DNA of 64,000 nucleotides from an uncultured Bacteroidota bacterium. GTDB lineage: Bacteria; Bacteroidota; Bacteroidia; UKL13-3. The notes beneath the pieces are model-generated. The model did not search any database. It was given only the letters and a program-made list of their open reading frames with translations, and was not told the DNA's origin. The stretch is from positions 1 through 64,000 of the forward strand of contig CAISCU010000014.1 in NCBI GenBank assembly GCA_903883965.1, written 5' to 3'. Within the stretch, counting starts at the first letter, position 1; each line of letters starts with the position of its first letter. Below are positions 1-64,000 of this stretch, one piece after another. Made by a program: the position numbers and the translations under genes.

Positions 1-109
1 ATGGATAAGACTCGTTCTCAACTCGACACTCAAAATTTTGTGCCATCAAGTTGAGCGTCATCATTACGCCTAGCGCGGCAATGATGCCTCTTTTGATCAT
101 GTTTTTCAT
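1..109 (-). CDS. Secreted protein, 5' fragment (cut by window edge)
   Basis: The reverse strand opens with ATG at 109 and stays open to the window edge, giving about 36 residues: a short basic start (MKNMIKRG), a hydrophobic stretch and a signal-peptidase-like end LMAQ, followed by NFECRVENES. The start of the mature part closely resembles that of the 261-residue secreted protein at 54885-55670 (AQGFSCRIENEDY), so the two are probably paralogues. A second ATG at 100 is possible. Nothing more can be said about function. The gene diverges from the GH20 gene at 333 across about 220 bp of AT-rich DNA in which I see no clear promoter. Confidence 0.6.
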   Translation of the reverse strand, partial: MKNMIKRGIIAALGVMMTLNLMAQNFECRVENESYP

Positions 110-332
110 ATAGTGTAGTTTTTAATTTATATTGTTTTTATTTACAGTGTTATTCAAATTTATTAGTTTTTGGGATTAAAAAAAATATTTTCAAGTATTT
201 TTAATTCACATGTTATGTACTATTATTATTTTGCACAAATTTCACATTATCATGAATATCTGCAAGTTAACTTTAGGTTAAATTGCGACTATTAAAATAT
301 GAACTAAATTACTCTCCTAAATTTAAAGATAC

Positions 333-2639
333 ATGAATAAAAACAACATCCTATTTTCATTTCTACTATTTTTCACATTTGTCGCATTTCAAATTTCAGG
401 ACAAAACATCATTCCAGCACCAATTAAAAAAATCCATTCAAATGGCTATTTTATATTTAAAAACCTGAATTACTTAAAAAATGAATGTAAAGGAAAAGAA
501 TTTGGGAATACCGTCAATTCATTTATTGAAACATTTCAAAATAAAACAGGGTATCAAATTCAAAAGAAACATTTTGGATCCGCTACAATTGAGATCCTTT
601 TAGATCAAACCTTACTGAATAAAGAAGCTTATCGCATTCAAATTGATACCAATCAAATAAGCATTTCTATATCCGATGTAAAGGGTTTGTTTTATGCCTT
701 TCAAAGCATTTATCAGCTTTTGCCTGCAGTCAGAAACAATGCAGAGATAAAAATTCCATGCATGCAAATTCAAGACCAACCAGCGTTTACATGGAGAGGA
801 ATGCATTTGGATGTAAGCAGGCATTATTTTTCAATGGAGACCATTAAACAGTATTTAGACCTGATGGCAACGTATAAAATGAATAAATTTCATTGGCATT
901 TGGTAGATGACCAAGGCTGGAGAATTGAAATTAAAAAATTCCCAAAATTGACTCAAATTGGCGCCTGGAGGGTAAATAAAAATGAATATTGGTGGAATGA
1001 CCGACCTCAAGCGAGTGCAAATGAAGAAGCCAATTATGGAGGATATTATACTCAAAATCAAATCAGAGAAATAATAGCCTATGCAGCATCAAAACAAATT
1101 GAGGTAATACCTGAAATTGAGATGCCTGGGCACGTAGCAAGTGCCATAGCCTCATATTCTGAATTGAGTTGTAAACAAAATACACAATTACAAATGACAG
1201 GAGGCAACTATACAGCTATTTCCTCAAACTATTGTGCTGGAAATGAGCAAGTATTTGATTTTATAGAAGCTGTATTAAAGGAAGTATTTGAATTGTTTCC
1301 TTCTAAATATGTTCATGTTGGAGGTGATGAAGTTGATAAAACCAGTTGGGAAAATTGCAACAAATGTCAATTGAGGATGAAAACTGAAAACCTGAAAGAT
1401 GAAGAAGAATTACAGAGCTATTTTATGAAAAGAATTGGTGCCTACATAGAACAAAATCATAAAAAAATGATTGGATGGGATGAAATTTTACAAGGAGGTT
1501 TAGCTAAAGGTGCAATTGTGATGAGCTGGAGAGGAGAAATTGGAGGCATTGAAGCTGCAAAAATGAAACACAATGTGATTATGACACCTGGTAGCCCTTG
1601 TTATTTTGACCATTACCAAGGAAATGCTTCGTACGAACCCAAAGCATTCAATGGATTTAACTCTCTTAAAAATGTATACAATTACCGCCCTATTCCAGCT
1701 CAACTGCCTGATTCATTGCACCATTATGTATTGGGTGCTCAAGGAAATGTATGGAGCGAATACATTCAAAGTACCAATCAATTAGAATACATGATTTTAC
1801 CTCGTATGCTTGCACTCTCAGAAGTATTATGGGGCAATGACACTACCAGAAAATGGGACGAATTTTATAACCGTATTCAAAGCCATTTTGAACGTTTCGA
1901 CCTCATGGGATTGAATTATGCACCCATCAACACCAAAATAAAATTTGAAACCTTTTACAAAGATTCGGCACTTTATTTAAACATGAGTAGTGATTATCCG
2001 GATGGTCAAATTTATTTTACAAAAGACAATTCCATGCCTGGATTACAAAGTGTATTATATGAAAAACCAATTTTAATTGATTCTTCAGCTCAATTTCAGA
2101 CCTTATTATTTAAAAACAATCGCCCAATGAGTCCAATTGCTTCAAGCCAAGAGTTTGTTATACATAAAGCTATTGGCGGAAAAGTTACATACAATTTACC
2201 CATTAGTAAACAATACAAAGCAGAAGGAGACATTAGTTTAATCAATGGCATTAGAGGCCCTCTCGAGACCAAAAGAAACTGGCAAGGAGTGATCAAAGAA
2301 AATTTAAATATAACCGTTGAATTGCCTCAAATGACATCCATTTCTAAATTGGCTTTGGGCTGTTTAAATTATTACAAAGCTTGGGTATTTCTCCCTGATT
2401 CAGTTCTCTACTCAATATCTAAAGATGGTAAGCAATTTGAAAGTATTGGGAATGTCATCAGTGAATTCAATTCAGGATCTGACAGCTTATTTACAGCTGA
2501 TTTTGAATTAAAATTGGCTAAATCAAAACAGGCCAAATACATTAAAGTAGAAGCCATTAACAGAAAAGTTTGCCCTAAAGGTCATCCAGGAGAAGGTCAA
2601 GGTTCGTGGATATTTACCGACGAACTGATTGTGCAATAA
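333..2639 (+). CDS. Beta-N-acetylhexosaminidase, GH20, with C-terminal discoidin-like region
   Basis: A secreted or periplasmic exo-enzyme that removes terminal beta-linked GlcNAc/GalNAc. It has a signal peptide (about 1-24, ending SGQ), a GH20b N-terminal domain (about 25-150) and the GH20 barrel from about 153 (WRGMHLDVSRHYF). The catalytic Asp-Glu pair sits at D332-E333 in HVGGDEVDK, as required for substrate-assisted catalysis. At 768 aa it is longer than its neighbour because of an extra C-terminal part (about 540-768), with a chitobiase-C-like segment and then an F5/8 (discoidin)-like segment, as is common in Bacteroidota GH20 enzymes. It is the first gene of a tightly packed plus-strand run with the second GH20, glycosylasparaginase, cutC and beta-mannosidase, which suggests glycoprotein glycan degradation. 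Family certain, exact linkage not. Confidence 0.93.
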   Translation: MNKNNILFSFLLFFTFVAFQISGQNIIPAPIKKIHSNGYFIFKNLNYLKNECKGKEFGNTVNSFIETFQNKTGYQIQKKHFGSATIEILLDQTLLNKEAYRIQIDTNQISISISDVKGLFYAFQSIYQLLPAVRNNAEIKIPCMQIQDQPAFTWRGMHLDVSRHYFSMETIKQYLDLMATYKMNKFHWHLVDDQGWRIEIKKFPKLTQIGAWRVNKNEYWWNDRPQASANEEANYGGYYTQNQIREIIAYAASKQIEVIPEIEMPGHVASAIASYSELSCKQNTQLQMTGGNYTAISSNYCAGNEQVFDFIEAVLKEVFELFPSKYVHVGGDEVDKTSWENCNKCQLRMKTENLKDEEELQSYFMKRIGAYIEQNHKKMIGWDEILQGGLAKGAIVMSWRGEIGGIEAAKMKHNVIMTPGSPCYFDHYQGNASYEPKAFNGFNSLKNVYNYRPIPAQLPDSLHHYVLGAQGNVWSEYIQSTNQLEYMILPRMLALSEVLWGNDTTRKWDEFYNRIQSHFERFDLMGLNYAPINTKIKFETFYKDSALYLNMSSDYPDGQIYFTKDNSMPGLQSVLYEKPILIDSSAQFQTLLFKNNRPMSPIASSQEFVIHKAIGGKVTYNLPISKQYKAEGDISLINGIRGPLETKRNWQGVIKENLNITVELPQMTSISKLALGCLNYYKAWVFLPDSVLYSISKDGKQFESIGNVISEFNSGSDSLFTADFELKLAKSKQAKYIKVEAINRKVCPKGHPGEGQGSWIFTDELIVQ

Positions 2640-2669
2640 ATACAATCATTTCTGCTTATCATTGAATCT

Positions 2670-4283
2670 ATGAGCATAAAACGTTTTTATTGGTTGTTTC
2701 TATTGGTTATTGTGTTTGCCAATGTTGGTTCTGCACAAAAACCGGCATTGATTCCTTACCCCAATAACCTTGTAACAAAAGCAGGAAGTTTTGATTTTCT
2801 GACTTTGACAGCTGTAAGTTATTCAAACATTGAATTTAAAAATGAAGCTAGTTATTTGGTTTCAGGTTTATTGGATTTAGCCAATCTCAAAGCCTATTCT
2901 TGCTTCTCAAAAAAAATTAAATCAAGGTCAATTGTTTTAAAAAAAGACCTAAAAATAAAACATACTGAGGCATATTCTTTGACAATCACAAACAATCAAA
3001 TTACCATAAAAGCAGCTAGCCCAAAAGGACTTTTTTATGGCATACAGACCCTATTACAATTGGTAGCAAATGCACCTAACAAGTTGTCTGTACAATGTCT
3101 AAGCATTGATAATGACCACCCTCAATTTGCATGGAGAGGCATGCATTTAGATTGTTCGAGACATTTCTTTAAACCCGAATTTATCAAAAAATACATAGAC
3201 CTAATGGCTGCTTATAAATTCAATTATTTCCATTGGCACTTAACCGATGACCAAGGTTGGAGAATTGAAATTAAAAAATACCCGAAACTAACTCAAATTG
3301 GTGCTTACAGAGCTGGCACCATGAAAGGTCATTACACAGCTCAACAATTTGACAGCATACCTTATGGTGGATTTTATACTCAATCGGAAATAAGAGAAAT
3401 AGTTGCCTATGCTCAAAACAGACATATTGAAATTGTTCCAGAAATAGACATGCCCGGGCATGCAAGGGCAGCAATAGCAGCCTATCCAGAACTGTCTTGT
3501 ACTGGAAATCAAGTTTCGGTTGGTATGAAATGGGGCATTGAAAAAGAGGTCCTCTGCCCTAGCCCATTTACTTTTCAATTCATCGATGATTTATTTGCAG
3601 AATTGACTCAATTGTTTCCGGGTACATACATCCATATTGGAGGAGACGAAGTGCTCAAAGATGAATGGAATGCTTCATTTTTTTGCAAAGAACTCATGCA
3701 AAAAGAACAACTAAAAGATGCCATTGAATTACAAGCCTTTTTTATGAATAAAATTGAAAAAATTGCAAATAAATACCATAAAAAAGCCATTGGTTGGGAT
3801 GAAATAATGGAGAAAAATAGCCAAACAAATGCTACCATTATGAGCTGGAGAGGCATGGAAGCTGGTATTGAAGCGGCAAAAAACAAACATGCAGTGATTA
3901 TGACTCCTATTGATTTTTGTTATTTTGACCATTACCAAAGCAAAAATGCAACAGAACCACTTGCCATAGGTGGGTTTACGCCATTAGAACAAGTTTATGA
4001 GTTCAATCCTTGCCCAGATTCAATTGCTGAACCAGACAAAAAATACATTTTAGGTGCACAAGGCAATGTTTGGACTGAATACCTTCAAACACCCGAAATG
4101 GTTGAATACATGGCAGTGCCCAGACTTTGCGCCTTGTCTGAAGTTTTATGGACAAGTCATGCAACTAAAAAACTTGGCTATTCAGATTTTAAAATCAGGC
4201 TAATTGCGCATCAGCCCTACTTAAATAAAAAACAGATTCATTACGCTAAAACATTCTTAATAAATGAGGCAGATAAAAAATAA
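2670..4283 (+). CDS. Beta-N-acetylhexosaminidase, GH20 (second copy)
   Basis: Second GH20 enzyme, 30 bp after the first and apparently a tandem paralogue. It has a signal peptide (about 1-23, ending GSAQ), a GH20b domain, a barrel starting WRGMHLDCSRHFF (about 155), the HWHLTDDQGWRIEIKKYPK segment shared with its neighbour, and catalytic D326-E327 in HIGGDEVLK. It is 537 aa and lacks the roughly 230-residue C-terminal extension of the first copy, so the two probably differ in substrate anchoring or linkage preference. Its 3' end overlaps the glycosylasparaginase start by 20 nt, which indicates co-transcription and probable translational coupling. Confidence 0.93.
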   Translation: MSIKRFYWLFLLVIVFANVGSAQKPALIPYPNNLVTKAGSFDFLTLTAVSYSNIEFKNEASYLVSGLLDLANLKAYSCFSKKIKSRSIVLKKDLKIKHTEAYSLTITNNQITIKAASPKGLFYGIQTLLQLVANAPNKLSVQCLSIDNDHPQFAWRGMHLDCSRHFFKPEFIKKYIDLMAAYKFNYFHWHLTDDQGWRIEIKKYPKLTQIGAYRAGTMKGHYTAQQFDSIPYGGFYTQSEIREIVAYAQNRHIEIVPEIDMPGHARAAIAAYPELSCTGNQVSVGMKWGIEKEVLCPSPFTFQFIDDLFAELTQLFPGTYIHIGGDEVLKDEWNASFFCKELMQKEQLKDAIELQAFFMNKIEKIANKYHKKAIGWDEIMEKNSQTNATIMSWRGMEAGIEAAKNKHAVIMTPIDFCYFDHYQSKNATEPLAIGGFTPLEQVYEFNPCPDSIAEPDKKYILGAQGNVWTEYLQTPEMVEYMAVPRLCALSEVLWTSHATKKLGYSDFKIRLIAHQPYLNKKQIHYAKTFLINEADKK

Positions 4284-5277
4284 CCGAAAAGCGTTCATTC
4301 AAAAAACAGGATTGGCTCTTATGGCTGGCATTTCCAAACCCTTAGTTGGGTTTGGTTTTACAGAAAAATCGCCAGTAATAAAAGGCTCAAATAACGAACT
4401 AAAACCCATTGTTATTTCTACCTGGGATTTTGGCTTAAAAGCCAATGAAGGGGCTTGGCAAGTGCTTAAAAATGGTGGCAATGCCATAGATGCCGTTGAA
4501 ACTGGAGTTAAAGTTACAGAAGCAGACCCCAATGAACGCAGTGTAGGTTATGGTGGCAGACCCGATAGAGATGGGAAAGTAACCTTAGATGCCTGTATCA
4601 TGGACCACCAATTCAATATAGGGTCTGTAGCTGCTTTGGAATCTATTAAACACCCTGTTTCTGTTGCCAGAGCAGTTATGGAAAAAACCCCGCACGTGAT
4701 GTTGGTTGGCGACGGTGCTTTGCAGTTTGCAATATCTCAAGGATTTACCAAAGAAAACCTACTCATTGAAGCTTCACAAAAAGAATACGAGCAATGGCTC
4801 ATCAAATCTGAATACAAACCTAAGGTAAACATAGAAAATCACGATACCATTGGTATGCTGGCCTTAGATGTAAATGGCAATTTATCAGGAGCTTGTACTA
4901 CTAGTGGAATGGCATTTAAAATGCATGGGCGTGTGGGCGATTCTCCAATTATAGGTGCTGGCTTATATGTAGACAATGAAATAGGTGCAGCAACAGCCAC
5001 AGGGCATGGAGAAGAAGTTATTCGAATGACTGGATCTCATTTGGTTGTAGAATTAATGAGAATGGGCTATTCTCCTGAAAAAGCTTGTAAAAAAGCAGTT
5101 GAAAGAATTATTGGGATTTGTAAACAACGCAATAAAAATATCCGAGATATTCAAGTAGGATTCATTGCCTTAAACAAAAAGGGCGAATTTGGTTCATACT
5201 GCGTGCAATCAGGGTTTCAATATGCTGTTTACAACCAAAATGGCAACAATTTGCACAAATCGGATCATGTCATTTAA
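4264..5277 (+). CDS. N4-(beta-N-acetylglucosaminyl)-L-asparaginase (glycosylasparaginase)
   Basis: Ntn-hydrolase that cleaves the GlcNAc-Asn bond of N-linked glycopeptides after other sugars have been removed. It is made as one chain and self-cleaved before a catalytic Thr. The expected site is visible as NHDTIGMLALD, with T195 as the new N-terminus of the beta chain, followed by the family segments GRVGDSPIIGAGLYVD and ATATGHGEE. 337 aa is normal. The N-terminus NRKAFIQKTGLALMAG resembles a Tat-type signal with RK in place of RR, suggesting export; this is less certain. It overlaps the upstream GH20 gene by 20 nt and is followed directly by cutC. It links the operon specifically to N-glycoproteins rather than chitin. 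Confidence 0.92.
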   Translation: MRQIKNNRKAFIQKTGLALMAGISKPLVGFGFTEKSPVIKGSNNELKPIVISTWDFGLKANEGAWQVLKNGGNAIDAVETGVKVTEADPNERSVGYGGRPDRDGKVTLDACIMDHQFNIGSVAALESIKHPVSVARAVMEKTPHVMLVGDGALQFAISQGFTKENLLIEASQKEYEQWLIKSEYKPKVNIENHDTIGMLALDVNGNLSGACTTSGMAFKMHGRVGDSPIIGAGLYVDNEIGAATATGHGEEVIRMTGSHLVVELMRMGYSPEKACKKAVERIIGICKQRNKNIRDIQVGFIALNKKGEFGSYCVQSGFQYAVYNQNGNNLHKSDHVI

Positions 5278-5968
5278 AACAATGTCCAAGCTAAAATGCC
5301 CCCTTCTGGAACTTGCTACTTTTGGCACTGAGAATTTAGCGTTGGTTCAAAAGGGCACTGTCAAAAGAATTGAATTGTGCAGCAATAAACTAGCCGATGG
5401 ATTGACTCCAGATTTGGCTGTATTTGTACAATACAGGGTATTTCCAGACTTAGACATACGCGTAATGATAAGGCCTAAAGCGGGTCATTTTACTTACACT
5501 GAAATTGAATTTGAACAAATGCAAAACGAATTGCTCACTTTTAAAAACAAAGGTGCCAATGGGTTTGTATTTGGAATTTTAAATTCAGATGGCACAATTA
5601 ATACCGGTAAAAACAAGCAGTTAGTAGATTTGGCATACCCTCTACCCTGTACCTTTCACAAAGCTTTTGATTCATTACCTGATTACAAATTGGGCATTGA
5701 ACAATGCATACAAATAGGATTTAAACAGGTGCTCAGTTCGGGGCTAAAACCAAGTGTTATTGAAGGGATTGACACTTTAAAAAAAATGATTCAGTTAGCA
5801 GCCAATCAGCTCTGCATCATTCCTGGAGGTGGTATTAGGTCAAGTAATTTAGAGGCTATACACCAACAATTAAACTGTGAAATTTACCACAGCGCAGCCA
5901 TTACAGATAATAGCAACCAAGCTAATTTAAACGAAGTAAAACAACTTTTAACCCTATTGGAATGTTGA
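5267..5968 (+). CDS. cutC: CutC family protein
   Basis: Copper-homeostasis protein CutC, a TIM-barrel protein whose real biochemical role remains unsettled. Visible hallmarks are LLELATFGTENL at the start, RIELCSNKLADGLTPDL, VMIRPKAGHFTYTE, the HKAFDS segment and the late GGGIRSSNLE motif. The ORF track starts at 5189, inside glycosylasparaginase; starts at 5267 (MSFKTM) or 5282 (MSKLKC) fit the family length better. It overlaps glycosylasparaginase at its start and beta-mannosidase at its end, so it is locked inside a glycan-degradation operon. That context suggests a role connected with sugar or glycopeptide turnover rather than copper alone (inference). Confidence 0.85.
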   Translation: MSFKTMSKLKCPLLELATFGTENLALVQKGTVKRIELCSNKLADGLTPDLAVFVQYRVFPDLDIRVMIRPKAGHFTYTEIEFEQMQNELLTFKNKGANGFVFGILNSDGTINTGKNKQLVDLAYPLPCTFHKAFDSLPDYKLGIEQCIQIGFKQVLSSGLKPSVIEGIDTLKKMIQLAANQLCIIPGGGIRSSNLEAIHQQLNCEIYHSAAITDNSNQANLNEVKQLLTLLEC

Positions 5969-8463
5969 TGAAACGGCTTGTATTAGGTATGTTTTTATTG
6001 CTTACTTGTAGTTTAAGGGCTCAGGATATGTTAGGCTTAAACAATTTAAATTGGAAGGGTAACTTAATTTCAGGTGCAATGCCATTTAATAGCAAAGTAC
6101 CTTTTAATGTGCATACAGATTTACTAAAACAACAGTTGATTATTGACCCCTATCTTGGAAACAATGAACAACAATTGCAATGGATTTCAGACAGTACATG
6201 GGTGTATGAAACCTCATTTATGATTGAAAAGGATTTTTTCAAACACCAACAAATTGAGTTGGTTTTAGAGAATCCTGACACCTATTGCAACATCTTTTTA
6301 AACGGGAACTTTGTTGGTTCAACCAATAACCAATTTATGAATTGGGCATACAATTGTAAACAATACATGCATGTAGGATCAAATCAATTGAAACTGGTAT
6401 TTGACCCTATAACAAAATATGCTCCAATTGGCCAACAAGTATTACCTATTGAACCCTATGCACTTCACCGCAAACCTGCCTACCAATTTGGATGGGATTG
6501 GGGACCTAAATTGATAACAGTTGGTTTAAAAAATGCCTACCTAAAAGCATTCAATGACATTCAGTTTTTAAATTTCAAACAAAGCCAAACATTTCAATCT
6601 GATCAATCTGTAGATTTAAATTTAAGTTTTCAATTCAGTGTAAAAAATCGAGTAAAAATGAGTTACCAATTGAGCTGCCTTTCTGACAGCAATTTAAGCA
6701 TTCAACAACTTCAAACTACTTTTACAGACAGTACCTATTTTTTAAATTTTAAAGTACATTTAAACAACCCAAAACTATGGTGGACTGCAGCATTGGGCAA
6801 CCCATACAGGTACCAATTTCAATTAACAGTTCAAGAAAACAAACATGTCGCATTTCAGAAAAACATAGAAATTGGAATAAGAAAGCTTGAATTAGTTCAA
6901 GAACCCGACCATACAGGAAATGGCAAATCATTCTATTTTAAATTGAACAATACTCCCCTTTTCATGAAGGGAGCAAACCTCATTCCACCTAGTAGTTTCA
7001 TGCATCAATTACCTTTAACGCATTATGCTAAATTGACAGATGAAGCACTGAATATGCACATGAACATGATTCGAATTTGGGGAGGTGGCACCTATTTACC
7101 CGATGAATTTTATGAATTATGCGACCAAAAAGGCATACTCATTTGGCAAGACTTCATGTTTGCAGGATCTATGTATCCAGCCGATTCATTTTTTTGTCAT
7201 TCAGTAAAAGAAGAAGTGCAACAACAAGTGAGTAGATTGCAAAACCATCCTTGCTTGGCTTTGTTTTGCGGCAACAATGAAATCAGTGAGGCATGGCACA
7301 ATTGGGGCTGGCAAAAACAATATGCCATCAATGCTTCAGATTCACTTCAGCTGATTAAAAACTACAAATGGCTTTTTGAAAAAGCCATTCCAAATTGGAT
7401 AGCAGCAATTGCTCCTGTTATCTATTGGCCGTCATCACCTGCATATGGATGGGGAAGAAAACAAAGTTACTTGGAGGGTGATTCTCATTACTGGGGAGTT
7501 TGGTGGGGAGAAGCACCCTTTTCAGCTTACCAAAATCATACCGGTAGGTTTGTGAGTGAATATGGCTTTCAGGGCATGCCAGACCTAGCTGTATTGAATA
7601 AATACATGCACAGCAATGCTTTTTATATAGATTCATTGGCGCTTAAAAATCACCAAAAACACAAAAGAGGTTATGAACTGATCCGCATGTATATGGGTCA
7701 ACATTACAAGGTTCCAAAGCAATTCAATGCATTTGTATACACCTCTCAACTTTTACAGGCACATGCATTAAAAATTGCCATCGAAAGCCATCGAAAGCAA
7801 ATGCCTTATTGCATGGGCAGCCTCATTTGGCAACTAAACGATTGTTGGCCAGTTACATCTTGGAGTTTACTCGATTTTGAAAACAACCGCAAAGCAGCTT
7901 ATTACCAAGTTAAACACAGTTTCAGTCCTTTGCTGATTGCGTTTACTCAAACAACAGATTCGTTATGGATTCAATTATTAGACGACCGAAAACTAACAGA
8001 AAAAGGAAATTTAAACGTACGTTTAATAGACTTCGATGGAACTGTTAAATACCAGTACAGCGATTCTGTAACTTTATATAACAATGCAAACAACCTGCAA
8101 AAAGCCATCTCATTCAAGCAACTCATTAAACAACCAAAAGACAGCAATTCGCTTGTTTTAGAAGCCACATACAGCAGTGCGACAACTTGTATTCAATCTT
8201 TACATTATTTTACAGAGCCCAAAGACTTAGCCTTAAAAAAGGCCAAAATCAATTGTGAAATAATAGGTCCAAATTTAATAAAATTACAAAGCAGTACCCT
8301 CCACAAAAATGTATGGATTTATTCTACAGAAGGTAGTTATCAATTGAGTGATAATTTAATGGACCTCCTACCAAATCAACCCAAAACCATTGAACTAGAG
8401 AGTGGAAGTTTTGAGCAATTTAAACCCAGCTTCATGAGCTTGAACCAACAGGGAATTGAATAA
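5968..8463 (+). CDS. Beta-mannosidase, GH2
   Basis: Secreted or periplasmic exo-beta-mannosidase, expected to remove the single beta-1,4-linked mannose of the N-glycan core (or mannan ends). It has a signal peptide (LVLGMFLLLTCSLRAQ), a jelly-roll sugar-binding domain (about 30-200), an Ig-like GH2 domain (about 205-305), and the catalytic barrel with acid/base E440 in CGNNEIS and nucleophile E533 in VSEYGFQG (numbering from the ORF-track start). MIRIWGGGTYLPDEFYELCDQKGI and WQLNDCWPVTSWS are typical of beta-mannosidases. 831-833 aa is the usual size. The start at 5968 forms a TGATG overlap with the cutC stop; ATG 5962 is an alternative. Last gene of the first glycan block. Confidence 0.92.
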   Translation: MKRLVLGMFLLLTCSLRAQDMLGLNNLNWKGNLISGAMPFNSKVPFNVHTDLLKQQLIIDPYLGNNEQQLQWISDSTWVYETSFMIEKDFFKHQQIELVLENPDTYCNIFLNGNFVGSTNNQFMNWAYNCKQYMHVGSNQLKLVFDPITKYAPIGQQVLPIEPYALHRKPAYQFGWDWGPKLITVGLKNAYLKAFNDIQFLNFKQSQTFQSDQSVDLNLSFQFSVKNRVKMSYQLSCLSDSNLSIQQLQTTFTDSTYFLNFKVHLNNPKLWWTAALGNPYRYQFQLTVQENKHVAFQKNIEIGIRKLELVQEPDHTGNGKSFYFKLNNTPLFMKGANLIPPSSFMHQLPLTHYAKLTDEALNMHMNMIRIWGGGTYLPDEFYELCDQKGILIWQDFMFAGSMYPADSFFCHSVKEEVQQQVSRLQNHPCLALFCGNNEISEAWHNWGWQKQYAINASDSLQLIKNYKWLFEKAIPNWIAAIAPVIYWPSSPAYGWGRKQSYLEGDSHYWGVWWGEAPFSAYQNHTGRFVSEYGFQGMPDLAVLNKYMHSNAFYIDSLALKNHQKHKRGYELIRMYMGQHYKVPKQFNAFVYTSQLLQAHALKIAIESHRKQMPYCMGSLIWQLNDCWPVTSWSLLDFENNRKAAYYQVKHSFSPLLIAFTQTTDSLWIQLLDDRKLTEKGNLNVRLIDFDGTVKYQYSDSVTLYNNANNLQKAISFKQLIKQPKDSNSLVLEATYSSATTCIQSLHYFTEPKDLALKKAKINCEIIGPNLIKLQSSTLHKNVWIYSTEGSYQLSDNLMDLLPNQPKTIELESGSFEQFKPSFMSLNQQGIE

Positions 8464-8482
8464 TATGATTTATGTCTTTTAA

Positions 8483-8514
8483 TTGTTTTTTTGATTGTCA
8501 AAAACTTAGCTTTG
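8483..8514 (+). promoter_or_regulatory. Candidate promoter of the MacAB-like operon
   Basis: TAGCTTTG (8507-8514) is a perfect match to the Bacteroidota -7 box TAnnTTTG, with a TTG about 21 nt upstream. The box ends four bases before the ATG at 8519, which would place transcription start at or next to the start codon (leaderless mRNA). A match by chance in AT-rich DNA is possible. Confidence 0.4.
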
Positions 8515-8518
8515 AGCT

Positions 8519-9592
8519 ATGAAACATGTGATTGTTATGCTTAGCTTCATTACCCTTATTGGTTGTGGTAAGAAAAAAGAAACCTTTGCCGTTGAAACTG
8601 GTAACATCACTGAAGCTGTTTATGCCTCAGGAAAAATAAAAGCTAAAAATCAATATACGGCTTATTTACCTGTAAATGGCATCGTGAATCAGCTTTTTGT
8701 AGAAGAGGGCGATTTCATAAAAAAAGGAATGCCTATTTTGAGTTTGGCACATGAAACGCAAAAAATAGGCATCAACAATGCTGCATCAAATGCCAACTAT
8801 GCCCAGTTAAAAGCCAATCAAGATAAATTAGAAGAGGCAAAAGCAATGGTGGAATTTACTCAAAACAAACTCAAACTCGATTCTTTGAATTACCTCCGTC
8901 AACAAGCACTTTGGAACAAACAAATTGGCTCACAATTAGACTTAGAGCAAAAACTGGTTAACTATAAAAATGCAATGAGTGCTAATGTAAGTGCCAGCAG
9001 TAAATTGAAAGATTTAAAAAGACAATTGGACTTGAACGCCCAACTGACATCTGGAAATTTAAAAATGAGCAATCAACAAGCAAAAGATTTTACTTTATTC
9101 AGTGAAACAGATGGCAGGGTGTTTGAATTGTATAAGAAAATTGGCGAGTTGGCTACTGCACAATCTGCCTTGGCTGTCATCGGTTCTGAGAAAGATTTTA
9201 TATTGGAACTCCAAGTAGACGAATATGATGTTACCAAAATAGCATTGGGTCAACAGGTAATGGTAAAACTCGACAGTTACAAAGGCAAAGTATTTGAAGC
9301 GGTCATCAGTAAAATCATACCTATTATGAATGAACGAACCAAATCATTTACTGTAGAAGCCTTGTTCACGAAAGCCCCTTCTGTATTGTACCCTAACCTC
9401 AGTTTCGAGGCAAATATTGTCATTCAAACCAAATCAAATGTGTTATTGATTCCAAGAAATTACCTTTTCAACGACAGTTTGGTAACCAAAGAAAATGGAG
9501 AACAAGTAGTTGTTCATACAGGATTAATGGATTACCAAAAGGTTGAAATTTTAAACGGAATTTCTGCTAACGAAACTTTGCTGAAACCTTAA
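8519..9592 (+). CDS. Periplasmic adaptor (HlyD/MacA-like membrane fusion protein), lipoprotein
   Basis: Adaptor subunit of a tripartite or MacAB-like ABC efflux/export pump. It has a lipoprotein signal with lipobox LIGC (Cys16), a barrel-sandwich half-motif (AYLPVNGIVNQLFVEEGDFIKKG, about 50-75), a helical-hairpin/coiled-coil segment rich in Lys, Gln and Leu (about 85-180), the second half-motif (DGRVFELYKKIGELA) and a beta-barrel domain (FILELQVDEYDVTKIALGQQV). 357 aa is normal. The stop is 2 nt before the permease gene. No outer-membrane TolC-like gene is seen nearby. Substrate unknown. Confidence 0.85.
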   Translation: MKHVIVMLSFITLIGCGKKKETFAVETGNITEAVYASGKIKAKNQYTAYLPVNGIVNQLFVEEGDFIKKGMPILSLAHETQKIGINNAASNANYAQLKANQDKLEEAKAMVEFTQNKLKLDSLNYLRQQALWNKQIGSQLDLEQKLVNYKNAMSANVSASSKLKDLKRQLDLNAQLTSGNLKMSNQQAKDFTLFSETDGRVFELYKKIGELATAQSALAVIGSEKDFILELQVDEYDVTKIALGQQVMVKLDSYKGKVFEAVISKIIPIMNERTKSFTVEALFTKAPSVLYPNLSFEANIVIQTKSNVLLIPRNYLFNDSLVTKENGEQVVVHTGLMDYQKVEILNGISANETLLKP

Positions 9593-9594
9593 AC

Positions 9595-10854
9595 ATGAAT
9601 TTTAAATTATTGTACAGTGTTTCGCTGGCATTGTTGCTGGCTAGGTGGAAGCAAACTTTGGTGGCTGCTATAGGGGTCACATTTAGTATTACCATGTTCA
9701 TTACCTTGCTGAGTTTTATGTCTGGATTGAACGATATGCTAGATGGCTTAATCATTAACAGAACACCACATATTCGGCTGTACAACGAACTCAAGGCCAG
9801 CGAGCATCAGGCATTGACAGAATCTGAACAATACAAAAACTCGCATGGATTTATTCATTCAGTAAAACCCAAAAGCGACCGTAAAGGATTGTACAATGCA
9901 GGAGCAATCATTTCATATTTAAAAACCGATTCAAGGGTATTGGGAATAGCGCCCAAAATTGCCACCCAAGTATTTTATACAGTTGGTTCGATTGACTTAG
10001 CAGGATCTATTAACGGTATTGAGGTTGAAGCCGAAAACAAACTTTTTTATTTTCAAGATTATGTAGTTGCTGGAAATATTTTTGACCTTAAAAACACACC
10101 AAATAGCATTATTCTAGGCAAAGGAGCTGCAGAAAAAATGATGGTTCAAATTGGCGATATGATTCAAATTACCAATAATAAAGGCGAAATTTTTCCTTTA
10201 AAAGTAGTGGGCTTTTTTCAATCAGGTTTATCTGAGATAGATAAGGTTCAAAGTTACTGCTCAATGGAAACCACTCAAAAAATACTGGGAGAATCGGGCA
10301 GTTTTATGACAGATATTCAAGTTAAACTTACCCGTATAGAAGATGCGCCAGCAGTGGCAAAATATTACCAACATTTATTTGGTTGCGAAGCCATAGACAT
10401 TCAAACTGCAAATTCTCAATTTGAAACAGGAAGTACCGTCAGAACCCTTATTTCCTATGTAGTTGGCATTACATTATTGGTGGTTGCCGGTTTTGGCATT
10501 TACAATATTTTGAACATGATGATTTACGAAAAAATGGATACCATTGCCATTTTAAAAGCAACTGGATTTTCTGGTAACGATGTGAATGCGGTTTTCATTT
10601 CCATAGCCCTAAGTATTGGCATTTTTGGAGGCATCATGGGAATGTTTTTTGGGTTTGGCTTGACACATCTCATTGATATGATTCCTTTCAATACAGCAGC
10701 GTTACCTACCATTACTACCTACCCTATTAATTACAATCCAAAATTCTATATCATCTCAATCGTGTTTTCAATTGTAACTACCTATTTTGCCGGTTTCTTA
10801 CCTGCAAGAAAGGCCAGTAGAATTGACCCGGTTGTCATTATCAGGGGTAAATAA
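9595..10854 (+). CDS. ABC transporter permease, MacB/FtsX-like
   Basis: Inner-membrane permease of the MacB/LolC type. It has one N-terminal membrane helix (LVAAIGVTFSITMFITLLSFM, about 22-45), a large periplasmic domain (about 50-280) and three C-terminal helices in the FtsX domain (about 285-310, 335-365, 380-400) ending in PARKASRIDPVVIIRGK, the typical FtsX-family tail. 419 aa is normal. The gene lies between the adaptor (2 nt upstream) and the ATPase (start 1 nt after its stop), so the three form one operon. Confidence 0.9.
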   Translation: MNFKLLYSVSLALLLARWKQTLVAAIGVTFSITMFITLLSFMSGLNDMLDGLIINRTPHIRLYNELKASEHQALTESEQYKNSHGFIHSVKPKSDRKGLYNAGAIISYLKTDSRVLGIAPKIATQVFYTVGSIDLAGSINGIEVEAENKLFYFQDYVVAGNIFDLKNTPNSIILGKGAAEKMMVQIGDMIQITNNKGEIFPLKVVGFFQSGLSEIDKVQSYCSMETTQKILGESGSFMTDIQVKLTRIEDAPAVAKYYQHLFGCEAIDIQTANSQFETGSTVRTLISYVVGITLLVVAGFGIYNILNMMIYEKMDTIAILKATGFSGNDVNAVFISIALSIGIFGGIMGMFFGFGLTHLIDMIPFNTAALPTITTYPINYNPKFYIISIVFSIVTTYFAGFLPARKASRIDPVVIIRGK

Positions 10855-10855
10855 C

Positions 10856-11539
10856 ATGAGCAAGGTTATACTAGAAGCCAAGTCCATTCAGAAGTTTTTT
10901 CATGACCCTACAACTGTAGAAGTCTTGAAACAAATTTCGTTTACAATAAATGCTGGTGAATTTGTTTCAGTTATTGGTAAATCTGGTTGCGGCAAATCTA
11001 CACTCTTGTATATTTTGTCTACCATGGATACCGATTACAATGGCGAATTGTTCATAGATGGTCAAAACATGCGCAACAAAAAAGAGTATGAATTGGCCAG
11101 GGTGCGCAATGAATTGATTGGGTTTGTTTTTCAATTTCATTACTTACTCAATGAATTTACTGTACTTAGAAATGTGATGTTACCTGGTTTAAAACTAGGT
11201 AAATACAGCGAACAAGAAGTTGAACACAGGGCATTAGAAAAACTGAAAATATTAGGTATTGATAACGAAGCACTCAAAAAACCAAACCAATTGTCTGGCG
11301 GACAAAAACAACGAGTTGCCATTGCCCGGGCTTTGATAAACGACCCCATTATTTTAATGGGCGACGAACCAACAGGTAATTTAGACAAACGCAATACCGA
11401 TGTGGTATTTGATATTTTTAAAGAATTGAGTGCTGAATACAAACAGTCCTTACTCATTGTAACCCACGACAATGAATTTGCCAAACAAACCAGCCGTATT
11501 ATTGAAATGTCTGATGGTAAAATTATCTCAGACAAGTAA
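10856..11539 (+). CDS. ABC transporter ATP-binding protein, MacB/LolD-like
   Basis: ATPase of the same exporter. Walker A is GKSGCGKS, the Q-loop lies at FVFQFHYLL, the signature is LSGGQKQR and Walker B is ILMGDEPTGNLDK, followed by VTHD. All are intact, and the sequence is typical of the LolD/MacB branch. The ORF track begins at 10787 inside the permease gene; the ATG at 10856 (MSKVILEAKSIQKFF) gives the normal 227-residue length. The 3' end converges with the fucosidase gene with only 3 bp between the stops. Confidence 0.93.
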   Translation: MSKVILEAKSIQKFFHDPTTVEVLKQISFTINAGEFVSVIGKSGCGKSTLLYILSTMDTDYNGELFIDGQNMRNKKEYELARVRNELIGFVFQFHYLLNEFTVLRNVMLPGLKLGKYSEQEVEHRALEKLKILGIDNEALKKPNQLSGGQKQRVAIARALINDPIILMGDEPTGNLDKRNTDVVFDIFKELSAEYKQSLLIVTHDNEFAKQTSRIIEMSDGKIISDK

Positions 11540-11542
11540 TGC

Positions 11543-12844
11543 TTACAGGCCTCCCTTGCCTCTGTATAATTTCAAAGTACCATCAAGTTGGAGCTTTAAT
11601 ACTGTTAGGTAATTGTCTTGTAATGCAGGTGGAATGTCAAAATAAACCAAACCAGGCACTTGACTCCAACTAATTTTACCAACAACTGTTGGTTTGATTT
11701 GCAGACCCGTTCCAAGTACCTCTGCATGTATAATTTTATTTTGTAAGCCTTTTAAATAACATGTGGCAGCCTGGGTACTTGATAGAAACAAATACAGGGT
11801 TTGACTGTCTTTAGACAAAGTACTTGGCCCATAGAAATGTCCTGCAGGCAATCCAGCAATGCTTGAAAATACAGCTTCTTGGTGTTTGCGGTTCCATTTA
11901 CCCAATTCTTTTAAAATATGAACTTGTTGTGCAGGAATGGTGCCATCTGCTTTGGGCCCAATATCTAATAATAAATTACCCCCCATGCCTATGCAATCAG
12001 CAAAAATACTGATAATTTGATAGGGTGTTTTAAAATTGGAATCAATGAATCGGAAGCCCCAATTGTCGTTGGTAGTTAAACACAGTTCCCAATAGTTTTG
12101 AGCAGGCCTGCTCACTGGAAAATTTTGTTCAGGGGTGTCATAATCGCCAAAGCCTTGCAAACGTCCATTCAATATGGCATTGGGATTGGCATCTAAGATC
12201 ATTTTTCTGGTACCAGCTGCATCCCAAGTTTGGGCATTGTGCTCCCAATCGCCATCAAACCAAAACAAATCTGGGTTGTACTGACTAATCAATTCTTGTA
12301 ATTGCCCTTTGTAAAAGCTTTGAAAACGTTTCCACCTCAGGGTATCTTGGTCTGCTTTATAGCGACTCGAATCTTTTGTAAAACCTGTATAATCAGGGTG
12401 AGACCAATCTAACAAAGAATAATATGCCCCAAATTTGAGTTGCTTTTCTCTTAAAGCATTGACGAATGGAGTGAGTACATCTTTGGCAACAGGTGCTAGT
12501 TTGGGAATGCTCAACTTGTTTTGTTTGGTATTCCATAAGGCTACACCGTCGTGGTGTTTGGTTGTTATTACGGCATATTTTGCACCTGATTGTGCAATTA
12601 ACTCAGCCCATACTTTAGGTTGGTATTGCTTGGCTTTGAACCCTTTTATTTGATTCATATATGTAGCATAAGGCACTTTTTTATTGTAAAAAGCCCATGA
12701 TTCACTGGTGCCATCAACGGCATAAATGCCCCAATGAATGAATATACCCAATTTGGCATCGGCAAACCAATCCATCTTATTTTGTACCTGAGCATTGAGT
12801 TGATTACAAAGCATCAACAACAGTATTATACCCCATTTTTGCAT
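11543..12844 (-). CDS. Alpha-L-fucosidase, GH29
   Basis: Exo-alpha-fucosidase with a signal peptide (about 1-18, IILLLMLCNQLNA). GH29 hallmarks are WFADAKLGIFIHWGIYAV near the start, ITTKHHDGVALWNT (about 93-106), GAYYSLLDWSHPDY, and the nucleophile region LFWFDGDWE with D197, followed by LNGRLQGFGDYDTPEQ. 433 aa is typical of bacterial GH29 without a long C-terminal module. In context it completes the set needed for core-fucosylated N-glycans, although it lies on the opposite strand and is separated from the hexosaminidase block by the ABC transporter. Linkage specificity (alpha-1,6 or 1,3/4) cannot be read from the sequence. Confidence 0.92.
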   Translation of the reverse strand: MQKWGIILLLMLCNQLNAQVQNKMDWFADAKLGIFIHWGIYAVDGTSESWAFYNKKVPYATYMNQIKGFKAKQYQPKVWAELIAQSGAKYAVITTKHHDGVALWNTKQNKLSIPKLAPVAKDVLTPFVNALREKQLKFGAYYSLLDWSHPDYTGFTKDSSRYKADQDTLRWKRFQSFYKGQLQELISQYNPDLFWFDGDWEHNAQTWDAAGTRKMILDANPNAILNGRLQGFGDYDTPEQNFPVSRPAQNYWELCLTTNDNWGFRFIDSNFKTPYQIISIFADCIGMGGNLLLDIGPKADGTIPAQQVHILKELGKWNRKHQEAVFSSIAGLPAGHFYGPSTLSKDSQTLYLFLSSTQAATCYLKGLQNKIIHAEVLGTGLQIKPTVVGKISWSQVPGLVYFDIPPALQDNYLTVLKLQLDGTLKLYRGKGGL

Positions 12845-12916
12845 GGCTTAAATATATTATTTTTAATTTGATGACTCCTATCCGTTGACAATAAAAAGTG
12901 TATCTGCTTGAAATTG

Positions 12917-12948
12917 TTTGCGAATGCAAGTATTTATTGCAACATTTG
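12917..12948 (+). promoter_or_regulatory. Candidate promoter of the YjdM-like gene
   Basis: TTTG (12917-12920), 20 nt spacer, AACATTTG (12941-12948), which is one mismatch from TAnnTTTG. The predicted transcription start is about 12 nt before the ATG at 12966. Confidence 0.4.
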
Positions 12949-12965
12949 TTAAAAATCTAAATAAA

Positions 12966-13310
12966 ATGGCTGAAACTCCTTGTCCGGTATGTGGTTCTGA
13001 ATATCCTTATGCTTCTGGTTTGTTAATGATTTGTCCTGAATGTGCGCACGAATGGAACCCTGAAGAAGTAGAAGAAGTGGAAGCAGATGATGATACTTTG
13101 GTTATCAAAGATTCCAATGGAGCTATTTTAAAAGATGGTGATTCAGTGATTGTTATCAAAGATTTACCTGTGAAAGGATTTTCAAAATCTATTAAAGTAG
13201 GTACCAAAGTAAACAATATCAGACTTACTGGTGGCGACCACAATATTGATTGCAAAATTGGTGAATTTGGCGCCATGTCTCTCAAAAGCGAGTTTGTTAA
13301 AAAGGCATAA
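12966..13310 (+). CDS. YjdM/PhnA-like zinc-ribbon protein
   Basis: Small protein of the YjdM family (formerly called PhnA, alkylphosphonate uptake; the real function is unclear). An N-terminal zinc ribbon has two CxxC pairs (CPVCG and CPECAHEW), then an acidic linker and a beta-rich KOW/SH3-like C-terminal domain ([15 protein letters not shown] ... [25 protein letters not shown]). The ORF-track start at 12918 adds an unrelated leader; ATG at 12966 gives 114 aa, the family size. It stands alone between divergent and convergent neighbours. Confidence 0.88.
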
Positions 13311-13320
13311 AAGCTTTTTC

Positions 13321-13740
13321 TCAGAGTTGTACCAGAAAATAAATTGTTGAAGCCAATAAGCTTCCAATGATATGGTATGCACCATCTATCCAAAAAATAA
13401 TGGCTGGCTTTTGTAAGTATATAAAACCCATTGACATGGCTGCAAAGCCTGCCAAGCCAACCAATACCCCATTTTGCAAGTATTCTGTTAAAGTAGTTGA
13501 ATGAGCGCCAATGCACAAATGTGCTACCAATAAACTCAACAATACGGTACATAACATAGAAAGTGTAAACAATTTTGCCATATTGGTATTCTTTCTGAGT
13601 TCTGGATCCATTTTAACACCATGACCTTGCGCCCATTTGGTTCCTAAAAATAATGGACTATACCAAAATCCACCTAAAGCAAAATAAACAAAACTGGCAA
13701 CTAAAATTTGCCACCAATTTGAAGTAAAAGTTGTAAGCAT
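13321..13740 (-). CDS. DUF1761 family membrane protein
   Basis: 139-residue integral membrane protein with four predicted helices (about 10-30, 55-75, 83-103, 117-136). The start WWQILVASFVYFALGGFWYSPLFLGTKWAQ is the DUF1761 signature. No biochemical function is known for the family. It is convergent with the YjdM-like gene, with 10 bp between stops. Confidence 0.82.
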   Translation of the reverse strand: MLTTFTSNWWQILVASFVYFALGGFWYSPLFLGTKWAQGHGVKMDPELRKNTNMAKLFTLSMLCTVLLSLLVAHLCIGAHSTTLTEYLQNGVLVGLAGFAAMSMGFIYLQKPAIIFWIDGAYHIIGSLLASTIYFLVQL

Positions 13741-13825
13741 TGACTTTTTTTAAGCCAATTTATTTAAAAACAAGCTTATTTTCAAGCATTCAAAACAAGT
13801 ATACTGAAATTGGGTTTATTATTTA

Positions 13826-14431
13826 ATGTTGATTCAATTGATACTTTTATGGCATTTGATAGCCAATTCGCTTCCCACCGAAAACTTGAATTGGAAATTG
13901 GTGAGAGACGAATCAGCCATTCAGGTATATACTGCTCAAGCCAAAGGCGATGCCTTCAAACATATTTATGCAACAGCCATTTTACCAGCTCCTGTTTCAA
14001 GCGTTGTCAACTTGGTAAAGAATGTAAACCGATACAATGAATGGGGTTATTATTGTCAAAAAAGTGAGTTGTTAGTAGCCAAGCCAAACGAAATTATTTT
14101 TTACTATGTATCAAATGTGCCATGGCCTTTGAGCAAAAGAGATTTGGTTTCAAAAATGACCATATATGAAATCAACAAAGAAGAAGTAATGATTCGCTCG
14201 CATCAACTTAACGATTACAAACCCGTTCAACCCAATTTGGTACGCATACCTGAATCGAATGCAGTATGGCATTTCAAAGCCTTGTCAAATGGATCAACCA
14301 GAGCCACCTATACCTTACAGTTGAATCCTGGTGGCAATATTCCAGCCTGGATAGTAAACCCCTTTATTGCCATAGGGCCTTATGAAACACTCAAAAAACT
14401 ACAAGATTTGTGTGTAAGAAATGGTAAATAG
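13826..14431 (+). CDS. START/SRPBCC domain lipid-binding-like protein
   Basis: 201-residue secreted or membrane-anchored protein with a short hydrophobic N-terminus (LIQLILLWHLIANS). The rest fits a START-type helix-grip domain: WKLVRDESAIQVYTA, the ATAILPAPVSSVVNLVKNVNRYNEWGYYC segment, WPLSKRDLVSKM and a C-terminal long helix (GPYETLKKLQDLC). Such proteins bind lipids or other hydrophobic ligands; the ligand is unknown. Convergent with the downstream unknown gene (3 bp gap). Confidence 0.78.
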   Translation: MLIQLILLWHLIANSLPTENLNWKLVRDESAIQVYTAQAKGDAFKHIYATAILPAPVSSVVNLVKNVNRYNEWGYYCQKSELLVAKPNEIIFYYVSNVPWPLSKRDLVSKMTIYEINKEEVMIRSHQLNDYKPVQPNLVRIPESNAVWHFKALSNGSTRATYTLQLNPGGNIPAWIVNPFIAIGPYETLKKLQDLCVRNGK

Positions 14432-14434
14432 AAA

Positions 14435-15271
14435 TTACACCAAAGACACCATATTGCTCACCAAATTGTATGTAAACCATCCGTCTATGTTTGAAAATAT
14501 TTGAGGTTTGGCACTCACACCATCTTTTAACAATCCGCATCCATCGTCAAAAGGTTCAATGGTTACAAGCTTTGTATATGGAGTTTTAAAACTTTTTTTG
14601 TCAGAAGAAAACCAAACATGTTTGTTGGTAAATGCCAAAATTCCAGTTGAAATGTACCTGAGTTCATTGGTAACTACTGGATTGCCTTTAAATGAACTGG
14701 TTCTGTAATAAACCCCTTTTGCAATTCTAACACTAACACCCTGTGAACGGCCAACATATACTGTTTTATTAACCCTTTCGTGGTATGCAACATTGGTAAA
14801 TACCCATAAAAACTCTTCTCCTTTTTGTATCAAAAACGGAACGTTACCTACATAATTAATTCTACTTTTAGGCAAATTACCATTTAATAAATCACGCAAA
14901 ATCAAAGATTTTATTACCTTAAGTATGGAGTCATTTGTATCTATTCTAGTATCAAAATCTTCAAATTGCGCTTTAAAGTTCCCAATTTTTGATTCTTCTT
15001 CTTCGGTAATGACTCCATCTTCTAAAATATGATTGACAGCTTGGTCAAAACCTTTTCCATACAAGGCATTCAATTCTTCTATTTGTATAAAGTTTTCAGA
15101 AGCAATTTGCTGCACTTTGGATTTCAAGTTTTCAAATTCTTCTTTGTGAAGAATAAATTGTTCAACTTCTTGAATGATGCTGGTTTGACCAGCTATTTTT
15201 TGTGCTTCACACGCTTTGTGTTTGCTTCTAAACAAACCAGCTTTTTGGCCACAATATTTACAAAGTCCCAT
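14435..15271 (-). CDS. Uncharacterised zinc-ribbon protein with TerB-like middle and PH/GRAM-like C-terminus
   Basis: I recognise this as a widespread but unnamed bacterial family. It starts with a small zinc-binding motif (CKYCGQKAGLFRSKHKAC, about 4-22), followed by a helical middle (about 25-135; EDGVITEEEESKI resembles an acidic EF-hand-like/TerB helix pair) and a C-terminal beta-rich domain (about 145-278; LAFTNKHVWFSSDKKSFKTPY and DGWFTYNLVSNM) resembling bacterial PH/GRAM-like domains. No signal or membrane segment is visible, so it is probably cytoplasmic. No function can be assigned. A -7 box (TACATTTG) lies about 25 nt upstream. Confidence 0.7.
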   Translation of the reverse strand: MGLCKYCGQKAGLFRSKHKACEAQKIAGQTSIIQEVEQFILHKEEFENLKSKVQQIASENFIQIEELNALYGKGFDQAVNHILEDGVITEEEESKIGNFKAQFEDFDTRIDTNDSILKVIKSLILRDLLNGNLPKSRINYVGNVPFLIQKGEEFLWVFTNVAYHERVNKTVYVGRSQGVSVRIAKGVYYRTSSFKGNPVVTNELRYISTGILAFTNKHVWFSSDKKSFKTPYTKLVTIEPFDDGCGLLKDGVSAKPQIFSNIDGWFTYNLVSNMVSLV

Positions 15272-15295
15272 TTTAAAATTTTAGGTAGATTTATT

Positions 15296-15303
15296 CAAAT
15301 GTA
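15296..15303 (-). promoter_or_regulatory. Candidate -7 box of the zinc-ribbon gene
   Basis: On the minus strand this reads TACATTTG, a perfect TAnnTTTG match 24 nt before the ATG at 15271. No good -33 TTG is seen at the right distance. Confidence 0.3.
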
Positions 15304-15448
15304 AGCGCTAAAAATTAAATTTTCTTAGTCTAAATGAAAGGTGCTCTTAAACTTGTTCCATAGTCTGCTCCTATTTTATTTTCATAAGGCCTCATTGATT
15401 TGTCGGCTTTTAGTGTTAAGATTTTTTAGCTGTTTTGGTTTTTATTTT

Positions 15449-16927
15449 TTAAGGCCTTACCAATTTTGAAACAATGGTTTTGCCTTCTGTTTGGGCAAAA
15501 GCTGTTTTTTTGATGGCATAAATTTGGTCAACCATAGCTTTGTGTTTGCCCTGTAATTCAATAATGGGTGCAGGGTAATCCACTCCTATTTTAAACCGAT
15601 ACATGTCCGCTTCTAATGGGCTAATCAACCATGGTTGGGCAATCAATTGAGTAGGTAATTTTGACAATTCAGGAATCCATTTTTTAATAAATTCAGCATC
15701 AGGGTCGTGTTCCAATGCATTTTTAACTGGGTTATATACCCGCAAAGTATTTACCCCTGTAGTACCTGCCTGCATTTGAAATTGCGTATAATGAATACCT
15801 GGCTCATAATCTAAGAACAACTGAGCCAAATGATATACCCCCAATTTCCAATCAATGTCTAAATGGTGGGTTAAAAAACTCACCAACAATGCACGCATCC
15901 TAAAATTGACCCAACCTGTTTGCATCAATGCACGCATATTGGCATCTACCAATGGAATTCCGGTATTGCCTGTTTTCCATGCTTGTAAAAAATGGGCATT
16001 GTTTGAAGCTTTAAGTTGCTCAAAAGCTTTGTTAATGGCTTTGGTTTCGTAAGTACAGGCTTGTTCAAATTTTTGTACAAAATGATCATGCCATTTCAAA
16101 CGGGTTAAGAAAGCTTGCAGTGGTCTTTTATTTTTAAGTGTTGCTTGTTTTTGCTTGCTAGCATAGTACACCTGCCTCAAAGACAAATTGCCCCAAGCTA
16201 TATAAGGCGAAAGCCGGCTACACGATTTTCTACTTTGTGCTGGTTTTGAAATATGGAATGGATAATTGTAAAAGCGTTCGTTCAAAAAACTCTGTAAGTA
16301 TTGCCATGCATGCACTTCGCCTCCAGGCTGAAACAGTGCCTCTTTTGCCGACCATTGTTTTATAAGCGTAATTGGTACTTGAAACGGATGTTGCGTTATA
16401 AAAGCTTCAAAAAAACTTGGATTCAACCCTGCTGAGTAGGTATTTATTAATGGCTTTTCAGCCATATAAGTATGCCACTGTGCATCCCATTTTTTTCTGT
16501 TTTGTATGGCTCTCAATACGCTATTTCGTTGGTATTGATGCCATTGAATGCCCTTTGATTTAAAAAATGAGGCAACTTGAAGGTCTCTTTGGAATGTTTT
16601 TTCTATTCCTGATTCTTGGTAAGAAAATAATTGATGAATTTTAAAATTTTCATTGAACCATTGAAACACTTCAATGGCCTCTGCATAAAACAATACAGGA
16701 ACACGATTGGTTTCAGACCAACTTAGTTGCATGCTTTGCAAAGATTGAAATTGGAAACGCAGGTGTCTATCAGCACAATCAGGATAAGCAAGCATACTTG
16801 GTTCAAAAATAAACAGCACTACATAAGGCAAACCATTCAATTCTGCTTCCGCCAAAGGAAAGTGGTCTTGGGTGCGCAAATCGCGTTTTAACCAAACCAA
16901 ATTGAGTTGTTGCTTTGCTGCTTGCAT
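15449..16927 (-). CDS. phr: Deoxyribodipyrimidine photolyase (class I/cryptochrome family)
   Basis: DNA photolyase with the usual order: N-terminal antenna (Rossmann-like) domain (LNLVWLKRDLRTQDHFPLAEA ... VVLFIFEPSML, about 7-135), linker, then FAD-binding helical domain (SRLSPYIAWGNLSLRQVYY ... TGNTGIPLVDANMRALMQTGWVNFRMRALLVSFLTH ... DYEPGIHYTQFQMQAGTTG, about 230-450). FAD-contact motifs are well conserved, so light-driven repair of cyclobutane dimers is likely. 492 aa is normal. It is the last of three consecutive photolyase-family genes and begins 12 nt after the stop of the middle one, implying an operon. Confidence 0.92.
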   Translation of the reverse strand: MQAAKQQLNLVWLKRDLRTQDHFPLAEAELNGLPYVVLFIFEPSMLAYPDCADRHLRFQFQSLQSMQLSWSETNRVPVLFYAEAIEVFQWFNENFKIHQLFSYQESGIEKTFQRDLQVASFFKSKGIQWHQYQRNSVLRAIQNRKKWDAQWHTYMAEKPLINTYSAGLNPSFFEAFITQHPFQVPITLIKQWSAKEALFQPGGEVHAWQYLQSFLNERFYNYPFHISKPAQSRKSCSRLSPYIAWGNLSLRQVYYASKQKQATLKNKRPLQAFLTRLKWHDHFVQKFEQACTYETKAINKAFEQLKASNNAHFLQAWKTGNTGIPLVDANMRALMQTGWVNFRMRALLVSFLTHHLDIDWKLGVYHLAQLFLDYEPGIHYTQFQMQAGTTGVNTLRVYNPVKNALEHDPDAEFIKKWIPELSKLPTQLIAQPWLISPLEADMYRFKIGVDYPAPIIELQGKHKAMVDQIYAIKKTAFAQTEGKTIVSKLVRP

Positions 16928-16939
16928 TGTTAGTTGAAT

Positions 16940-18040
16940 TTATTTACTGGAATACTTTTTTTCCAAAGCCTTCTCACATTTTTTCCAATAATTAAAAAAA
17001 GAAATAGCTGGCACAGAACTATCGGTCAATAGCCAATTCCTTGCTTCTTCTGTTCCTCTATAATGTTTGTTCAAGGGATGCTCTTTGAATACAAACTTTG
17101 CATTTGGAAAAGCAATTTGCAAGCTGTCAAAATCTCCTACATACAGGTTTAAGTCTGGAATTTCTTTGGCCAATTCTAAAGCAAAATCCAAACAATTATT
17201 TGAAATGGGGTATTGCTCAAAATGTGAAGGCTCTAGTATCAATACCCTATTTACCTTTTCATTTGAATGCCAAGTTGGCGAAAGGTTGTAATAGTTATAC
17301 AATAAAACAGTTAAACTTTCATCTATATCAAAAGCTTCTGCAATGGGCAATTGAGTGCTGAGCATCAAGGGAGATGCTGCTTTAAAACTTTCAGGAATTT
17401 GCAAAGTTTCTAAAGCTTCATACGAACAATCAATCAGAGTTCCTATTTGGTTTGACCCAGTAAATCGGTTGATATTTTCTTGATTGGCAATGTATTTTTT
17501 GTTAGAAAAAGAGCCTGCTACCCATTGCCAAGAAAGGGCATTGGATCCCCAGTCTCCATCTTTTAAATAGTAATACATCCATTTTGCAGGTTTGAGCCAA
17601 TGGGCACCCATTACATTACAGGCTAAAAATGCCGTGTACATGCGCACATGGTTGTGCATATAACCTTCTTTTTCTAACTCAAGAATTGCCTGATCAATGG
17701 CAGCTATACCTGTATGTGCCTCTATAATAGCACTTGGAATTTGATGATGCAAGACTCCTGTTTGAGCTTGTTTTAAATCCGAATCAATGGCTGTTAATTG
17801 TTGTTGCCATACCCGTTGAAAAAAATCACGCCAAGCCAATTGTTGGGCAAAGCCTTTGACCTCATTGAAACTGTAACCCTCTTGCATCAAGGTATCCAAT
17901 ACCAATGAAGTATCTATGACCCCACGGGCAATATATGCAGAGAGTCTACTAACTGCGCCATTGGTATAATTTCTACTTTTGGCATACCCAATTGGATCTA
18001 TCGACTGGATGTTTTTGATAAGGTTTAAATAGGTTTGCAT
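16940..18040 (-). CDS. Photolyase-like FAD-binding protein with domains in swapped order
   Basis: The FAD-binding domain of the photolyase/cryptochrome family comes first (about 5-225): SRLSAYIARGVIDTSLVLDTL, QQLAWRDFFQRVWQQ, MHNHVRMYTAFLACNVMGAHW, LSWQWVAGSFSNKKYIANQENINRF. There is no N-terminal antenna domain. Instead the last 120 residues form an alpha/beta unit (RVLILEPSHFEQYPI, LNLYVGDFDSL, KFVFKEHPLNKHYRGTEEARNWL) that resembles, strand by strand, the N-terminal domain of the adjacent photolyase (VVLFIFEPSMLAYPD...). It therefore looks circularly permuted. Repair activity is unproven. The start overlaps the upstream gene by 16 nt. Confidence 0.8.
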   Translation of the reverse strand: MQTYLNLIKNIQSIDPIGYAKSRNYTNGAVSRLSAYIARGVIDTSLVLDTLMQEGYSFNEVKGFAQQLAWRDFFQRVWQQQLTAIDSDLKQAQTGVLHHQIPSAIIEAHTGIAAIDQAILELEKEGYMHNHVRMYTAFLACNVMGAHWLKPAKWMYYYLKDGDWGSNALSWQWVAGSFSNKKYIANQENINRFTGSNQIGTLIDCSYEALETLQIPESFKAASPLMLSTQLPIAEAFDIDESLTVLLYNYYNLSPTWHSNEKVNRVLILEPSHFEQYPISNNCLDFALELAKEIPDLNLYVGDFDSLQIAFPNAKFVFKEHPLNKHYRGTEEARNWLLTDSSVPAISFFNYWKKCEKALEKKYSSK

Positions 18041-19539
18041 GTCGCTTGGTCAAGTTTTGATAAAAATTGTTGGGCCGTATTCAATAGTTGGGTCTGTTTT
18101 TCAGGGAGCATTCTATCAAACGAATGTACCATCATACCCATTCTAGGATTGCTCAGAAAAAAATCACGGTGAACATGCACAAATCGCCAATACAAGGCAT
18201 CCCATGTTAGGGTCCAATTGCCCTTTTCAAAATCACCCATTTTTAACAAATAATTACTACCACAGATGTAGGGCTTGGTGCTCATCAATCCGCCATCGGC
18301 AAACTGCCCCATGCCATATACATTTGGAACCATCACCCAATCATAAGCATCTACAAACAACTCCATAAACCAGGTATAAACAGCATTGGGCTTTATTTCG
18401 CACAACAACATCAAATTGCTCAATACCATTAAGCGTTCAATATGGTGGCAATAGGCATTGTTCAATACTTTTTGTAAAACATTGTCAAAAGGCAACAAAC
18501 CTGTATTGCCTGTATAAAAACTGTCAGGCATTTCTCGGGTAAATTGCCAAAAATTACGGGTTCTTTGTTGGCGACCTTTGCTGTAATAAACACCTCTAAT
18601 GAACTCTCTCCACCCAACCAATTGCCTTACAAAACCTTCTGTTTGGTTCAAAGCAATTTGCTTGTTTTGAGCGGCTTGTAATACCATTTCTAAAACTTGT
18701 TGCGGACTTTTCAAACCATTGTTTAAAAACACCGACAATAAGCTGTGGTGTAGCAAAGGTGCTTGCACAAGCATGGCATCTTCATAGGTTCCAAACAGTT
18801 CAAAACGCTTTTCAATGAAATCTTGCAACCACAATTGAGCCCCTTTGTGCGAAACCGGGTACTTGAAATCGCCGTTGAACTGACCTAAAGCCTCAGGAAA
18901 ATACATTTGCACATATTGCTCAGCTTCTAAAATAAGCTTTGCATCTGAATCTGAAACACATTGTGGCAAGGCTGGAACGGCTTGGTTTTTAGGAAAGCGT
19001 TTGCGGTTGTCTTCATCAAAACTCCATTTACCACCCATGGGCTGATTGCCATCCATTAACAAGTTAAAATACTTGCGTTGGGCTGTATAAAAATTGGCTT
19101 GTAAAAAGCTTTTTTTGTTATCGAAATAAGCTCCAATTTGTTTTAAACTCAATAGAAACTGCCGGTTTTCATACCAAGTTAGTTGTATATTTAGATGTGA
19201 TGCAGCATGTATAATTTTAGTTTTCAACCAATCATCGTCAGGTTCATAAAAAGCCAATTGTGAACAATTGTTCTTTGCCCAATGGACCATTAAATCTGAA
19301 ATGGAAATAGATTGCCCCTCTGAAGCAATGTATTGAACTTGAACTGGCTTCTGTTGCAAATAGGCCTGATAATATTGCATGGAGGCCCTGTGCAAAACCA
19401 ATTTTTGTTTGTGAAAATGCAATTGCGTAAAAAACAACTCCTCTTCTACCAGAGCAACTGAATGAACTGTTTCAGGCAATGCCTCGAATAGCTGATTTGG
19501 GAAAACGACTAACAAAAATGAAGGAGTTGAACTATTCAT
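18025..19539 (-). CDS. CryPro/FeS-BCP-type photolyase-related protein (PhrB-like)
   Basis: Member of the prokaryotic cryptochrome/(6-4)-photolyase group. The N-terminal DPRP-type domain (FLLVVFPNQLFEALP ... ASMQYYQAYLQ) is followed by the helical FAD domain (AYCHHIERLMVLSNLMLLCEIKP, WVMVPNVYGMGQFADGGLMSTKPYICGSNYL, NWTLTWDALYWRFVHVHRDFF). The usual CxxC plus later Cys of the iron-sulfur cluster are not present: the corresponding stretch reads FEKGNWTLTW. The ORF track starts at 19593; ATG at 19539 (MNSSTPSF) fits the domain start better and gives 504 aa. First gene of the photolyase trio. Confidence 0.88.
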   Translation of the reverse strand: MNSSTPSFLLVVFPNQLFEALPETVHSVALVEEELFFTQLHFHKQKLVLHRASMQYYQAYLQQKPVQVQYIASEGQSISISDLMVHWAKNNCSQLAFYEPDDDWLKTKIIHAASHLNIQLTWYENRQFLLSLKQIGAYFDNKKSFLQANFYTAQRKYFNLLMDGNQPMGGKWSFDEDNRKRFPKNQAVPALPQCVSDSDAKLILEAEQYVQMYFPEALGQFNGDFKYPVSHKGAQLWLQDFIEKRFELFGTYEDAMLVQAPLLHHSLLSVFLNNGLKSPQQVLEMVLQAAQNKQIALNQTEGFVRQLVGWREFIRGVYYSKGRQQRTRNFWQFTREMPDSFYTGNTGLLPFDNVLQKVLNNAYCHHIERLMVLSNLMLLCEIKPNAVYTWFMELFVDAYDWVMVPNVYGMGQFADGGLMSTKPYICGSNYLLKMGDFEKGNWTLTWDALYWRFVHVHRDFFLSNPRMGMMVHSFDRMLPEKQTQLLNTAQQFLSKLDQATCKPI

Positions 19540-19607
19540 TCTAATCCAACAATTCAGTTTTTTTTTAGTTTTGGTAATTGAGATAAAATTCAATTACAAC
19601 TGTAGTT

Positions 19608-21653
19608 TTAATTTCCTCCATCAAACAACAACACGTCATCTAACCTGTAAGAGGTACTTGAACCTGTTTGGGTAAAACGAATGTACAAGCAAGGGCATTG
19701 GTTAATATTACTCGTGCTGCTGGTAGTAAACCACTTGGCAGTGCCTGTTCCACTTGGTAATAAACTAAATGAAACTGGGGTATAATTGATGCCATTGCAA
19801 CTACTTTCAACGATAAAATCAGAGGCAGTTGAAGAAGTTGTTGACTTATACAAACCAAACTGCATTGTTGGTTTGTTCATGTTTGAGGTGTTTATTCCTG
19901 AAATGACAAAATTCTTACCTGGTGTATTTGTAAAAAACACATTGGCATTTCCAGAGGCATTCATGTAACCCAATGAAGGGCTTGTATTTCTAATATCGGC
20001 AGTACCTGAAAAACTCAACTGTGAACTGTTGAATTTTTGATTGGCAATGGCTGTTGTAGTTGATACCTTGCCCATGCTTTCGTAAAAAATAGATTTGTTG
20101 CTGCCACAATTACAGAGGTTCATCATAGAGGTGCTGGGTATGTTCCCATCTGTTTTGTAATTAATTTGAACCCCCGAATTGGTGAACGGAAAAATGCTAT
20201 AATAGTAAGCGGTATTGGTTTTTAAATTCAACAAGGTTTTGCTTTGGTAACCTGGTAAAACCACTACTGAATTTGAATCGTTTACTGCTGGCATACCATC
20301 TACAGGAAGCAAATTAGCCTGATTGGCTTGTTGTGAAATTTTAATCAAATAGCCATCGGGTAAAACACCTGTTGTAGGATCGGTCCATTCTAAATGAAAG
20401 TTGTTTAAATTGAGTGCTCTGCCCGTAAAACTGCTAGGGTAAGCACTTGGTTCAGACTTCACAAGCGAGTTGGTAATGGTATATTTGTACCAATTTGAAG
20501 TGGTACTGGCAGCATCATTGTCTATGGCCGTCACTTTAACATAAATATTTGAACTTACTTGAGCTGGAATTGGGTTGATGCTTTTGAAGGTATTGCCACT
20601 CACCCATTGCATTACAATATTGTTGTTGAGTTGAAGACTGTCTGTGCCCCATTGAACAATGGCATTTGTTACGGTGCCATCATCTGTAATGGTAGCAGAA
20701 ACTGAAACCGTGTCCAATTGTGTTGGACTGGAATTAGAAAAAGTAATGCCAGAAATAGTTGGAGGAACTGCGCATACACTCCCACCCCAAACCATGCACA
20801 CATATTCAGGATGGTCAACAAAAGGGTTTCGGTTGTGCTGTGGTGTTAAATAATAAATGGCATTATTGCGGTTCACTTCTTTTTGGCTTACGGGGTCGTT
20901 TTTGTGCCAAGTGAGCAACATGTTCAAAAACCAAGGTTTGAAATCGTAAGTGAGTGTATCAATGATGTTTTTGGCTTCAGTTGTTGGGTAATTTTTGGCC
21001 CATGTTCCTATATCGTCCATGTAGCGGGTTGCCATGTACAAATAAGCCCTGGCAAAATCACCTTTGTATTCGTTGATGGGTTCAAAAACAGTACCCGTAT
21101 AACCCGAAACCGAACAAGGCCCCACTTTACAACCATTGCTTGAAACCCATGTTGGGTTTGTAATTTGACCTAATGGGTAATTGCTCTTTTTGTTGTTTAC
21201 ATATTGGTCGGCAGGAAACAAATGGTGCAAATCGGAGTATTGCGGATTGGCAGCGTTGTCCAAACCACCCCACCAAGAATTGGGCATGCAATGTTCACGG
21301 GCATAACAATCGCCTTCGGCAGCAGCAGTGCCACATTGGTTGGTGTATATTTTAAAATAGTAATTGGGCGTACTTCCAGGTTTGTCAGAATACATGTCCC
21401 ACAAAAAAGAATCGAGCGGAGCGGGTCTTAAATCGGTATAAGCATAAGCATTCCAAACATCAAAAGCGGTACTGGTATAAGGCAACTTCACATGCCCTGT
21501 TTTAGCTATGTCTCTTAAACTTGCTTTTAAGGTATTGCCTGTTTTACCAATGGCATTGTTGTAAAAATTGCTCGGAATTTGTGCGATACTGGTCGAATAA
21601 ATCGTCAGTAAAAGGCCCAATATGAGTAACCTAAATTGAAAATGTTTAAACAT
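19608..21653 (-). CDS. Secreted endonuclease I (EndA/NucM-like) with C-terminal modules
   Basis: Extracellular nuclease with signal peptide FKHFQFRLLILGLLLTIYSTSIAQ. The endonuclease_1 domain (about 15-290) shows REHCMPNSWWGG and the catalytic-site segment YSDLHHLFPADQYVNNKKSNYPLG, as in EndA/NucM/Vvn. It is followed by Ig/FN3-like segments (PTISGITFSNSSPTQLDTVSVSATITDDG; then a FN3-like FHLEWTDPTTGVLPDGYLIKISQ) and a C-terminal beta domain with RLDDVLLFDG. No T9SS sorting motif is seen at the end. The track start at 21671 is a GTG; ATG 21653 gives a cleaner signal peptide and is preferred. It probably degrades extracellular DNA for nutrients. Confidence 0.88.
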   Translation of the reverse strand: MFKHFQFRLLILGLLLTIYSTSIAQIPSNFYNNAIGKTGNTLKASLRDIAKTGHVKLPYTSTAFDVWNAYAYTDLRPAPLDSFLWDMYSDKPGSTPNYYFKIYTNQCGTAAAEGDCYAREHCMPNSWWGGLDNAANPQYSDLHHLFPADQYVNNKKSNYPLGQITNPTWVSSNGCKVGPCSVSGYTGTVFEPINEYKGDFARAYLYMATRYMDDIGTWAKNYPTTEAKNIIDTLTYDFKPWFLNMLLTWHKNDPVSQKEVNRNNAIYYLTPQHNRNPFVDHPEYVCMVWGGSVCAVPPTISGITFSNSSPTQLDTVSVSATITDDGTVTNAIVQWGTDSLQLNNNIVMQWVSGNTFKSINPIPAQVSSNIYVKVTAIDNDAASTTSNWYKYTITNSLVKSEPSAYPSSFTGRALNLNNFHLEWTDPTTGVLPDGYLIKISQQANQANLLPVDGMPAVNDSNSVVVLPGYQSKTLLNLKTNTAYYYSIFPFTNSGVQINYKTDGNIPSTSMMNLCNCGSNKSIFYESMGKVSTTTAIANQKFNSSQLSFSGTADIRNTSPSLGYMNASGNANVFFTNTPGKNFVISGINTSNMNKPTMQFGLYKSTTSSTASDFIVESSCNGINYTPVSFSLLPSGTGTAKWFTTSSTSNINQCPCLYIRFTQTGSSTSYRLDDVLLFDGGN

Positions 21654-21661
21654 AAAAAACG

Positions 21662-21694
21662 GTTTAGACACCTGCCTTGGGGCCTAAACAGGTG
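21662..21694 (-). other. Possible H-type pseudoknot in nuclease mRNA leader
   Basis: Two interleaved inverted repeats occur just before the start codon at 21653. On the minus strand the order is CACCTG (21694-21689), GTTTAG (21689-21684), CAGGTG (21674-21669), CTAAAC (21667-21662). The pairs CACCTG/CAGGTG and GTTTAG/CTAAAC cannot nest, so the RNA could form a pseudoknot or two alternative hairpins that would affect ribosome access. Not a riboswitch class I recognise. Confidence 0.3.
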
Positions 21695-22090
21695 GTTTTC
21701 TTGCTAAAGAATTGCTATTTGGTAAAGAAATCACCCAATGTTAAAAGCAGTCAAGCCATACCAAAAGTGTAAGCACTTTTAAGCTAAATTGATTCCTTTA
21801 AACGATTGTTTGATTGGGTAGAAAGCTGTTTCTATAAAGGGTTGTTACTGGAACAGCTGATGTTTCTTTGGAAATACTAAGGTACTACTTTTATAGTAAT
21901 TTTAAATAATTATCAAAATTAATAATTAGTCCTTTTATATATGATTATAAATAGCATTGATCAGCCGTTTGACTTGTTAATGAAACAATATAATTGAGAA
22001 GTAAACATATAACTTGACTATTTCAACTATTTAGTAAAGTTATTTCTTGACTAATTAGTTTAACAGAGGACAGAATTAAAAACGCTAAAG
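21695..22090. other. Intergenic region, no gene found
   Basis: About 400 bp of AT-rich DNA between the nuclease leader and the distal island repeat. No convincing ORF, RNA gene or terminator is visible. By the island interpretation this is the original chromosomal flank downstream of mnmE. Confidence 0.5.
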
Positions 22091-22105
22091 TTACTTTCCG
22101 ATACA
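22091..22105. repeat. Distal attachment-site copy (direct repeat)
   Basis: TTACTTTCCGATACA, identical to 27039-27053. The flanking bases differ (g/t versus t/a), so the identity is limited to 15 bp. Confidence 0.7.
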
Positions 22106-22147
22106 TGAAACGATAAGAAACAAAAAACGCTGAAACCCTTGTAAAAA

Positions 22148-22433
22148 GTGAATTTCGAGAAGTATTTCGAGCAACAAGTGAAAAACCGAAATCAACAGCT
22201 TGAAAAATCCTATTGACGATTTTACTTCAAAAAGGTTAGACACTTAAGATATGATGCAAATGCTTCGTGTCAGTCACCGCACCATGGACAATTATATCAA
22301 AGCTGGGAAACTCACCCCTACTCGAATCAATAAACGCAATTACTTCGCGATTAATCAAGTTAAGGGATTGATGCGTATTCCTGAAGTTCCCAAACCCAGT
22401 TCCTTCCAGGAAATACATTTGACTAACATCTGA
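22148..22433 (+). pseudogene. Decayed helix-turn-helix (excisionase/MerR-like) gene
   Basis: The track shows a 60-residue ORF from 22251 with a clear HTH (MLRVSHRTMDNYIKAGKLTPTRINKRNYF). The same frame continues upstream through a TAA as NPIDDFTSKRLDT*D, and in the next frame upstream there is VNFEKYFEQQVKNRNQQLEKS beginning at a GTG (22148). Joined, these read as one protein of about 95 residues, with one frameshift in an A-run and one stop codon. Small HTH proteins of this kind are common in Bacteroidota integrative elements. Here it lies just inside the distal island repeat, consistent with the remains of the recombination or regulation module. A functional short protein from 22251 cannot be excluded. 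Confidence 0.6.
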
Positions 22434-22511
22434 TGAATAGGAAAGCAAAAGAGGAAAACAATTATTTTGTTCAAATGGCGGTTCAATTTTGTGAACTGAA
22501 CTAGCACTAAC

Positions 22512-23675
22512 TTACACCTCATCACGAACTGGCAAAAAGCCTTTGTCGCCTAGCTGTTTGATAATGCTCCTAATTAAATAACTATTATCAAATCTTAAAA
22601 CGTACTTGCGTGTACCCTCTTTCTCTGGGATTAACATTTTACGATCAATTAATTTTCTGATTTGTCGAGATACTTCCGCATCCGCTTTCCCTGAAAAAAA
22701 ATCTTTTATATCAGATGCTGAAATTACCTGCTTATCTACAACTCTTTTAAGAATTTTAGCCTCAACGTCTGTGATGAACTTTCTTTCTAGAGAATGATGG
22801 ATTGACGGAAGCAAAATCTCCTTGCGTAAGAAATCATAATCAGACAACTTATCAATCTTTTCAATCTCATCTTTTAGGCCTTTTAAAACATACTCAATCC
22901 ATGAAGTAAGACCTTCAACTGTACCTTTGTCGGCTTCAGACAAAAAGTTGTAATAGTCATTCCTATTGCTGCAAAACACCGCTGTTGGATTAATAATCCT
23001 ACCAACATTTACGTTGAAGCCAGCTTTAACAAGCATGGCGTATGTAAACAACCTTACGGTTCTACCATTTCCGTTTCCAAATGGGTGAATCCAAACAAAA
23101 CGATGATGTGCGATTGCTGTTTTAAGTAAATCATATTTGGGACTATCACCTTTATTTACAAATTCAAGTAATTCATTCATGTAATCTTCAACTGCTAACC
23201 ATTCAGGCGGCTTATGTGAAGATTTATTTATTTTTAAATTTACTTTTCTGTAATCCCCAGGAGTTGAATCACCTTCTCCATCTGGTGGTGGAAGTAAACC
23301 ATCAACTATCTTTTTATGCATCTCACTAAGAAAAGCCCTATTTATTGGATAGTCGCTAACGTTCTCTTCTATAAAAGCCATCGCTTTTTCAATATTCTGA
23401 ATTTCACGAATACTTGGAGTATCGACTTTGATGTCCGATAATTTTGTCTCTATGTATTCAGCAATTGTTGTGTTATTCCCTTCAATTCTTGCTGATCCGA
23501 TACTTTCTAAAGTATGAAAGATGTGTTTCAGTTGAAAAAACACTTTAGGGTGAGTTGAGCCACTTAACTGCTTCTTACGCAAGTGATCCAATTCGATGAT
23601 TAAATCAGTTAGAGCGGAATCGAAAGTCGGCTCTACCAATTTCAAATCATAATGTTTAAATACTGCTTCTGACAT
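22512..23675 (-). CDS. Fic family protein (putative nucleotidyltransferase), with N-terminal inhibitory helix and winged-helix C-terminus
   Basis: Fic-fold enzyme, most of which transfer AMP or other nucleotides onto target proteins. An N-terminal Fic_N-like region carries an inhibition motif S-x-x-x-E-G (SARIEGNN), followed by the Fic core with the catalytic loop HPFGNGNGRTVR (about 197-208). The canonical motif is HxFx(D/E)GNGRxxR, and here the acidic metal-binding position is Asn. The C-terminal part (about 290-380) looks like a winged helix (AEVSRQIRKLIDRKMLIPEKEGTRKYVLRF), suggesting DNA binding or autoregulation. 387 aa is typical for this subgroup. It is encoded inside the island, downstream of the HipB-like regulator. 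It may act as a toxin or host-modifying enzyme; no partner antitoxin gene is adjacent. Confidence 0.88.
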   Translation of the reverse strand: MSEAVFKHYDLKLVEPTFDSALTDLIIELDHLRKKQLSGSTHPKVFFQLKHIFHTLESIGSARIEGNNTTIAEYIETKLSDIKVDTPSIREIQNIEKAMAFIEENVSDYPINRAFLSEMHKKIVDGLLPPPDGEGDSTPGDYRKVNLKINKSSHKPPEWLAVEDYMNELLEFVNKGDSPKYDLLKTAIAHHRFVWIHPFGNGNGRTVRLFTYAMLVKAGFNVNVGRIINPTAVFCSNRNDYYNFLSEADKGTVEGLTSWIEYVLKGLKDEIEKIDKLSDYDFLRKEILLPSIHHSLERKFITDVEAKILKRVVDKQVISASDIKDFFSGKADAEVSRQIRKLIDRKMLIPEKEGTRKYVLRFDNSYLIRSIIKQLGDKGFLPVRDEV

Positions 23676-23692
23676 TTGAAATATCTTTTTTG

Positions 23693-23726
23693 ATGAATTA
23701 ACAGATTACATTTTAATGAATTAACA
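23693..23726. promoter_or_regulatory. Direct repeats upstream of fic (possible operator)
   Basis: ATGAATTAACA occurs at 23693-23703 and 23716-23726, 23 bp apart on the same face of the helix, 18-50 bp upstream of the fic start. They may be binding sites for Fic's own winged helix or the nearby HTH protein. The rest of the 250-bp gap (23676-23926) holds no gene and no visible HipA remnant. Confidence 0.35.
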
Positions 23727-23926
23727 CTATTAATTGATTATTCCTTATTTATCAATACTTTACAAGTATACGTCATTTTTCATTAATTTACATTTCCAGA
23801 TTGAAACATTTGCATTCTGCATGTTTAACAATTAAACATCAATGAATAATTATTTGTCAAATTTCCATCAAAACAGGTATAAAAATGAGCACTGTCTTAG
23901 CGAGATTTATCAATCACAAAACACGC

Positions 23927-24256
23927 CTATTCTTCAAGTATCCTTTTCTTAAACTTTGGCGCTCTCTTCTTAGTCAATATCCCCGCATCTTGAAGTTTCC
24001 TTCCTAAAATATCCTCTCCAGCAACCTTTAATAGGTCTTTTTCTAAACCTACAACAAATAGTACTTGCAGATAGCTGCCGATTGAAACGGTTGGACTTCC
24101 TTGCTCAATGTTGTAAATCGTTTTTCTACTTGTACCTGTCCTTTCCGACATTTGTTCTGAGCTTATTCTGCGGCGTAATCGCGCTAGTTTGATATTCTCT
24201 CCTAATTCTTTGAGAATTTTGAGATTCTTAGGCAATATAGCTGGTGCTGTTTTCAT
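23927..24256 (-). CDS. HipB-like XRE-family transcriptional regulator
   Basis: 109-residue DNA-binding protein with an XRE-type HTH (LGENIKLARLRRRISSEQMSERTGTSRKTIYNIEQG, about 19-53) followed by VSIGSYLQVLFVVGLEKDLLKVAGEDILGRKLQDAG, a tail I associate with regulators that sit before HipA toxins. No hipA gene follows; the next gene on the strand is fic, 251 bp downstream. It is therefore either an orphan antitoxin-like repressor or the regulator of the island. A 14-bp perfect inverted repeat flanks its promoter and overlaps its start codon, pointing to autoregulation. Function as repressor likely, partner unknown. Confidence 0.82.
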   Translation of the reverse strand: MKTAPAILPKNLKILKELGENIKLARLRRRISSEQMSERTGTSRKTIYNIEQGSPTVSIGSYLQVLFVVGLEKDLLKVAGEDILGRKLQDAGILTKKRAPKFKKRILEE

Positions 24257-24315
24257 TTAATGTGTTATATAAGTTACAAATATTGGATATTTTGAGTAAT
24301 TTATAACACATTAAA
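24256..24315. promoter_or_regulatory. Inverted-repeat operator of the HipB-like gene
   Basis: TTTAATGTGTTATA (24256-24269) and its exact complement TATAACACATTAAA (24302-24315), 32 bp apart. Weaker matching continues inward (AAGTTAC / GTAATTT). The first arm overlaps the ATG of the HTH gene and the space between contains a one-mismatch -7 box (AATATTTG on the minus strand), as expected for an autorepressor bound at two sites. Confidence 0.55.
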
Positions 24316-24504
24316 AAATTTATCTGGTTCAATAATTCATCCAAATGCATGAATTTTTCCAATTTTTTCATGCAATATGGATAGGATATTCTTATAAGCC
24401 AGGGACCTGATAACTTTCTGTTTTAGGAATGAAGCTAATACCATGGTAAAATACTCCTACAATTCAACAATAAAGGTAGCGCACTTCTGAGTTTGTTGAT
24501 CCAT
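24316..24504. other. Intergenic region inside island
   Basis: About 190 bp between the operator and the stop of the fusion gene. It has AT-rich imperfect repeats (CATGAATTTTTCCAATTTTTTCATG) but no ORF or clear terminator. Confidence 0.4.
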
Positions 24505-26676
24505 TTAAATCAAAACCTTTCTAAAAATCCCAACTACCCTCAAGTTTTGGGTTTCTTCATTGCGAAGTACAATAGGCTCGTATGCCATTGTAGATTTTGG
24601 CAATAGTTGAATCTCCAAATGCTCAAATGATTCCTCAGAAATCACTTTCTTGCTGCGATACTCCTTCACCGTATAATTCGATCCAAAATCTGAATCTTTG
24701 AAATCCGTTAATTCCACCAGCGTTATTAACCCATTGCGCGATCCATGTTGGTATCGCTCAAACAAACAAATCGATCCATTGGGAATGATTTTATTCATGG
24801 ACTCCCCAACAACCTTACATGCAAAAAAATCGTTCTTATTCTTTAATTGCGATTCCAATTCAATAAACTGTAACGATTCAACCTTCTGAATTCCACTAAA
24901 TAACCCTGCCGCAATTTTTAAATCGTAAAAAGGAATTGTGAATGAATTCGGTTCATCCAATATCCGCAAAGAAACGGAATTATTAGCCGCCTCAAAAGTT
25001 CTAAAATAGCCTTTTAAATACTTGCGCATTCCTTGATTACAAGCATATATAAAAGTTCCTTTCATCCCCCTTAGCATAATGGTTCTGTAAATATTGATTA
25101 TAAAATTATGAAGAACGTCATAGTCTGTAATGGTATTTTTACCAGCCTTATCCTTATAATTTTCCTTTATCACAATTAATTTCTGCTTCTCAAAATCATA
25201 ATCAATCTCAGGCCCAATAATTACACCTGTATAATTCAAATCATAGCCCTGGGTAGTATGAATGCAGCCTACTTCATTAATCGCATTTGTAGAATTCACC
25301 CAATCAATCGCCAAACTATTCCATCGTAGTTTTACATCCTGAATCTCAATATCAAAAACTAATTTATCCTTCTTCGACTTCCATTCCCAAGCATATCCTG
25401 CCACCATTCTTGACAAACCATCCATTTTATCTTTCCTACCAATCGCTTCCACCATATCCTGAATATTATCATAAATTAAGCATTCATATTCGGGCGACTG
25501 ATATGTTGAACCAGAAGAAATTTTGCCACTAAAAACATCATTCAGCAAATTCACATATTCATTTCCACCTTTGCAACGGAACTGTGTTTTCAAAACTTCA
25601 ATTCTCGTATATTCACTATGCTCTAATGCATCAAATCTTTCACGCAACACATCTGATGGTTTCACACTTTGATTGCGGTCATAAAATAATAACAACTTAT
25701 TCGATTGTTTAATTAACCAATCTAACTCAGATGCTTTTGAATGATCAAAACCTAATTGAGCACATACCTCATCAAAAGGTTTAAAATAAGGACCCAAATT
25801 AACCCTTCTCCTCAATCGATGTGCCTCATCAACAATCACCAAATCATATTTTCTTTTCGCCAAATCCGACGGTCCGATTACCATATTCGGCGATAACCCT
25901 TGAATATTTTTAAAAACCCTAGAAATGGTTTTTCTAAACGATGCCATGGGGATGCACAAAGCCATTTCCAAGTCGCCATAATGCAATCTTACTTGTTTCA
26001 GCAAATCAAACAACTCCTCATCTTGCTCATCAAAATCAGCGAAATTAAAATCATCTAAGTTTGTTTTGAGCAATTTGAATAAAAATATCGCTAAAATAGA
26101 CTTTCCAGTACCAGCCCCTCCTTGTATCAAACTTACTTTATTACCTTTATCAAGCAGGCATTCCAAAATCAATTTCAAACTTGTAACTTGCTCAGCAGAC
26201 AGAGATTTGTAAGGCGAATATTTAAACAAATCAGAATTACTAATATGTTCCAATGAATGCCTAGCAATTCCCAAAGTCCTCAACTCACTCCATATATCTG
26301 CGAATAAGTTCCAATACTCCTGTTTCTGATAATAGCGATGGTTGGCAATTCCCAAATTGCCATTCTTCAATTGATATTGCCCATCAGCATTAATGTATCG
26401 TATTAAATTCGACTCAACGTCCAAAGTGGCCGATTTATTAAAAAGCTCACTGAGTATCAAGCTCACAGAGGAAAGTTCCTTTTTATTGATCGATTTAGAA
26501 TGAGCGCGCATTCTTTTTATGACATCGGTTGTTTCCCCTACATATGCGCTTTTATTTTTATTATTATTTAAAAAATAAACTAGCGGCCAAGAAACAAAAT
26601 CTCTATGATTTAAGATAATTTCCGACTCTAAATCGGTATCAAAATTATAATTAGAAATTGTAAACTGTTTGCCCAT
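24505..26676 (-). CDS. GIY-YIG nuclease / DUF2075 helicase-like ATPase / S24 (LexA-UmuD-like) peptidase fusion
   Basis: 723-residue three-part protein. (1) Residues about 31-100: GIY-YIG-type nuclease (LVYFLNN...SAYVGETTDVIKRMRAHS, with Glu in DVESNLIRYI). (2) About 155-575: DUF2075 superfamily-1 helicase-like ATPase with Walker A GGAGTGKS (186-193), Walker B VIVDEAHRLRR (about 280-290), CIHTTQGYDLNYTGVIIGPE and YRTIMLRGMKGTFIYAC (540-555). (3) About 580-723: S24 serine-lysine peptidase with GESM (Ser626), a Lys in YTVKEY (Lys671), and an Ala-Gly bond in LKIAAGLFSG 35 residues before the Ser. It starts directly at the stop of the pyrophosphohydrolase gene (TAGATG). Probable role: nucleic-acid defence controlled by self-cleavage (inference). 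No signal or membrane segment. Confidence 0.85.
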   Translation of the reverse strand: MGKQFTISNYNFDTDLESEIILNHRDFVSWPLVYFLNNNKNKSAYVGETTDVIKRMRAHSKSINKKELSSVSLILSELFNKSATLDVESNLIRYINADGQYQLKNGNLGIANHRYYQKQEYWNLFADIWSELRTLGIARHSLEHISNSDLFKYSPYKSLSAEQVTSLKLILECLLDKGNKVSLIQGGAGTGKSILAIFLFKLLKTNLDDFNFADFDEQDEELFDLLKQVRLHYGDLEMALCIPMASFRKTISRVFKNIQGLSPNMVIGPSDLAKRKYDLVIVDEAHRLRRRVNLGPYFKPFDEVCAQLGFDHSKASELDWLIKQSNKLLLFYDRNQSVKPSDVLRERFDALEHSEYTRIEVLKTQFRCKGGNEYVNLLNDVFSGKISSGSTYQSPEYECLIYDNIQDMVEAIGRKDKMDGLSRMVAGYAWEWKSKKDKLVFDIEIQDVKLRWNSLAIDWVNSTNAINEVGCIHTTQGYDLNYTGVIIGPEIDYDFEKQKLIVIKENYKDKAGKNTITDYDVLHNFIINIYRTIMLRGMKGTFIYACNQGMRKYLKGYFRTFEAANNSVSLRILDEPNSFTIPFYDLKIAAGLFSGIQKVESLQFIELESQLKNKNDFFACKVVGESMNKIIPNGSICLFERYQHGSRNGLITLVELTDFKDSDFGSNYTVKEYRSKKVISEESFEHLEIQLLPKSTMAYEPIVLRNEETQNLRVVGIFRKVLI

Positions 26677-27009
26677 CTACAAAGAATTGTATTTATCGGC
26701 TTTTCCTTTAGATTTTTCAACCGGATATTTAGCAGCATTTTTAGCAATCTTTGAATCAATAATCGTAGTAAAATCTAAATTATAATGATTCATGAGTAAA
26801 AGCGCATATGAAAATACATCGGCCAATTCTTCTTTAACTTTCTCTAGATTGGCATTATTAGGTGATTTCCATAAGTACAATTCCATCAATTCATTGGCTT
26901 CTATAGATAGTGCAATAGCCAAATCTTTAGGATTGTGAAATTGCTCCCAATCTCTTTCATTTCTGAATTGAATAAGCTTCTGAACGGTATCTTTTATATC
27001 CTCTGTCAT
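26677..27009 (-). CDS. MazG-like / dCTPP1-type nucleotide pyrophosphohydrolase
   Basis: 110-residue all-alpha NTP pyrophosphohydrolase that converts a (d)NTP to (d)NMP and PPi. RDWEQFHNPKDLAIALSIEANELMELYLW closely follows the dCTPP1 (XTP3-TPA) pattern, with metal-binding Glu residues in EANELME and EELADVFSYAL. Such enzymes act on dCTP and modified dCTPs; the substrate here is not known. The gene abuts the fusion gene (stop and start codons adjacent), so the two products are made together. A perfect -7 box (TAAATTTG) ends four bases before its ATG. It is the first gene inside the island next to mnmE. Confidence 0.87.
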   Translation of the reverse strand: MTEDIKDTVQKLIQFRNERDWEQFHNPKDLAIALSIEANELMELYLWKSPNNANLEKVKEELADVFSYALLLMNHYNLDFTTIIDSKIAKNAAKYPVEKSKGKADKYNSL

Positions 27010-27013
27010 TCAT

Positions 27014-27021
27014 CAAATTTA
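27014..27021 (-). promoter_or_regulatory. Candidate -7 box of the pyrophosphohydrolase/fusion operon
   Basis: Minus strand TAAATTTG, then four bases, then the ATG at 27009. The position predicts a leaderless mRNA and gives the island pair its own promoter between the att repeat and the first codon. Confidence 0.4.
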
Positions 27022-27038
27022 ATGAATTTGTATGAGTT

Positions 27039-27053
27039 TTACTTTCCGATACA
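27039..27053. repeat. Proximal attachment-site copy within the mnmE 3' end
   Basis: TTACTTTCCGATACA, the complement of the last five mnmE codons (Cys-Ile-Gly-Lys-stop); identical to 22091-22105. Confidence 0.7.
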
Positions 27054-28412
27054 AAACTTGCTAAAAATATTCCCCAGCAAGTCGTCTGTAGTAATTTCGC
27101 CAGTTATTTCACCTAAATGGTGCAGGGCTTTGCGAATATCAAAGGCCAAAAGCTCTCCACTCCTACCCATTTCCATTGATTGAATTACCGCTTGCAAGGC
27201 ATTGCGGGCATGTGTAAGGGCTTCAAAATGCCTGAGGTTGGTAACCAACACATCGTTCTTCACTTGCTCTTTGTTGACAATTTCTAACAGGGCTTTTTCT
27301 AAATGGGCTAAACCCAATTTTTCTTTGCTTGAAATAGCAACCAAACCCGGTATGCTTTCAAACAAAGGTGCATTGTTGAGCAAATCAATTTTATTGGCTA
27401 CAGGAACCACAACGGCTTGTAAATTGTTGAAGCTTTGCAATTCAGCTTGCAAGCTTTCTAAACTTGTAGAAGCGGCATCAAACACATACAATACAATGCT
27501 GGCTTGTTGAATGCGCTCCATGGTTTTTTCTATGCCCATGTTTTCAATGATATCGGCACTCCCCTCTCTAATACCTGCTGTATCAATTAAACGGAACAAA
27601 ACACCTTCAATGACAAAGCCTTCTTCAATGACATCACGGGTGGTTCCAGCAATGTCGCTCACCAAGGCTCTTTCGTCTTGCAACAAGGCATTGAGCAAGG
27701 TGCTTTTTCCGGCATTGGGCTTGCCTGCAATAACGGTGGGTATGCCGTTTTTAATGGCGTTGCCATAGGCAAACGAATCAATCAATACACTTAAATTGAC
27801 AATCAGTTGTTGAACCAATGCAGTTAAATCTTTGCGGCTGGCAAATTCTACATCTTCTTCTGAAAAATCCAATTCCAATTCAATCAAGGAGGCAAAATTC
27901 ACTAACTTTTCTCTGAGCACACTCAATTGTTTAGAAAAGCCGCCACGCATTTGCTGCAAGGCACTTTGGTGGGTTGCAGAACTTTGTGAGGCAATTAAAT
28001 CGGCTACGGCTTCGGCTTGGGTTAGGTCCATTTTGCCATTTAAAAATGAACGCAAGGTAAACTCTCCAGGCTGTGCCATTCTTGCGCCTTGTTTCACCAA
28101 AACTTCTAAAATGCGTTTTAAAATATAGGGAGAACCATGCCCGCTTAATTCAACAGTATGTTCTCCAGTATAGCTTTTAGGCCCAACAAAAACAGCTGCC
28201 AATACCTCATCTATCCATTCGGTTCCATCTAAAATTTTTCCAAAATGAAGGGTATGCCCTGCTACTTGGGTTAAATCTGCACCTTTGAAACAACTGTTGC
28301 AAATTTCCAAGGCTTTTGGACCACTGACTCTGATAACGCCTATGGCACCTACTCCCGAAGGGGTGGCCAATGCACAAATGGTTTCTCCTAATTGGGTTTT
28401 GGAATAATTCAT
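27039..28412 (-). CDS. mnmE: tRNA uridine-5-carboxymethylaminomethyl(34) synthesis GTPase MnmE
   Basis: GTPase that, with MnmG, modifies the wobble uridine (cmnm5U34) of several tRNAs. It has an N-terminal folate-binding domain (ICALATPSGVGAIGVIRVSG), helical domain, G domain with G1 GKPNAGKST, DTAGIRE and NKID, and the C-terminal CIGK motif, whose Cys is needed for the reaction. The ORF track begins at 28460; ATG at 28412 (MNYSKTQLGET) matches the family start and gives 457 aa. Its 3' terminal 15 nt serve as the integration site of the island and the open reading frame is left intact. A -7 box (TACTTTTG) ends five bases before the ATG. Confidence 0.96.
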   Translation of the reverse strand: MNYSKTQLGETICALATPSGVGAIGVIRVSGPKALEICNSCFKGADLTQVAGHTLHFGKILDGTEWIDEVLAAVFVGPKSYTGEHTVELSGHGSPYILKRILEVLVKQGARMAQPGEFTLRSFLNGKMDLTQAEAVADLIASQSSATHQSALQQMRGGFSKQLSVLREKLVNFASLIELELDFSEEDVEFASRKDLTALVQQLIVNLSVLIDSFAYGNAIKNGIPTVIAGKPNAGKSTLLNALLQDERALVSDIAGTTRDVIEEGFVIEGVLFRLIDTAGIREGSADIIENMGIEKTMERIQQASIVLYVFDAASTSLESLQAELQSFNNLQAVVVPVANKIDLLNNAPLFESIPGLVAISSKEKLGLAHLEKALLEIVNKEQVKNDVLVTNLRHFEALTHARNALQAVIQSMEMGRSGELLAFDIRKALHHLGEITGEITTDDLLGNIFSKFCIGK

Positions 28413-28417
28413 TGGCA

Positions 28418-28425
28418 CAAAAGTA
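28418..28425 (-). promoter_or_regulatory. Candidate -7 box of mnmE
   Basis: Minus strand TACTTTTG (perfect TAnnTTTG), five bases before the ATG at 28412, implying a very short or absent leader. No matching -33 element is evident. Confidence 0.35.
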
Positions 28426-28480
28426 ATTGATTCTGCGCAGGACTCTGTTTCTTTGGGCATTAATTTTATAAATTGTGCCT

Positions 28481-29422
28481 ATGAAAAATTGCATTTGCTT
28501 ACTTGGCATTTTATGGGCTCAATGGGCTTGGTCGCAGAACCCAACTAAACAAGCACTGCCAGTAAAAGACAGCCTTATTCAGTTGATTTTCAAAAGCCAA
28601 TTGATAGGCGACAGAACCATTACCCTATGGTTGCCAGCAGCTACAAAAGCCAATGAAAAACTAGCTGTAGTGTATATGCACGATGGGCAAATGTTGTTTG
28701 ATTCTACAAATACTTGGAACAAACAAGAATGGAATGTAGATGAAACCCTTAATGCCTTGTTTAAAGACAGCAATCTAACCCGGTGCATGGTGGTGGGTAT
28801 TTGGAACAATGGACCGCTCAGGCATTACGAATACAGCCCTCAGCAGGCCATAGAAAAGTATTTGAGTGCTACTGAACAAGCGCAGTTGATGCAGCAGTTG
28901 CACGAATCAAAAAAAACAAGAAATGAGAATAAACAACAATTGTTAGGTGATGATTACTTGAAATTTATAATAGAAGAGCTAAAACCATACATTGACCAAC
29001 ACTACCATACATACCCCGATGCAGCACATACCAGCATCATGGGTTCGAGCATGGGTGGTATCATCTCTTTTTACGGACTATGCCAATACCCTCAAATTTT
29101 TGGAAACGCACTTTGCCTATCAACGCATTGGCCGGGTTTATACGTACTCAAAGACAACCTGTTTCAAAAAGCCATTTTAAGTTATGCCAAAGCCAACATA
29201 CCACGATTGCCTGCTAGTGCCAAGTTCTATTTTGACAGAGGAACCACTACTCTAGACAGTTTATACGAATTTGGACAAGGACAAATTGACCAATTGTTGC
29301 AAAAACACTTACAAGCCAAGCAATACCAAAGTTTGGTTTTTGAAGGAGCCAACCATACCGAAAAAGCATGGGCTGCAAGGCTTGCCTTACCTTTTAGGTT
29401 TGCCTTAAAAAACAAGAACTGA
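28481..29422 (+). CDS. Secreted esterase (esterase D / enterochelin esterase-like fold)
   Basis: Alpha/beta hydrolase of the putative-esterase family (PF00756 type). It has a signal peptide (KNCICLLGILWAQWAWSQ), an early DRTITLWLPA and VYMHDGQMLFD segment, and the nucleophile elbow GSSMGG with the catalytic Ser, followed by the His-containing EGANHTEKAW. 314 aa from ATG 28481; the track start two codons upstream is equally possible. The substrate could be feruloyl, siderophore or cephalosporin esters; none can be chosen. Divergent from mnmE with a 68-bp shared region. Confidence 0.85.
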   Translation: MKNCICLLGILWAQWAWSQNPTKQALPVKDSLIQLIFKSQLIGDRTITLWLPAATKANEKLAVVYMHDGQMLFDSTNTWNKQEWNVDETLNALFKDSNLTRCMVVGIWNNGPLRHYEYSPQQAIEKYLSATEQAQLMQQLHESKKTRNENKQQLLGDDYLKFIIEELKPYIDQHYHTYPDAAHTSIMGSSMGGIISFYGLCQYPQIFGNALCLSTHWPGLYVLKDNLFQKAILSYAKANIPRLPASAKFYFDRGTTTLDSLYEFGQGQIDQLLQKHLQAKQYQSLVFEGANHTEKAWAARLALPFRFALKNKN

Positions 29423-29481
29423 GATAAGTCATTGCCACTAACAAATTATTGGGCGTAATTGCAGGCTCAAATTTGACTAAA

Positions 29482-29886
29482 ATGGAATTAAAACCATACC
29501 TCATTTTTCAGGGCAATGCTGAAGCTGCCATGAATTTTTATATAGCTTGTTTTCAGGCAGAAATTGTTGGCATTAACCGTTACGACAATGCCCCAATGGA
29601 AATACCAGAAAATTACACCAACAAAATCTTGCATGCCGAAATTAAAATAGGCAGCCAATCTATGTTATTCTGTGATATTTTACCCGACCGACCTTTTGTG
29701 CAAGGCAGCAATTTCTCTATGTCGGTAGACATTCCTCAAGTTATGGAAATGGATAAAGTTTTCAATCAATTGGCGGTAAACGGTAAGGTTGAAATGCCCT
29801 TACAAGATACTTTTTGGGGAGCCCGTTTTGGCATTTTAATTGACCAATTTGGCATTAGGTGGATGTTGAACTGCGATTTAAATTAA
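29482..29886 (+). CDS. VOC family protein (PhnB-like glyoxalase/dioxygenase fold)
   Basis: 134-residue vicinal-oxygen-chelate fold protein: LKPYLIFQGNAEAAMNFYIACFQAEIVG at the start, KILHAEIKIGSQSMLFCDIL in the middle and LQDTFWGARFGILIDQFGIRWMLNC at the end, the standard PhnB-like pattern. The family includes enzymes of unknown specificity; no metal set can be confidently named. The track start at 29449 is replaced by ATG 29482, the family start. Its 3' end overlaps the convergent RT gene by 32 nt. Confidence 0.87.
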   Translation: MELKPYLIFQGNAEAAMNFYIACFQAEIVGINRYDNAPMEIPENYTNKILHAEIKIGSQSMLFCDILPDRPFVQGSNFSMSVDIPQVMEMDKVFNQLAVNGKVEMPLQDTFWGARFGILIDQFGIRWMLNCDLN

Positions 29887-30859
29887 AAGTTTTATATACT
29901 GCTTTTAAACGCAAAAAGGTATTGTAACAATTGGGGGTTTGTTCACCTTTAACCCTGGCCATATACCTAATTTTACCTAGCAAAATACGCACAAAATGTT
30001 GTTCGTTTGCAATGGCCTTGTGTTGATTTTTGCGCGCGTAATTTTGCATAGCATGGGTTAATCCATTCGTTTCTGCATCATGCAAAATGGCGCGCAACAA
30101 ACGGTAATACCGCCTGTCTAAATTCATTTTTTGATTCACTTTAATACCCGTTACATACTTGGCCTGATGGGGCCCAGCCATTCTGTATTTTTTAGGGTTC
30201 ACCTCAAAGCCTTCTTTCCATAAGAGTTCCATCACCAATTGGTCAAAGAAAATTGGGAAAGGAGTATGGCTCGAAAAACTCAAATCATCGGCATAACGGG
30301 TATAAATAATTGAGGAATTTAAATGCGATTCCAACAGTTGTTGCATCCTAAAATCTAAATGCCTGCAAACAATATTCGACAACAACGGAGAACTGGGCGC
30401 ACCCATAGGCAAACGCCCATCAATTGTGCACAACAATGCAAATTGAACCGCCATTTCATAAGTAAAACCAAAGGGTTCCAATTGCAATGCTGACACTACT
30501 TTTTTGGTGCTGATGGCATGAAAAAAATCTTTGATATCTAAGTTCAACAAATATGCCTTTTTCAAATGGCTGGTGGCATTGCTAAGGTTATTCCTATTAG
30601 AAAAAAAGGGTCCATTTTTCACAAAACCATGTACCTGATCTGGAGCTTGATACAGTTTGTTCAAATAACTGACAATGGCCAATTGTACACTTTTTAAATC
30701 CGGCTCTGGCGACTCAATGGTTCTTTTGCCCCCACTTTTCTTTGGAATTTGAAATGTGGTATATTTAGGGTTAGACATGAGTTCCATACAACGCAATATG
30801 TCTATGCGGTATGCTTCGCAAAAACTATCTAAACTATTGTATTTAATTGGATTGTTCAT
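29855..30859 (-). CDS. Retron-type reverse transcriptase
   Basis: 334-residue RNA-directed DNA polymerase. RT motifs in order: KKSGGKRTI (about 40-48), LNLDIKDFFHAI (106-117), GRLPMGAPSSPLLSNIV (RT4, 148-164), active site YADD (189-192), and NPKK. Two retron-specific marks are present: NAxxH (NATSH, 94-98) before the DIKDFF motif and VTG (236-238) in KYVTGIKVN. There is no maturase or endonuclease domain, so it is not a group II intron protein. Upstream on the same strand lies a 140-nt segment with terminal inverted repeats, read as msr-msd. It probably makes msDNA and functions in phage defence with a partner, most plausibly the DnaB-like protein upstream. Confidence 0.9.
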   Translation of the reverse strand: MNNPIKYNSLDSFCEAYRIDILRCMELMSNPKYTTFQIPKKSGGKRTIESPEPDLKSVQLAIVSYLNKLYQAPDQVHGFVKNGPFFSNRNNLSNATSHLKKAYLLNLDIKDFFHAISTKKVVSALQLEPFGFTYEMAVQFALLCTIDGRLPMGAPSSPLLSNIVCRHLDFRMQQLLESHLNSSIIYTRYADDLSFSSHTPFPIFFDQLVMELLWKEGFEVNPKKYRMAGPHQAKYVTGIKVNQKMNLDRRYYRLLRAILHDAETNGLTHAMQNYARKNQHKAIANEQHFVRILLGKIRYMARVKGEQTPNCYNTFLRLKAVYKTFNLNRSSTST

Positions 30860-30870
30860 GTACTTAAAAA

Positions 30871-31010
30871 CCAGTGCTGCTTGTTTGATCTATTTACCAA
30901 TAGGACACATTTTCGCAGAAAATGCTAACCCATTGCCCCTAGTTACACAGACTGCAGTTACACAGCCAAAGACGGGTATTTCTTCATCAATTTTTGCAAG
31001 CAAGCACTGG
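30871..31010 (-). ncRNA. Putative retron msr-msd RNA
   Basis: Non-coding segment between the DnaB-like stop (31020) and the RT start (30859). Terminal inverted repeats: 30997-31010 CAAGCAAGCACTGG and 30871-30883 CCAGTGCTGCTTG, complementary apart from one extra base, as expected for retron a1/a2. Inside is a 38-nt hairpin (30898-30935): outer pairs CAAT(A)GG/CCCATTG and a perfect inner stem CATTTTC-gca-GAAAATG (30908-30924), fitting an msd stem-loop. The a1-side half carries two AGTTACACAG direct repeats (30941, 30956). The branching guanosine and exact msDNA ends cannot be fixed by eye. Confidence 0.68.
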
Positions 31011-31019
31011 CTCATTATT

Positions 31020-32360
31020 TTAAAGTTCTTTCAATCTGTTTACTGGAATGGTACTTTTAACTTGGCTTGATGTATTGAATCTGCCAAATACATCATATGA
31101 AATACGCACTGTTCCTGTTTGAAAACGGTTGTTTTTGGCCACCACCAATTCGGCTTGGTTCTGCGCGTTGGTACCATCTTCCCATTCGCACAAATGGTAA
31201 TAAGAAGGCCTGTATAAAAAAACCACTTGATCGGCCAATTCTTCTAACCAACCACTGTCTTTTAAATCTGATAAAATGGGCCTATTGGCATAACCTCTTT
31301 TTTCAGCATTTCTACTAATTTCAGAACCAATCAACAAACTAAAATTGTACAAAGTTGCCAGTCTTTTTAGTTCTTTGAGCACATTGCCTATGTATTTTTC
31401 TCGAGTGGTTGCCGTATTGAATTCAGGTTGTTGCAGGTATTGTATGCTATCTATGATAACCATATCTACTGGTGTCACAATCACTTGTTTTAAAATACTT
31501 GTCAGTAAATATTTTTCGTTACTTTCTAACAAATTGCAAAACTGAAACAAGCCCTCATTTTCTAATTGGTTGAGCTGTTCTATTTCTTTGTTCAATTCAG
31601 CTTCATTGGGTATTTCAAATTCAACATGATTTTCTAACGGAACTCCAAATAAATAGGCTTTTAAAAAACGTTGAGCGGTCATGCCATAGCTTAAAAACAA
31701 TACTTTTTTGCCTTGTTTAACGGTGATATCTTTGAACATAGACAACATCAATCTGGTTTTTCCCATTCCTGTTCTAGCGCCCAATACAGTCATTTGACCA
31801 GGTTCAAATCCTCCTCCTAACAATTGGTCCAATGCAGCAAAACCACTCGATAACAAATGGGTGTTTTTACGATGTACAATCTCATCTAATTGAGACAGCA
31901 ACAATCCAGAAAAAAACTGTGTAGATTGAACCGAATTGCGTTGTTTCAATTGAACCAATGAAAGCAAAGCCTGATCTATTTTTTCAGATAAACAGGATTT
32001 GGACGATGTCATTTGAGCAGCAATTTCGTTAAGCGTTCTAAGTTGATCGGCTTCAACAATCAAGGCAATACAATCTTCAACTTTAGAGGGTTCAATTTGG
32101 CATTGATTTAACCCATAAAACCACTCATTCCAAACAATTTCAGGATACTTTTCATAAACAGTTTGCTTAATTAATAAACTATCAAATGTTTGGTTCTGTT
32201 TAATTTTTTCAGCAATTGCACTAAAAATAAACCGATAAACCTGGGTTTGAATAAAGTGCTCATGTACTTGCAAAATACTCATCTGAAACACCTCTGGATA
32301 TTTCAATAAGCCTGCAATAAAATATTTCTCAAGTTCTTGAGTCTGAAACTGGGTAGTCAT
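31020..32360 (-). CDS. Divergent DnaB-like helicase linked to the retron
   Basis: 446-residue DnaB-family protein with an N-terminal DnaB-N-like helical domain (LEKYFIAGLLKYPEVFQMS, about 8-110), linker, and a RecA-like C-terminal domain: Walker A GARTGMGKT (194-202), Walker B VIIDSIQYL (301-309), REKYIGNVLKELKRLA, and GSEISRNAEKRGYANRPILSDLKDSGWLEELADQVVFLYRPSYY as in DnaB. It is shorter than a housekeeping DnaB of this phylum, and the H1a segment usually reading SLEM is SYGM, so the catalytic Glu is missing. The stop is 10 nt before the retron RNA, so helicase, RNA and RT form one transcription unit. Probably a specialised paralogue, possibly the retron effector (inference). Confidence 0.82.
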   Translation of the reverse strand: MTTQFQTQELEKYFIAGLLKYPEVFQMSILQVHEHFIQTQVYRFIFSAIAEKIKQNQTFDSLLIKQTVYEKYPEIVWNEWFYGLNQCQIEPSKVEDCIALIVEADQLRTLNEIAAQMTSSKSCLSEKIDQALLSLVQLKQRNSVQSTQFFSGLLLSQLDEIVHRKNTHLLSSGFAALDQLLGGGFEPGQMTVLGARTGMGKTRLMLSMFKDITVKQGKKVLFLSYGMTAQRFLKAYLFGVPLENHVEFEIPNEAELNKEIEQLNQLENEGLFQFCNLLESNEKYLLTSILKQVIVTPVDMVIIDSIQYLQQPEFNTATTREKYIGNVLKELKRLATLYNFSLLIGSEISRNAEKRGYANRPILSDLKDSGWLEELADQVVFLYRPSYYHLCEWEDGTNAQNQAELVVAKNNRFQTGTVRISYDVFGRFNTSSQVKSTIPVNRLKEL

Positions 32361-32429
32361 TGTTTTCTCGAATTTTGAAATACAATAGTAATTTTAAACA
32401 GCTGTACATTTTAATAATTTAATTCACAT

Positions 32430-32437
32430 CAAATGTA
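32430..32437 (-). promoter_or_regulatory. Candidate -7 box of the helicase/retron operon
   Basis: Minus strand TACATTTG, a perfect TAnnTTTG match 70 nt before the DnaB-like ATG. The upstream TTG elements are not at ideal spacing. The surrounding gap 32361-32538 contains no gene. Confidence 0.33.
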
Positions 32438-32538
32438 AATGCACTGATACAAAGGCTTGGCAATTTTCCACAGCAACAAAACCCTTGTTTAAACTAACTT
32501 ATATATTGTGAACAAATTTTAACAGCAAATCAATCAGG

Positions 32539-32907
32539 TTAATAAGACGGATAAAAAGCATCTTTGAAATGCGTAAAATTCATTTTTCCAGCATGCAAGT
32601 TGATGGCAACAATATCAAACCGAACTGTTTTAAAATTTGGATGCATTTTTAGGTATTCCTCAATGCCATTGATGAGTATTTTTTGTTGGTTTTTACTCAC
32701 AGATTTTTCAGGTTCTAACAAAGCATTGTACCTAGTTTTTACCTCAACAACCACCAGCTCGTTGTTGTCTTTCATCAAAATATCAATCTCGGCTCTCCTG
32801 ATTCTGTAATTGGTTGCGAGCAATTCGTAACCTAGTTGTAGTAAAAATTCTAACGCTTTTTGTTCGCCCCATTTACCGGTCTGTTGTTTGTTGTTTGTAG
32901 TTGCCAA
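32539..32907 (-). CDS. YraN family (UPF0102) endonuclease-like protein
   Basis: 122-residue restriction-endonuclease-fold protein of the YraN family. TGKWGEQKALEFLLQLGYELLATNYR at the start and RRAEIDILMKDNNELVVVEVKTRY, which carries the E-x-D...E-x-K type active-site pattern. Conserved in most bacteria, role uncertain (DNA processing suspected). The start overlaps the 3' end of the EamA gene by 35 nt, so the two are co-transcribed. Confidence 0.9.
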   Translation of the reverse strand: MATTNNKQQTGKWGEQKALEFLLQLGYELLATNYRIRRAEIDILMKDNNELVVVEVKTRYNALLEPEKSVSKNQQKILINGIEEYLKMHPNFKTVRFDIVAINLHAGKMNFTHFKDAFYPSY

Positions 32908-33787
32908 TTTGTGTGCTTTTACCTACTAAATATACACCCAATACCGTTAACAACAAGGCCCCAATGGTTTGAACATTCATAGGCTCTGACAACCAATACC
33001 AACCCAATAACAGGCCAACTGCAGTATTGATATAGGCATAGGTTGAAACAATACTAGCTGGCAGTTTTTTTAACACATACATGTACGATCCAAATGCAAT
33101 CCAGCTTCCAAACACTATCAAATATGCAACAGACATGATTGATTCAAATGAAACAGAAATAGCCTGATTGGTTTCGCCCAATAACACAGAAAAAAACACC
33201 AATACAATTGCGGCAGCTACCATTTGAAAGCCCGATGAAAATAAGGGATGTACCGAACTAACATGGTGCTTAGAATAAACTGTACCAATGGCCCACAATA
33301 AATTACTGAATACAATTGCCACTATGCCCATCCAAAAATGTTCCGATTGATGAGAGCCTAAACGCGAAGAAAAAATCAAAACCTGACCCGCCAAACATAT
33401 CAAAAATCCAAATATGGTTAAGCCGTTGATTTGTTCTTTTTTGCCAATTAATAAATTGAACAACACAATCCAAACAGGTGTCAAGGCGCATATCAAAGAA
33501 GTGAGTCCACTGTCTACATACTGCATGCCCCAAGTTATGATACCATTGCCTCCAGCAAGCATGATGATGCCAGTAAAAAAGAAACTTTTTAAATCTTGTT
33601 TACTAGGTAATTGATATGCTCTGAACATAAAATAGAGCAGCAAACAAATACCTGCAACTCCTTGCCGAATGGCTGCCATTAAAAATGGCGGAAAAGTTTG
33701 CACCCCAATGCGTGTAGCCAAATAGGTGGTTCCCCAAAAAAAAGATACAGCAAAAAAGGCCAACCAAGGCACTAAGTTTTTATTCAC
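32873..33787 (-). CDS. EamA/DMT family transporter
   Basis: Inner-membrane transporter of the drug/metabolite superfamily with ten predicted helices in two EamA repeats (first repeat from WLAFFAVSFFWGTTYLATRIG, second from WMGIVAIVFSNLLWAIGTVYSK). The ORF-track start (33859) runs into the upstream gene; a GTG at 33787 overlapping the upstream TGA gives NKNLVPWLAFFAVSFFWG, the normal start, and 304 aa. Substrate unknown. Co-transcribed with the BtuF-like gene upstream and yraN downstream. Confidence 0.87.
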   Translation of the reverse strand: MNKNLVPWLAFFAVSFFWGTTYLATRIGVQTFPPFLMAAIRQGVAGICLLLYFMFRAYQLPSKQDLKSFFFTGIIMLAGGNGIITWGMQYVDSGLTSLICALTPVWIVLFNLLIGKKEQINGLTIFGFLICLAGQVLIFSSRLGSHQSEHFWMGIVAIVFSNLLWAIGTVYSKHHVSSVHPLFSSGFQMVAAAIVLVFFSVLLGETNQAISVSFESIMSVAYLIVFGSWIAFGSYMYVLKKLPASIVSTYAYINTAVGLLLGWYWLSEPMNVQTIGALLLTVLGVYLVGKSTQIGNYKQQTTDR

Positions 33788-34593
33788 AGCATTGATTTCA
33801 TTTGGGTCATACTTTCTAAAAATTGGAGTTTGGCATGGAGCAATCTTGATCCATACCAACTAAAATGTTCGCCATCAACCAATACACAGGGTATTTGTAG
33901 GCCTTCAGCTTGCATTTCCAAAATGTGTTTTTCTTTAAACGGAAAGGGTTCTGACGACAACAATAGCAGGTTTATATTTTTGTTATTTAATTCAGCAATG
34001 CTGGTTTCAGGATACCTGCTATTGGCCTGTGCAAATACATTTACCATGCCAGCCTGTTTGAGCATATCGTCAATATAGGTATTTGCTGCAACTGCCATAT
34101 AAGGCGCTTTCCAAATTAAATAAGCCACTTTGATTACAGGACTATTGAGTTCATTGACAGTAGCAATGATTTGTTGGTGCTTTACAATGATCGCATTTGC
34201 TGCAGCATTAACACCCAAAAGATGTCCCATATCTCTTGTAAATTGATACGAGGCTTCTATGGTGTTTATTTCACTGATATAGACTGGAAATGCTTCAGCC
34301 AATGCGGCAATCTGTTCTTGTGTATTTTCTTCTTTGTTAGCAATGATCAAATCGGGCTGAAGCTGTTGTATCTGTTCTATTTTGAGCGTTTTGGTTCCTC
34401 CAATTTTAGGGATTGTTTTAATGATTGATGCTGGATGAATGCAAAACAATGTTCGGCCTACCAAGCAATCAGCTAAACCCAAATCTACTAGCAATTCAGT
34501 AATGGATGGTACCAATGAAACAATGCGTTGTGGCGCTTTTTCAAAATGTAATGGACGACCCAATTGATCGTTGATGTTGATGGCACTTGACAT
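33784..34593 (-). CDS. BtuF/FepB-like substrate-binding protein (helical backbone metal receptor)
   Basis: 269-residue periplasmic-binding-protein fold of the B12/iron-siderophore class (PF01497 type). RIVSLVPSITELLVDLGLADCLVGRT and GGTKTLKIEQIQQLQPDLIIANKEENT are typical of cobalamin-binding BtuF-like proteins. No signal peptide is seen at the N-terminus (MSSAININDQLGRPL), so it may be cytoplasmic or the start may be misplaced. No TonB receptor, permease or ATPase is beside it. It ends in a 4-nt overlap with the EamA start. Confidence 0.82.
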   Translation of the reverse strand: MSSAININDQLGRPLHFEKAPQRIVSLVPSITELLVDLGLADCLVGRTLFCIHPASIIKTIPKIGGTKTLKIEQIQQLQPDLIIANKEENTQEQIAALAEAFPVYISEINTIEASYQFTRDMGHLLGVNAAANAIIVKHQQIIATVNELNSPVIKVAYLIWKAPYMAVAANTYIDDMLKQAGMVNVFAQANSRYPETSIAELNNKNINLLLLSSEPFPFKEKHILEMQAEGLQIPCVLVDGEHFSWYGSRLLHAKLQFLESMTQMKSML

Positions 34594-34730
34594 GTGTTTT
34601 CAAATTTGGCATTTTCAGCCCTTAGAACCTATTTTTTAAAAATTAAAATCAAAATTTTGGAGACAGCAAGAATTTAGGCGCTATTTTGTATGTTCGCAAG
34701 TAGAATTTCACATCATAAAATTATTTATTC

Positions 34731-35441
34731 ATGGGAAGAGTATTTGAAAAAAGAAAACACAAAATGTTTGCCCGCTATGCCAAAATGAGCAAAGCATTCA
34801 CCAAGTTCGGAAAAGAGATTCATATTGCTGTAAAAGCAGGTGGAACAGACCCAGAATCAAACTCAAGATTAAGAGCAATTATAGCCAATGCAAAAGCGGC
34901 CAATATGCCCAAAGCAAATATTGACGCAGCCATCAATAGAGCAAACAACAAAGACGATAAAAACTTTGAAGAAATTGCTTACGAAGGCAAAGGACCACAT
35001 GGAGTTGCCATGATTATTGAAACAGCTACCGACAACCCTACCCGTACCATTGCCAATTTGCGTTCGCATTTCAACAAAACCGGTGGCCAAATGATGGTAT
35101 CTGGCAGTTTAGATTTTTTATTTGAAAGAAAAGGCATTTTCAGAATTCCTACAACAGGCATCAACCCTGAAGAATTTGAATTGGAAATGATTGACTTTGG
35201 CATGGAAGAAATGGAAGATGACGGAGAAGGGTTTTATATGATTTCAGTTCCATTCACTGAATTTGGCGCTATGCAAAAAGCATTGGAGGAAAGAAAAATT
35301 GAAATTACCAATGCAGAATTGCAAAGAATTCCAACTACCTCAGTTGAATTGAACGAAGAGCAAGAAGCTGAATTCAATAAATTGATGGATCGCTTAGACG
35401 AAGATGACGATGTGACCAATATTTGGCACAACTTAAAATAA
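34731..35441 (+). CDS. YebC/PmpR family regulator
   Basis: 236-residue YebC-family protein. Typical segments are KMSKAFTKFGKEIHIAVKAGGTDPESNSRLR, NMPKANIDAAINRA, YEGKGPHGVAMIIETATDNPTRTIANLRS and SGSLDFLFERKGIF. The family was described as transcription regulators, and some members act on ribosomes stalled at proline motifs. It is followed after 12 nt by the GNAT-nitrilase fusion gene, so the two probably share a transcript. Divergent from the BtuF-like gene. Confidence 0.93.
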   Translation: MGRVFEKRKHKMFARYAKMSKAFTKFGKEIHIAVKAGGTDPESNSRLRAIIANAKAANMPKANIDAAINRANNKDDKNFEEIAYEGKGPHGVAMIIETATDNPTRTIANLRSHFNKTGGQMMVSGSLDFLFERKGIFRIPTTGINPEEFELEMIDFGMEEMEDDGEGFYMISVPFTEFGAMQKALEERKIEITNAELQRIPTTSVELNEEQEAEFNKLMDRLDEDDDVTNIWHNLK

Positions 35442-35453
35442 ACAAAACACTCC

Positions 35454-36986
35454 ATGAAAACCAGGTCGTCTAAGAAACCAATCTTAATTGAGCGCGCAGC
35501 AGAAAGGCATGATTTCAGTGAAATCATTGAACTGTCTAAAATTTGTTTTCCAAACAATGAACCTTGGACATACCAAATGCTCGACAGCCAATTCAAGTTG
35601 TTTCCAGATGGCATGCAGGTAATTGAATACGAAGGAAATATTGTAGGTTCTGCAACCAGTTTAATCATTAGTTGGGACGAATACGATGACGACCACAGTT
35701 GGAAAGAAATTTGCGACAATGGTTACATCACCAACCACGATGACGAAGGCGATACCTTGTACGGCATTGAGGTAATGGTTCACCCCGAATACCAAGGGCT
35801 TAAAATTGGCAGGCGTTTGTACGAAATGCGTAAAGTATTGTGCATTGAACGCAACCTCAAAAGAATTTTAATTGGAGGTCGTTTGCCCAATTACCACAAG
35901 AACAGCGAAGAATTTGGAATCAGGGCTTATGTAAAAAGGGTAATTGATAAAAAGATCAAAGACCCGGTGGTAACTTTTCAATTGAGCCAGGGTTATAACA
36001 TTACCCGAATCATCAAAGATTATTTACCTGAAGACAAAGAATCTGAAGGGTATGCATTGCTCTTAGAATGGATCAACTTAGATTACATTCCTGAAACCAG
36101 AGAGCGCAGCGTATTGATGAAAAAAGTACGTATATGCTGCATCCAATATGAACTCAGAAAAATCAGAGGCTTCAAAGAATTTGCACAACAATGCGAATAC
36201 TTTACAGACGTGGCTTCAAACTACAAATCAGACTTTGTATTGTTTCCTGAATTGTTTACAACACAATTGCTTTCACTGCACGAATACAAAAGTATGAGTC
36301 CAGAAGATTCTATCAGAAAACTCGACGAATACACCGAAGATTACATCAATTTGTTTTCGAGGCTTTCTTTAGAATACAATATCAATATCATTGCAGGCAC
36401 CCATTTGCAAGTGGAAGGAGACAACCTCTTTAACATTTCTTATTTGTTTAAAAGAGATGGTACCTACGAGAAACAATATAAAATACATATCACCAGTAAC
36501 GAATCAAAATGGTGGGGTGTAAAACCTGGTAATGAAATTAAAGTTTTCAATACCGATTGTGGCAAAGTAGCCATCAATGTATGTTATGATGTTGAGTTTC
36601 CTGAAATGGCTCGCATTGCATGTAATAAAGGCGCTAAAATTCTTTTTGTACCTTTTAGTACCGATGAAAAACATGGCCATTTAAGGGTTAAAATTTGTGC
36701 ACAAGCAAGGGCTGTAGAAAACCAAATTTTTGTTGCTACAGCTGGCACTATTGGTAATATTCCTTCGGTTGACAACATGGACATTAACTACGCTCAATCG
36801 GGTATTTATACGCCCAGTGATTTTGCCTTCCCACCCGATGCCATTGCTGGTGAATGCAATACCAATATTGAAACTGTAGTGATAGCAGACTTAGACTTAG
36901 CAGCACTTGAAAGAGCCCGAAATACAGGCACAGTGCTCAATTGGAAAGACCGCAGAAATGACATGTACGAAGTACTAGAAAAATAG
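35454..36986 (+). CDS. GNAT acetyltransferase / carbon-nitrogen hydrolase fusion
   Basis: 510-residue two-domain enzyme. Residues about 10-215 form a GNAT N-acetyltransferase domain (LYGIEVMVHPEYQGLKIGRRLYEMRK holds the acetyl-CoA loop). Residues about 225-505 form a nitrilase/CN-hydrolase domain with the E-K-C triad in LFPELFT, EKQYKIHIT and INVCYDVEFPE. This fusion is a recognised family in Bacteroidota and other bacteria, but its physiological amide substrate is not established. It is co-transcribed with the YebC-type gene. The stop is 3 bp from that of the convergent histidine kinase. Confidence 0.9.
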   Translation: MKTRSSKKPILIERAAERHDFSEIIELSKICFPNNEPWTYQMLDSQFKLFPDGMQVIEYEGNIVGSATSLIISWDEYDDDHSWKEICDNGYITNHDDEGDTLYGIEVMVHPEYQGLKIGRRLYEMRKVLCIERNLKRILIGGRLPNYHKNSEEFGIRAYVKRVIDKKIKDPVVTFQLSQGYNITRIIKDYLPEDKESEGYALLLEWINLDYIPETRERSVLMKKVRICCIQYELRKIRGFKEFAQQCEYFTDVASNYKSDFVLFPELFTTQLLSLHEYKSMSPEDSIRKLDEYTEDYINLFSRLSLEYNINIIAGTHLQVEGDNLFNISYLFKRDGTYEKQYKIHITSNESKWWGVKPGNEIKVFNTDCGKVAINVCYDVEFPEMARIACNKGAKILFVPFSTDEKHGHLRVKICAQARAVENQIFVATAGTIGNIPSVDNMDINYAQSGIYTPSDFAFPPDAIAGECNTNIETVVIADLDLAALERARNTGTVLNWKDRRNDMYEVLEK

Positions 36987-36989
36987 CCT

Positions 36990-38354
36990 TTATCTTTTAA
37001 AATTCACCTCAAACAAATTCTGATTCTGCCCTGGGCTGTTAAATGAAATACTTGCTTGGTGGTAACTCAAAATTCTTTGTATAATTCTTAAGCCCAATCC
37101 GCTTCCAGGTTTATCGTACGAATTGGTTCCTCTTGAAAACGCCTGAAACATAGGCGAATTGTCTTTAAATGCTGGCACTTCACCAGAATTAAAAACCTGA
37201 ACAATTTGCGTATTTCCTGTTAAAATATACGTTACTTTAACCTGGTGATTATCTGAGTAGGTATAGGCGTTCTTTAACAAATTGGTCATTGCAATTTTCA
37301 ACAAAGTTTCATCTCCTTTTACATCTAAAATTAATTCTTCATTGGTTTTATTTTCAATTTCAAATTGCAATTTAAAATCAGGCCAAATCTTCACTAATTT
37401 ATCTGTTACATCAAATATAATTTCGTCAATTCTAATTGGTTTAAAATTGTCTGTTTTAACACCCTCATCTAACCTCGATAAAATCAACAAAGAAGTAACC
37501 ACATCCGACAAGTGATAAACGTCTTCGTGTATGCTTCTTAAACTATTTTTTAGTTGGTTATCGACTGATTTTTCGTTTAATAAATTTTCAACCTGTGTAC
37601 CTATTCGGGCAATGGGAGTTCTCAATTCGTGAGAAGCATTTCCGGTAAATTCTCTTTGCCTTTTATAGGCTTTATCTATCCGTTCTAACATGTGATTGAA
37701 TGCACTTGCCAAAGCCGAAATTTCATCTTTTTTATTTTCAAATTGAATGGGATTATTCAAGTTTTGAAAAGTAATTTCTTGAACTTTTTCTCTGAGTCTA
37801 TCCATTGGAACCAACGCTCTCCTACTCAATTGATAAGAGAAAAACCACAACAAAATAAAACCAATTGAAAAGGTCCAATAAAATAAAACTTTCAAGTATT
37901 CTATTTTAGAATTTCCATAAAAATCTTCTGCAGAAACAATCACAATAAAATGTGCTGCTCCTTGTTTGAATAATTTAGCTACTGTTTCTATTTCATTGTT
38001 ACTAATATAAAATGGTTGAGAGGTAGACAGTGCTTCAAGCTGTTTAACAGTCAATTCAATTGGATTAGAATGACTGGTTTGAAAGACCTTTTTTCTGTTG
38101 ATGTCAATTACAGCAACCCTTTCGTTTACTAATTTGTAGGTAGTTTGAACATCTACATCAGTAATTAAAGCATTTGAACTTTTGTAATGCTTTTCAATTT
38201 CAAAAGAAATCTGATCTGCTTTGTTAATCAATCTGCTGTAAAAATCACCTTGTCTATAATCAGAAAACAAGGTATATACAATCAACAATACAACTGCAAA
38301 AAACAGTGTAAAAAATAAACTAAATAAAAGTGCAAACCTGTTTTTTAAAGTCAT
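36990..38354 (-). CDS. Sensor histidine kinase (two-component system)
   Basis: 454-residue membrane kinase: helix 1 (about 7-28), periplasmic sensor part (about 30-145), helix 2 (about 150-172), HAMP linker, HisKA with phospho-acceptor His in GNASHELRTPIARIGTQVE (about 243), and HATPase_c with N box (LKNAYTYSDN) and G box (GSGLGLRIIQRIL). All catalytic boxes are intact. The gene starts 2 nt after the response-regulator stop, forming an RR-HK operon. The signal sensed is unknown. Confidence 0.93.
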   Translation of the reverse strand: MTLKNRFALLFSLFFTLFFAVVLLIVYTLFSDYRQGDFYSRLINKADQISFEIEKHYKSSNALITDVDVQTTYKLVNERVAVIDINRKKVFQTSHSNPIELTVKQLEALSTSQPFYISNNEIETVAKLFKQGAAHFIVIVSAEDFYGNSKIEYLKVLFYWTFSIGFILLWFFSYQLSRRALVPMDRLREKVQEITFQNLNNPIQFENKKDEISALASAFNHMLERIDKAYKRQREFTGNASHELRTPIARIGTQVENLLNEKSVDNQLKNSLRSIHEDVYHLSDVVTSLLILSRLDEGVKTDNFKPIRIDEIIFDVTDKLVKIWPDFKLQFEIENKTNEELILDVKGDETLLKIAMTNLLKNAYTYSDNHQVKVTYILTGNTQIVQVFNSGEVPAFKDNSPMFQAFSRGTNSYDKPGSGLGLRIIQRILSYHQASISFNSPGQNQNLFEVNFKR

Positions 38355-38356
38355 TG

Positions 38357-39037
38357 TTAATCTACATTCAAATAATACCCAAAACCAGGCCTTGTCTTGA
38401 TCAATTTTACTTCAAAATCTTTGTCTATTTTATTTCTCAAGAAGTTAATATACACTTCAATTGTATTGGTGCCTGTTTCAAAATTGATGTTCCATACCTC
38501 TTCAGCAATAGATTGTTTTGAAATAGTTTTCCCATTTGCTTTTGCCAATGCTAATAACAATTTATATTCTTTGGGTGTTAACAATATTTGTTTACCTGCT
38601 CTTCTTACTTGCAAGGCATCTGTATTTATTTCAAGGTCTTTGATCACTATTTTTTCGTTCTCATTATTGAGCAACTTGTACCTTCTTATGAGCGCTTTTA
38701 CTCGTGCAGATAATTCTTCAAAATGAAATGGTTTTACCAAATAATCATCAGCACCCGATTCTAGGGCTTTTACCTTCACATTTACCTCTTCTAATGCAGT
38801 TAACATTAAAATAGGCACATCATTTTTAATGGCCCTTATTTTTGTACACACATCTATACCAGACATACCAGGCACAGAAATGTCTAAAATCAATAAATCA
38901 AATTGACTTTTTTTAAATAGTTCTACCGATTTGAGGCCATCGTTTACAACTTGACATTGAAAGTTTTGTTTTTGTAAATACAAACTAATTTCTGAAGCGA
39001 GTTTTTTGTCGTCTTCCAATAACAGGATTGATAGCAT
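38357..39037 (-). CDS. OmpR-family response regulator
   Basis: Receiver domain (LSILLLEDDKKLASE, phospho-Asp in LLILDISVPG, conserved Lys in LVKPFH) followed by an OmpR/PhoB winged helix (about 130-225; LLTPKEYKLLLALAKANGKTISK, VEVYINFLRNKID, TRPGFGYYL). The track starts at a TTG (39043); ATG 39037 gives 226 aa. A perfect -7 box (TAATTTTG) lies at 39057-39064 about 15 nt before the predicted leader end. It is the partner of the kinase just downstream and may regulate its own operon. Confidence 0.93.
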   Translation of the reverse strand: MLSILLLEDDKKLASEISLYLQKQNFQCQVVNDGLKSVELFKKSQFDLLILDISVPGMSGIDVCTKIRAIKNDVPILMLTALEEVNVKVKALESGADDYLVKPFHFEELSARVKALIRRYKLLNNENEKIVIKDLEINTDALQVRRAGKQILLTPKEYKLLLALAKANGKTISKQSIAEEVWNINFETGTNTIEVYINFLRNKIDKDFEVKLIKTRPGFGYYLNVD

Positions 39038-39056
39038 AAGCAAAGATTGATTTTTT

Positions 39057-39064
39057 CAAAATTA
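39057..39064 (-). promoter_or_regulatory. Candidate -7 box of the RR-HK operon
   Basis: Minus strand TAATTTTG, perfect TAnnTTTG, 19 nt before the ATG at 39037. The remaining gap to 39296 is AT-rich and otherwise featureless to me. Confidence 0.35.
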
Positions 39065-39296
39065 GAGCAATTACTCTACCTAAACCTTAAATTCAAATTA
39101 AATCAATCATTTTATACTTATTTACACTATCTAATTTCCCAAAACCATTATTAACTTTTATTAATGCACAAATAATATAATTTTGATTATTAGGCACTTA
39201 TGTTATTTTCTTCATTAAATAATCTTTAATAATGTCGCATTTTTAAGGGAACCCTATTGTTTATGTACTTTTTTTTATAAATTGCTGTAAAATCTC

Positions 39297-42200
39297 ATGA
39301 CTATGATTATACAATACATAACGTCAAAGCAAAAACTGCTACTTGCAGTTGCGTCGAGAACCTTCAAAGTTCTCAGCTTACTGATCATCTTTTCAGTAGG
39401 CATCAACACGAACAATTTGTTCGCACAAGGAGTTCCAGCCAATCCAAATGATCCGGATCAGGCGCCAGCTCCTACCATTACTTCTCAACCATCTTCAATG
39501 ACTGCTTGTGCAGGAACTACTGCCAGCTTTAGCGTTTCAGCTACTGCCGGTTCAAGTATTTCTTACCAGTGGAAAAAGAATGGTGTAAACATTGGAGGTG
39601 CAACCAGTTCAACTTTAACGTTGAATGCTGTTACATCTGCTGATGCAGGTACTTATTCAGTTGTAGTTTCATCAAGTGGTGTTCCTGTTAATTCAAGCAC
39701 TGCATCTTTGGTGGTAACTACTCCAGCATTAAGTTATGCTGAAACTTTAAGCACATGTGCAGCTTCTTATGTTCTTGATGCTGGTACAGGTTACTCATCA
39801 GTTACTTGGAGTGCAAGTGCAGGTGGTTCTACTTTACCATCAAATCCTGGTGATCCTGATGGAAACAATTTAACACCTTCACAATATGTTGCTGCAAGCA
39901 ATGGTTGGTACAAGGTTGTTGCTGTTCCTGCATCTGGTTGTACTTTGGTTGACAGTGTTTATGTAATTGTAAACATGGGACCAACAGTTATTACTAGTCA
40001 GCCTTCAGGAAGCTCTATCAATGGTGGTGCTTCTGCAACTTTTAGCGTTTCAGCTACTGGTTTAGGTACTTTAACTTACCAATGGTTTAAAAATGGTGTT
40101 GCTATTTCTGGTGCTACAGGAACAAGCTATACTGTTTCAAATGCTACTGGCGCTGATGCTGGAAACTACACAGTTGATGTAACTGGTACTTGTGGTACTG
40201 TAACCTCAAATGCTGCTGCTTTAGTTGTAAACACGCTTACAATTACTTCACAACCAGTTTCTGCAACACAATGTGCTGGTACAAATGTAACTTTCAATGT
40301 AAGTGCTACTGTTTCATCTGGTAGCATCAGTTACCAATGGAAAAAGAATGGTTCAGCTATTTCAGGTGCAACCAACAGCTCTTTAACATTAACAGGAATA
40401 TCAGCAAGTGATGCTGGATCTTATTCAGTTGAAGCTACTTCAGGTTCTGTGTCTGCAACTTCAAATGCAGCTACTTTAACTGTAAACGCGCTTACAACAA
40501 TTAGTTCACAACCTGTAGATCAATCTATCTTTGCTAATGGCAATGCATCTTTCTCAGTTACTGCTTCAGGTACTGGTGCTTTAGCTTACCAATGGTCTGT
40601 AGATGGAATTGCAATTTCTGGTGAAACCAACCCTACATTGAATATCAACAATGCAACACCAAACAACGATGCTGATTATTCAGTAGAAGTTACAGGTGCT
40701 TGTGGTGTTGTAACTTCAAACAATGCACACTTAACTGTTACTGTTGTAAATCCTCCTGCAATTTCTGCTCAACCTGCTTCAGCTTCTCAGTGTGCAGGTT
40801 CAAATGTTAGTTTCAGTGTTACAGCTTCTGTAACTCATGGAAGCATGTCATACCAATGGTCTAAAAATGGTGTTAACATTGCTGGTGCAACTAGCAGTAC
40901 ATTGTCTTTATCAAATATCTTAGGAAGTGATGCTGGAAGCTATGCTGTTGTTGTTACAGGCATGGGAGGTTCTACAACTTCAACTACTGCTACTTTAACT
41001 GTAAACGCTGGTCCATCTATCGTAAACCAACCTGTCAATCAATTCAGAAATGCAGGTCAAAATGCATTGTTCAAAGTAATCCCTGGAAATGGTGTTACTG
41101 CATACACTTGGAAGAAAAATGGTACTACTTTAAACAATGGTGGTAAAATTACTGGAGCTCGTTCTTCAGAGTTATTCATTTCAAATATTTCTAGTACTGA
41201 TGCAGCTGATTATTCAGTTGAGTTAACTTTTGGTTCATGCGGAACTACTACATCTACTGATGCTAACTTAGCAGTATTGAGCAGCCAACCTACATCTACT
41301 GTAAGATGTGCTGGTCAAAATGCTACTTTCAGCGTAGGTGTGGCTAGCGGTTCAGCAAGCATTTCATACCAATGGTCTAAAAATGGTCTTGTTATTCCTG
41401 GAGCAACCAGTTCGTCTTTGACTTTGTCAAATGTTTCTGGTTCAGACAATGGTAATTACACAGTAGCTATTTCTGCAGGTAATATAGATGTAAATTCTTT
41501 AAACGCCTCTTTATCTGTTAATGCTGCAACTGTAATCACTGGCCAACCAGTAGGTGCAACTAAATTTGCAACTCAAGGTTATTTATTTGTAGCTAATGGT
41601 AATGGTAGCGGTAATATTTCATACCAATGGTTAAAAGATGGTAATGCCATAACTGGTGCTACTTCTCCTTCATTCAACATTTCAAGCATTACTGCTAGTT
41701 CAGCTGGTAACTATGCTTTAGCTGTAACTGGTGCTTGTGGAACTGCAACTTCAAACAATGCAGCTTTAACAGTAATCAGTTCTGTACCAACTGCAAATGC
41801 AGTTTGTGCGGGTTCAAGTACTTCTTTAAGTACAACTGTTAGCAGCCCATTAAGCGTTGCCTACCAATGGAAAAAGAATGGTACCAATATCAATGGTCAA
41901 ACCAATTCTACTTTAAGTTTTAGCAATGCTTCTGCTTCTGATAACGGAGTTTACTCGGTTGCTATCAATGTTGATGGTGTAACTACTACTGCAGGTTCAG
42001 CTTCTTTATTGGTAAATGCAAATACAGCAATCGTTTCTCACCCAGTAAGTCAAACTCGTCCAGCTGGTTCTGGTGTTACATTTACAGTAAATGCTACTGG
42101 AACTGGTGTAGTTGCTTACCAATGGGCTAAAGATGGTTCTCCAATTTTTGGTGAAACCAGCTATAAATTAGATTTAACCAACTTGGCTCCTTCTGATGCA

Positions 42201-44621
42201 GGTGCTTATAGCGTAACTGCTTCTACTTCATGTGGTTCTGCTTCATCAAACGCTGCTAATTTAACAGTACAAGTTGCTGCTCCAAACATCACAGTTAACC
42301 CATCTGCTTTGGTTAGACAATGTGCTGGTACTTCAGCTACTTTAAGTGTAACTGCTACTGGTTACGGTACATTGAACTACCAATGGAAAAAGAATGGTAC
42401 CAATATCAATGGTGCAACCAATTCTAGTTTGTCTTTGAGCAATATTTCAGCTTCTGATGCAGGAACTTATACAGTTGCAGTAAGCAACTTAGGTGGTACT
42501 GTAACTTCAAATTCATCAGTTGTTTCAATCAAAGCAGCAACTGCAATTACAGGTCAACCAATTTCAACATTGAGACGTACTGCTACAAGTTCATTCTTTG
42601 CTGTTAGTGCTACTGGTGCTGACGGAGGTTCTTTCCAATGGAAAAAGAATGGTTCAGCCATTTTAGGTGCTACTGGTTCTGTATTAAATTTTGCAAACAT
42701 AACAAGCAATAACGCTGGTGACTATTCTGTAGACGTTACATTTGGTTGCGGTACTGTTAGCTCAAATTCAGCTTCATTAACAGTATTGTCTTCAAATCCA
42801 GATAATACAAGCAAATGTGCTGGTCAAAACGCTTCATTCAGTGCAACTGTTGATGGTGGTTCAGATGCGATTAGCTACCAATGGACAAAAAATGGTGTAA
42901 ACTTAAGCGGTCAAACTTCAGCTACATTGAACTTATCTAGTGTATCAGTTTCTGATATTGGTAATTATGCAGTAAATATTACTGTTGGTGGTAATTCATT
43001 GTTGTCAAACAACGCTAGTTTAACTGTAAGTACAATTACTGGTCAACCAACTTCATTGTTGAGACGTGCTGGTCAAAGTGCTACATTTTTAGTAAACACA
43101 TCTTCTGCTGCTGCTTACCAATGGAAAAAAGATGGATCACCTATTTCAGGAGCAACATCTGCAACTTACACTGTTGCAAGCGCTGCTGATGCTAATGCAG
43201 GAGATTACACTGTAGATGTTTTTTTTGGTTGTGGAACAGTATCTTCTAATTCAGCATCTTTGGCTGTATTGACTGGTAACCCTTCAAATGTTACAAAATG
43301 TGCTGGCGAAAATGCTAGCTTCAGCGTATCAGGTGCAGGTGGTTCAGGTGCATTAAGTATCCAATGGTTAAAAAATAACGTGATCATGCCAGGTCAAACT
43401 GGATCTACACTCTCTCTAAGCAATGTAAGCGTAAGCGATGTAGCTAACTATTCTGCTCTATTAACTATGGGTTCAAGCTCATTGTTATCAAATGGTGCAA
43501 GTTTATTGGTGAATACTTCTGCAACTATTAGTTCTCAACCAGTAAGTGCAGTAAGATTTGCTACACAAAGTGTTGCTTTCAGTGCAATTGTAACTGGTAA
43601 CTTAAATGGTGTAACATACCAATGGACTAAAGATGGTTCACCTATCTCTAATTCAACTTCAGTATTTGGTGCTACCACATCAACTCTTTCTTTAACAGGT
43701 ACTACAACTGCATCAGCTGGTAGTTATGCATTACAAGTAACAGGTAATTGCGGTGTTATTACCTCTTCTGCAGCTGCTTTAGGAATTGTTTCTACATATA
43801 CTTTAGCTGACCAATCAATGTGTGCTGGTAACAATGCAACTTTCAGCGTTTCAGCTACTGGTTCAGGTTTAACTTACCAATGGAAGAAAAACGGTACTGA
43901 TATTTTAGGTGCTAAAAGTTCTAGCTATACAATGACTGGTGTAAGTGCATCTGATGCAGCTAACTACAGTGTAGCAGTTGGACTTGTTGGAGCTACTCCT
44001 GTAACAACTGGTTTTGGTATCTTAAATGTAAGAGCATTGCCTTCAGTTACTATCCAACCTTCAAACGTAAACGTTCCAGTAGGTGGAAATGCTAACTTCA
44101 GCATTTCAGCTACCAATGCAACTGCTTTCCGTTGGTTCAGAGTAAATAAAACAACTTTGGAAAACCCTGTAGCACCTGTTGGTGGAACAGTTGTTGGTCC
44201 ATTCACAAGCAACTTCTCTATGACAAGTGTAAAATCTGCGTTCAACAATTACAGATACATTTGTAAAGTAACTGGTGCTTGCGGTACTGTAAATTCAGAT
44301 ACCGTTAGATTAACAGTTGGTGGTTCTGCTAAAAATGAATTTGCTTCAGTAACCGAAAACTTAGAAATGAACTTGTTCCCAGTTCCTGCTCAAAATGTAA
44401 TTAACATGGTTACAAGTGGCGTTGCTGAAGGAACTTATTCTATCAGAATTTTAGACCAAACAGGTAAATTGGTAATGGACAGAAACACTTCTGGTTCAGA
44501 AGTAAATGCTGGTTTGTCAATTGAAATTTCAGACATGAGCACAGGTGCTTATTTCATGGAATTGAAAAATGCAAATGGCGAAGTTGTGTCTATGAGCAAG
44601 TTTATCAAAATTGGTAACTAA
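39297..44621 (+). CDS. Giant T9SS-secreted Ig-like repeat protein (adhesin-like)
   Basis: 1774-residue cell-surface or extracellular protein. It has a signal peptide (to about 45, INTNNLFAQG), then 18 Ig-like domains of about 90 residues, each with a YQWKKNG-type core and an AGxYxV strand, and a C-terminal T9SS type A sorting domain (NLFPVPAQNVINMV ... GAYFMELKNANGEVVSMSKFIKIGN). The domains alternate strictly: type A with one Cys near its start (CAG), type B with one Cys near its end (CGxxxSN). Between domains 1 and 2 is an extra segment with two more Cys. No enzyme domain is present, so attachment or matrix function is likely. The gene has its own strong terminator. Confidence 0.93.
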   Translation: MTMIIQYITSKQKLLLAVASRTFKVLSLLIIFSVGINTNNLFAQGVPANPNDPDQAPAPTITSQPSSMTACAGTTASFSVSATAGSSISYQWKKNGVNIGGATSSTLTLNAVTSADAGTYSVVVSSSGVPVNSSTASLVVTTPALSYAETLSTCAASYVLDAGTGYSSVTWSASAGGSTLPSNPGDPDGNNLTPSQYVAASNGWYKVVAVPASGCTLVDSVYVIVNMGPTVITSQPSGSSINGGASATFSVSATGLGTLTYQWFKNGVAISGATGTSYTVSNATGADAGNYTVDVTGTCGTVTSNAAALVVNTLTITSQPVSATQCAGTNVTFNVSATVSSGSISYQWKKNGSAISGATNSSLTLTGISASDAGSYSVEATSGSVSATSNAATLTVNALTTISSQPVDQSIFANGNASFSVTASGTGALAYQWSVDGIAISGETNPTLNINNATPNNDADYSVEVTGACGVVTSNNAHLTVTVVNPPAISAQPASASQCAGSNVSFSVTASVTHGSMSYQWSKNGVNIAGATSSTLSLSNILGSDAGSYAVVVTGMGGSTTSTTATLTVNAGPSIVNQPVNQFRNAGQNALFKVIPGNGVTAYTWKKNGTTLNNGGKITGARSSELFISNISSTDAADYSVELTFGSCGTTTSTDANLAVLSSQPTSTVRCAGQNATFSVGVASGSASISYQWSKNGLVIPGATSSSLTLSNVSGSDNGNYTVAISAGNIDVNSLNASLSVNAATVITGQPVGATKFATQGYLFVANGNGSGNISYQWLKDGNAITGATSPSFNISSITASSAGNYALAVTGACGTATSNNAALTVISSVPTANAVCAGSSTSLSTTVSSPLSVAYQWKKNGTNINGQTNSTLSFSNASASDNGVYSVAINVDGVTTTAGSASLLVNANTAIVSHPVSQTRPAGSGVTFTVNATGTGVVAYQWAKDGSPIFGETSYKLDLTNLAPSDAGAYSVTASTSCGSASSNAANLTVQVAAPNITVNPSALVRQCAGTSATLSVTATGYGTLNYQWKKNGTNINGATNSSLSLSNISASDAGTYTVAVSNLGGTVTSNSSVVSIKAATAITGQPISTLRRTATSSFFAVSATGADGGSFQWKKNGSAILGATGSVLNFANITSNNAGDYSVDVTFGCGTVSSNSASLTVLSSNPDNTSKCAGQNASFSATVDGGSDAISYQWTKNGVNLSGQTSATLNLSSVSVSDIGNYAVNITVGGNSLLSNNASLTVSTITGQPTSLLRRAGQSATFLVNTSSAAAYQWKKDGSPISGATSATYTVASAADANAGDYTVDVFFGCGTVSSNSASLAVLTGNPSNVTKCAGENASFSVSGAGGSGALSIQWLKNNVIMPGQTGSTLSLSNVSVSDVANYSALLTMGSSSLLSNGASLLVNTSATISSQPVSAVRFATQSVAFSAIVTGNLNGVTYQWTKDGSPISNSTSVFGATTSTLSLTGTTTASAGSYALQVTGNCGVITSSAAALGIVSTYTLADQSMCAGNNATFSVSATGSGLTYQWKKNGTDILGAKSSSYTMTGVSASDAANYSVAVGLVGATPVTTGFGILNVRALPSVTIQPSNVNVPVGGNANFSISATNATAFRWFRVNKTTLENPVAPVGGTVVGPFTSNFSMTSVKSAFNNYRYICKVTGACGTVNSDTVRLTVGGSAKNEFASVTENLEMNLFPVPAQNVINMVTSGVAEGTYSIRILDQTGKLVMDRNTSGSEVNAGLSIEISDMSTGAYFMELKNANGEVVSMSKFIKIGN

Positions 44622-44643
44622 TTCAGGATACTTCAAATCCAAT

Positions 44644-44676
44644 AAAAAAGGCAACCTTCGGGTTGCCTTTTTTTAT
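44644..44676 (+). terminator. Intrinsic terminator after the Ig-repeat gene
   Basis: AAAAAAGGCAACC-TTCG-GGTTGCCTTTTTTT: GC-rich stem with UUCG tetraloop followed by a T-run, 23 nt after the stop codon. Confidence 0.93.
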
Positions 44677-44855
44677 GCTTAAAAAACCAGTTCAAATAAG
44701 CCCTAAACCTCTTTGATAACAGAAATATCAGTTAATGATATAAAATAGATATAATACCCTATAAATGGTAAAGCAATAGCTGTTTAACTAAATACAACCA
44801 TTCTAAAAGTCAGAAAAATGAAACTGAATGTAAAACTAGTAAAACCTGAAACTGA

Positions 44856-46520
44856 TTATTGGTTATTGATGAGCTCGTTTGCTGCTTTTAAAATGGTTTC
44901 TCCGGCATTTTCACCACTGATCATTCTGGCAATTTCTACTACCCTTTGATCTTTGTTTAACAACTCTATTGAAGTTTGAACACTTTCAGCAGATTGGTCT
45001 TTTTTAACCAAATAATGGTTGTCTGCTTTTCCAGCAATTTGTGGCAAATGTGTAATAGCAATGATTTGTTGTTGTTTGGCCAGCTTTTTCATAACCACTC
45101 CAACTTTAAGTGCAGCCTCTCCTGAAATACCCGTATCAATCTCATCAAATACAATTGAAGGCAAAGCTATTTTTTCTGCAACCAAAGCTTTTAAACTCAA
45201 CATCAGTCTGCTCATCTCTCCCCCACTTGCAACTTGATTAATTGGCGCCAATGTTGTTCCCTTATTCGCAGAAAAAAAATAATTGATTTTATTCAAACCA
45301 AATACAGACAATTGTTGGCTTTCTAATGCTGTTAATTCTATTTTAAACTGGGCATGAGGTATAGACAATTCAGCCAATAGTTGTTCAATTTCTTTTTCAA
45401 ATTGAGGCAAATGAGTCTTTCTTGAGCTATTTAACTGATTTGCCAATTGTATACAAGACTCTTTACTTTTTAATAAAGTCAATTCTAACTCAGCAACCTG
45501 GCTATTGAGAGCATCAATTGCTTGAAGTGCTTCCTTTTTAGCATCAAGCTGCTCCATTAAATCAATAGAATTTGAAACCCGATGTTTTTTAAGCAGGTTC
45601 AAAATATTACCCAATCTATGCTCTTTGAGTTCAAGTTCTTGAGGGTTTGGAACGATGTCCATTCCGACTGCAGTTAATTCTGCTGAAATGTCTTTTAAAT
45701 CAACAATATTGGATTGAATTCTATTGGCCAATTGCGAAAGTGAATCTATTCCTTTAGACGCATATTGAATGGTAGATACTATTTTATTCAATTGGTCTAC
45801 CACATTGTATTCTCCATTTTCAATTAAATCTGTGCCTTGGGAACACATTTGCTGAATTTGTTCTGCATTAGCGAGTTTAGTAATTTCTGATTCTAGTTGC
45901 TCTTCTTCATTTGGCAATAGCCTTAACTCTTCTATTTCTTCAATTAAATACCTTAAATACGATTCTTCCTGAATAGCTTGGGCAATTTTTTCCTTTAGCG
46001 TATGTAGGTTTTTCTCGTGTAATTTAAACTGGTTAAAATGCTGTTGGTAATCTTGTACCAATAACAAATTACCAGCATATGCATCTAATAATTGAAATTG
46101 AATGCGCTGGTCATACAATTGTAGGGTTTGGTGTTGCGATACAATATCAATTAATTGAACTCCTATTTCTTTGAGTAATTGCAAGCCAACAGGCGTATCA
46201 TTTACAAAAGCCCTTGATTTACCATTTGCGTTAATTTCGCGCCTTAATATTAACTGATTAGAAACATCTAAATCATTTTCAATTAGTAGGGCATTGATAA
46301 ATGTATCTGAAGAATTAAAACTACCCTCTACAATTAATTTGTCTGCACCCGGTTTGATTGATTTAGAATCAGACCTTTCTCCTAAAATAAGTCCTAAGGC
46401 ACCAAGTAAAATAGACTTACCTGCCCCTGTTTCTCCAGTGACAATATTCAAACCATAACCAAATTCAATTTCAGTTGAATTGATAATGGCATAATTTTTA
46501 ATTTTTAGCGATTGTAGCAT
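44856..46520 (-). CDS. recN: DNA repair protein RecN
   Basis: SMC-like ATPase of recombinational double-strand-break repair. N-terminal LQSLKIKNYAIINSTEIEFGYGLNIVTGETGAGKSIL (Walker A) with GERSDSKSIKPGADK, a long coiled-coil middle (about 150-370), and C-terminal VASGGEMSRLMLSLKAL (signature) and IVFDEIDTGISGEAA (Walker B). 554 aa is the normal length. It stands 49 bp upstream of the T9SS protein gene on the same strand and may share a transcript with it or not. Confidence 0.96.
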   Translation of the reverse strand: MLQSLKIKNYAIINSTEIEFGYGLNIVTGETGAGKSILLGALGLILGERSDSKSIKPGADKLIVEGSFNSSDTFINALLIENDLDVSNQLILRREINANGKSRAFVNDTPVGLQLLKEIGVQLIDIVSQHQTLQLYDQRIQFQLLDAYAGNLLLVQDYQQHFNQFKLHEKNLHTLKEKIAQAIQEESYLRYLIEEIEELRLLPNEEEQLESEITKLANAEQIQQMCSQGTDLIENGEYNVVDQLNKIVSTIQYASKGIDSLSQLANRIQSNIVDLKDISAELTAVGMDIVPNPQELELKEHRLGNILNLLKKHRVSNSIDLMEQLDAKKEALQAIDALNSQVAELELTLLKSKESCIQLANQLNSSRKTHLPQFEKEIEQLLAELSIPHAQFKIELTALESQQLSVFGLNKINYFFSANKGTTLAPINQVASGGEMSRLMLSLKALVAEKIALPSIVFDEIDTGISGEAALKVGVVMKKLAKQQQIIAITHLPQIAGKADNHYLVKKDQSAESVQTSIELLNKDQRVVEIARMISGENAGETILKAANELINNQ

Positions 46521-46569
46521 GTTTTATTCTACTGCGAATATAAACTGCTGTAAAGATTTTTTTCGAAAA

Positions 46570-47904
46570 CTATTCTACAACAAATGTGCATGTATTTTGA
46601 ATTGGCAGTTGGTCAATTTTAAAAATATAACAACCTTTTGCCAAACCACTGATATCAATAGTTTGAGCAGAATTTTGAACACTTACAGAACCTTGTAGAA
46701 GCAATTTTCCAGTTAAATCTAAAATTTGATACGACGAATTTTGAATTCGTTTCGACTCCAAATACAACACCCCAGATGCTGGATTAGGGTAAAGCTTAAA
46801 ATTGGCAACAAATGAATGTTCATTTATTCCAGTTGCTGCCGGCAAAACTTGAACAGCATTGGTTCTGAGAGTATCGTCCTTTCCACCAGAATAAGTAACA
46901 GATAATTTAATGTCATAATTACCAGATTGGTAAAATATTACCTTAGGATTAGCAGAAGTTTGGCTTGTACCGCCTACATAATCAAATTGGGTATTTGGTG
47001 CATTGATTTCCCATAAATAAGATTTGGGTGTTCCAAAACTTCTGTTTGTTAAAAACAAGGTATCTCCCGCATTAACAGGATTTGGACTGGCCGTAAAATT
47101 TGCCTGATTGACAAAAATTTCTGGCCTGTAACTGTCTTTATACCTAATGGTTCTTGCCCCTAGTAATGAGGCTGGCTCTACCACTTCCAATACCGGTATC
47201 TTTTGATTTTTAGCCAACCATCGGTATTCGGTTCTGTTGTTTGGCAACGGAATACTATTGGCACCAAAAGTGATGCTATCAATTTCTATTACTATTGATT
47301 TAACTCTGATACATTCAAAACTACCAAATGGGGTTTTTAAAGTTCCCCAACCATCAACCATATTGGTTCTGTTACCCGATTGTGACAACGACCCAAAACC
47401 TGCAAATCCGGCACCTCCAACAAAAGGACTCGAAAATGAGTCTAAATAATTGAGCGGAAATTTATACAAAGTATCTTTTGGAGTATAAACCAATGAAAGT
47501 GGAATGCCTTGAACACTTGCTCCTCTTCCTAAGTAAACATATGCTGAGGCACTTTTTTTAACAAAGGTATATGGATCGGTTAAAGGACTTGCTGCTCCCA
47601 TATTGCCCAAATTAGGTAACAATGATTCCGGAAAGCCATAGGTCATTGAAGCAAATTGCAACCTATAAGTAAATGGCAATTGACTGGGCGCATAAAAACT
47701 TTGAATATCTTGAGTTACTGGAATTAAGTTACTGTAGTCCCATATTTGATTTGGGCCAGTTTGATTGGTATTTAAAAGCGAAGTAGTAACTGAATAACGA
47801 ATGGTATCACTTGCCGATGCCAAATCAGTTGCATTGATTGTAATTTGAGCTTTGCCTGAGAAAGCAATAAAAGCCAAGCTGCATGCTAAAAATAATTGTT
47901 TCAT
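46570..47904 (-). CDS. T9SS-secreted protein with PKD-like domain, function unknown
   Basis: 444 residues. It has a signal peptide (KQLFLACSLAFIAFSGKAQ), a roughly 250-residue N-terminal part I do not recognise, a PKD-like domain (about 270-350; PNPVNAGDTLFLTNRSFGTPKSYLWEI ... GNYDIKLSVTYSGGKDDT) and a T9SS type A sorting domain (FKLYPNPASGVLYLES ... DISGLAKGCYIFKI). The N-terminal part resembles secreted Bacteroidota proteins whose jobs are unknown. It is exported through T9SS and then anchored or released. No substrate can be suggested. Confidence 0.85.
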   Translation of the reverse strand: MKQLFLACSLAFIAFSGKAQITINATDLASASDTIRYSVTTSLLNTNQTGPNQIWDYSNLIPVTQDIQSFYAPSQLPFTYRLQFASMTYGFPESLLPNLGNMGAASPLTDPYTFVKKSASAYVYLGRGASVQGIPLSLVYTPKDTLYKFPLNYLDSFSSPFVGGAGFAGFGSLSQSGNRTNMVDGWGTLKTPFGSFECIRVKSIVIEIDSITFGANSIPLPNNRTEYRWLAKNQKIPVLEVVEPASLLGARTIRYKDSYRPEIFVNQANFTASPNPVNAGDTLFLTNRSFGTPKSYLWEINAPNTQFDYVGGTSQTSANPKVIFYQSGNYDIKLSVTYSGGKDDTLRTNAVQVLPAATGINEHSFVANFKLYPNPASGVLYLESKRIQNSSYQILDLTGKLLLQGSVSVQNSAQTIDISGLAKGCYIFKIDQLPIQNTCTFVVE

Positions 47905-48091
47905 AACTTTTACAAGATAAACCTAAAAACAAATAGAATAAAATTAATTTAAATTTAAAACAATTGAAAATGAAGCAACTTTGTCGCACTCGGCCAAGAT
48001 TTATAAAACAATAGGGTTTTTCTGGCATTCTTTGCTTATTTTTACAAAAAATTGTGAACACTTTGTGAATGAAACAACTTCCAAAAGGTGT

Positions 48092-48099
48092 TAATTTTG
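48092..48099 (+). promoter_or_regulatory. Candidate -7 box of the HU/SPOR gene
   Basis: TAATTTTG, perfect TAnnTTTG, 17 nt before the TTG start at 48116; supports initiation there rather than at a distant ATG. Confidence 0.4.
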
Positions 48100-48115
48100 G
48101 TAAAACTTAAAAAGT

Positions 48116-49441
48116 TTGAGATTCAAAGATTTACATACGTTAGAGTTAGTCGCTCATTTTTTAAGACAAAGTAACGCTTGTTGCATTGCCGGTTTTGGTA
48201 TTTTCAGATTAGAAAAACTAAGCTCTCACATTGACCCTATTGCTCAGAAGTTCCAACCTATGGAGCTGATTCCTATCTTTACCCAAGGGCATTTCGAAAC
48301 TTCTACCAATTTCATATCTTATTGCGGTTCAGTTTGGGGCTTGTCTTTTGTTGAAGCCAATCAAAAAGTTAATCTACAACTTGAATTGGCTAACCATGAA
48401 TTGTTACATCATGGGAAATTGAACATTGAAGAATTGGGTATGTTTACGCAAGGTTTAAATGGAATGATCCAATTTGATTTTGCCAAAGACAAATGGACCG
48501 CAGCAAGTTCTTTCGGTTTAACTGGCATTCGGTTTATTCAAGAAAGTCAAAAACCTAAGAAAATTCTAGTAGATAGAACTGCAAAGCCGGGTGAACACGA
48601 AGATATAGATGAAACTAGAGAAAATGCTTTGAGAGAATTGAAGCAAATGTTAGAAGATGCTGGGGTTGATAACAATGTTACAGCTGACCCTAAAGTTCCT
48701 AAATCAAAGGTTTTTCCAATTTTAGCCACAGTTTTAACATTGATACTGATTATTAATGTGGTATTGTTCTTACAAAAACATCCGCAAGCTGCCAATCAAT
48801 CTGAGATTGCTAAAATGAACATGGCCGATTTGCCAACAGATTTAGATTCAGAAAACGAAACAACTCTTGCACCAAAAACAGAAGAAAATATTCAGCATTC
48901 GGCATCTCCTTCTGAAGGTAACCTATTGTTTAATCCAGGTTTTTCTATTTCTAAGGGAGAATTTGATTTTGACAGTACAGCATATTTTAACAACCTGAGC
49001 TTATTAAATTTAGTAAGCCAAGATGAAGTAAATATTCAAACCAATCAAGTAAATACAACAACAGAATTCGAGAAAACTATACCTAAACTTGCTGGTAATA
49101 AAATAGAGATTCTTAATGAAACCCCTAAAGAAACAGAGGTTAAATCTAACAAGAAAAATATAAAAGAGGCTGACAATACCATTCAACAAGTAAAAGTATC
49201 AGCTAGTCAGTCAATCAACTATTACATTATAGTTGGAGCCTTTGGTAATTACGACAATGCAGTTAACCTACAAAACACTTTCAAAGAAAAAGGTTTTGAA
49301 CAAGCCCAATTACTATCTTCAAACAAAAAAGGTATGACATTAGTAGCTATACAAAAAACTTCAACTGAAATTGAAGCAAATGATTTAAAAGCTACATTTG
49401 AAAGTCAAGGTATTGAATGCTGGGTATTCCCAAATCATTAA
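48116..49441 (+). CDS. HU-like/CCDC81-like and SPOR domain membrane protein
   Basis: 441-residue protein of a Bacteroidota family: N-terminal HU-like domains (LVAHFLRQSNACCIAGFGIF ... about 1-150; the CCDC81-like arrangement), a linker, one membrane helix (about 202-222, ILATVLTLILIINVVLFLQ), a low-complexity periplasmic region and a C-terminal SPOR domain (about 366-441, YYIIVGAFGNYDNAVNLQNTFKEKGFEQAQL) that should bind septal denuded peptidoglycan. It probably links cell-division wall material to cytoplasmic nucleoid or protein partners (inference). The start is TTG at 48116: the frame has a stop just upstream and the next ATG lies well inside the first domain. The 3' end overlaps the convergent PduO-type gene by 4 nt. 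Confidence 0.85.
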   Translation: MRFKDLHTLELVAHFLRQSNACCIAGFGIFRLEKLSSHIDPIAQKFQPMELIPIFTQGHFETSTNFISYCGSVWGLSFVEANQKVNLQLELANHELLHHGKLNIEELGMFTQGLNGMIQFDFAKDKWTAASSFGLTGIRFIQESQKPKKILVDRTAKPGEHEDIDETRENALRELKQMLEDAGVDNNVTADPKVPKSKVFPILATVLTLILIINVVLFLQKHPQAANQSEIAKMNMADLPTDLDSENETTLAPKTEENIQHSASPSEGNLLFNPGFSISKGEFDFDSTAYFNNLSLLNLVSQDEVNIQTNQVNTTTEFEKTIPKLAGNKIEILNETPKETEVKSNKKNIKEADNTIQQVKVSASQSINYYIIVGAFGNYDNAVNLQNTFKEKGFEQAQLLSSNKKGMTLVAIQKTSTEIEANDLKATFESQGIECWVFPNH

Positions 49442-49992
49442 TACCTTGGTCTCCAAGCTATTTCAGATGCACCTGCAACATGCACCAATTTCCTAGATAA
49501 CACAAACAAATAATCACTCAATCGGTTCAAATAAACAACTATAATTCCTGGAACCTCTGATTCAGTTTGTAAATGAACTACCAATCTTTCAGCCCTTCTG
49601 CACACACATCTGGCTACATGACAATAGGAAGCAGACAACAATCCACCAGGCAAGATAAAATTACTGAGTTCAGGCAATTGCTCATTCATGGCATCGATGC
49701 CCTGTTCTAAAAATTGAACATCCGATTCATGTAAATCTGGAATTTTCATTTTAGATTTTTCAGGATCACTAGCCAACACCGAGCCTATTGTAAACAAACG
49801 GTCTTGAATCTCTTGTAAGTCTTGCATTGTTTGAGTATCCAAAACGCTGTCTTTCACCAATCCGAGATACGAATTCAATTCATCAATGGTTCCATAACTT
49901 TCAATTCTTAAATGAAATTTAGGTACCCTTACTCCACCTATCAATGAAGTTTCTCCGGCATCTCCTGTTTTGGTATATATTTTAAATGTCAT
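49438..49992 (-). CDS. Cob(I)alamin adenosyltransferase, PduO type
   Basis: 184-residue enzyme that transfers the adenosyl group of ATP to cob(I)alamin, making coenzyme B12. Signatures are FKIYTKTGDAGETSLIGGVRVPK (ATP-binding start), YGTIDELNSYLGL and CRRAERLVVHLQ with the conserved Arg residues. Length as expected. Stands alone on the minus strand. The BtuF-like gene at 33784 is the only other possible B12-related gene in the window. Confidence 0.95.
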   Translation of the reverse strand: MTFKIYTKTGDAGETSLIGGVRVPKFHLRIESYGTIDELNSYLGLVKDSVLDTQTMQDLQEIQDRLFTIGSVLASDPEKSKMKIPDLHESDVQFLEQGIDAMNEQLPELSNFILPGGLLSASYCHVARCVCRRAERLVVHLQTESEVPGIIVVYLNRLSDYLFVLSRKLVHVAGASEIAWRPRY

Positions 49993-50150
49993 ACTAGTAA
50001 TATCAAATGAAACTGAATTTTGTTTGCTTTTTTATTTTTTTGATTGAATTTAATGTTCAACTTAAACCATTGCTAATCTGTTATTAGTCCAAAAGAGAGC
50101 AGCGAAATGCCTTTAAAATAAAAAATGCAATAGAGAAACGATGCAATTAA

Positions 50151-51293
50151 TTAAGCATTGCTTTGTTCAAGGTTGAACATTTTTACCAGCTTCATCACAA
50201 CTTGTTCTACCTCTTCTATGGTATTTTGTCTGCCAAATGAAAAACGAACCGATGGCCTGTCTGGTGAAACCTTTAATGCAGCCAATACATGAGAACCTAC
50301 ATTAGAACCTGATGAACAAGCACTACCACCAGAAGCAGAAACCCCTTCTATGTCTAATTTAAACAAAATCATTTCTGCAATTGGGGTTGGAGGAAAATTA
50401 ACACTCAATACTGTAAATAAAGAACTGCCCTCTGCATCCCCATTGAATTGTACGTCTGGAATGTGTGTTCTTAATTTTTGTATCATGTGGTCTTTAACAG
50501 CCTGAATCTGTTTGCTTTCATGTGGCAAATGATCAATGGCCAACTCCAAGGCCTTTGCCAGCCCTACAATTCCATATACATTTTCAGTTCCACCTCTCAT
50601 ATTGCGCTCTTGAGCACCACCAGATATATATGGATGAATTTTGTTCTTGGCATTGATATAGATAAAACCTACACCTTTAGGACCATTGAATTTATGGGCA
50701 CCACAGGCTAAAAAATCGATATTGGTTTGAGAGAGATCAATTTGAATATGCCCAATTGTTTGAACCGTATCACAATGAAATACGGCTTTGTAAGTTTGAC
50801 ACAACTCACCAACTTTGTCAATATCTAATAAATTTCCAATTTCATTGTTCGCATGCATCAATGAAACCAAAGCATTTGGATACGTTTTTAGCAACAATTC
50901 AAGATCCAATAAGTCTATGTGTCCATTTGGCAATAATTGAACCAAATGAGATTGGACCAAGCCTTTACGAGCCAATTCTTCAATGGTATGAGAAACTGCA
51001 TGGTGTTCAATTGGGGAACTGATGATATGCTTCACCCCTAAATCATCAACAGATTTGCGAATTGCCATGTTGTCTGCCTCTGTTCCACCTGATGTAAAAA
51101 AGATCTCTCCAGGAGTACAACCCATTATTTTGGCAACTTTTTTTCTTGCGTCTTCAATGTAAGTTCTCACTTTTCTTCCATGAGAATGGGTAGACGAAGG
51201 ATTGCCAAATTCTTCTCTCATTACATGTAACATCACTTCAATGACTCTTTCATCTATAGGAGTTGTTGCTGCATTGTCAAAGTAAATAGCCAT
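50151..51293 (-). CDS. Cysteine desulfurase (NifS/IscS family)
   Basis: PLP enzyme that takes sulfur from cysteine for Fe-S clusters or tRNA thiolation. IYFDNAATTPIDERVIEVM at the start, PLP lysine in CGAHKFNGPKGVGFIYI, and the active Cys in SGSACSSGSNVGSHVL on a long IscS-type loop. 380 aa is normal for class I. It starts directly after the stop of the ureohydrolase gene, in a hpt-map-ureohydrolase-desulfurase run on the minus strand. No iscU/suf genes are near. Confidence 0.94.
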   Translation of the reverse strand: MAIYFDNAATTPIDERVIEVMLHVMREEFGNPSSTHSHGRKVRTYIEDARKKVAKIMGCTPGEIFFTSGGTEADNMAIRKSVDDLGVKHIISSPIEHHAVSHTIEELARKGLVQSHLVQLLPNGHIDLLDLELLLKTYPNALVSLMHANNEIGNLLDIDKVGELCQTYKAVFHCDTVQTIGHIQIDLSQTNIDFLACGAHKFNGPKGVGFIYINAKNKIHPYISGGAQERNMRGGTENVYGIVGLAKALELAIDHLPHESKQIQAVKDHMIQKLRTHIPDVQFNGDAEGSSLFTVLSVNFPPTPIAEMILFKLDIEGVSASGGSACSSGSNVGSHVLAALKVSPDRPSVRFSFGRQNTIEEVEQVVMKLVKMFNLEQSNA

Positions 51294-52187
51294 TTATTTC
51301 TTTTTTAAAGTGTTAAATCCGATTAATTTATAGACCAATTTTGCCATGGTATACTCTGTTAATATATCGCCTTTTCTAGGTGCAATTTCAACCACGTCAA
51401 AACCAATGACATTTCTAGTTTCAAAAACAGTTTTTAAGAACGCCAAAGTTTCATTCCAAAGCATGCCATTGGGTTCTGCTGTTCCTACAGCAGGTACAAT
51501 ACTAGGGTCAAAACCATCTGCATCAATACTGATGTATACGTTTTTACCCAAAGTTTTTAAGGCATCTTTAGCCCAATTGGCATTGTTTCTAACTTGATGC
51601 GCATAAAAAGTATGTATGTCTTTGCTCTTTTGGATATGCTCAGCTTCTTCTTTACATTGAGCTCTGATACCAATTTGAGTCAATGGCACCCCTAGTTCAT
51701 GAACCCTTGCCATAACAGAGGCATGAGAATATTTATTACCATGGTAACTCGACCTCAAATCACTGTGTGCATCAATTTGTAACAGATGAAAATCTGGAGT
51801 AGCTTTCTTGAGTGCACGGGCTACACCTAGTGTAATGGTGTGTTCAGCGCCTAAAGTAATTGGAAACTTTTTATCCTTTATTAATTTGTCAGTTGATTTT
51901 TCAATTGCTTGAACAGCTTTTAAGTCAACCAAACCTTTAAAGTTGATTGGTTCAAGTGTACAGATTCCTCCTTTTTTGTAAGTTTCTTGATTTAACTCTT
52001 CATCATAAAACTCTACAAACTGAGAGGCTTTAATCATGGCGGCAGGGCCTTTATTTGAACCCGACAAATATGAAGAGGTATGCTCATATGGAGCCGATTG
52101 TATCACATATTTTGATTTTTCGTAATCAAACAATTCTTTTTCAGGAATGGCTAAAAAGTTCTTTTTGGTGTTTAAGTATTTCATCAC
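51294..52187 (-). CDS. Ureohydrolase family (agmatinase/arginase/formimidoylglutamase-like)
   Basis: Dimanganese ureohydrolase fold. Metal motifs are present: GAEHTITLG (His), LLQIDAHSDLR (DAHxDxR) and SIDADGFDPSIVPAVGTAEPNG (DxDxxDP). 297 aa fits agmatinase (SpeB-like), which makes putrescine from agmatine, but arginase-type specificity cannot be excluded. Start ATG 52187 or 52184. The gene abuts cysteine desulfurase downstream and is 2 nt from map upstream, so all are likely co-transcribed. Confidence 0.9.
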   Translation of the reverse strand: MMKYLNTKKNFLAIPEKELFDYEKSKYVIQSAPYEHTSSYLSGSNKGPAAMIKASQFVEFYDEELNQETYKKGGICTLEPINFKGLVDLKAVQAIEKSTDKLIKDKKFPITLGAEHTITLGVARALKKATPDFHLLQIDAHSDLRSSYHGNKYSHASVMARVHELGVPLTQIGIRAQCKEEAEHIQKSKDIHTFYAHQVRNNANWAKDALKTLGKNVYISIDADGFDPSIVPAVGTAEPNGMLWNETLAFLKTVFETRNVIGFDVVEIAPRKGDILTEYTMAKLVYKLIGFNTLKKK

Positions 52188-52189
52188 AT

Positions 52190-52996
52190 TTAAAATAGTT
52201 TACTGGGAATTTCAAATTCGTTGTTGACATCTGTCAAAACATAAGGCTTGGTTGTTGTAACACAAATGGTATGTTCAAATTGGGCAGAAAGTTTGCCATC
52301 AATTGTTCTGGCAGTCCATCCATCATGCTTATCTACTTTGCATCTTGCTTTTCCAGCATTGATCATGGGTTCAATTGTAAATACCATTCCTGGAGCTAAA
52401 ATTGGACCTGAATTTTTATCTGACACATGGCATATTTCTGGTTCTTCATGAAATTTTAAACCAACCCCATGTCCACAAAATTCATATACAACAGAATACC
52501 CAAATTGGGTGGCATATTTATTAATTTCGTAGCCAATATTTCCAACAAAATTCCCGGAGAAACTTTGGGCAATTCCAATATTCAAACATTGTTTGGTAAC
52601 TTCAACTAGTTTTTTGGCATGATCTGTTACTTGGCCAACCATAAACATAGAAGATGTATCTCCAAAGAATCCATTTAAAATAGTCGTTACATCAATATTG
52701 ACAATATCTCCATCTCTCAATTCGTATTTACCTGGTATTCCATGGCAAATGACATCATTGACAGAAATGCATGATTCTTTTGGATAACCATGGTATCCCA
52801 AAGTAGCTGGTTTTGCATGGTTATCGCGCATAAAATCAGCACATATTTTATTTAAAAAATCTGTGGTTACACCTGGTTTAACATAAGGAGCAACAACTTT
52901 TAATGTTTCTCCAGCCAGTTGTGAACTCAATCGAATGCCTTCAATTTGCTCAATTGTTTTAATGATGATTTTACTTTTGGTATCTCTAAATGCCAC
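52190..52996 (-). CDS. map: Type I methionine aminopeptidase
   Basis: Removes the initiator Met from new proteins. All five metal ligands can be placed: Asp in NIDVTTILNGFFGDTS (two Asp), His in FCGHGVGLKFHEEP, Glu in VFTIEPMINAG and Glu in AQFEHTICVT; substrate His in LGYHGYPKESC. 268 aa, no N-terminal zinc finger. Located 15 bp after the Hpt gene. Confidence 0.95.
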   Translation of the reverse strand: MAFRDTKSKIIIKTIEQIEGIRLSSQLAGETLKVVAPYVKPGVTTDFLNKICADFMRDNHAKPATLGYHGYPKESCISVNDVICHGIPGKYELRDGDIVNIDVTTILNGFFGDTSSMFMVGQVTDHAKKLVEVTKQCLNIGIAQSFSGNFVGNIGYEINKYATQFGYSVVYEFCGHGVGLKFHEEPEICHVSDKNSGPILAPGMVFTIEPMINAGKARCKVDKHDGWTARTIDGKLSAQFEHTICVTTTKPYVLTDVNNEFEIPSKLF

Positions 52997-53011
52997 TTCT
53001 TTAATATTATA

Positions 53012-53353
53012 TTATTCAAATGTTTGTAGCGTTTTTTCAATCGCTTCAACTAATACTTTCATTTCAGACTGAACCTGTTGAATCAAGCCTGGAATTTGAT
53101 CAATTTGACTTGCTTCTTTTCCCATTTTCTCCAAACTCCTTACATGTTCTGGTAAATCTGACTGACAAATCATTTGAACTGGTGCTTTAATTTTGTGCGC
53201 AAGGCTTCCAATTGCAGTATAATTTTCATCTAACAGGAGTTGATCAAAACCAACAACTTCTGTTGCTGTTGTTTGGTTAAACATGAGTAACATGTCTTTT
53301 ATGAATTGTTTGTCTCCTCCAGAAATTTCATTTAAATAACTTAAGTTTACCAT
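53012..53353 (-). CDS. Hpt (histidine phosphotransfer) domain protein
   Basis: 113-residue all-helical protein with an Hpt site SLAHKIKAPVQMI carrying the phospho-His, preceded by GDKQFIKDMLLMFNQTT as in stand-alone Hpt proteins. It would pass phosphate between a hybrid kinase receiver and another receiver; no hybrid kinase is nearby, so the partners are elsewhere. The track start (53371) is replaced by ATG 53353 (MVNLSYLNEIS). First gene of the map-containing run. Confidence 0.86.
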   Translation of the reverse strand: MVNLSYLNEISGGDKQFIKDMLLMFNQTTATEVVGFDQLLLDENYTAIGSLAHKIKAPVQMICQSDLPEHVRSLEKMGKEASQIDQIPGLIQQVQSEMKVLVEAIEKTLQTFE

Positions 53354-53422
53354 GATTTTAAAAGTGGGCACAAATTACAACTTATTAGGCTAATTTTAAA
53401 TTAAAAGCTCAAAGCTTTGCAA

Positions 53423-53452
53423 TTTGATTTCTTGAATAATTGACTAATTTTG
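53423..53452 (+). promoter_or_regulatory. Candidate promoter of the NlpC/P60 gene
   Basis: TTTG (53423-53426), 18-nt spacer, TAATTTTG (53445-53452, perfect). The box ends four bases before the ATG at 53457, again predicting a leaderless transcript. Confidence 0.45.
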
Positions 53453-53456
53453 AGAC

Positions 53457-54203
53457 ATGTTAAAGAAAGGAATTTGCCATTTGTCAGTTATTCCGGTTAG
53501 GTCAAATGCTGGAAGTAAACATGAGATGGTTACCCAATTACTTTTTGGTGAAACTTATAAAGTGCTTGAAATTGTTGAAGATTGGCTCTATATAGAAAAC
53601 GATTCAGATAGCTACAAAGGATGGATCAGCAGCAATCAATTTTGTTTGTTCAATGACATTTCAATTGCCCCAAACCTAATCCTAACTTATTTCCCTTATA
53701 CAGAATTAAAGTTCAAAGAAAACAGTGTTTTGGCTGTTCCTGGAAGTCAAATTACTGAAATAGATGGAAATTTCAGTTTCAATGGAAACAGGTGTGAATT
53801 GAACCCCAATCTTGTTCCTATTCAACAAAACATCATCGATTTTGCAAAACTATTTATGAATACACCCTATTTGTGGGGCGGAAAAAGTTTCATGGGAATT
53901 GACTGCTCTGGTTTTACATCAGTTGTTTTTGCATGCTTTGGCATCAGAATTCCAAGAGATGCTTCAGAACAAGCACTCATAGGTAAAGACATTGCTTTTG
54001 TAAATGAAATACAGCCAGCTGACTTGGTGTTTTTTGCAAACAATGAAGGCAAAATTACACATGTTGGAATAGCAATCAATCAAGATTTAATCATACATGC
54101 TTCTGGATCTGTTAGAATAGATCATTTAGACAGTTTTGGTATTTTCAATCACAGTATGGGTAAACATACCCACTCCTTAAAATGTATCAAAAGATTGCTT
54201 TAA
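53457..54203 (+). CDS. NlpC/P60 (C40) peptidase with SH3-like N-terminus
   Basis: 248-residue cell-wall or peptide endopeptidase. N-terminal SH3b-like part (VIPVRSNAGSKHEMVTQLLFGETYKVLEI ... GWISSNQF, about 8-60) and a C-terminal NlpC/P60 domain with catalytic Cys in WGGKSFMGIDCSGFTSVV (about 150) and His in THVGIAI. No signal peptide is apparent at the N-terminus, so it may cleave recycled muropeptides in the cytoplasm (inference). Followed 44 bp later by the peroxiredoxin gene. Confidence 0.88.
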   Translation: MLKKGICHLSVIPVRSNAGSKHEMVTQLLFGETYKVLEIVEDWLYIENDSDSYKGWISSNQFCLFNDISIAPNLILTYFPYTELKFKENSVLAVPGSQITEIDGNFSFNGNRCELNPNLVPIQQNIIDFAKLFMNTPYLWGGKSFMGIDCSGFTSVVFACFGIRIPRDASEQALIGKDIAFVNEIQPADLVFFANNEGKITHVGIAINQDLIIHASGSVRIDHLDSFGIFNHSMGKHTHSLKCIKRLL

Positions 54204-54247
54204 AACTTTTTGAGCAAACATTGGTTTAATAAAAATAAAAAAATAAC

Positions 54248-54718
54248 ATGGCATTACACATTGGCGACAAAGCCCCTTCATTCAAATTATTTGATACCGA
54301 CAAAAAAGAAGTTTCACTTTCTGATTTTGCTGGTAAAACATTGGTTCTACATTTTTTTCCTGCAGCTTTCACCGGAGTATGCACCACTCAATTGTGTACA
54401 GTTAGAGACAATATCAGTCTTTACCACAACGACAAATGTGATGTAGTAGCCATTTCAGTAGATAGCTTGTTTACATTGGCAAGTTTTAAACAGTCTCAAA
54501 ATTTAAACTTCACCTTGCTTTCTGATTTCAACAAAGAAGTTTCAAATGCATACCATGCGCAATACGAAGAGTTTGCTTTTGGCATGAAAGGTGTTGCCAG
54601 AAGGGCTGCATTTGTAATTGACGGCCACGGAGTTATTCAGTATGCTGAAGTATTGGAAAGCGCAGGCGATTTGCCAAATTTTGCAGCCATCGATGCTTGT
54701 ATTACCCAATTGGCTTAA
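54248..54718 (+). CDS. Peroxiredoxin (AhpE/Tpx-like redoxin)
   Basis: 156-residue thiol peroxidase. The peroxidatic Cys lies in FPAAFTGVCTTQLCTVRD (P-x-x-x-T-x-x-C pattern) with a second Cys five residues later, and the Arg in GVARRAAFVID. It reduces H2O2 and organic peroxides using cellular thiols. It follows the NlpC/P60 gene on the same strand and precedes the tRNA gene, which has its own promoter. Confidence 0.93.
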   Translation: MALHIGDKAPSFKLFDTDKKEVSLSDFAGKTLVLHFFPAAFTGVCTTQLCTVRDNISLYHNDKCDVVAISVDSLFTLASFKQSQNLNFTLLSDFNKEVSNAYHAQYEEFAFGMKGVARRAAFVIDGHGVIQYAEVLESAGDLPNFAAIDACITQLA

Positions 54719-54734
54719 ATATTATTTAGATTTA

Positions 54735-54766
54735 TTTGGGAGTTTAAAGGATTAAACCTACTTTTG
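54735..54766 (+). promoter_or_regulatory. Promoter of tRNA-Arg
   Basis: TTTG (54735-54738), 20-nt spacer, TACTTTTG (54759-54766): a perfect Bacteroidota -33/-7 arrangement, ending 12 nt before the first base of the tRNA. Confidence 0.65.
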
Positions 54767-54778
54767 CATTCCCAAAAT

Positions 54779-54852
54779 GGTTTCGTAGCTCAACTGAATA
54801 GAGCATCTGACTACGGATCAGAAGGTTACAGGTTTGAATCCTGTCGAGACCA
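54779..54852 (+). tRNA. tRNA-Arg(ACG)
   Basis: 74-nt cloverleaf. Acceptor stem GGTTTCG/CGAGACC with discriminator A, D arm containing AGCTCAACTGAATAGAGC, anticodon stem TCTGA/TCAGA with loop CTACGGA (anticodon ACG, read as ICG), T arm with GGTTTGAATCC. The 3' CCA is not encoded. Confidence 0.95.
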
Positions 54853-54853
54853 C

Positions 54854-54880
54854 AAAGGCTTTCTTCGGAAAGCCTTTTTT
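54854..54880 (+). terminator. Intrinsic terminator after tRNA-Arg
   Basis: AAAGGCTTTC-TTCG-GAAAGCCTTTTTTT: 10-bp stem, UUCG loop and T-run, starting 2 nt after the tRNA. It also lies just beyond the stop of the convergent gene at 54885. Confidence 0.93.
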
Positions 54881-54884
54881 ACGC

Positions 54885-55670
54885 CTATTGTTTGGGTTTT
54901 GGAATGTTCAACACCCCATTTCCAATTAATTCTCCTTGTTTATTAAACTGGTGGCTAACATTGATTGTATGTCCTTGAAAATTGTGCTTTGCTCCTTTCT
55001 TCAATAGATAGTTTCTACAAGTAATACCAGCTTTAAGTGTACCAGAATAAATAACTGCATCTTTATTGTCTTCGGGTTGTTGATTCCATTTACCGCTGTA
55101 ATAAACAGGAGTAAAAAAGAACTTTTGTCCTTCAACAACTTTATTACTGGCCAATACTTTGTTTGATTTCTCTAGGTAAGCAATAACAGATGTGTTTGGT
55201 GCGTCCCACCTGAATGTTAAATTGGGTGCATTTTTAGATGAATAAGCTACAGAATTGATTAATTTAACACGACAAACCCGAACACCTTCCTTTTTAATAA
55301 TGGTGCCATTGCCATGTCCGGGAGGCGTTTTAGCCGCTATTGCTAGATAGTTTCCTGGTAACTTAAATCTGATTGCTTTTACTTGCTGAGCAACATTTAA
55401 CTGAGAAGTTCCTGCCAAAACCACTGCCTCAATTTGTCCACTATTTATAAAAGCTGGATCTATATCAATGTAATAAACGCCTAATGCATATTCCCAATTT
55501 TGTGAATCGTCATTGGCATATAATACCACATCAAACTCATATTCTTTGTCTGTAACATAGTCTTCATTTTCTATTCTACAGCTGAATCCTTGGGCAAAAA
55601 CCGAATTATAAAAAGCATTATTTAACAGCAGAAAAAAGATAGATAATTGAAATAGTCTGAAGTTCTTCAT
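54885..55670 (-). CDS. Secreted protein of unknown function (paralogue of the gene at 1-109)
   Basis: 261 residues with a signal peptide (FRLFQLSIFFLLLNNAFYNSVFAQ). The mature part begins GFSCRIENEDYVTDKEYEFDVVLYANDD and is beta-rich up to about 150 (LGVYYIDIDPAFINSG, KLPGNYLAIAAKTPPG), resembling cohesin-like beta sandwiches at the start of some T9SS cargo proteins. There is no T9SS sorting signal at the C-terminus, which ends IPKPKQ after a segment rich in Lys and Asn. I do not recognise the family. The fragment at 1-109 shares the start of the mature domain. Confidence 0.8.
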   Translation of the reverse strand: MKNFRLFQLSIFFLLLNNAFYNSVFAQGFSCRIENEDYVTDKEYEFDVVLYANDDSQNWEYALGVYYIDIDPAFINSGQIEAVVLAGTSQLNVAQQVKAIRFKLPGNYLAIAAKTPPGHGNGTIIKKEGVRVCRVKLINSVAYSSKNAPNLTFRWDAPNTSVIAYLEKSNKVLASNKVVEGQKFFFTPVYYSGKWNQQPEDNKDAVIYSGTLKAGITCRNYLLKKGAKHNFQGHTINVSHQFNKQGELIGNGVLNIPKPKQ

Positions 55671-55754
55671 TGAAATGTATTTAAATTAGTGGGTACCAAT
55701 TTACCTTATTTTAGAACATTTTTACAAAGTATGGATTGATTTTTACCTACTTTT

Positions 55755-55777
55755 AATGGAATGCTGTTTATTCCATT
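55755..55777. other. Inverted repeat between divergent genes
   Basis: AATGGAAT-gctgttt-ATTCCATT, a perfect 8-bp inverted repeat 27 bp before the DUF4290 start and 85 bp before the start of the divergent secreted-protein gene. Could be an operator or an mRNA hairpin. Confidence 0.35.
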
Positions 55778-55803
55778 TCTAATACCTTATATTGCGTTAA
55801 GAA

Positions 55804-56496
55804 ATGGATACTTTAAGTTTAGAATACAATACAGAAAGAGGCAAATTATTGATCTCAGAATACGGCAGGTCAATTCAAAAAATGATTGAAGTAGCCGTTG
55901 CAGAACCAAACAAAGAAAAACGTCAATCAATTGCCAATGAAATCATCAAATTAATGGGTCAACTGAACCCTCATTTGAGAGATGTAGTTGATTATAAACA
56001 CAAACTCTGGGACCATTTGTTTGTCATGTCAGAATTCAAACTAGATGTAGACTCTCCGTATCCAATGCCAACCAAAGAGTCATTGTTGCAAAAACCTGAT
56101 GCGCTGAATTATCCTCAATCAAGAATCAAATACAGGTTTTACGGTAAGAATATTGCCGAAATGATTAAAAAGGCAGCTGAACTTGAAGAAGGAAACCTCA
56201 GAAAATCATATATCAATGCCATAGGTTCGTTTATGAAAATGAGCAGTAAGGCTTGGAACGAAGAAATGTTAAACGATGCCGAGGTTCTAGCCCATTTAGA
56301 AGAATTGAGTTCAGGAAAAATTAATCTAGCCGAAGACACCGACATTCAATTTAAACAAATGCAACAACGTAAAATTGCCAAGCCTCAAGAAAATTTCGGG
56401 GGTTCAGGTAATTTTAGAAACAAACATAAAAACAAAAACCGCAATAATGGCGGTGGTAATAATTCTTTTAATAAGAACTTTAAACGTCGGGGTTAA
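55804..56496 (+). CDS. DUF4290 family protein
   Basis: 230-residue cytoplasmic helical protein found widely in Bacteroidota (LEYNTERGKLLISEYGRSIQKMIEVA, IMGQLNPHLRDVVDYKHKLWDHLFVMS type core; here KLMGQLNPHLRD). Role unknown. The last 40 residues are basic and Asn/Gly-rich (NKHKNKNRNNGGGNNSFNK), resembling an RNA-binding tail. The 3' end overlaps ispD by 17 nt tail-to-tail. Confidence 0.88.
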   Translation: MDTLSLEYNTERGKLLISEYGRSIQKMIEVAVAEPNKEKRQSIANEIIKLMGQLNPHLRDVVDYKHKLWDHLFVMSEFKLDVDSPYPMPTKESLLQKPDALNYPQSRIKYRFYGKNIAEMIKKAAELEEGNLRKSYINAIGSFMKMSSKAWNEEMLNDAEVLAHLEELSSGKINLAEDTDIQFKQMQQRKIAKPQENFGGSGNFRNKHKNKNRNNGGGNNSFNKNFKRRG

Positions 56497-57160
56497 ACCT
56501 ACTTAAACTCTCTGCTAGCCTTAAATCTTCTGGAGTGGTAATTTTAAAGTTCAACTCCTCTCCTTCTATTAAATGCAATGGATAACCTGCATGTTCCCAT
56601 ACCGAAGCATCATCTGTAAATACAGCCCCATTTTGAATGGCTTGGTAAGCCGCTTTTAACTTTGGCAATGTAAATGTTTGTGGCGTTTGAGTTAATCTAT
56701 ACTGAGACCTGTCTTTAGCTTGACTAGAGTCGTTTATCACCAAACGAATGCTGTCCTTCAACTGAATTGAATTGACAGCACTCCCATGCATCTCAGCCTC
56801 CTCAAAAGAACGATTTATCTGTTGGGTGCTTATAAATGGCCGAACGCCATCATGTATGGCTACAATAGCCTCCTCATCTGACAAGGCATTCAATGCATTC
56901 TTAACTGACTCAAAACGGGTATTGCCACCAATTACTACTGTAAGTGGGGCATTAAACCCAATGTATTCTTTGATTTTTTGCCAGTTAGACAATTGATTTT
57001 CAGGAAGCACCAATACCAATTGATTGGCTGAAGATGCTATAAATTTATTCAATGTTCTTACTAAAATAGGAACTCCATTCAGGTCAATAAATTGTTTGGG
57101 AATTTGAGCGCCCATTCTCTGACCCGAACCACCAGCAACTACTATTCCTATTCTTTTCAA
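56480..57160 (-). CDS. ispD: 2-C-methyl-D-erythritol 4-phosphate cytidylyltransferase
   Basis: Third step of the MEP isoprenoid pathway (CTP + MEP to CDP-ME). N-terminal CTP-binding IVVAGGSGQRMGAQIPKQFIDLNGVPIL, IHDGVRPFIS, LKDSIRLV and TQTPQTFTLPKLKAAY ... TDDASVWEHAGYPL with catalytic Arg and Lys residues in place. 226 aa is normal. It is 4 bp downstream of queA, likely the same transcript. Confidence 0.95.
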   Translation of the reverse strand: MKRIGIVVAGGSGQRMGAQIPKQFIDLNGVPILVRTLNKFIASSANQLVLVLPENQLSNWQKIKEYIGFNAPLTVVIGGNTRFESVKNALNALSDEEAIVAIHDGVRPFISTQQINRSFEEAEMHGSAVNSIQLKDSIRLVINDSSQAKDRSQYRLTQTPQTFTLPKLKAAYQAIQNGAVFTDDASVWEHAGYPLHLIEGEELNFKITTPEDLRLAESLSRFNPDV

Positions 57161-57164
57161 GTGA

Positions 57165-58211
57165 TTAAATAATCATCATGGCATCGCCATAAGCCAAGAA
57201 ACGGTATTTCTTTTTAACAGCTTCGTTATAGGCCTCTTGTAACAATTCAAAACCAGCAAATGCAGCAGTTGCCATTAACAAGGTTGACTCAGGTGGGTGA
57301 AAATTAGAAATCAACACATTGGCAATTTTAAAATCATGCGGTGGAAATAAAAATTTATCGGTCCAACCTGATAATGGATTGAGCCTATCAGCAGAAGAAA
57401 CAGATGATTCCAAGGCTCTCATAACAGAATTTCCAACAGCTACTATTTTACGTCTTTCTTCCAATCCATTGTTCACCAATGTGGCCGTTTCTGGATCAAT
57501 TTGATAAAACTCTGAATCCATTTTGTGTTTGGTTAAATCTTCTACCTCTACAGCACGGAATGAACCCAAACCATTGTGAAGAGTGATTTCAGAAAAACGA
57601 ACACCTTTAATTTCTAAACGCATCATCAATTCTTTGCTAAAGTGCAAACCTGCAGTTGGCGGAATAACTGCACCTATATTTTTTGCAAAAATGGTATTGA
57701 ATCTTTCTTTGTCATTTTTCTCAACCGCACGGTTCATGTATTTAGGAAGGGGCATTTCTCCCAATTTGTCTATGAGTTTCCAAAGTTCTTCATCAGAACC
57801 ATCGAATAAGAAACGGATGGTTCTTCCTCTACTTGTTGTATTGTCAACTACTTCAGCAACCAAATCATCATTACCAAAATATAATTTATTACCCACCCTA
57901 ATTTTACGGGCAGGATCAACCAAAACATCCCAAAGTTTCATTTCTTTGTTCAGCTCTCTCAACAAAAACACTTCAATTTTTGCACCAGTTTTTTCTTTAC
58001 TCCCGTATAACCTTGCAGGAAAAACCTTGGTATTATTTAAAATCATCACATCTCTGTCATTGAAATAGCCCAGTATATCAGAGAACTTCTTGTGCTCTAT
58101 TTTACCGGTTTCTCTGTTAATGACCATTAATTTTGCAGCATCTCTGTTTTCTGCAGGATGCTTAGCAATTAGGCTTTCGTTAAAAGCAAACTTAAACTGT
58201 GATAATTTCAT
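57165..58211 (-). CDS. queA: S-adenosylmethionine:tRNA ribosyltransferase-isomerase QueA
   Basis: Makes epoxyqueuosine in tRNA anticodons from preQ1-tRNA and SAM. Family segments are [16 protein letters not shown]-like start (here [20 protein letters not shown]), [60 protein letters not shown] and [21 protein letters not shown]. 348 aa is full length. A TAnnTTTG match one base before the ATG is too close to be its promoter. Confidence 0.97.
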
Positions 58212-58288
58212 TCAAAAATAATTAGGCAATATTTAGGCCAATTAACCTAAAAAATTGGAATGCAAATGTAAGGCTAAAATCAAAAAAA

Positions 58289-60775
58289 TCAACCCTTATT
58301 TTTCTCAAAATACGCTTTTACCTTCTCTTGAATAGCTTCTAAATGAATTTGGGTTTCTAAATTTCCTTGTTTGGCTGTTTTTTTCAAGATTTGTTTCAAC
58401 TGGTAGTTGATAGCAGCTTGTGAAATCGCATCCACCTGATTGTGAAGCATTCTATCAATATATTGGTCAACCAACGAATTTTGTAAATTTTGTCTAAATG
58501 TAGATAAATTGCTGTTATCGTCCCCAAAACAAGCTAGTGTAAGCTCGTTTAACATGGCTACTACACTGTATTGGTTGCCGTACAACCTGCTATCGGTTAA
58601 ACGTTTAATGACAACTGGATTTAGTAAATGAGCTAGAACCAATTCTTGTTGAGCTAATACTCTCTGATGAATTTTAGGATCTTCTGTGCTCGAATAAAAA
58701 TTAAAACCCCTTCTTTGGTTTTGCAAGTATGGAAGTGTTTTTATATGATGAATAAAAGCATCGTTTGCAAATGCATATTTCTTTAACAATTCCATGGCTT
58801 GTTTTTGAACCTTCAGTTCAATTGGGGTATATGGAACGCTTTTTTTAGTTCTGTCAACTTTTACGCCTCCAATGTATTTTGCAACTACTTGAATTTGATT
58901 AAAATATTCTGTTTGTGCAATGTCATACATCTGCTTGAGTTCTTGAAATCCAATACCTTTTTCAGCAAATCTATTTGGTATACTATCCATTAATTGATTC
59001 ACTAATTTCAATCTGTTTTCAGCAAAAACCAATGCATCTTTTCCCATATCGTTTACATTGATTCGTGGATCAATCCCTTTACCAACTGACCTCATATCGT
59101 CTGCATCATTTCCAAAAATATGCATTGAATCTGCTGCAAGTGAAAGTATTGAGGACAATTGTATAGCCGTTAAGCTGTCGTTTGAAGCTTCCGGAAGGTA
59201 TCCGTATTGAATAGCCCAATTGTCATAAGGGCCCGGAATAGTAGTAAAAAAATCACCTTGTTTGGATGGATCTTTAGACAAATTTACGGCAGGGTAATCC
59301 ATAACAGATGCCGTTAATCCAATTTGATGGGTTAAATTGGTATCGTTTAATTGGCTGCAATACAACATTTGAGAGGCCTTCATGTTGTGATTTAAGCCAA
59401 GAGTATGACCCATTTCATGCAAAGTCAAATAATAAATAGATTGTTCTAGATAGCGCTGTTTGAGAGCACTTTCAGCAGGCAAAAATTGTAATGCTGCAGC
59501 TGCAAACAAATTTGACTCTTGTAAATAATTTTCAGCTTGGCAAGCCCCTGCAGCTATTTCTTTGGTTATACATTGGTTTTCAAATAAATTTGATTGCTTG
59601 AGTTTATTGGTGACAAAAATATATTCAAGCATGATATCTGCCCCTAAAATTTGACCAGTTCTAGGGTCTACAAAGCTGGGACCATAACCTCCAAATGCTG
59701 GCTGAGGAGAGTTTACCCATCTAATTACATTGTATCTGATATCGCCAGCATCCCAACTAGCAGAGTCGGGTTGTTGTTTGATTTGAATGGCATTTTTAAA
59801 TCCAGCTTTTTCAAAAGCAAAATTCCAGCGCTCTCCAGCTTTTTGTATCATTGGTCTGAATTCAAGAGGTGTGGTTTTTTCCATCCACCAAACAATCGGC
59901 TCTATTGGCTCAGACATCAATGAATCTGGATACTTTTTTTGTAAATGCCAGCGATGAATCATGTCTTTATATGGCACTGACTGCTTGCTGGTCATATCAT
60001 CTACTTCTTCTATAAAATAACCTACTCTTGGATCATCCTTTCTGGGTTTGTAGTCATTTTTAGGTGCCTCAATGATACAGTGTTGTACTTGAATACTCGT
60101 AAATCTATCGTCGGCAATTTCTTTTCCACCACCAACAGTTGGCAAGGCATTTTCAAAAGCATACGCAATGGAAATAGCTATATTTTGAGGATAGTTTTTG
60201 ATGCCTGTATATTTGGTCTTATCTTTACTCAATGATCCTAAATTAAATCTATTTGGATTATTTGATTGTTTGATTTGACTCAGCGCTTCTTGTAAAAAAA
60301 TAGGAGCTGCATCTATGAGTATTTCTCCTGAACTTTTATTTTCAGCAATGATTTTAAGACTTGCAATCAATGCATCATTGATGTTTGCTGCCCCCGCTTT
60401 AGCAATGGGATTCTCAGGATCAAAATAATAACCCGTTTGCAAAAATTTCAATTCAATTTTATCAAAATAGCGATCAAATTGAATGAGCTTATTGTCTCTG
60501 TATCCACCTCTAATTTGTCCGGTAGCGGCTATACCATCTGTTGTATGAGAAAAGTAAATAAATGGTGTTTTTAACTGATTTTGTGTAATTACTAAATAAA
60601 CATTCCCATTTGTTGTATCCTGATAGATTGTAAACAATCCAAGTATTTTCTTGTAATTTTTTACTTTTTCTTGAATGGGATTGGCATTTGATAAATTTAC
60701 TTTCTGTTTACTTATTTGACAGGCAGACAGCATCAGTACAGCTATAAATACGGCTGAAATTATTTTATTAAACAT
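58289..60775 (-). CDS. Zinc-dependent metalloprotease lipoprotein (DUF5117/DUF5118-type)
   Basis: 828-residue cell-envelope protease with a lipoprotein signal (IISAVFIAVLMLSACQ, Cys19 after LSA). An N-terminal all-beta region of the DUF5118/DUF5117 type (about 30-310) is followed by a metzincin active site HEMGHTLGLNHNMKAS (HExxHxxGxxH) with a Met-turn SVMDYPAV about 30 residues later, and a helical C-terminal region. This is a common Bacteroidota and Proteobacteria family with no well-defined substrate. It follows the AraC-type response regulator by 11 bp, so its expression may depend on that system. Confidence 0.9.
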   Translation of the reverse strand: MFNKIISAVFIAVLMLSACQISKQKVNLSNANPIQEKVKNYKKILGLFTIYQDTTNGNVYLVITQNQLKTPFIYFSHTTDGIAATGQIRGGYRDNKLIQFDRYFDKIELKFLQTGYYFDPENPIAKAGAANINDALIASLKIIAENKSSGEILIDAAPIFLQEALSQIKQSNNPNRFNLGSLSKDKTKYTGIKNYPQNIAISIAYAFENALPTVGGGKEIADDRFTSIQVQHCIIEAPKNDYKPRKDDPRVGYFIEEVDDMTSKQSVPYKDMIHRWHLQKKYPDSLMSEPIEPIVWWMEKTTPLEFRPMIQKAGERWNFAFEKAGFKNAIQIKQQPDSASWDAGDIRYNVIRWVNSPQPAFGGYGPSFVDPRTGQILGADIMLEYIFVTNKLKQSNLFENQCITKEIAAGACQAENYLQESNLFAAAALQFLPAESALKQRYLEQSIYYLTLHEMGHTLGLNHNMKASQMLYCSQLNDTNLTHQIGLTASVMDYPAVNLSKDPSKQGDFFTTIPGPYDNWAIQYGYLPEASNDSLTAIQLSSILSLAADSMHIFGNDADDMRSVGKGIDPRINVNDMGKDALVFAENRLKLVNQLMDSIPNRFAEKGIGFQELKQMYDIAQTEYFNQIQVVAKYIGGVKVDRTKKSVPYTPIELKVQKQAMELLKKYAFANDAFIHHIKTLPYLQNQRRGFNFYSSTEDPKIHQRVLAQQELVLAHLLNPVVIKRLTDSRLYGNQYSVVAMLNELTLACFGDDNSNLSTFRQNLQNSLVDQYIDRMLHNQVDAISQAAINYQLKQILKKTAKQGNLETQIHLEAIQEKVKAYFEKNKG

Positions 60776-60786
60776 TGGAATTGAGT

Positions 60787-61548
60787 TTAAATAGTAGCTT
60801 TGTTGATCACAAAAGAAGGAGATACTTTGTATTGGTCTTTAAAGCATTTACAAAAATATGAAAGTGAATTAAAACCTACGGAAAATGCTACATCTGCTAC
60901 ACTTGAGTAATTGTTCTTAAACAATAAATAGGCTTTTTCTAATCTGTTTTTACGAATGTAAACCTTAGGGGTTTCATGAAAATATTTTTCAAAATAGCGT
61001 TCAAATGTAGAAAGACTCATTTCTAAACTATTTGCAATGAGTTTTACAGACAAATCTGGATTAGAGAGGTTTTCTGCAATGTACTTTTTGGTAGCATTGA
61101 CAAAAAGCGCATTCTTATCTGCAATATTGATTTGGTGTTCTTGCTTTAATACTCCAATTTCATGTTTTGATTTCCAATTTTCTCTGTCTTTTATAATATT
61201 CTGAGCTTTGAGTATAAGCTCTTTGGCATCAAAGGGTTTAAATAAGTAATCGATAGCACCTAATTCTAAGCCTTTATATTTGTCTTCTAATTCAGTTAAG
61301 GCTGTTATAAAAATCAAAGGAATATCTTTCGTTAATTCATTTGTTTTTAAGCTATCCAACATGGCCAGCCCATTGGTGTTAGGCATCATAATATCAGATA
61401 CTATTAAATCAGGCAGGTTATTCTCACAAATTTGAAGTGCTTTAGCGCCATCTTCAGCTACCAATAAATCAAAATAATCACCCAAAATGTCAATTAAAAT
61501 TTGGCGCATTGGTGGATAATCCTCCACAATGAGAACTTTTTGTTTCAT
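60787..61548 (-). CDS. Response regulator with AraC-type DNA-binding domain
   Basis: 253 residues. Receiver (VLIVEDYPPMRQILIDIL, phospho-Asp in LIVSDIMMPNTNG, Lys in LFKPFDAKE) and a C-terminal AraC/XylS helix-turn-helix pair (about 150-250; SNPDLSVKLIANSLEMSLSTFERYFEKYFHETPKVYIRK, SVADVAFSVGFNSLSYFCKCFKDQYKVSP). It resembles the output half of hybrid two-component systems, here as a separate protein. It is the likely partner of the PAS kinase 72 bp upstream. Confidence 0.92.
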   Translation of the reverse strand: MKQKVLIVEDYPPMRQILIDILGDYFDLLVAEDGAKALQICENNLPDLIVSDIMMPNTNGLAMLDSLKTNELTKDIPLIFITALTELEDKYKGLELGAIDYLFKPFDAKELILKAQNIIKDRENWKSKHEIGVLKQEHQINIADKNALFVNATKKYIAENLSNPDLSVKLIANSLEMSLSTFERYFEKYFHETPKVYIRKNRLEKAYLLFKNNYSSVADVAFSVGFNSLSYFCKCFKDQYKVSPSFVINKATI

Positions 61549-61620
61549 CAGCTTAAAAAATACTTATAAAATTCGGCAAATATTGTGTTAAATTACAATT
61601 AATTTATTTAGAAACAACAA

Positions 61621-63087
61621 TTAACGCTGTCCATTCTGAAAATTGGGTATGCTAACCTTAAAAAGGGTTCCAACATCTAGATGAGACTCTAATTCAATGC
61701 TGCCATGGTGTAAATCAACAAAATTTTTGATAATTACCAAACCTAGCCCTGTTCCTTGAAAATGTATGCTGTTACTAGCCCTATAAAATGAATTGAATAA
61801 TTTGGATTGTTCGTTTGTTGGTATGCCAATACCAAAGTCTTCTACAACAACTGTTGTTTCATGAGTATTCTGTGAGATGTAAAGATTGATGTCATTTTGT
61901 GAATACTTTACCGCATTTGACAAAATATTTGAAAATACATGAAACATCAATTTGGAATCAATTTCTAAATCTTCGATAGGTGATTGCTTCAGAATTTTGA
62001 TTTTCCGATTCACTAAAAAACCGAAATTCTGTTCAATCATATTTTCAAGTAAAAGAAGCAAATTACTTTTTGTAAAACAAATAGGAGTTTGACTCACATC
62101 ATGCCTACCAATCATTAAAACATCGTTTAATAAAGTATTTAAATTATGAACTTCATTGTTGATGGTATTTATGTATTGGTTTATTTTTGGGTTTTCAATT
62201 TGGTTCTTTTCTAAAAAAATAGCCAATAAATCTATGCTTCCCTTTATGGTTGCTAAGGGAGTTCTGAACTCGTGTGAAATTGTACTTACAAACTTATTTT
62301 TCAACTGATTGAGTTCGGTTTGTTTTTCCAGGTTTTTGAGTGTTTCTAGTTCAGCTTTTTTTCTATCTGAAATATCTAACCCAAACCCTAAAACAAATTC
62401 TATCTCTCCCGTAGAATTGTAAATTGGTTTAAAATGTCGCAATACCCATTTGCTTGAACCGTCTGGTTGTTTGCCCTTGAACTCCTCTTCATATTCTATG
62501 AGCTTACCAGTGGTAATTACCTTTTTAAAAGTTTCTTGTCTTCCATTTAAATGAGATGGAGAAAGCTGATACTTTTGGGCATACTCTTTATCAGTTTTAC
62601 CAATTAACCAACTGCGTTTTTTTTCATCTGATAAGGCAATATTGTTGATATACAAATACCTATGATTGGGAGAAAAAACAACTACATCAACGGGTAAATG
62701 ATTGAGTAGGTTTTCATAAAAATCTTTGAGTTGTTCTAAACCACTATTTTCATTGAAATGAATAGAGGTTGGCCGAATATAAAATAGATACATTGCTACA
62801 GATTCATCGTATTGAATTTGCAATTGAACCCCTATTTTTTTTAAATCAGGACATTTCAAAAATGCAAAAAAGTCTATACTTGATTTATTCAACAATGGTT
62901 GAGTAAATGGAGATTCCTTTTCAACAATCAATTCAGAAATAGGTAAACCAATGTAATCTATTGCAAAATTTTCAATTGATTTTAAAGAACCTTTTGCATG
63001 TTTAATCAATCCAAACTCATCAGTAATGAGAATCAACTCATTTGTATTTTTATCTATGAGCTCCTGAAAATTGAATTGATCTGACAT
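61621..63087 (-). CDS. PAS domain sensor histidine kinase (soluble)
   Basis: 488 residues without membrane helices: N-terminal PAS-like region (about 12-115), a PAS/PAC pair (about 122-245; NLLNHLPVDVVVFSPNHRYLYINN ... GFGLDISDRKKAE), HisKA with STISHEFRTPLATIKGSIDLL and HATPase_c with N box ILSNAVKYSQND and G boxes VEDFGIGIP and GTGLGLVIIKNF. Probably a cytoplasmic sensor. It starts 12 nt after the FBPase stop and precedes the AraC-type regulator, suggesting one transcription unit. Confidence 0.93.
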   Translation of the reverse strand: MSDQFNFQELIDKNTNELILITDEFGLIKHAKGSLKSIENFAIDYIGLPISELIVEKESPFTQPLLNKSSIDFFAFLKCPDLKKIGVQLQIQYDESVAMYLFYIRPTSIHFNENSGLEQLKDFYENLLNHLPVDVVVFSPNHRYLYINNIALSDEKKRSWLIGKTDKEYAQKYQLSPSHLNGRQETFKKVITTGKLIEYEEEFKGKQPDGSSKWVLRHFKPIYNSTGEIEFVLGFGLDISDRKKAELETLKNLEKQTELNQLKNKFVSTISHEFRTPLATIKGSIDLLAIFLEKNQIENPKINQYINTINNEVHNLNTLLNDVLMIGRHDVSQTPICFTKSNLLLLLENMIEQNFGFLVNRKIKILKQSPIEDLEIDSKLMFHVFSNILSNAVKYSQNDINLYISQNTHETTVVVEDFGIGIPTNEQSKLFNSFYRASNSIHFQGTGLGLVIIKNFVDLHHGSIELESHLDVGTLFKVSIPNFQNGQR

Positions 63088-63099
63088 GGTTAAAGGAAT

Positions 63100-64000
63100 T
63101 TAACCCAAGTAAAATTCAACTTTTTCAACCATATTCAAAGAACCCATAATAACTGGTACTCTTTGATGTAATTTTTCTGGAACGATATCTAAAATTCGTT
63201 GTCCTTTTCCGTTGGTAGCTTTTCCTCCTGCTTGTTCACATATATACGCCATTGGAATACCTTCAAACATTAGCCTGAGTTTGCCATTGGGTGATTTTGC
63301 GGTAGGTGGATAAATAAAAACCCCTCCTTTTAATAAATTTCTGTGAAAATCAGCAACCATAGAACCAATATACCTTGCTGTATAAGGACGTTTTTCTTCG
63401 CTATTTTTTTCTTTTGCCCAACTCAAATACTGTTTAATTCCTTCTGGAAACTCAGCTGCATTTCCTTCATTGATTGAATAAATTGACCCTGATTGTGGCG
63501 TTAGTACTGTTGATTGTGACAAACAAAATTCTCCAATAGATGGGTCTAAAGTAAATGCATTGACGCCTTTTCCTGTTGAAAACACCAACATAGTACTGGT
63601 ACCATAAACCACATAACCCGCTGCTACCAATTGGTTTCCTGCCTGCAACGCATCTTCAATAGTTGGTGTAGTTCCTGCAGGTGTGATTCTTCTGTAAATT
63701 GAAAAAATGGTACCAATTGAAACATTCACGTCTATATTGCTTGAACCATCTAATGGGTCAATACAAATAACATAGTTGCCATTTTTCGAAAATTCGCCTT
63801 CTAAGGGAATAACCTCATCATTTTCTTCGCTGGCCATCATGCATACTTCTCCTCCCCTGCTCAATGCCCAAATAAATGTTTCGTTGCCAATAATATCAAG
63901 CTTTTTCACATCTTCACCTTGAACATTCACTGAACCATGATCGCCTAAAATATGGGTCAACCCCGCTTTATTCACTTCTCTAGAAATCATTTTAGCTGCA
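63100..64000 (-). CDS. fbp: Class I fructose-1,6-bisphosphatase (N-terminus outside the window)
   Basis: Gluconeogenic enzyme, fructose-1,6-bisphosphate to fructose-6-phosphate. Metal/substrate motif [74 protein letters not shown] with the late Glu, and [19 protein letters not shown]. The frame remains open past the track's ATG at 63990 ([13 protein letters not shown]) to the edge, so the true start lies beyond 64000 and roughly 30-40 residues are missing. Confidence 0.96.

Follow-up and report, generated by a model that had tools for sequence, protein, structure and literature searches.

The DNA analysed here (the window, a stretch of 64,000 nucleotides from an uncultured Bacteroidota bacterium) contains a two-gene operon, made up of a MazG gene and the gene of a three-domain fusion protein, on an island of 4.95 kb (22091-27053) at the 3' end of mnmE. 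A sequence-only reading of this DNA had described the fusion gene as a single gene. That gene is real, but its MazG partner had been missed and its strand (minus) left unstated. The features of the locus are as follows.

22091..22105, minus strand: 15-bp direct repeat, other island end
22251..22433, plus strand: short excisionase-like HTH ORF of 60 aa, beside the second repeat; named by eye
22512..23675, minus strand: Fic protein (SoFic-like), island cargo
23927..24256, minus strand: HTH regulator (HipB-like), part of the island cargo; the closest relative alone has a homologue
24505..26676, minus strand: GIY-YIG / Schlafen-group-3 helicase / S24 fusion protein, 723 aa; ATG at 26676
24529..24933, minus strand: S24 (LexA-like) peptidase domain, residues 582-716
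24664..24666, minus strand: catalytic Lys671 (YTVKEY)
24799..24801, minus strand: catalytic Ser626 (GESMN)
24904..24909, minus strand: predicted self-cleavage bond A590/G591 (motif IAA/G)
25039..26139, minus strand: SLFN-g3 (ex-DUF2075) SF1-type helicase domain, residues 180-546
26347..26589, minus strand: GIY-YIG nuclease domain, about residues 30-110; active-site Y34, Y45, R55, H59, E88, N105
26677..27009, minus strand: MazG-like / DCTPP1-family nucleotide pyrophosphatase, 110 aa, its stop codon directly before the fusion ATG; catalytic E37, E40, E61, D64
27039..27053, minus strand: 15-bp direct repeat, one island end; last codons of mnmE

The island is delimited by an exact 15-bp direct repeat, TGTATCGGAAAGTAA, at 22091-22105 and 27039-27053, where 0.11 matches are expected when up to two mismatches are allowed. 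Its cargo consists of the MazG, fusion, HTH and Fic genes and the excisionase-like ORF; no integrase was found in the window's island. The mnmE 3' end is also the site used by SGI1 in Salmonella. In the relatives with a readable mnmE flank (G002, G011 and G023, the flank of G011 being short) the repeat is present once only. G003, a genome of the same genus, keeps the neighbouring genes in collinear order and has another operon between them, which encodes MazG and a PD-(D/E)XK/Schlafen-helicase protein (L093/L183). The island looks mobile. An unbiased PADLOC scan of the neighbourhoods did not show an enrichment of known defence genes: matched families numbered 60 among 111 operon neighbours versus 114 among 111 random genes from the same genomes. 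The defence-type genes present among the neighbours are UG5 reverse transcriptase, RdrB-like, SIR2, Ppl-like and SoFic. About 3 kb from the operon lies a retron-type reverse transcriptase gene (29858-30859, minus strand, 334 aa; RVT_1, 5.6e-19), which matches PADLOC RT-Protease_XI at 6e-84 and is without the fused effector of those models. Elsewhere in the window, three photolyase/cryptochrome-like genes, recognised by eye, stand in a row (15449-19593, minus strand) and are collinear in G003.

The sequence-only reading had placed a GIY-YIG nuclease, a complete DUF2075 ATPase and a LexA-type S24 Ser-Lys peptidase in one 723-aa chain, and the domain search and structure prediction it called for bear this out. 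Both end domains score above their Pfam gathering cut-offs (GIY-YIG at residues 32-71, 28.1 bits versus 22.6; Peptidase_S24 at 582-716, 27.9 bits versus 23.3). Between them, SLFN-g3_helicase (PF09848, formerly DUF2075) is matched above its gathering cut-off with 202.6 bits (1.4e-59) over profile positions 2-353 of 354. The catalytic residues are intact in all three domains. In 15 of 15 aligned proteins, the GIY-YIG residues Y34, Y45, G47, R55, H59, E88 and N105 and the helicase residues K192, D283, E284, Q336, R367, Q476 and R536 are invariant. According to the AF2 model, the helicase part is nearest in fold to the SF1B-type enzymes Upf1, Dna2, RecD2 and SLFN11, with the SLFN11 structure 7zel matching at 3.6e-8. 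The three-domain layout recurs in homologues down to 43-50% identity, and because the whole architecture is found in several Bacteroidota families, the fusion is not due to chance. A contig or frame artefact is ruled out as its source, since many genomes, including single-contig chromosomes, have the fusion.

The fusion protein has no match to the Schlafen-core (RNase) family in the Pfam scan (E up to 1), no HsdR family match in domain and profile scans, and no DNA-recognition domain was found in it; inspection by eye of the ORFs around its gene recognised neither HsdM nor HsdS. In PADLOC-DB 2.0.0 it has no full-length match to any catalogued system, its partial matches being to PDC-S14 (GIY-YIG part) and AbiO/Nhi (Walker region). 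Promoter and terminator scans gave nothing exceeding shuffles. A search of published open-licence papers found none joining GIY-YIG with DUF2075, DUF2075 with anti-phage activity, or LexA-like S24 domains with helicase defence fusions.

The association with MazG extends well beyond the window. In Bacteroidota, Actinobacteria, Bacillota and other groups, 42 Schlafen-helicase loci with a GIY-YIG or PD-(D/E)XK N-terminus could be evaluated; 37 of them have MazG as a neighbour and 35 have it directly upstream, typically overlapping the helicase gene by 4-14 nt, often by 4 nt. Profile comparison places the window's MazG in the DCTPP1 (dCTP pyrophosphatase 1) family (PDB 6sqw, 3.5e-29), and the residues of its EXXE/EXXD metal site (E37, E40, E61, D64) are invariant in 16 proteins. 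It shares with DCTPP1 (RS21-C6) all four metal-binding acids and the MazG-like fold; unlike DCTPP1, its gene forms an operon with that of a nuclease-helicase. The substrates of DCTPP1 enzymes are dCTP and 5-modified dCTPs. MazG has no match in PADLOC-DB 2.0.0. Control of the operon by an SOS box is ruled out, since no CTAA-N5-TTAG sequence occurs upstream of or near MazG, and one-mismatch matches are fewer than the chance number. On a Paenibacillus plasmid, an S24-less GIY-YIG/Schlafen-helicase gene (L062) adjoins a DUF3578 gene, without MazG.

The MazG partner is more constant than the S24 tail, which is optional: the forms in Actinobacteria and Bacillota, sampled in one scan of genome contigs and in plasmid and phage records, share the MazG operon, have no tail and end at about residue 558, just before the tail position. 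The existence of these forms indicates that the tail is an add-on regulator, which the nuclease-motor does not need. The N-terminal nuclease is exchangeable, being GIY-YIG in the window family and PD-(D/E)XK-like (called by eye from the motif DF...VELKxW) in the relatives L018, L021 and L093. The GIY-YIG/Schlafen family is sporadic: an initial survey recorded it in 8 of 37 related genera. In phage and plasmid records only S24-less or distant relatives were encountered, except on one Halomonas megaplasmid. Carriage by viruses was rejected, as viral contigs contained no relative.

The tail keeps the parts of LexA in the order of LexA: A589-A590/G591, S626 and K671. In an alignment of fused tails, whose rows are related and represent one clade rather than independent samples, P1 is Ala in 29/29, P1' is Gly in 28/29 and P2 is Ala in 28/29, and the catalytic Ser and Lys are present in all 28 readable rows; the two exceptional tails come from a disrupted gene (TAG) and from a fragment at the end of a contig (AAS). 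The A-G bond lies at a LexA-like spacing of 35 residues from the Ser in 28 of the 29. Among controls from the same phylum, P2 Ala occurs in 18/26 LexA-size and 3/25 UmuD-size proteins, and all three of the latter are without the catalytic dyad; P2 Ala is found in 0/14 catalytically intact UmuD-size proteins versus 28/29 fused tails. Eleven UmuD-size S24 proteins of Bacteroidota (L136-L146) have lost the dyad, with Ala or Glu for Ser and Arg for Lys, and have Thr-Gly in place of Ala-Gly at the cleavage site; they appear to be an inactive UmuD-like group. The full-length AF2 model is poor in the S24 part, and this domain was therefore refolded alone, giving a model of moderate confidence (pLDDT 69.6) whose best Foldseek matches are the C-terminal domains of LexA and lambda CI. 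The tail has the features of MEROPS S24 of the LexA type, namely the S24 fold, an Ala/Cys-Gly bond and a Ser-Lys dyad. Sequence and model thus support the view that it is a LexA-type self-cleavage module. While it resembles LexA, UmuD and lambda CI in A-G bond, Ser-Lys dyad, spacing and fold, it differs from them in three respects: it is C-terminal on a nuclease-motor rather than part of a repressor or polymerase factor, it has an insertion of about 8 residues between Ser and Lys, and it belongs to a separate clade. In the tree, all fused tails form this single clade (100/100), apart from LexA and UmuD, which rules out a recent fusion of a host LexA or UmuD as the source. Within it, the tails of PD-(D/E)XK/Schlafen proteins group with HsdR tails (99/98), not with GIY-YIG/Schlafen tails, so the S24 module has passed from one kind of host protein to another.

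The tail clade is present in 18 of 396 Bacteroidota genomes, on GIY-YIG/Schlafen proteins in 10, SauUSI-type proteins in 5 and HsdR in 2, with one copy cut off at a contig end. Apart from this last copy, the identified host proteins in the 396 genomes are only ATP-driven nucleases. A profile search of 395 genomes returned the same carriers, minus the window genome, and no further host protein. The carriers of about 1130 aa (L084, L085, L086, L087 and L088) are SauUSI homologues with the tail added (PDB 7clg, 2e-214 over 4-927; PADLOC mREase_IV, 1.2e-223); 7CLG is SauUSI itself, an enzyme specific for 5mC/5hmC (PMC7913695). In 5/5 of these loci, a NUDIX gene (MutT/pyrimidine-dNTPase-like; PADLOC candidate PDC-S07) lies upstream and overlaps the start of the SauUSI-type-S24 gene. 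Thus, with MazG beside the GIY-YIG/Schlafen proteins and NUDIX beside the SauUSI type, an NTP pyrophosphatase accompanies the tail in two of the three kinds of motor. The HsdR-like carriers (L089, L090; about 1180 aa) are encoded beside hsdM-like, hsdS-like and AAA ATPase genes.

The window protein can be set beside further known systems. Like SauUSI-type enzymes, it combines a nuclease and an ATP-driven motor in one chain, and the Bacteroidota relatives of SauUSI share with it the S24 tail as well as the NTP pyrophosphatase gene immediately before their own. It differs from SauUSI in having GIY-YIG instead of PLD and an SF1/Schlafen-type instead of an SF2 helicase, and in that no SRA-like recognition domain was found. 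With the group 3 Schlafen proteins SLFN11 and SLFN13 it has the homologous helicase domain in common, GIY-YIG taking the place of the Schlafen core nuclease. As to type I HsdR, two HsdR fusions carry the same tail, and the logic that we propose, restriction alleviation, is the same. In the case of EcoKI, this alleviation consists of destruction of the HsdR motor by ClpXP, and the degron was not found (PMC4231737); in general terms, danger to host DNA leads to destruction of the motor (PMC4231737, PMC11109961). The HsdR of EcoKI is without an S24 tail, whereas the window protein, with no hsdM or hsdS recognised beside its gene, would possess a built-in degron exposed by cleavage. A tail on HsdR that exposes a degron upon host DNA damage would fit the logic of EcoKI alleviation, and we extend this logic to the window protein.

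The host genome encodes RecA and a UmuD-like protein; no canonical LexA scored over the cut-off, and an XRE-S24 regulator of the Bacteroidetes-LexA type with a VKAG cleavage motif (L082, contig C30) is the probable host SOS repressor, the XRE-S24 type being the one that runs the SOS response in Bacteroidetes (PMC8565304). Cleavage of LexA exposes a ClpX signal (Neher et al. 2003, cited in PMC4231737). The host tmRNA tag is GESNFAMAA, and since it ends in -MAA, a C-terminal -AA degron fits the host cell.

Based on this, our main reading, to which we give a probability of about 0.42, is that the operon is a two-gene restriction-like defence module with the self-cleaving tail as a built-in restriction-alleviation fuse. 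The GIY-YIG/Schlafen-helicase, judged by its intact active sites, would be an ATP-driven motor that loads on DNA, probably foreign or modified, and cuts it. MazG, as a member of the DCTPP1 family, would destroy certain (d)NTPs, with dCTP or 5-modified dCTP as the likeliest substrate, and so keep target-making nucleotides out of host DNA. Upon contact with RecA-ssDNA filaments, or when the motor is engaged for too long, the tail would cut its own chain at A590/G591. The remaining nuclease-motor of 590 aa would then have -IAA at its C-terminus, which, by comparison with LexA, would be a latent ClpXP degron. The enzyme would thus be destroyed when host DNA is damaged. The role assigned to MazG, removal of 5-modified dCTP such that host DNA offers no target, is the weakest step; it is argued from the DCTPP1 family, the NUDIX parallel and the 5mC/5hmC specificity of SauUSI. 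The case for a defence function is indirect, and draws on the tail being common to SauUSI-type and HsdR enzymes, the mobile-looking island and the sporadic distribution. Against the fuse reading stand the lack of an SOS box at the operon, neighbours that are not PADLOC-enriched and the failure to find a DNA-recognition domain. In addition, P2 Ala may reflect ancestry and not a degron, as LexA also has AA/G.

The sequence-only reading suggested an effector that DNA damage or phage attack would either release or inactivate. This is plausible, and of these two outcomes we favour inactivation, because cleavage at 590/591 would leave -IAA, P2 Ala is kept in nearly all fused tails and S24-less homologues exist. 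Release followed by activation is the main rival to the fuse reading, although we consider it rather unlikely. The tail would then be an inhibitory cap, and its cleavage upon DNA damage or phage-made ssDNA would free an active GIY-YIG/helicase that kills phage or cell (abortive infection). The conversion of UmuD to UmuD' demonstrates that S24 cleavage is able to activate, and here the tail is fused to a nuclease and its full self-cleavage set is conserved. However, the tail-less homologues of Actinobacteria and Bacillota have the same MazG operon, which argues that the core needs no removable cap; the conserved -AA stub suggests destruction; and the same tail is shared by HsdR and SauUSI-type enzymes, each with a substrate gating of its own.

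It is also conceivable, but improbable, that the tail performs no regulated self-cutting and serves as a dimerisation platform or cuts in trans, for instance a repressor or phage protein. S24 C-terminal domains, such as those of LexA and UmuD', dimerise, and nuclease-motors often act as dimers (SauUSI, PMC7913695). Neither role, on the other hand, needs the A-G bond, which with its LexA-like spacing is retained in all but one of the tails. Quite improbable, finally, is a device for DNA repair or nucleotide-pool stress rather than one against phages, combining a stalled-fork SF1 helicase with dNTP sanitation: Dna2, Pif1, RecD2 and SLFN11 among the fold neighbours, the house-cleaning nature of MazG and NUDIX enzymes and the missing enrichment of defence neighbours would fit it, whereas the sporadic distribution, the island with its 15-bp repeats, the second, different MazG-SLFN operon that a sister species has at this mnmE-proximal site and the presence of the tail on bona fide restriction-enzyme families speak against it.

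The fuse reading can be widened to the whole clade, in a form that we regard as distinctly doubtful: one LexA-related S24 clade would be a transferable self-destruct fuse, acquired by no fewer than three unrelated types of ATP-driven restriction motor (Schlafen-helicase, SauUSI and HsdR). In response to RecA/ssDNA signals, the tail of each motor would cut it, and degradation via the exposed -AA degron would follow; two of the three would also travel with a (modified-)dNTP pyrophosphatase, by which target bases are kept from entering host DNA. How ATP-driven restriction motors spare host DNA that is damaged or undergoing recombination has long been asked. If true, a tail with the full LexA cleavage set, present on nucleases of the HsdR, SauUSI and Schlafen-helicase types, would directly connect the DNA-damage signal with the lifetime of a defence enzyme, and in a genetically simple way. 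The nucleotide pyrophosphatase, as a near-constant partner, hints at a second layer that has been little explored, in which nucleotide-pool hygiene serves as self-protection. Being shared by two other kinds of restriction enzyme, the tail may act as a fuse of general use, by which damage to the cell's own DNA turns these enzymes off (or on).
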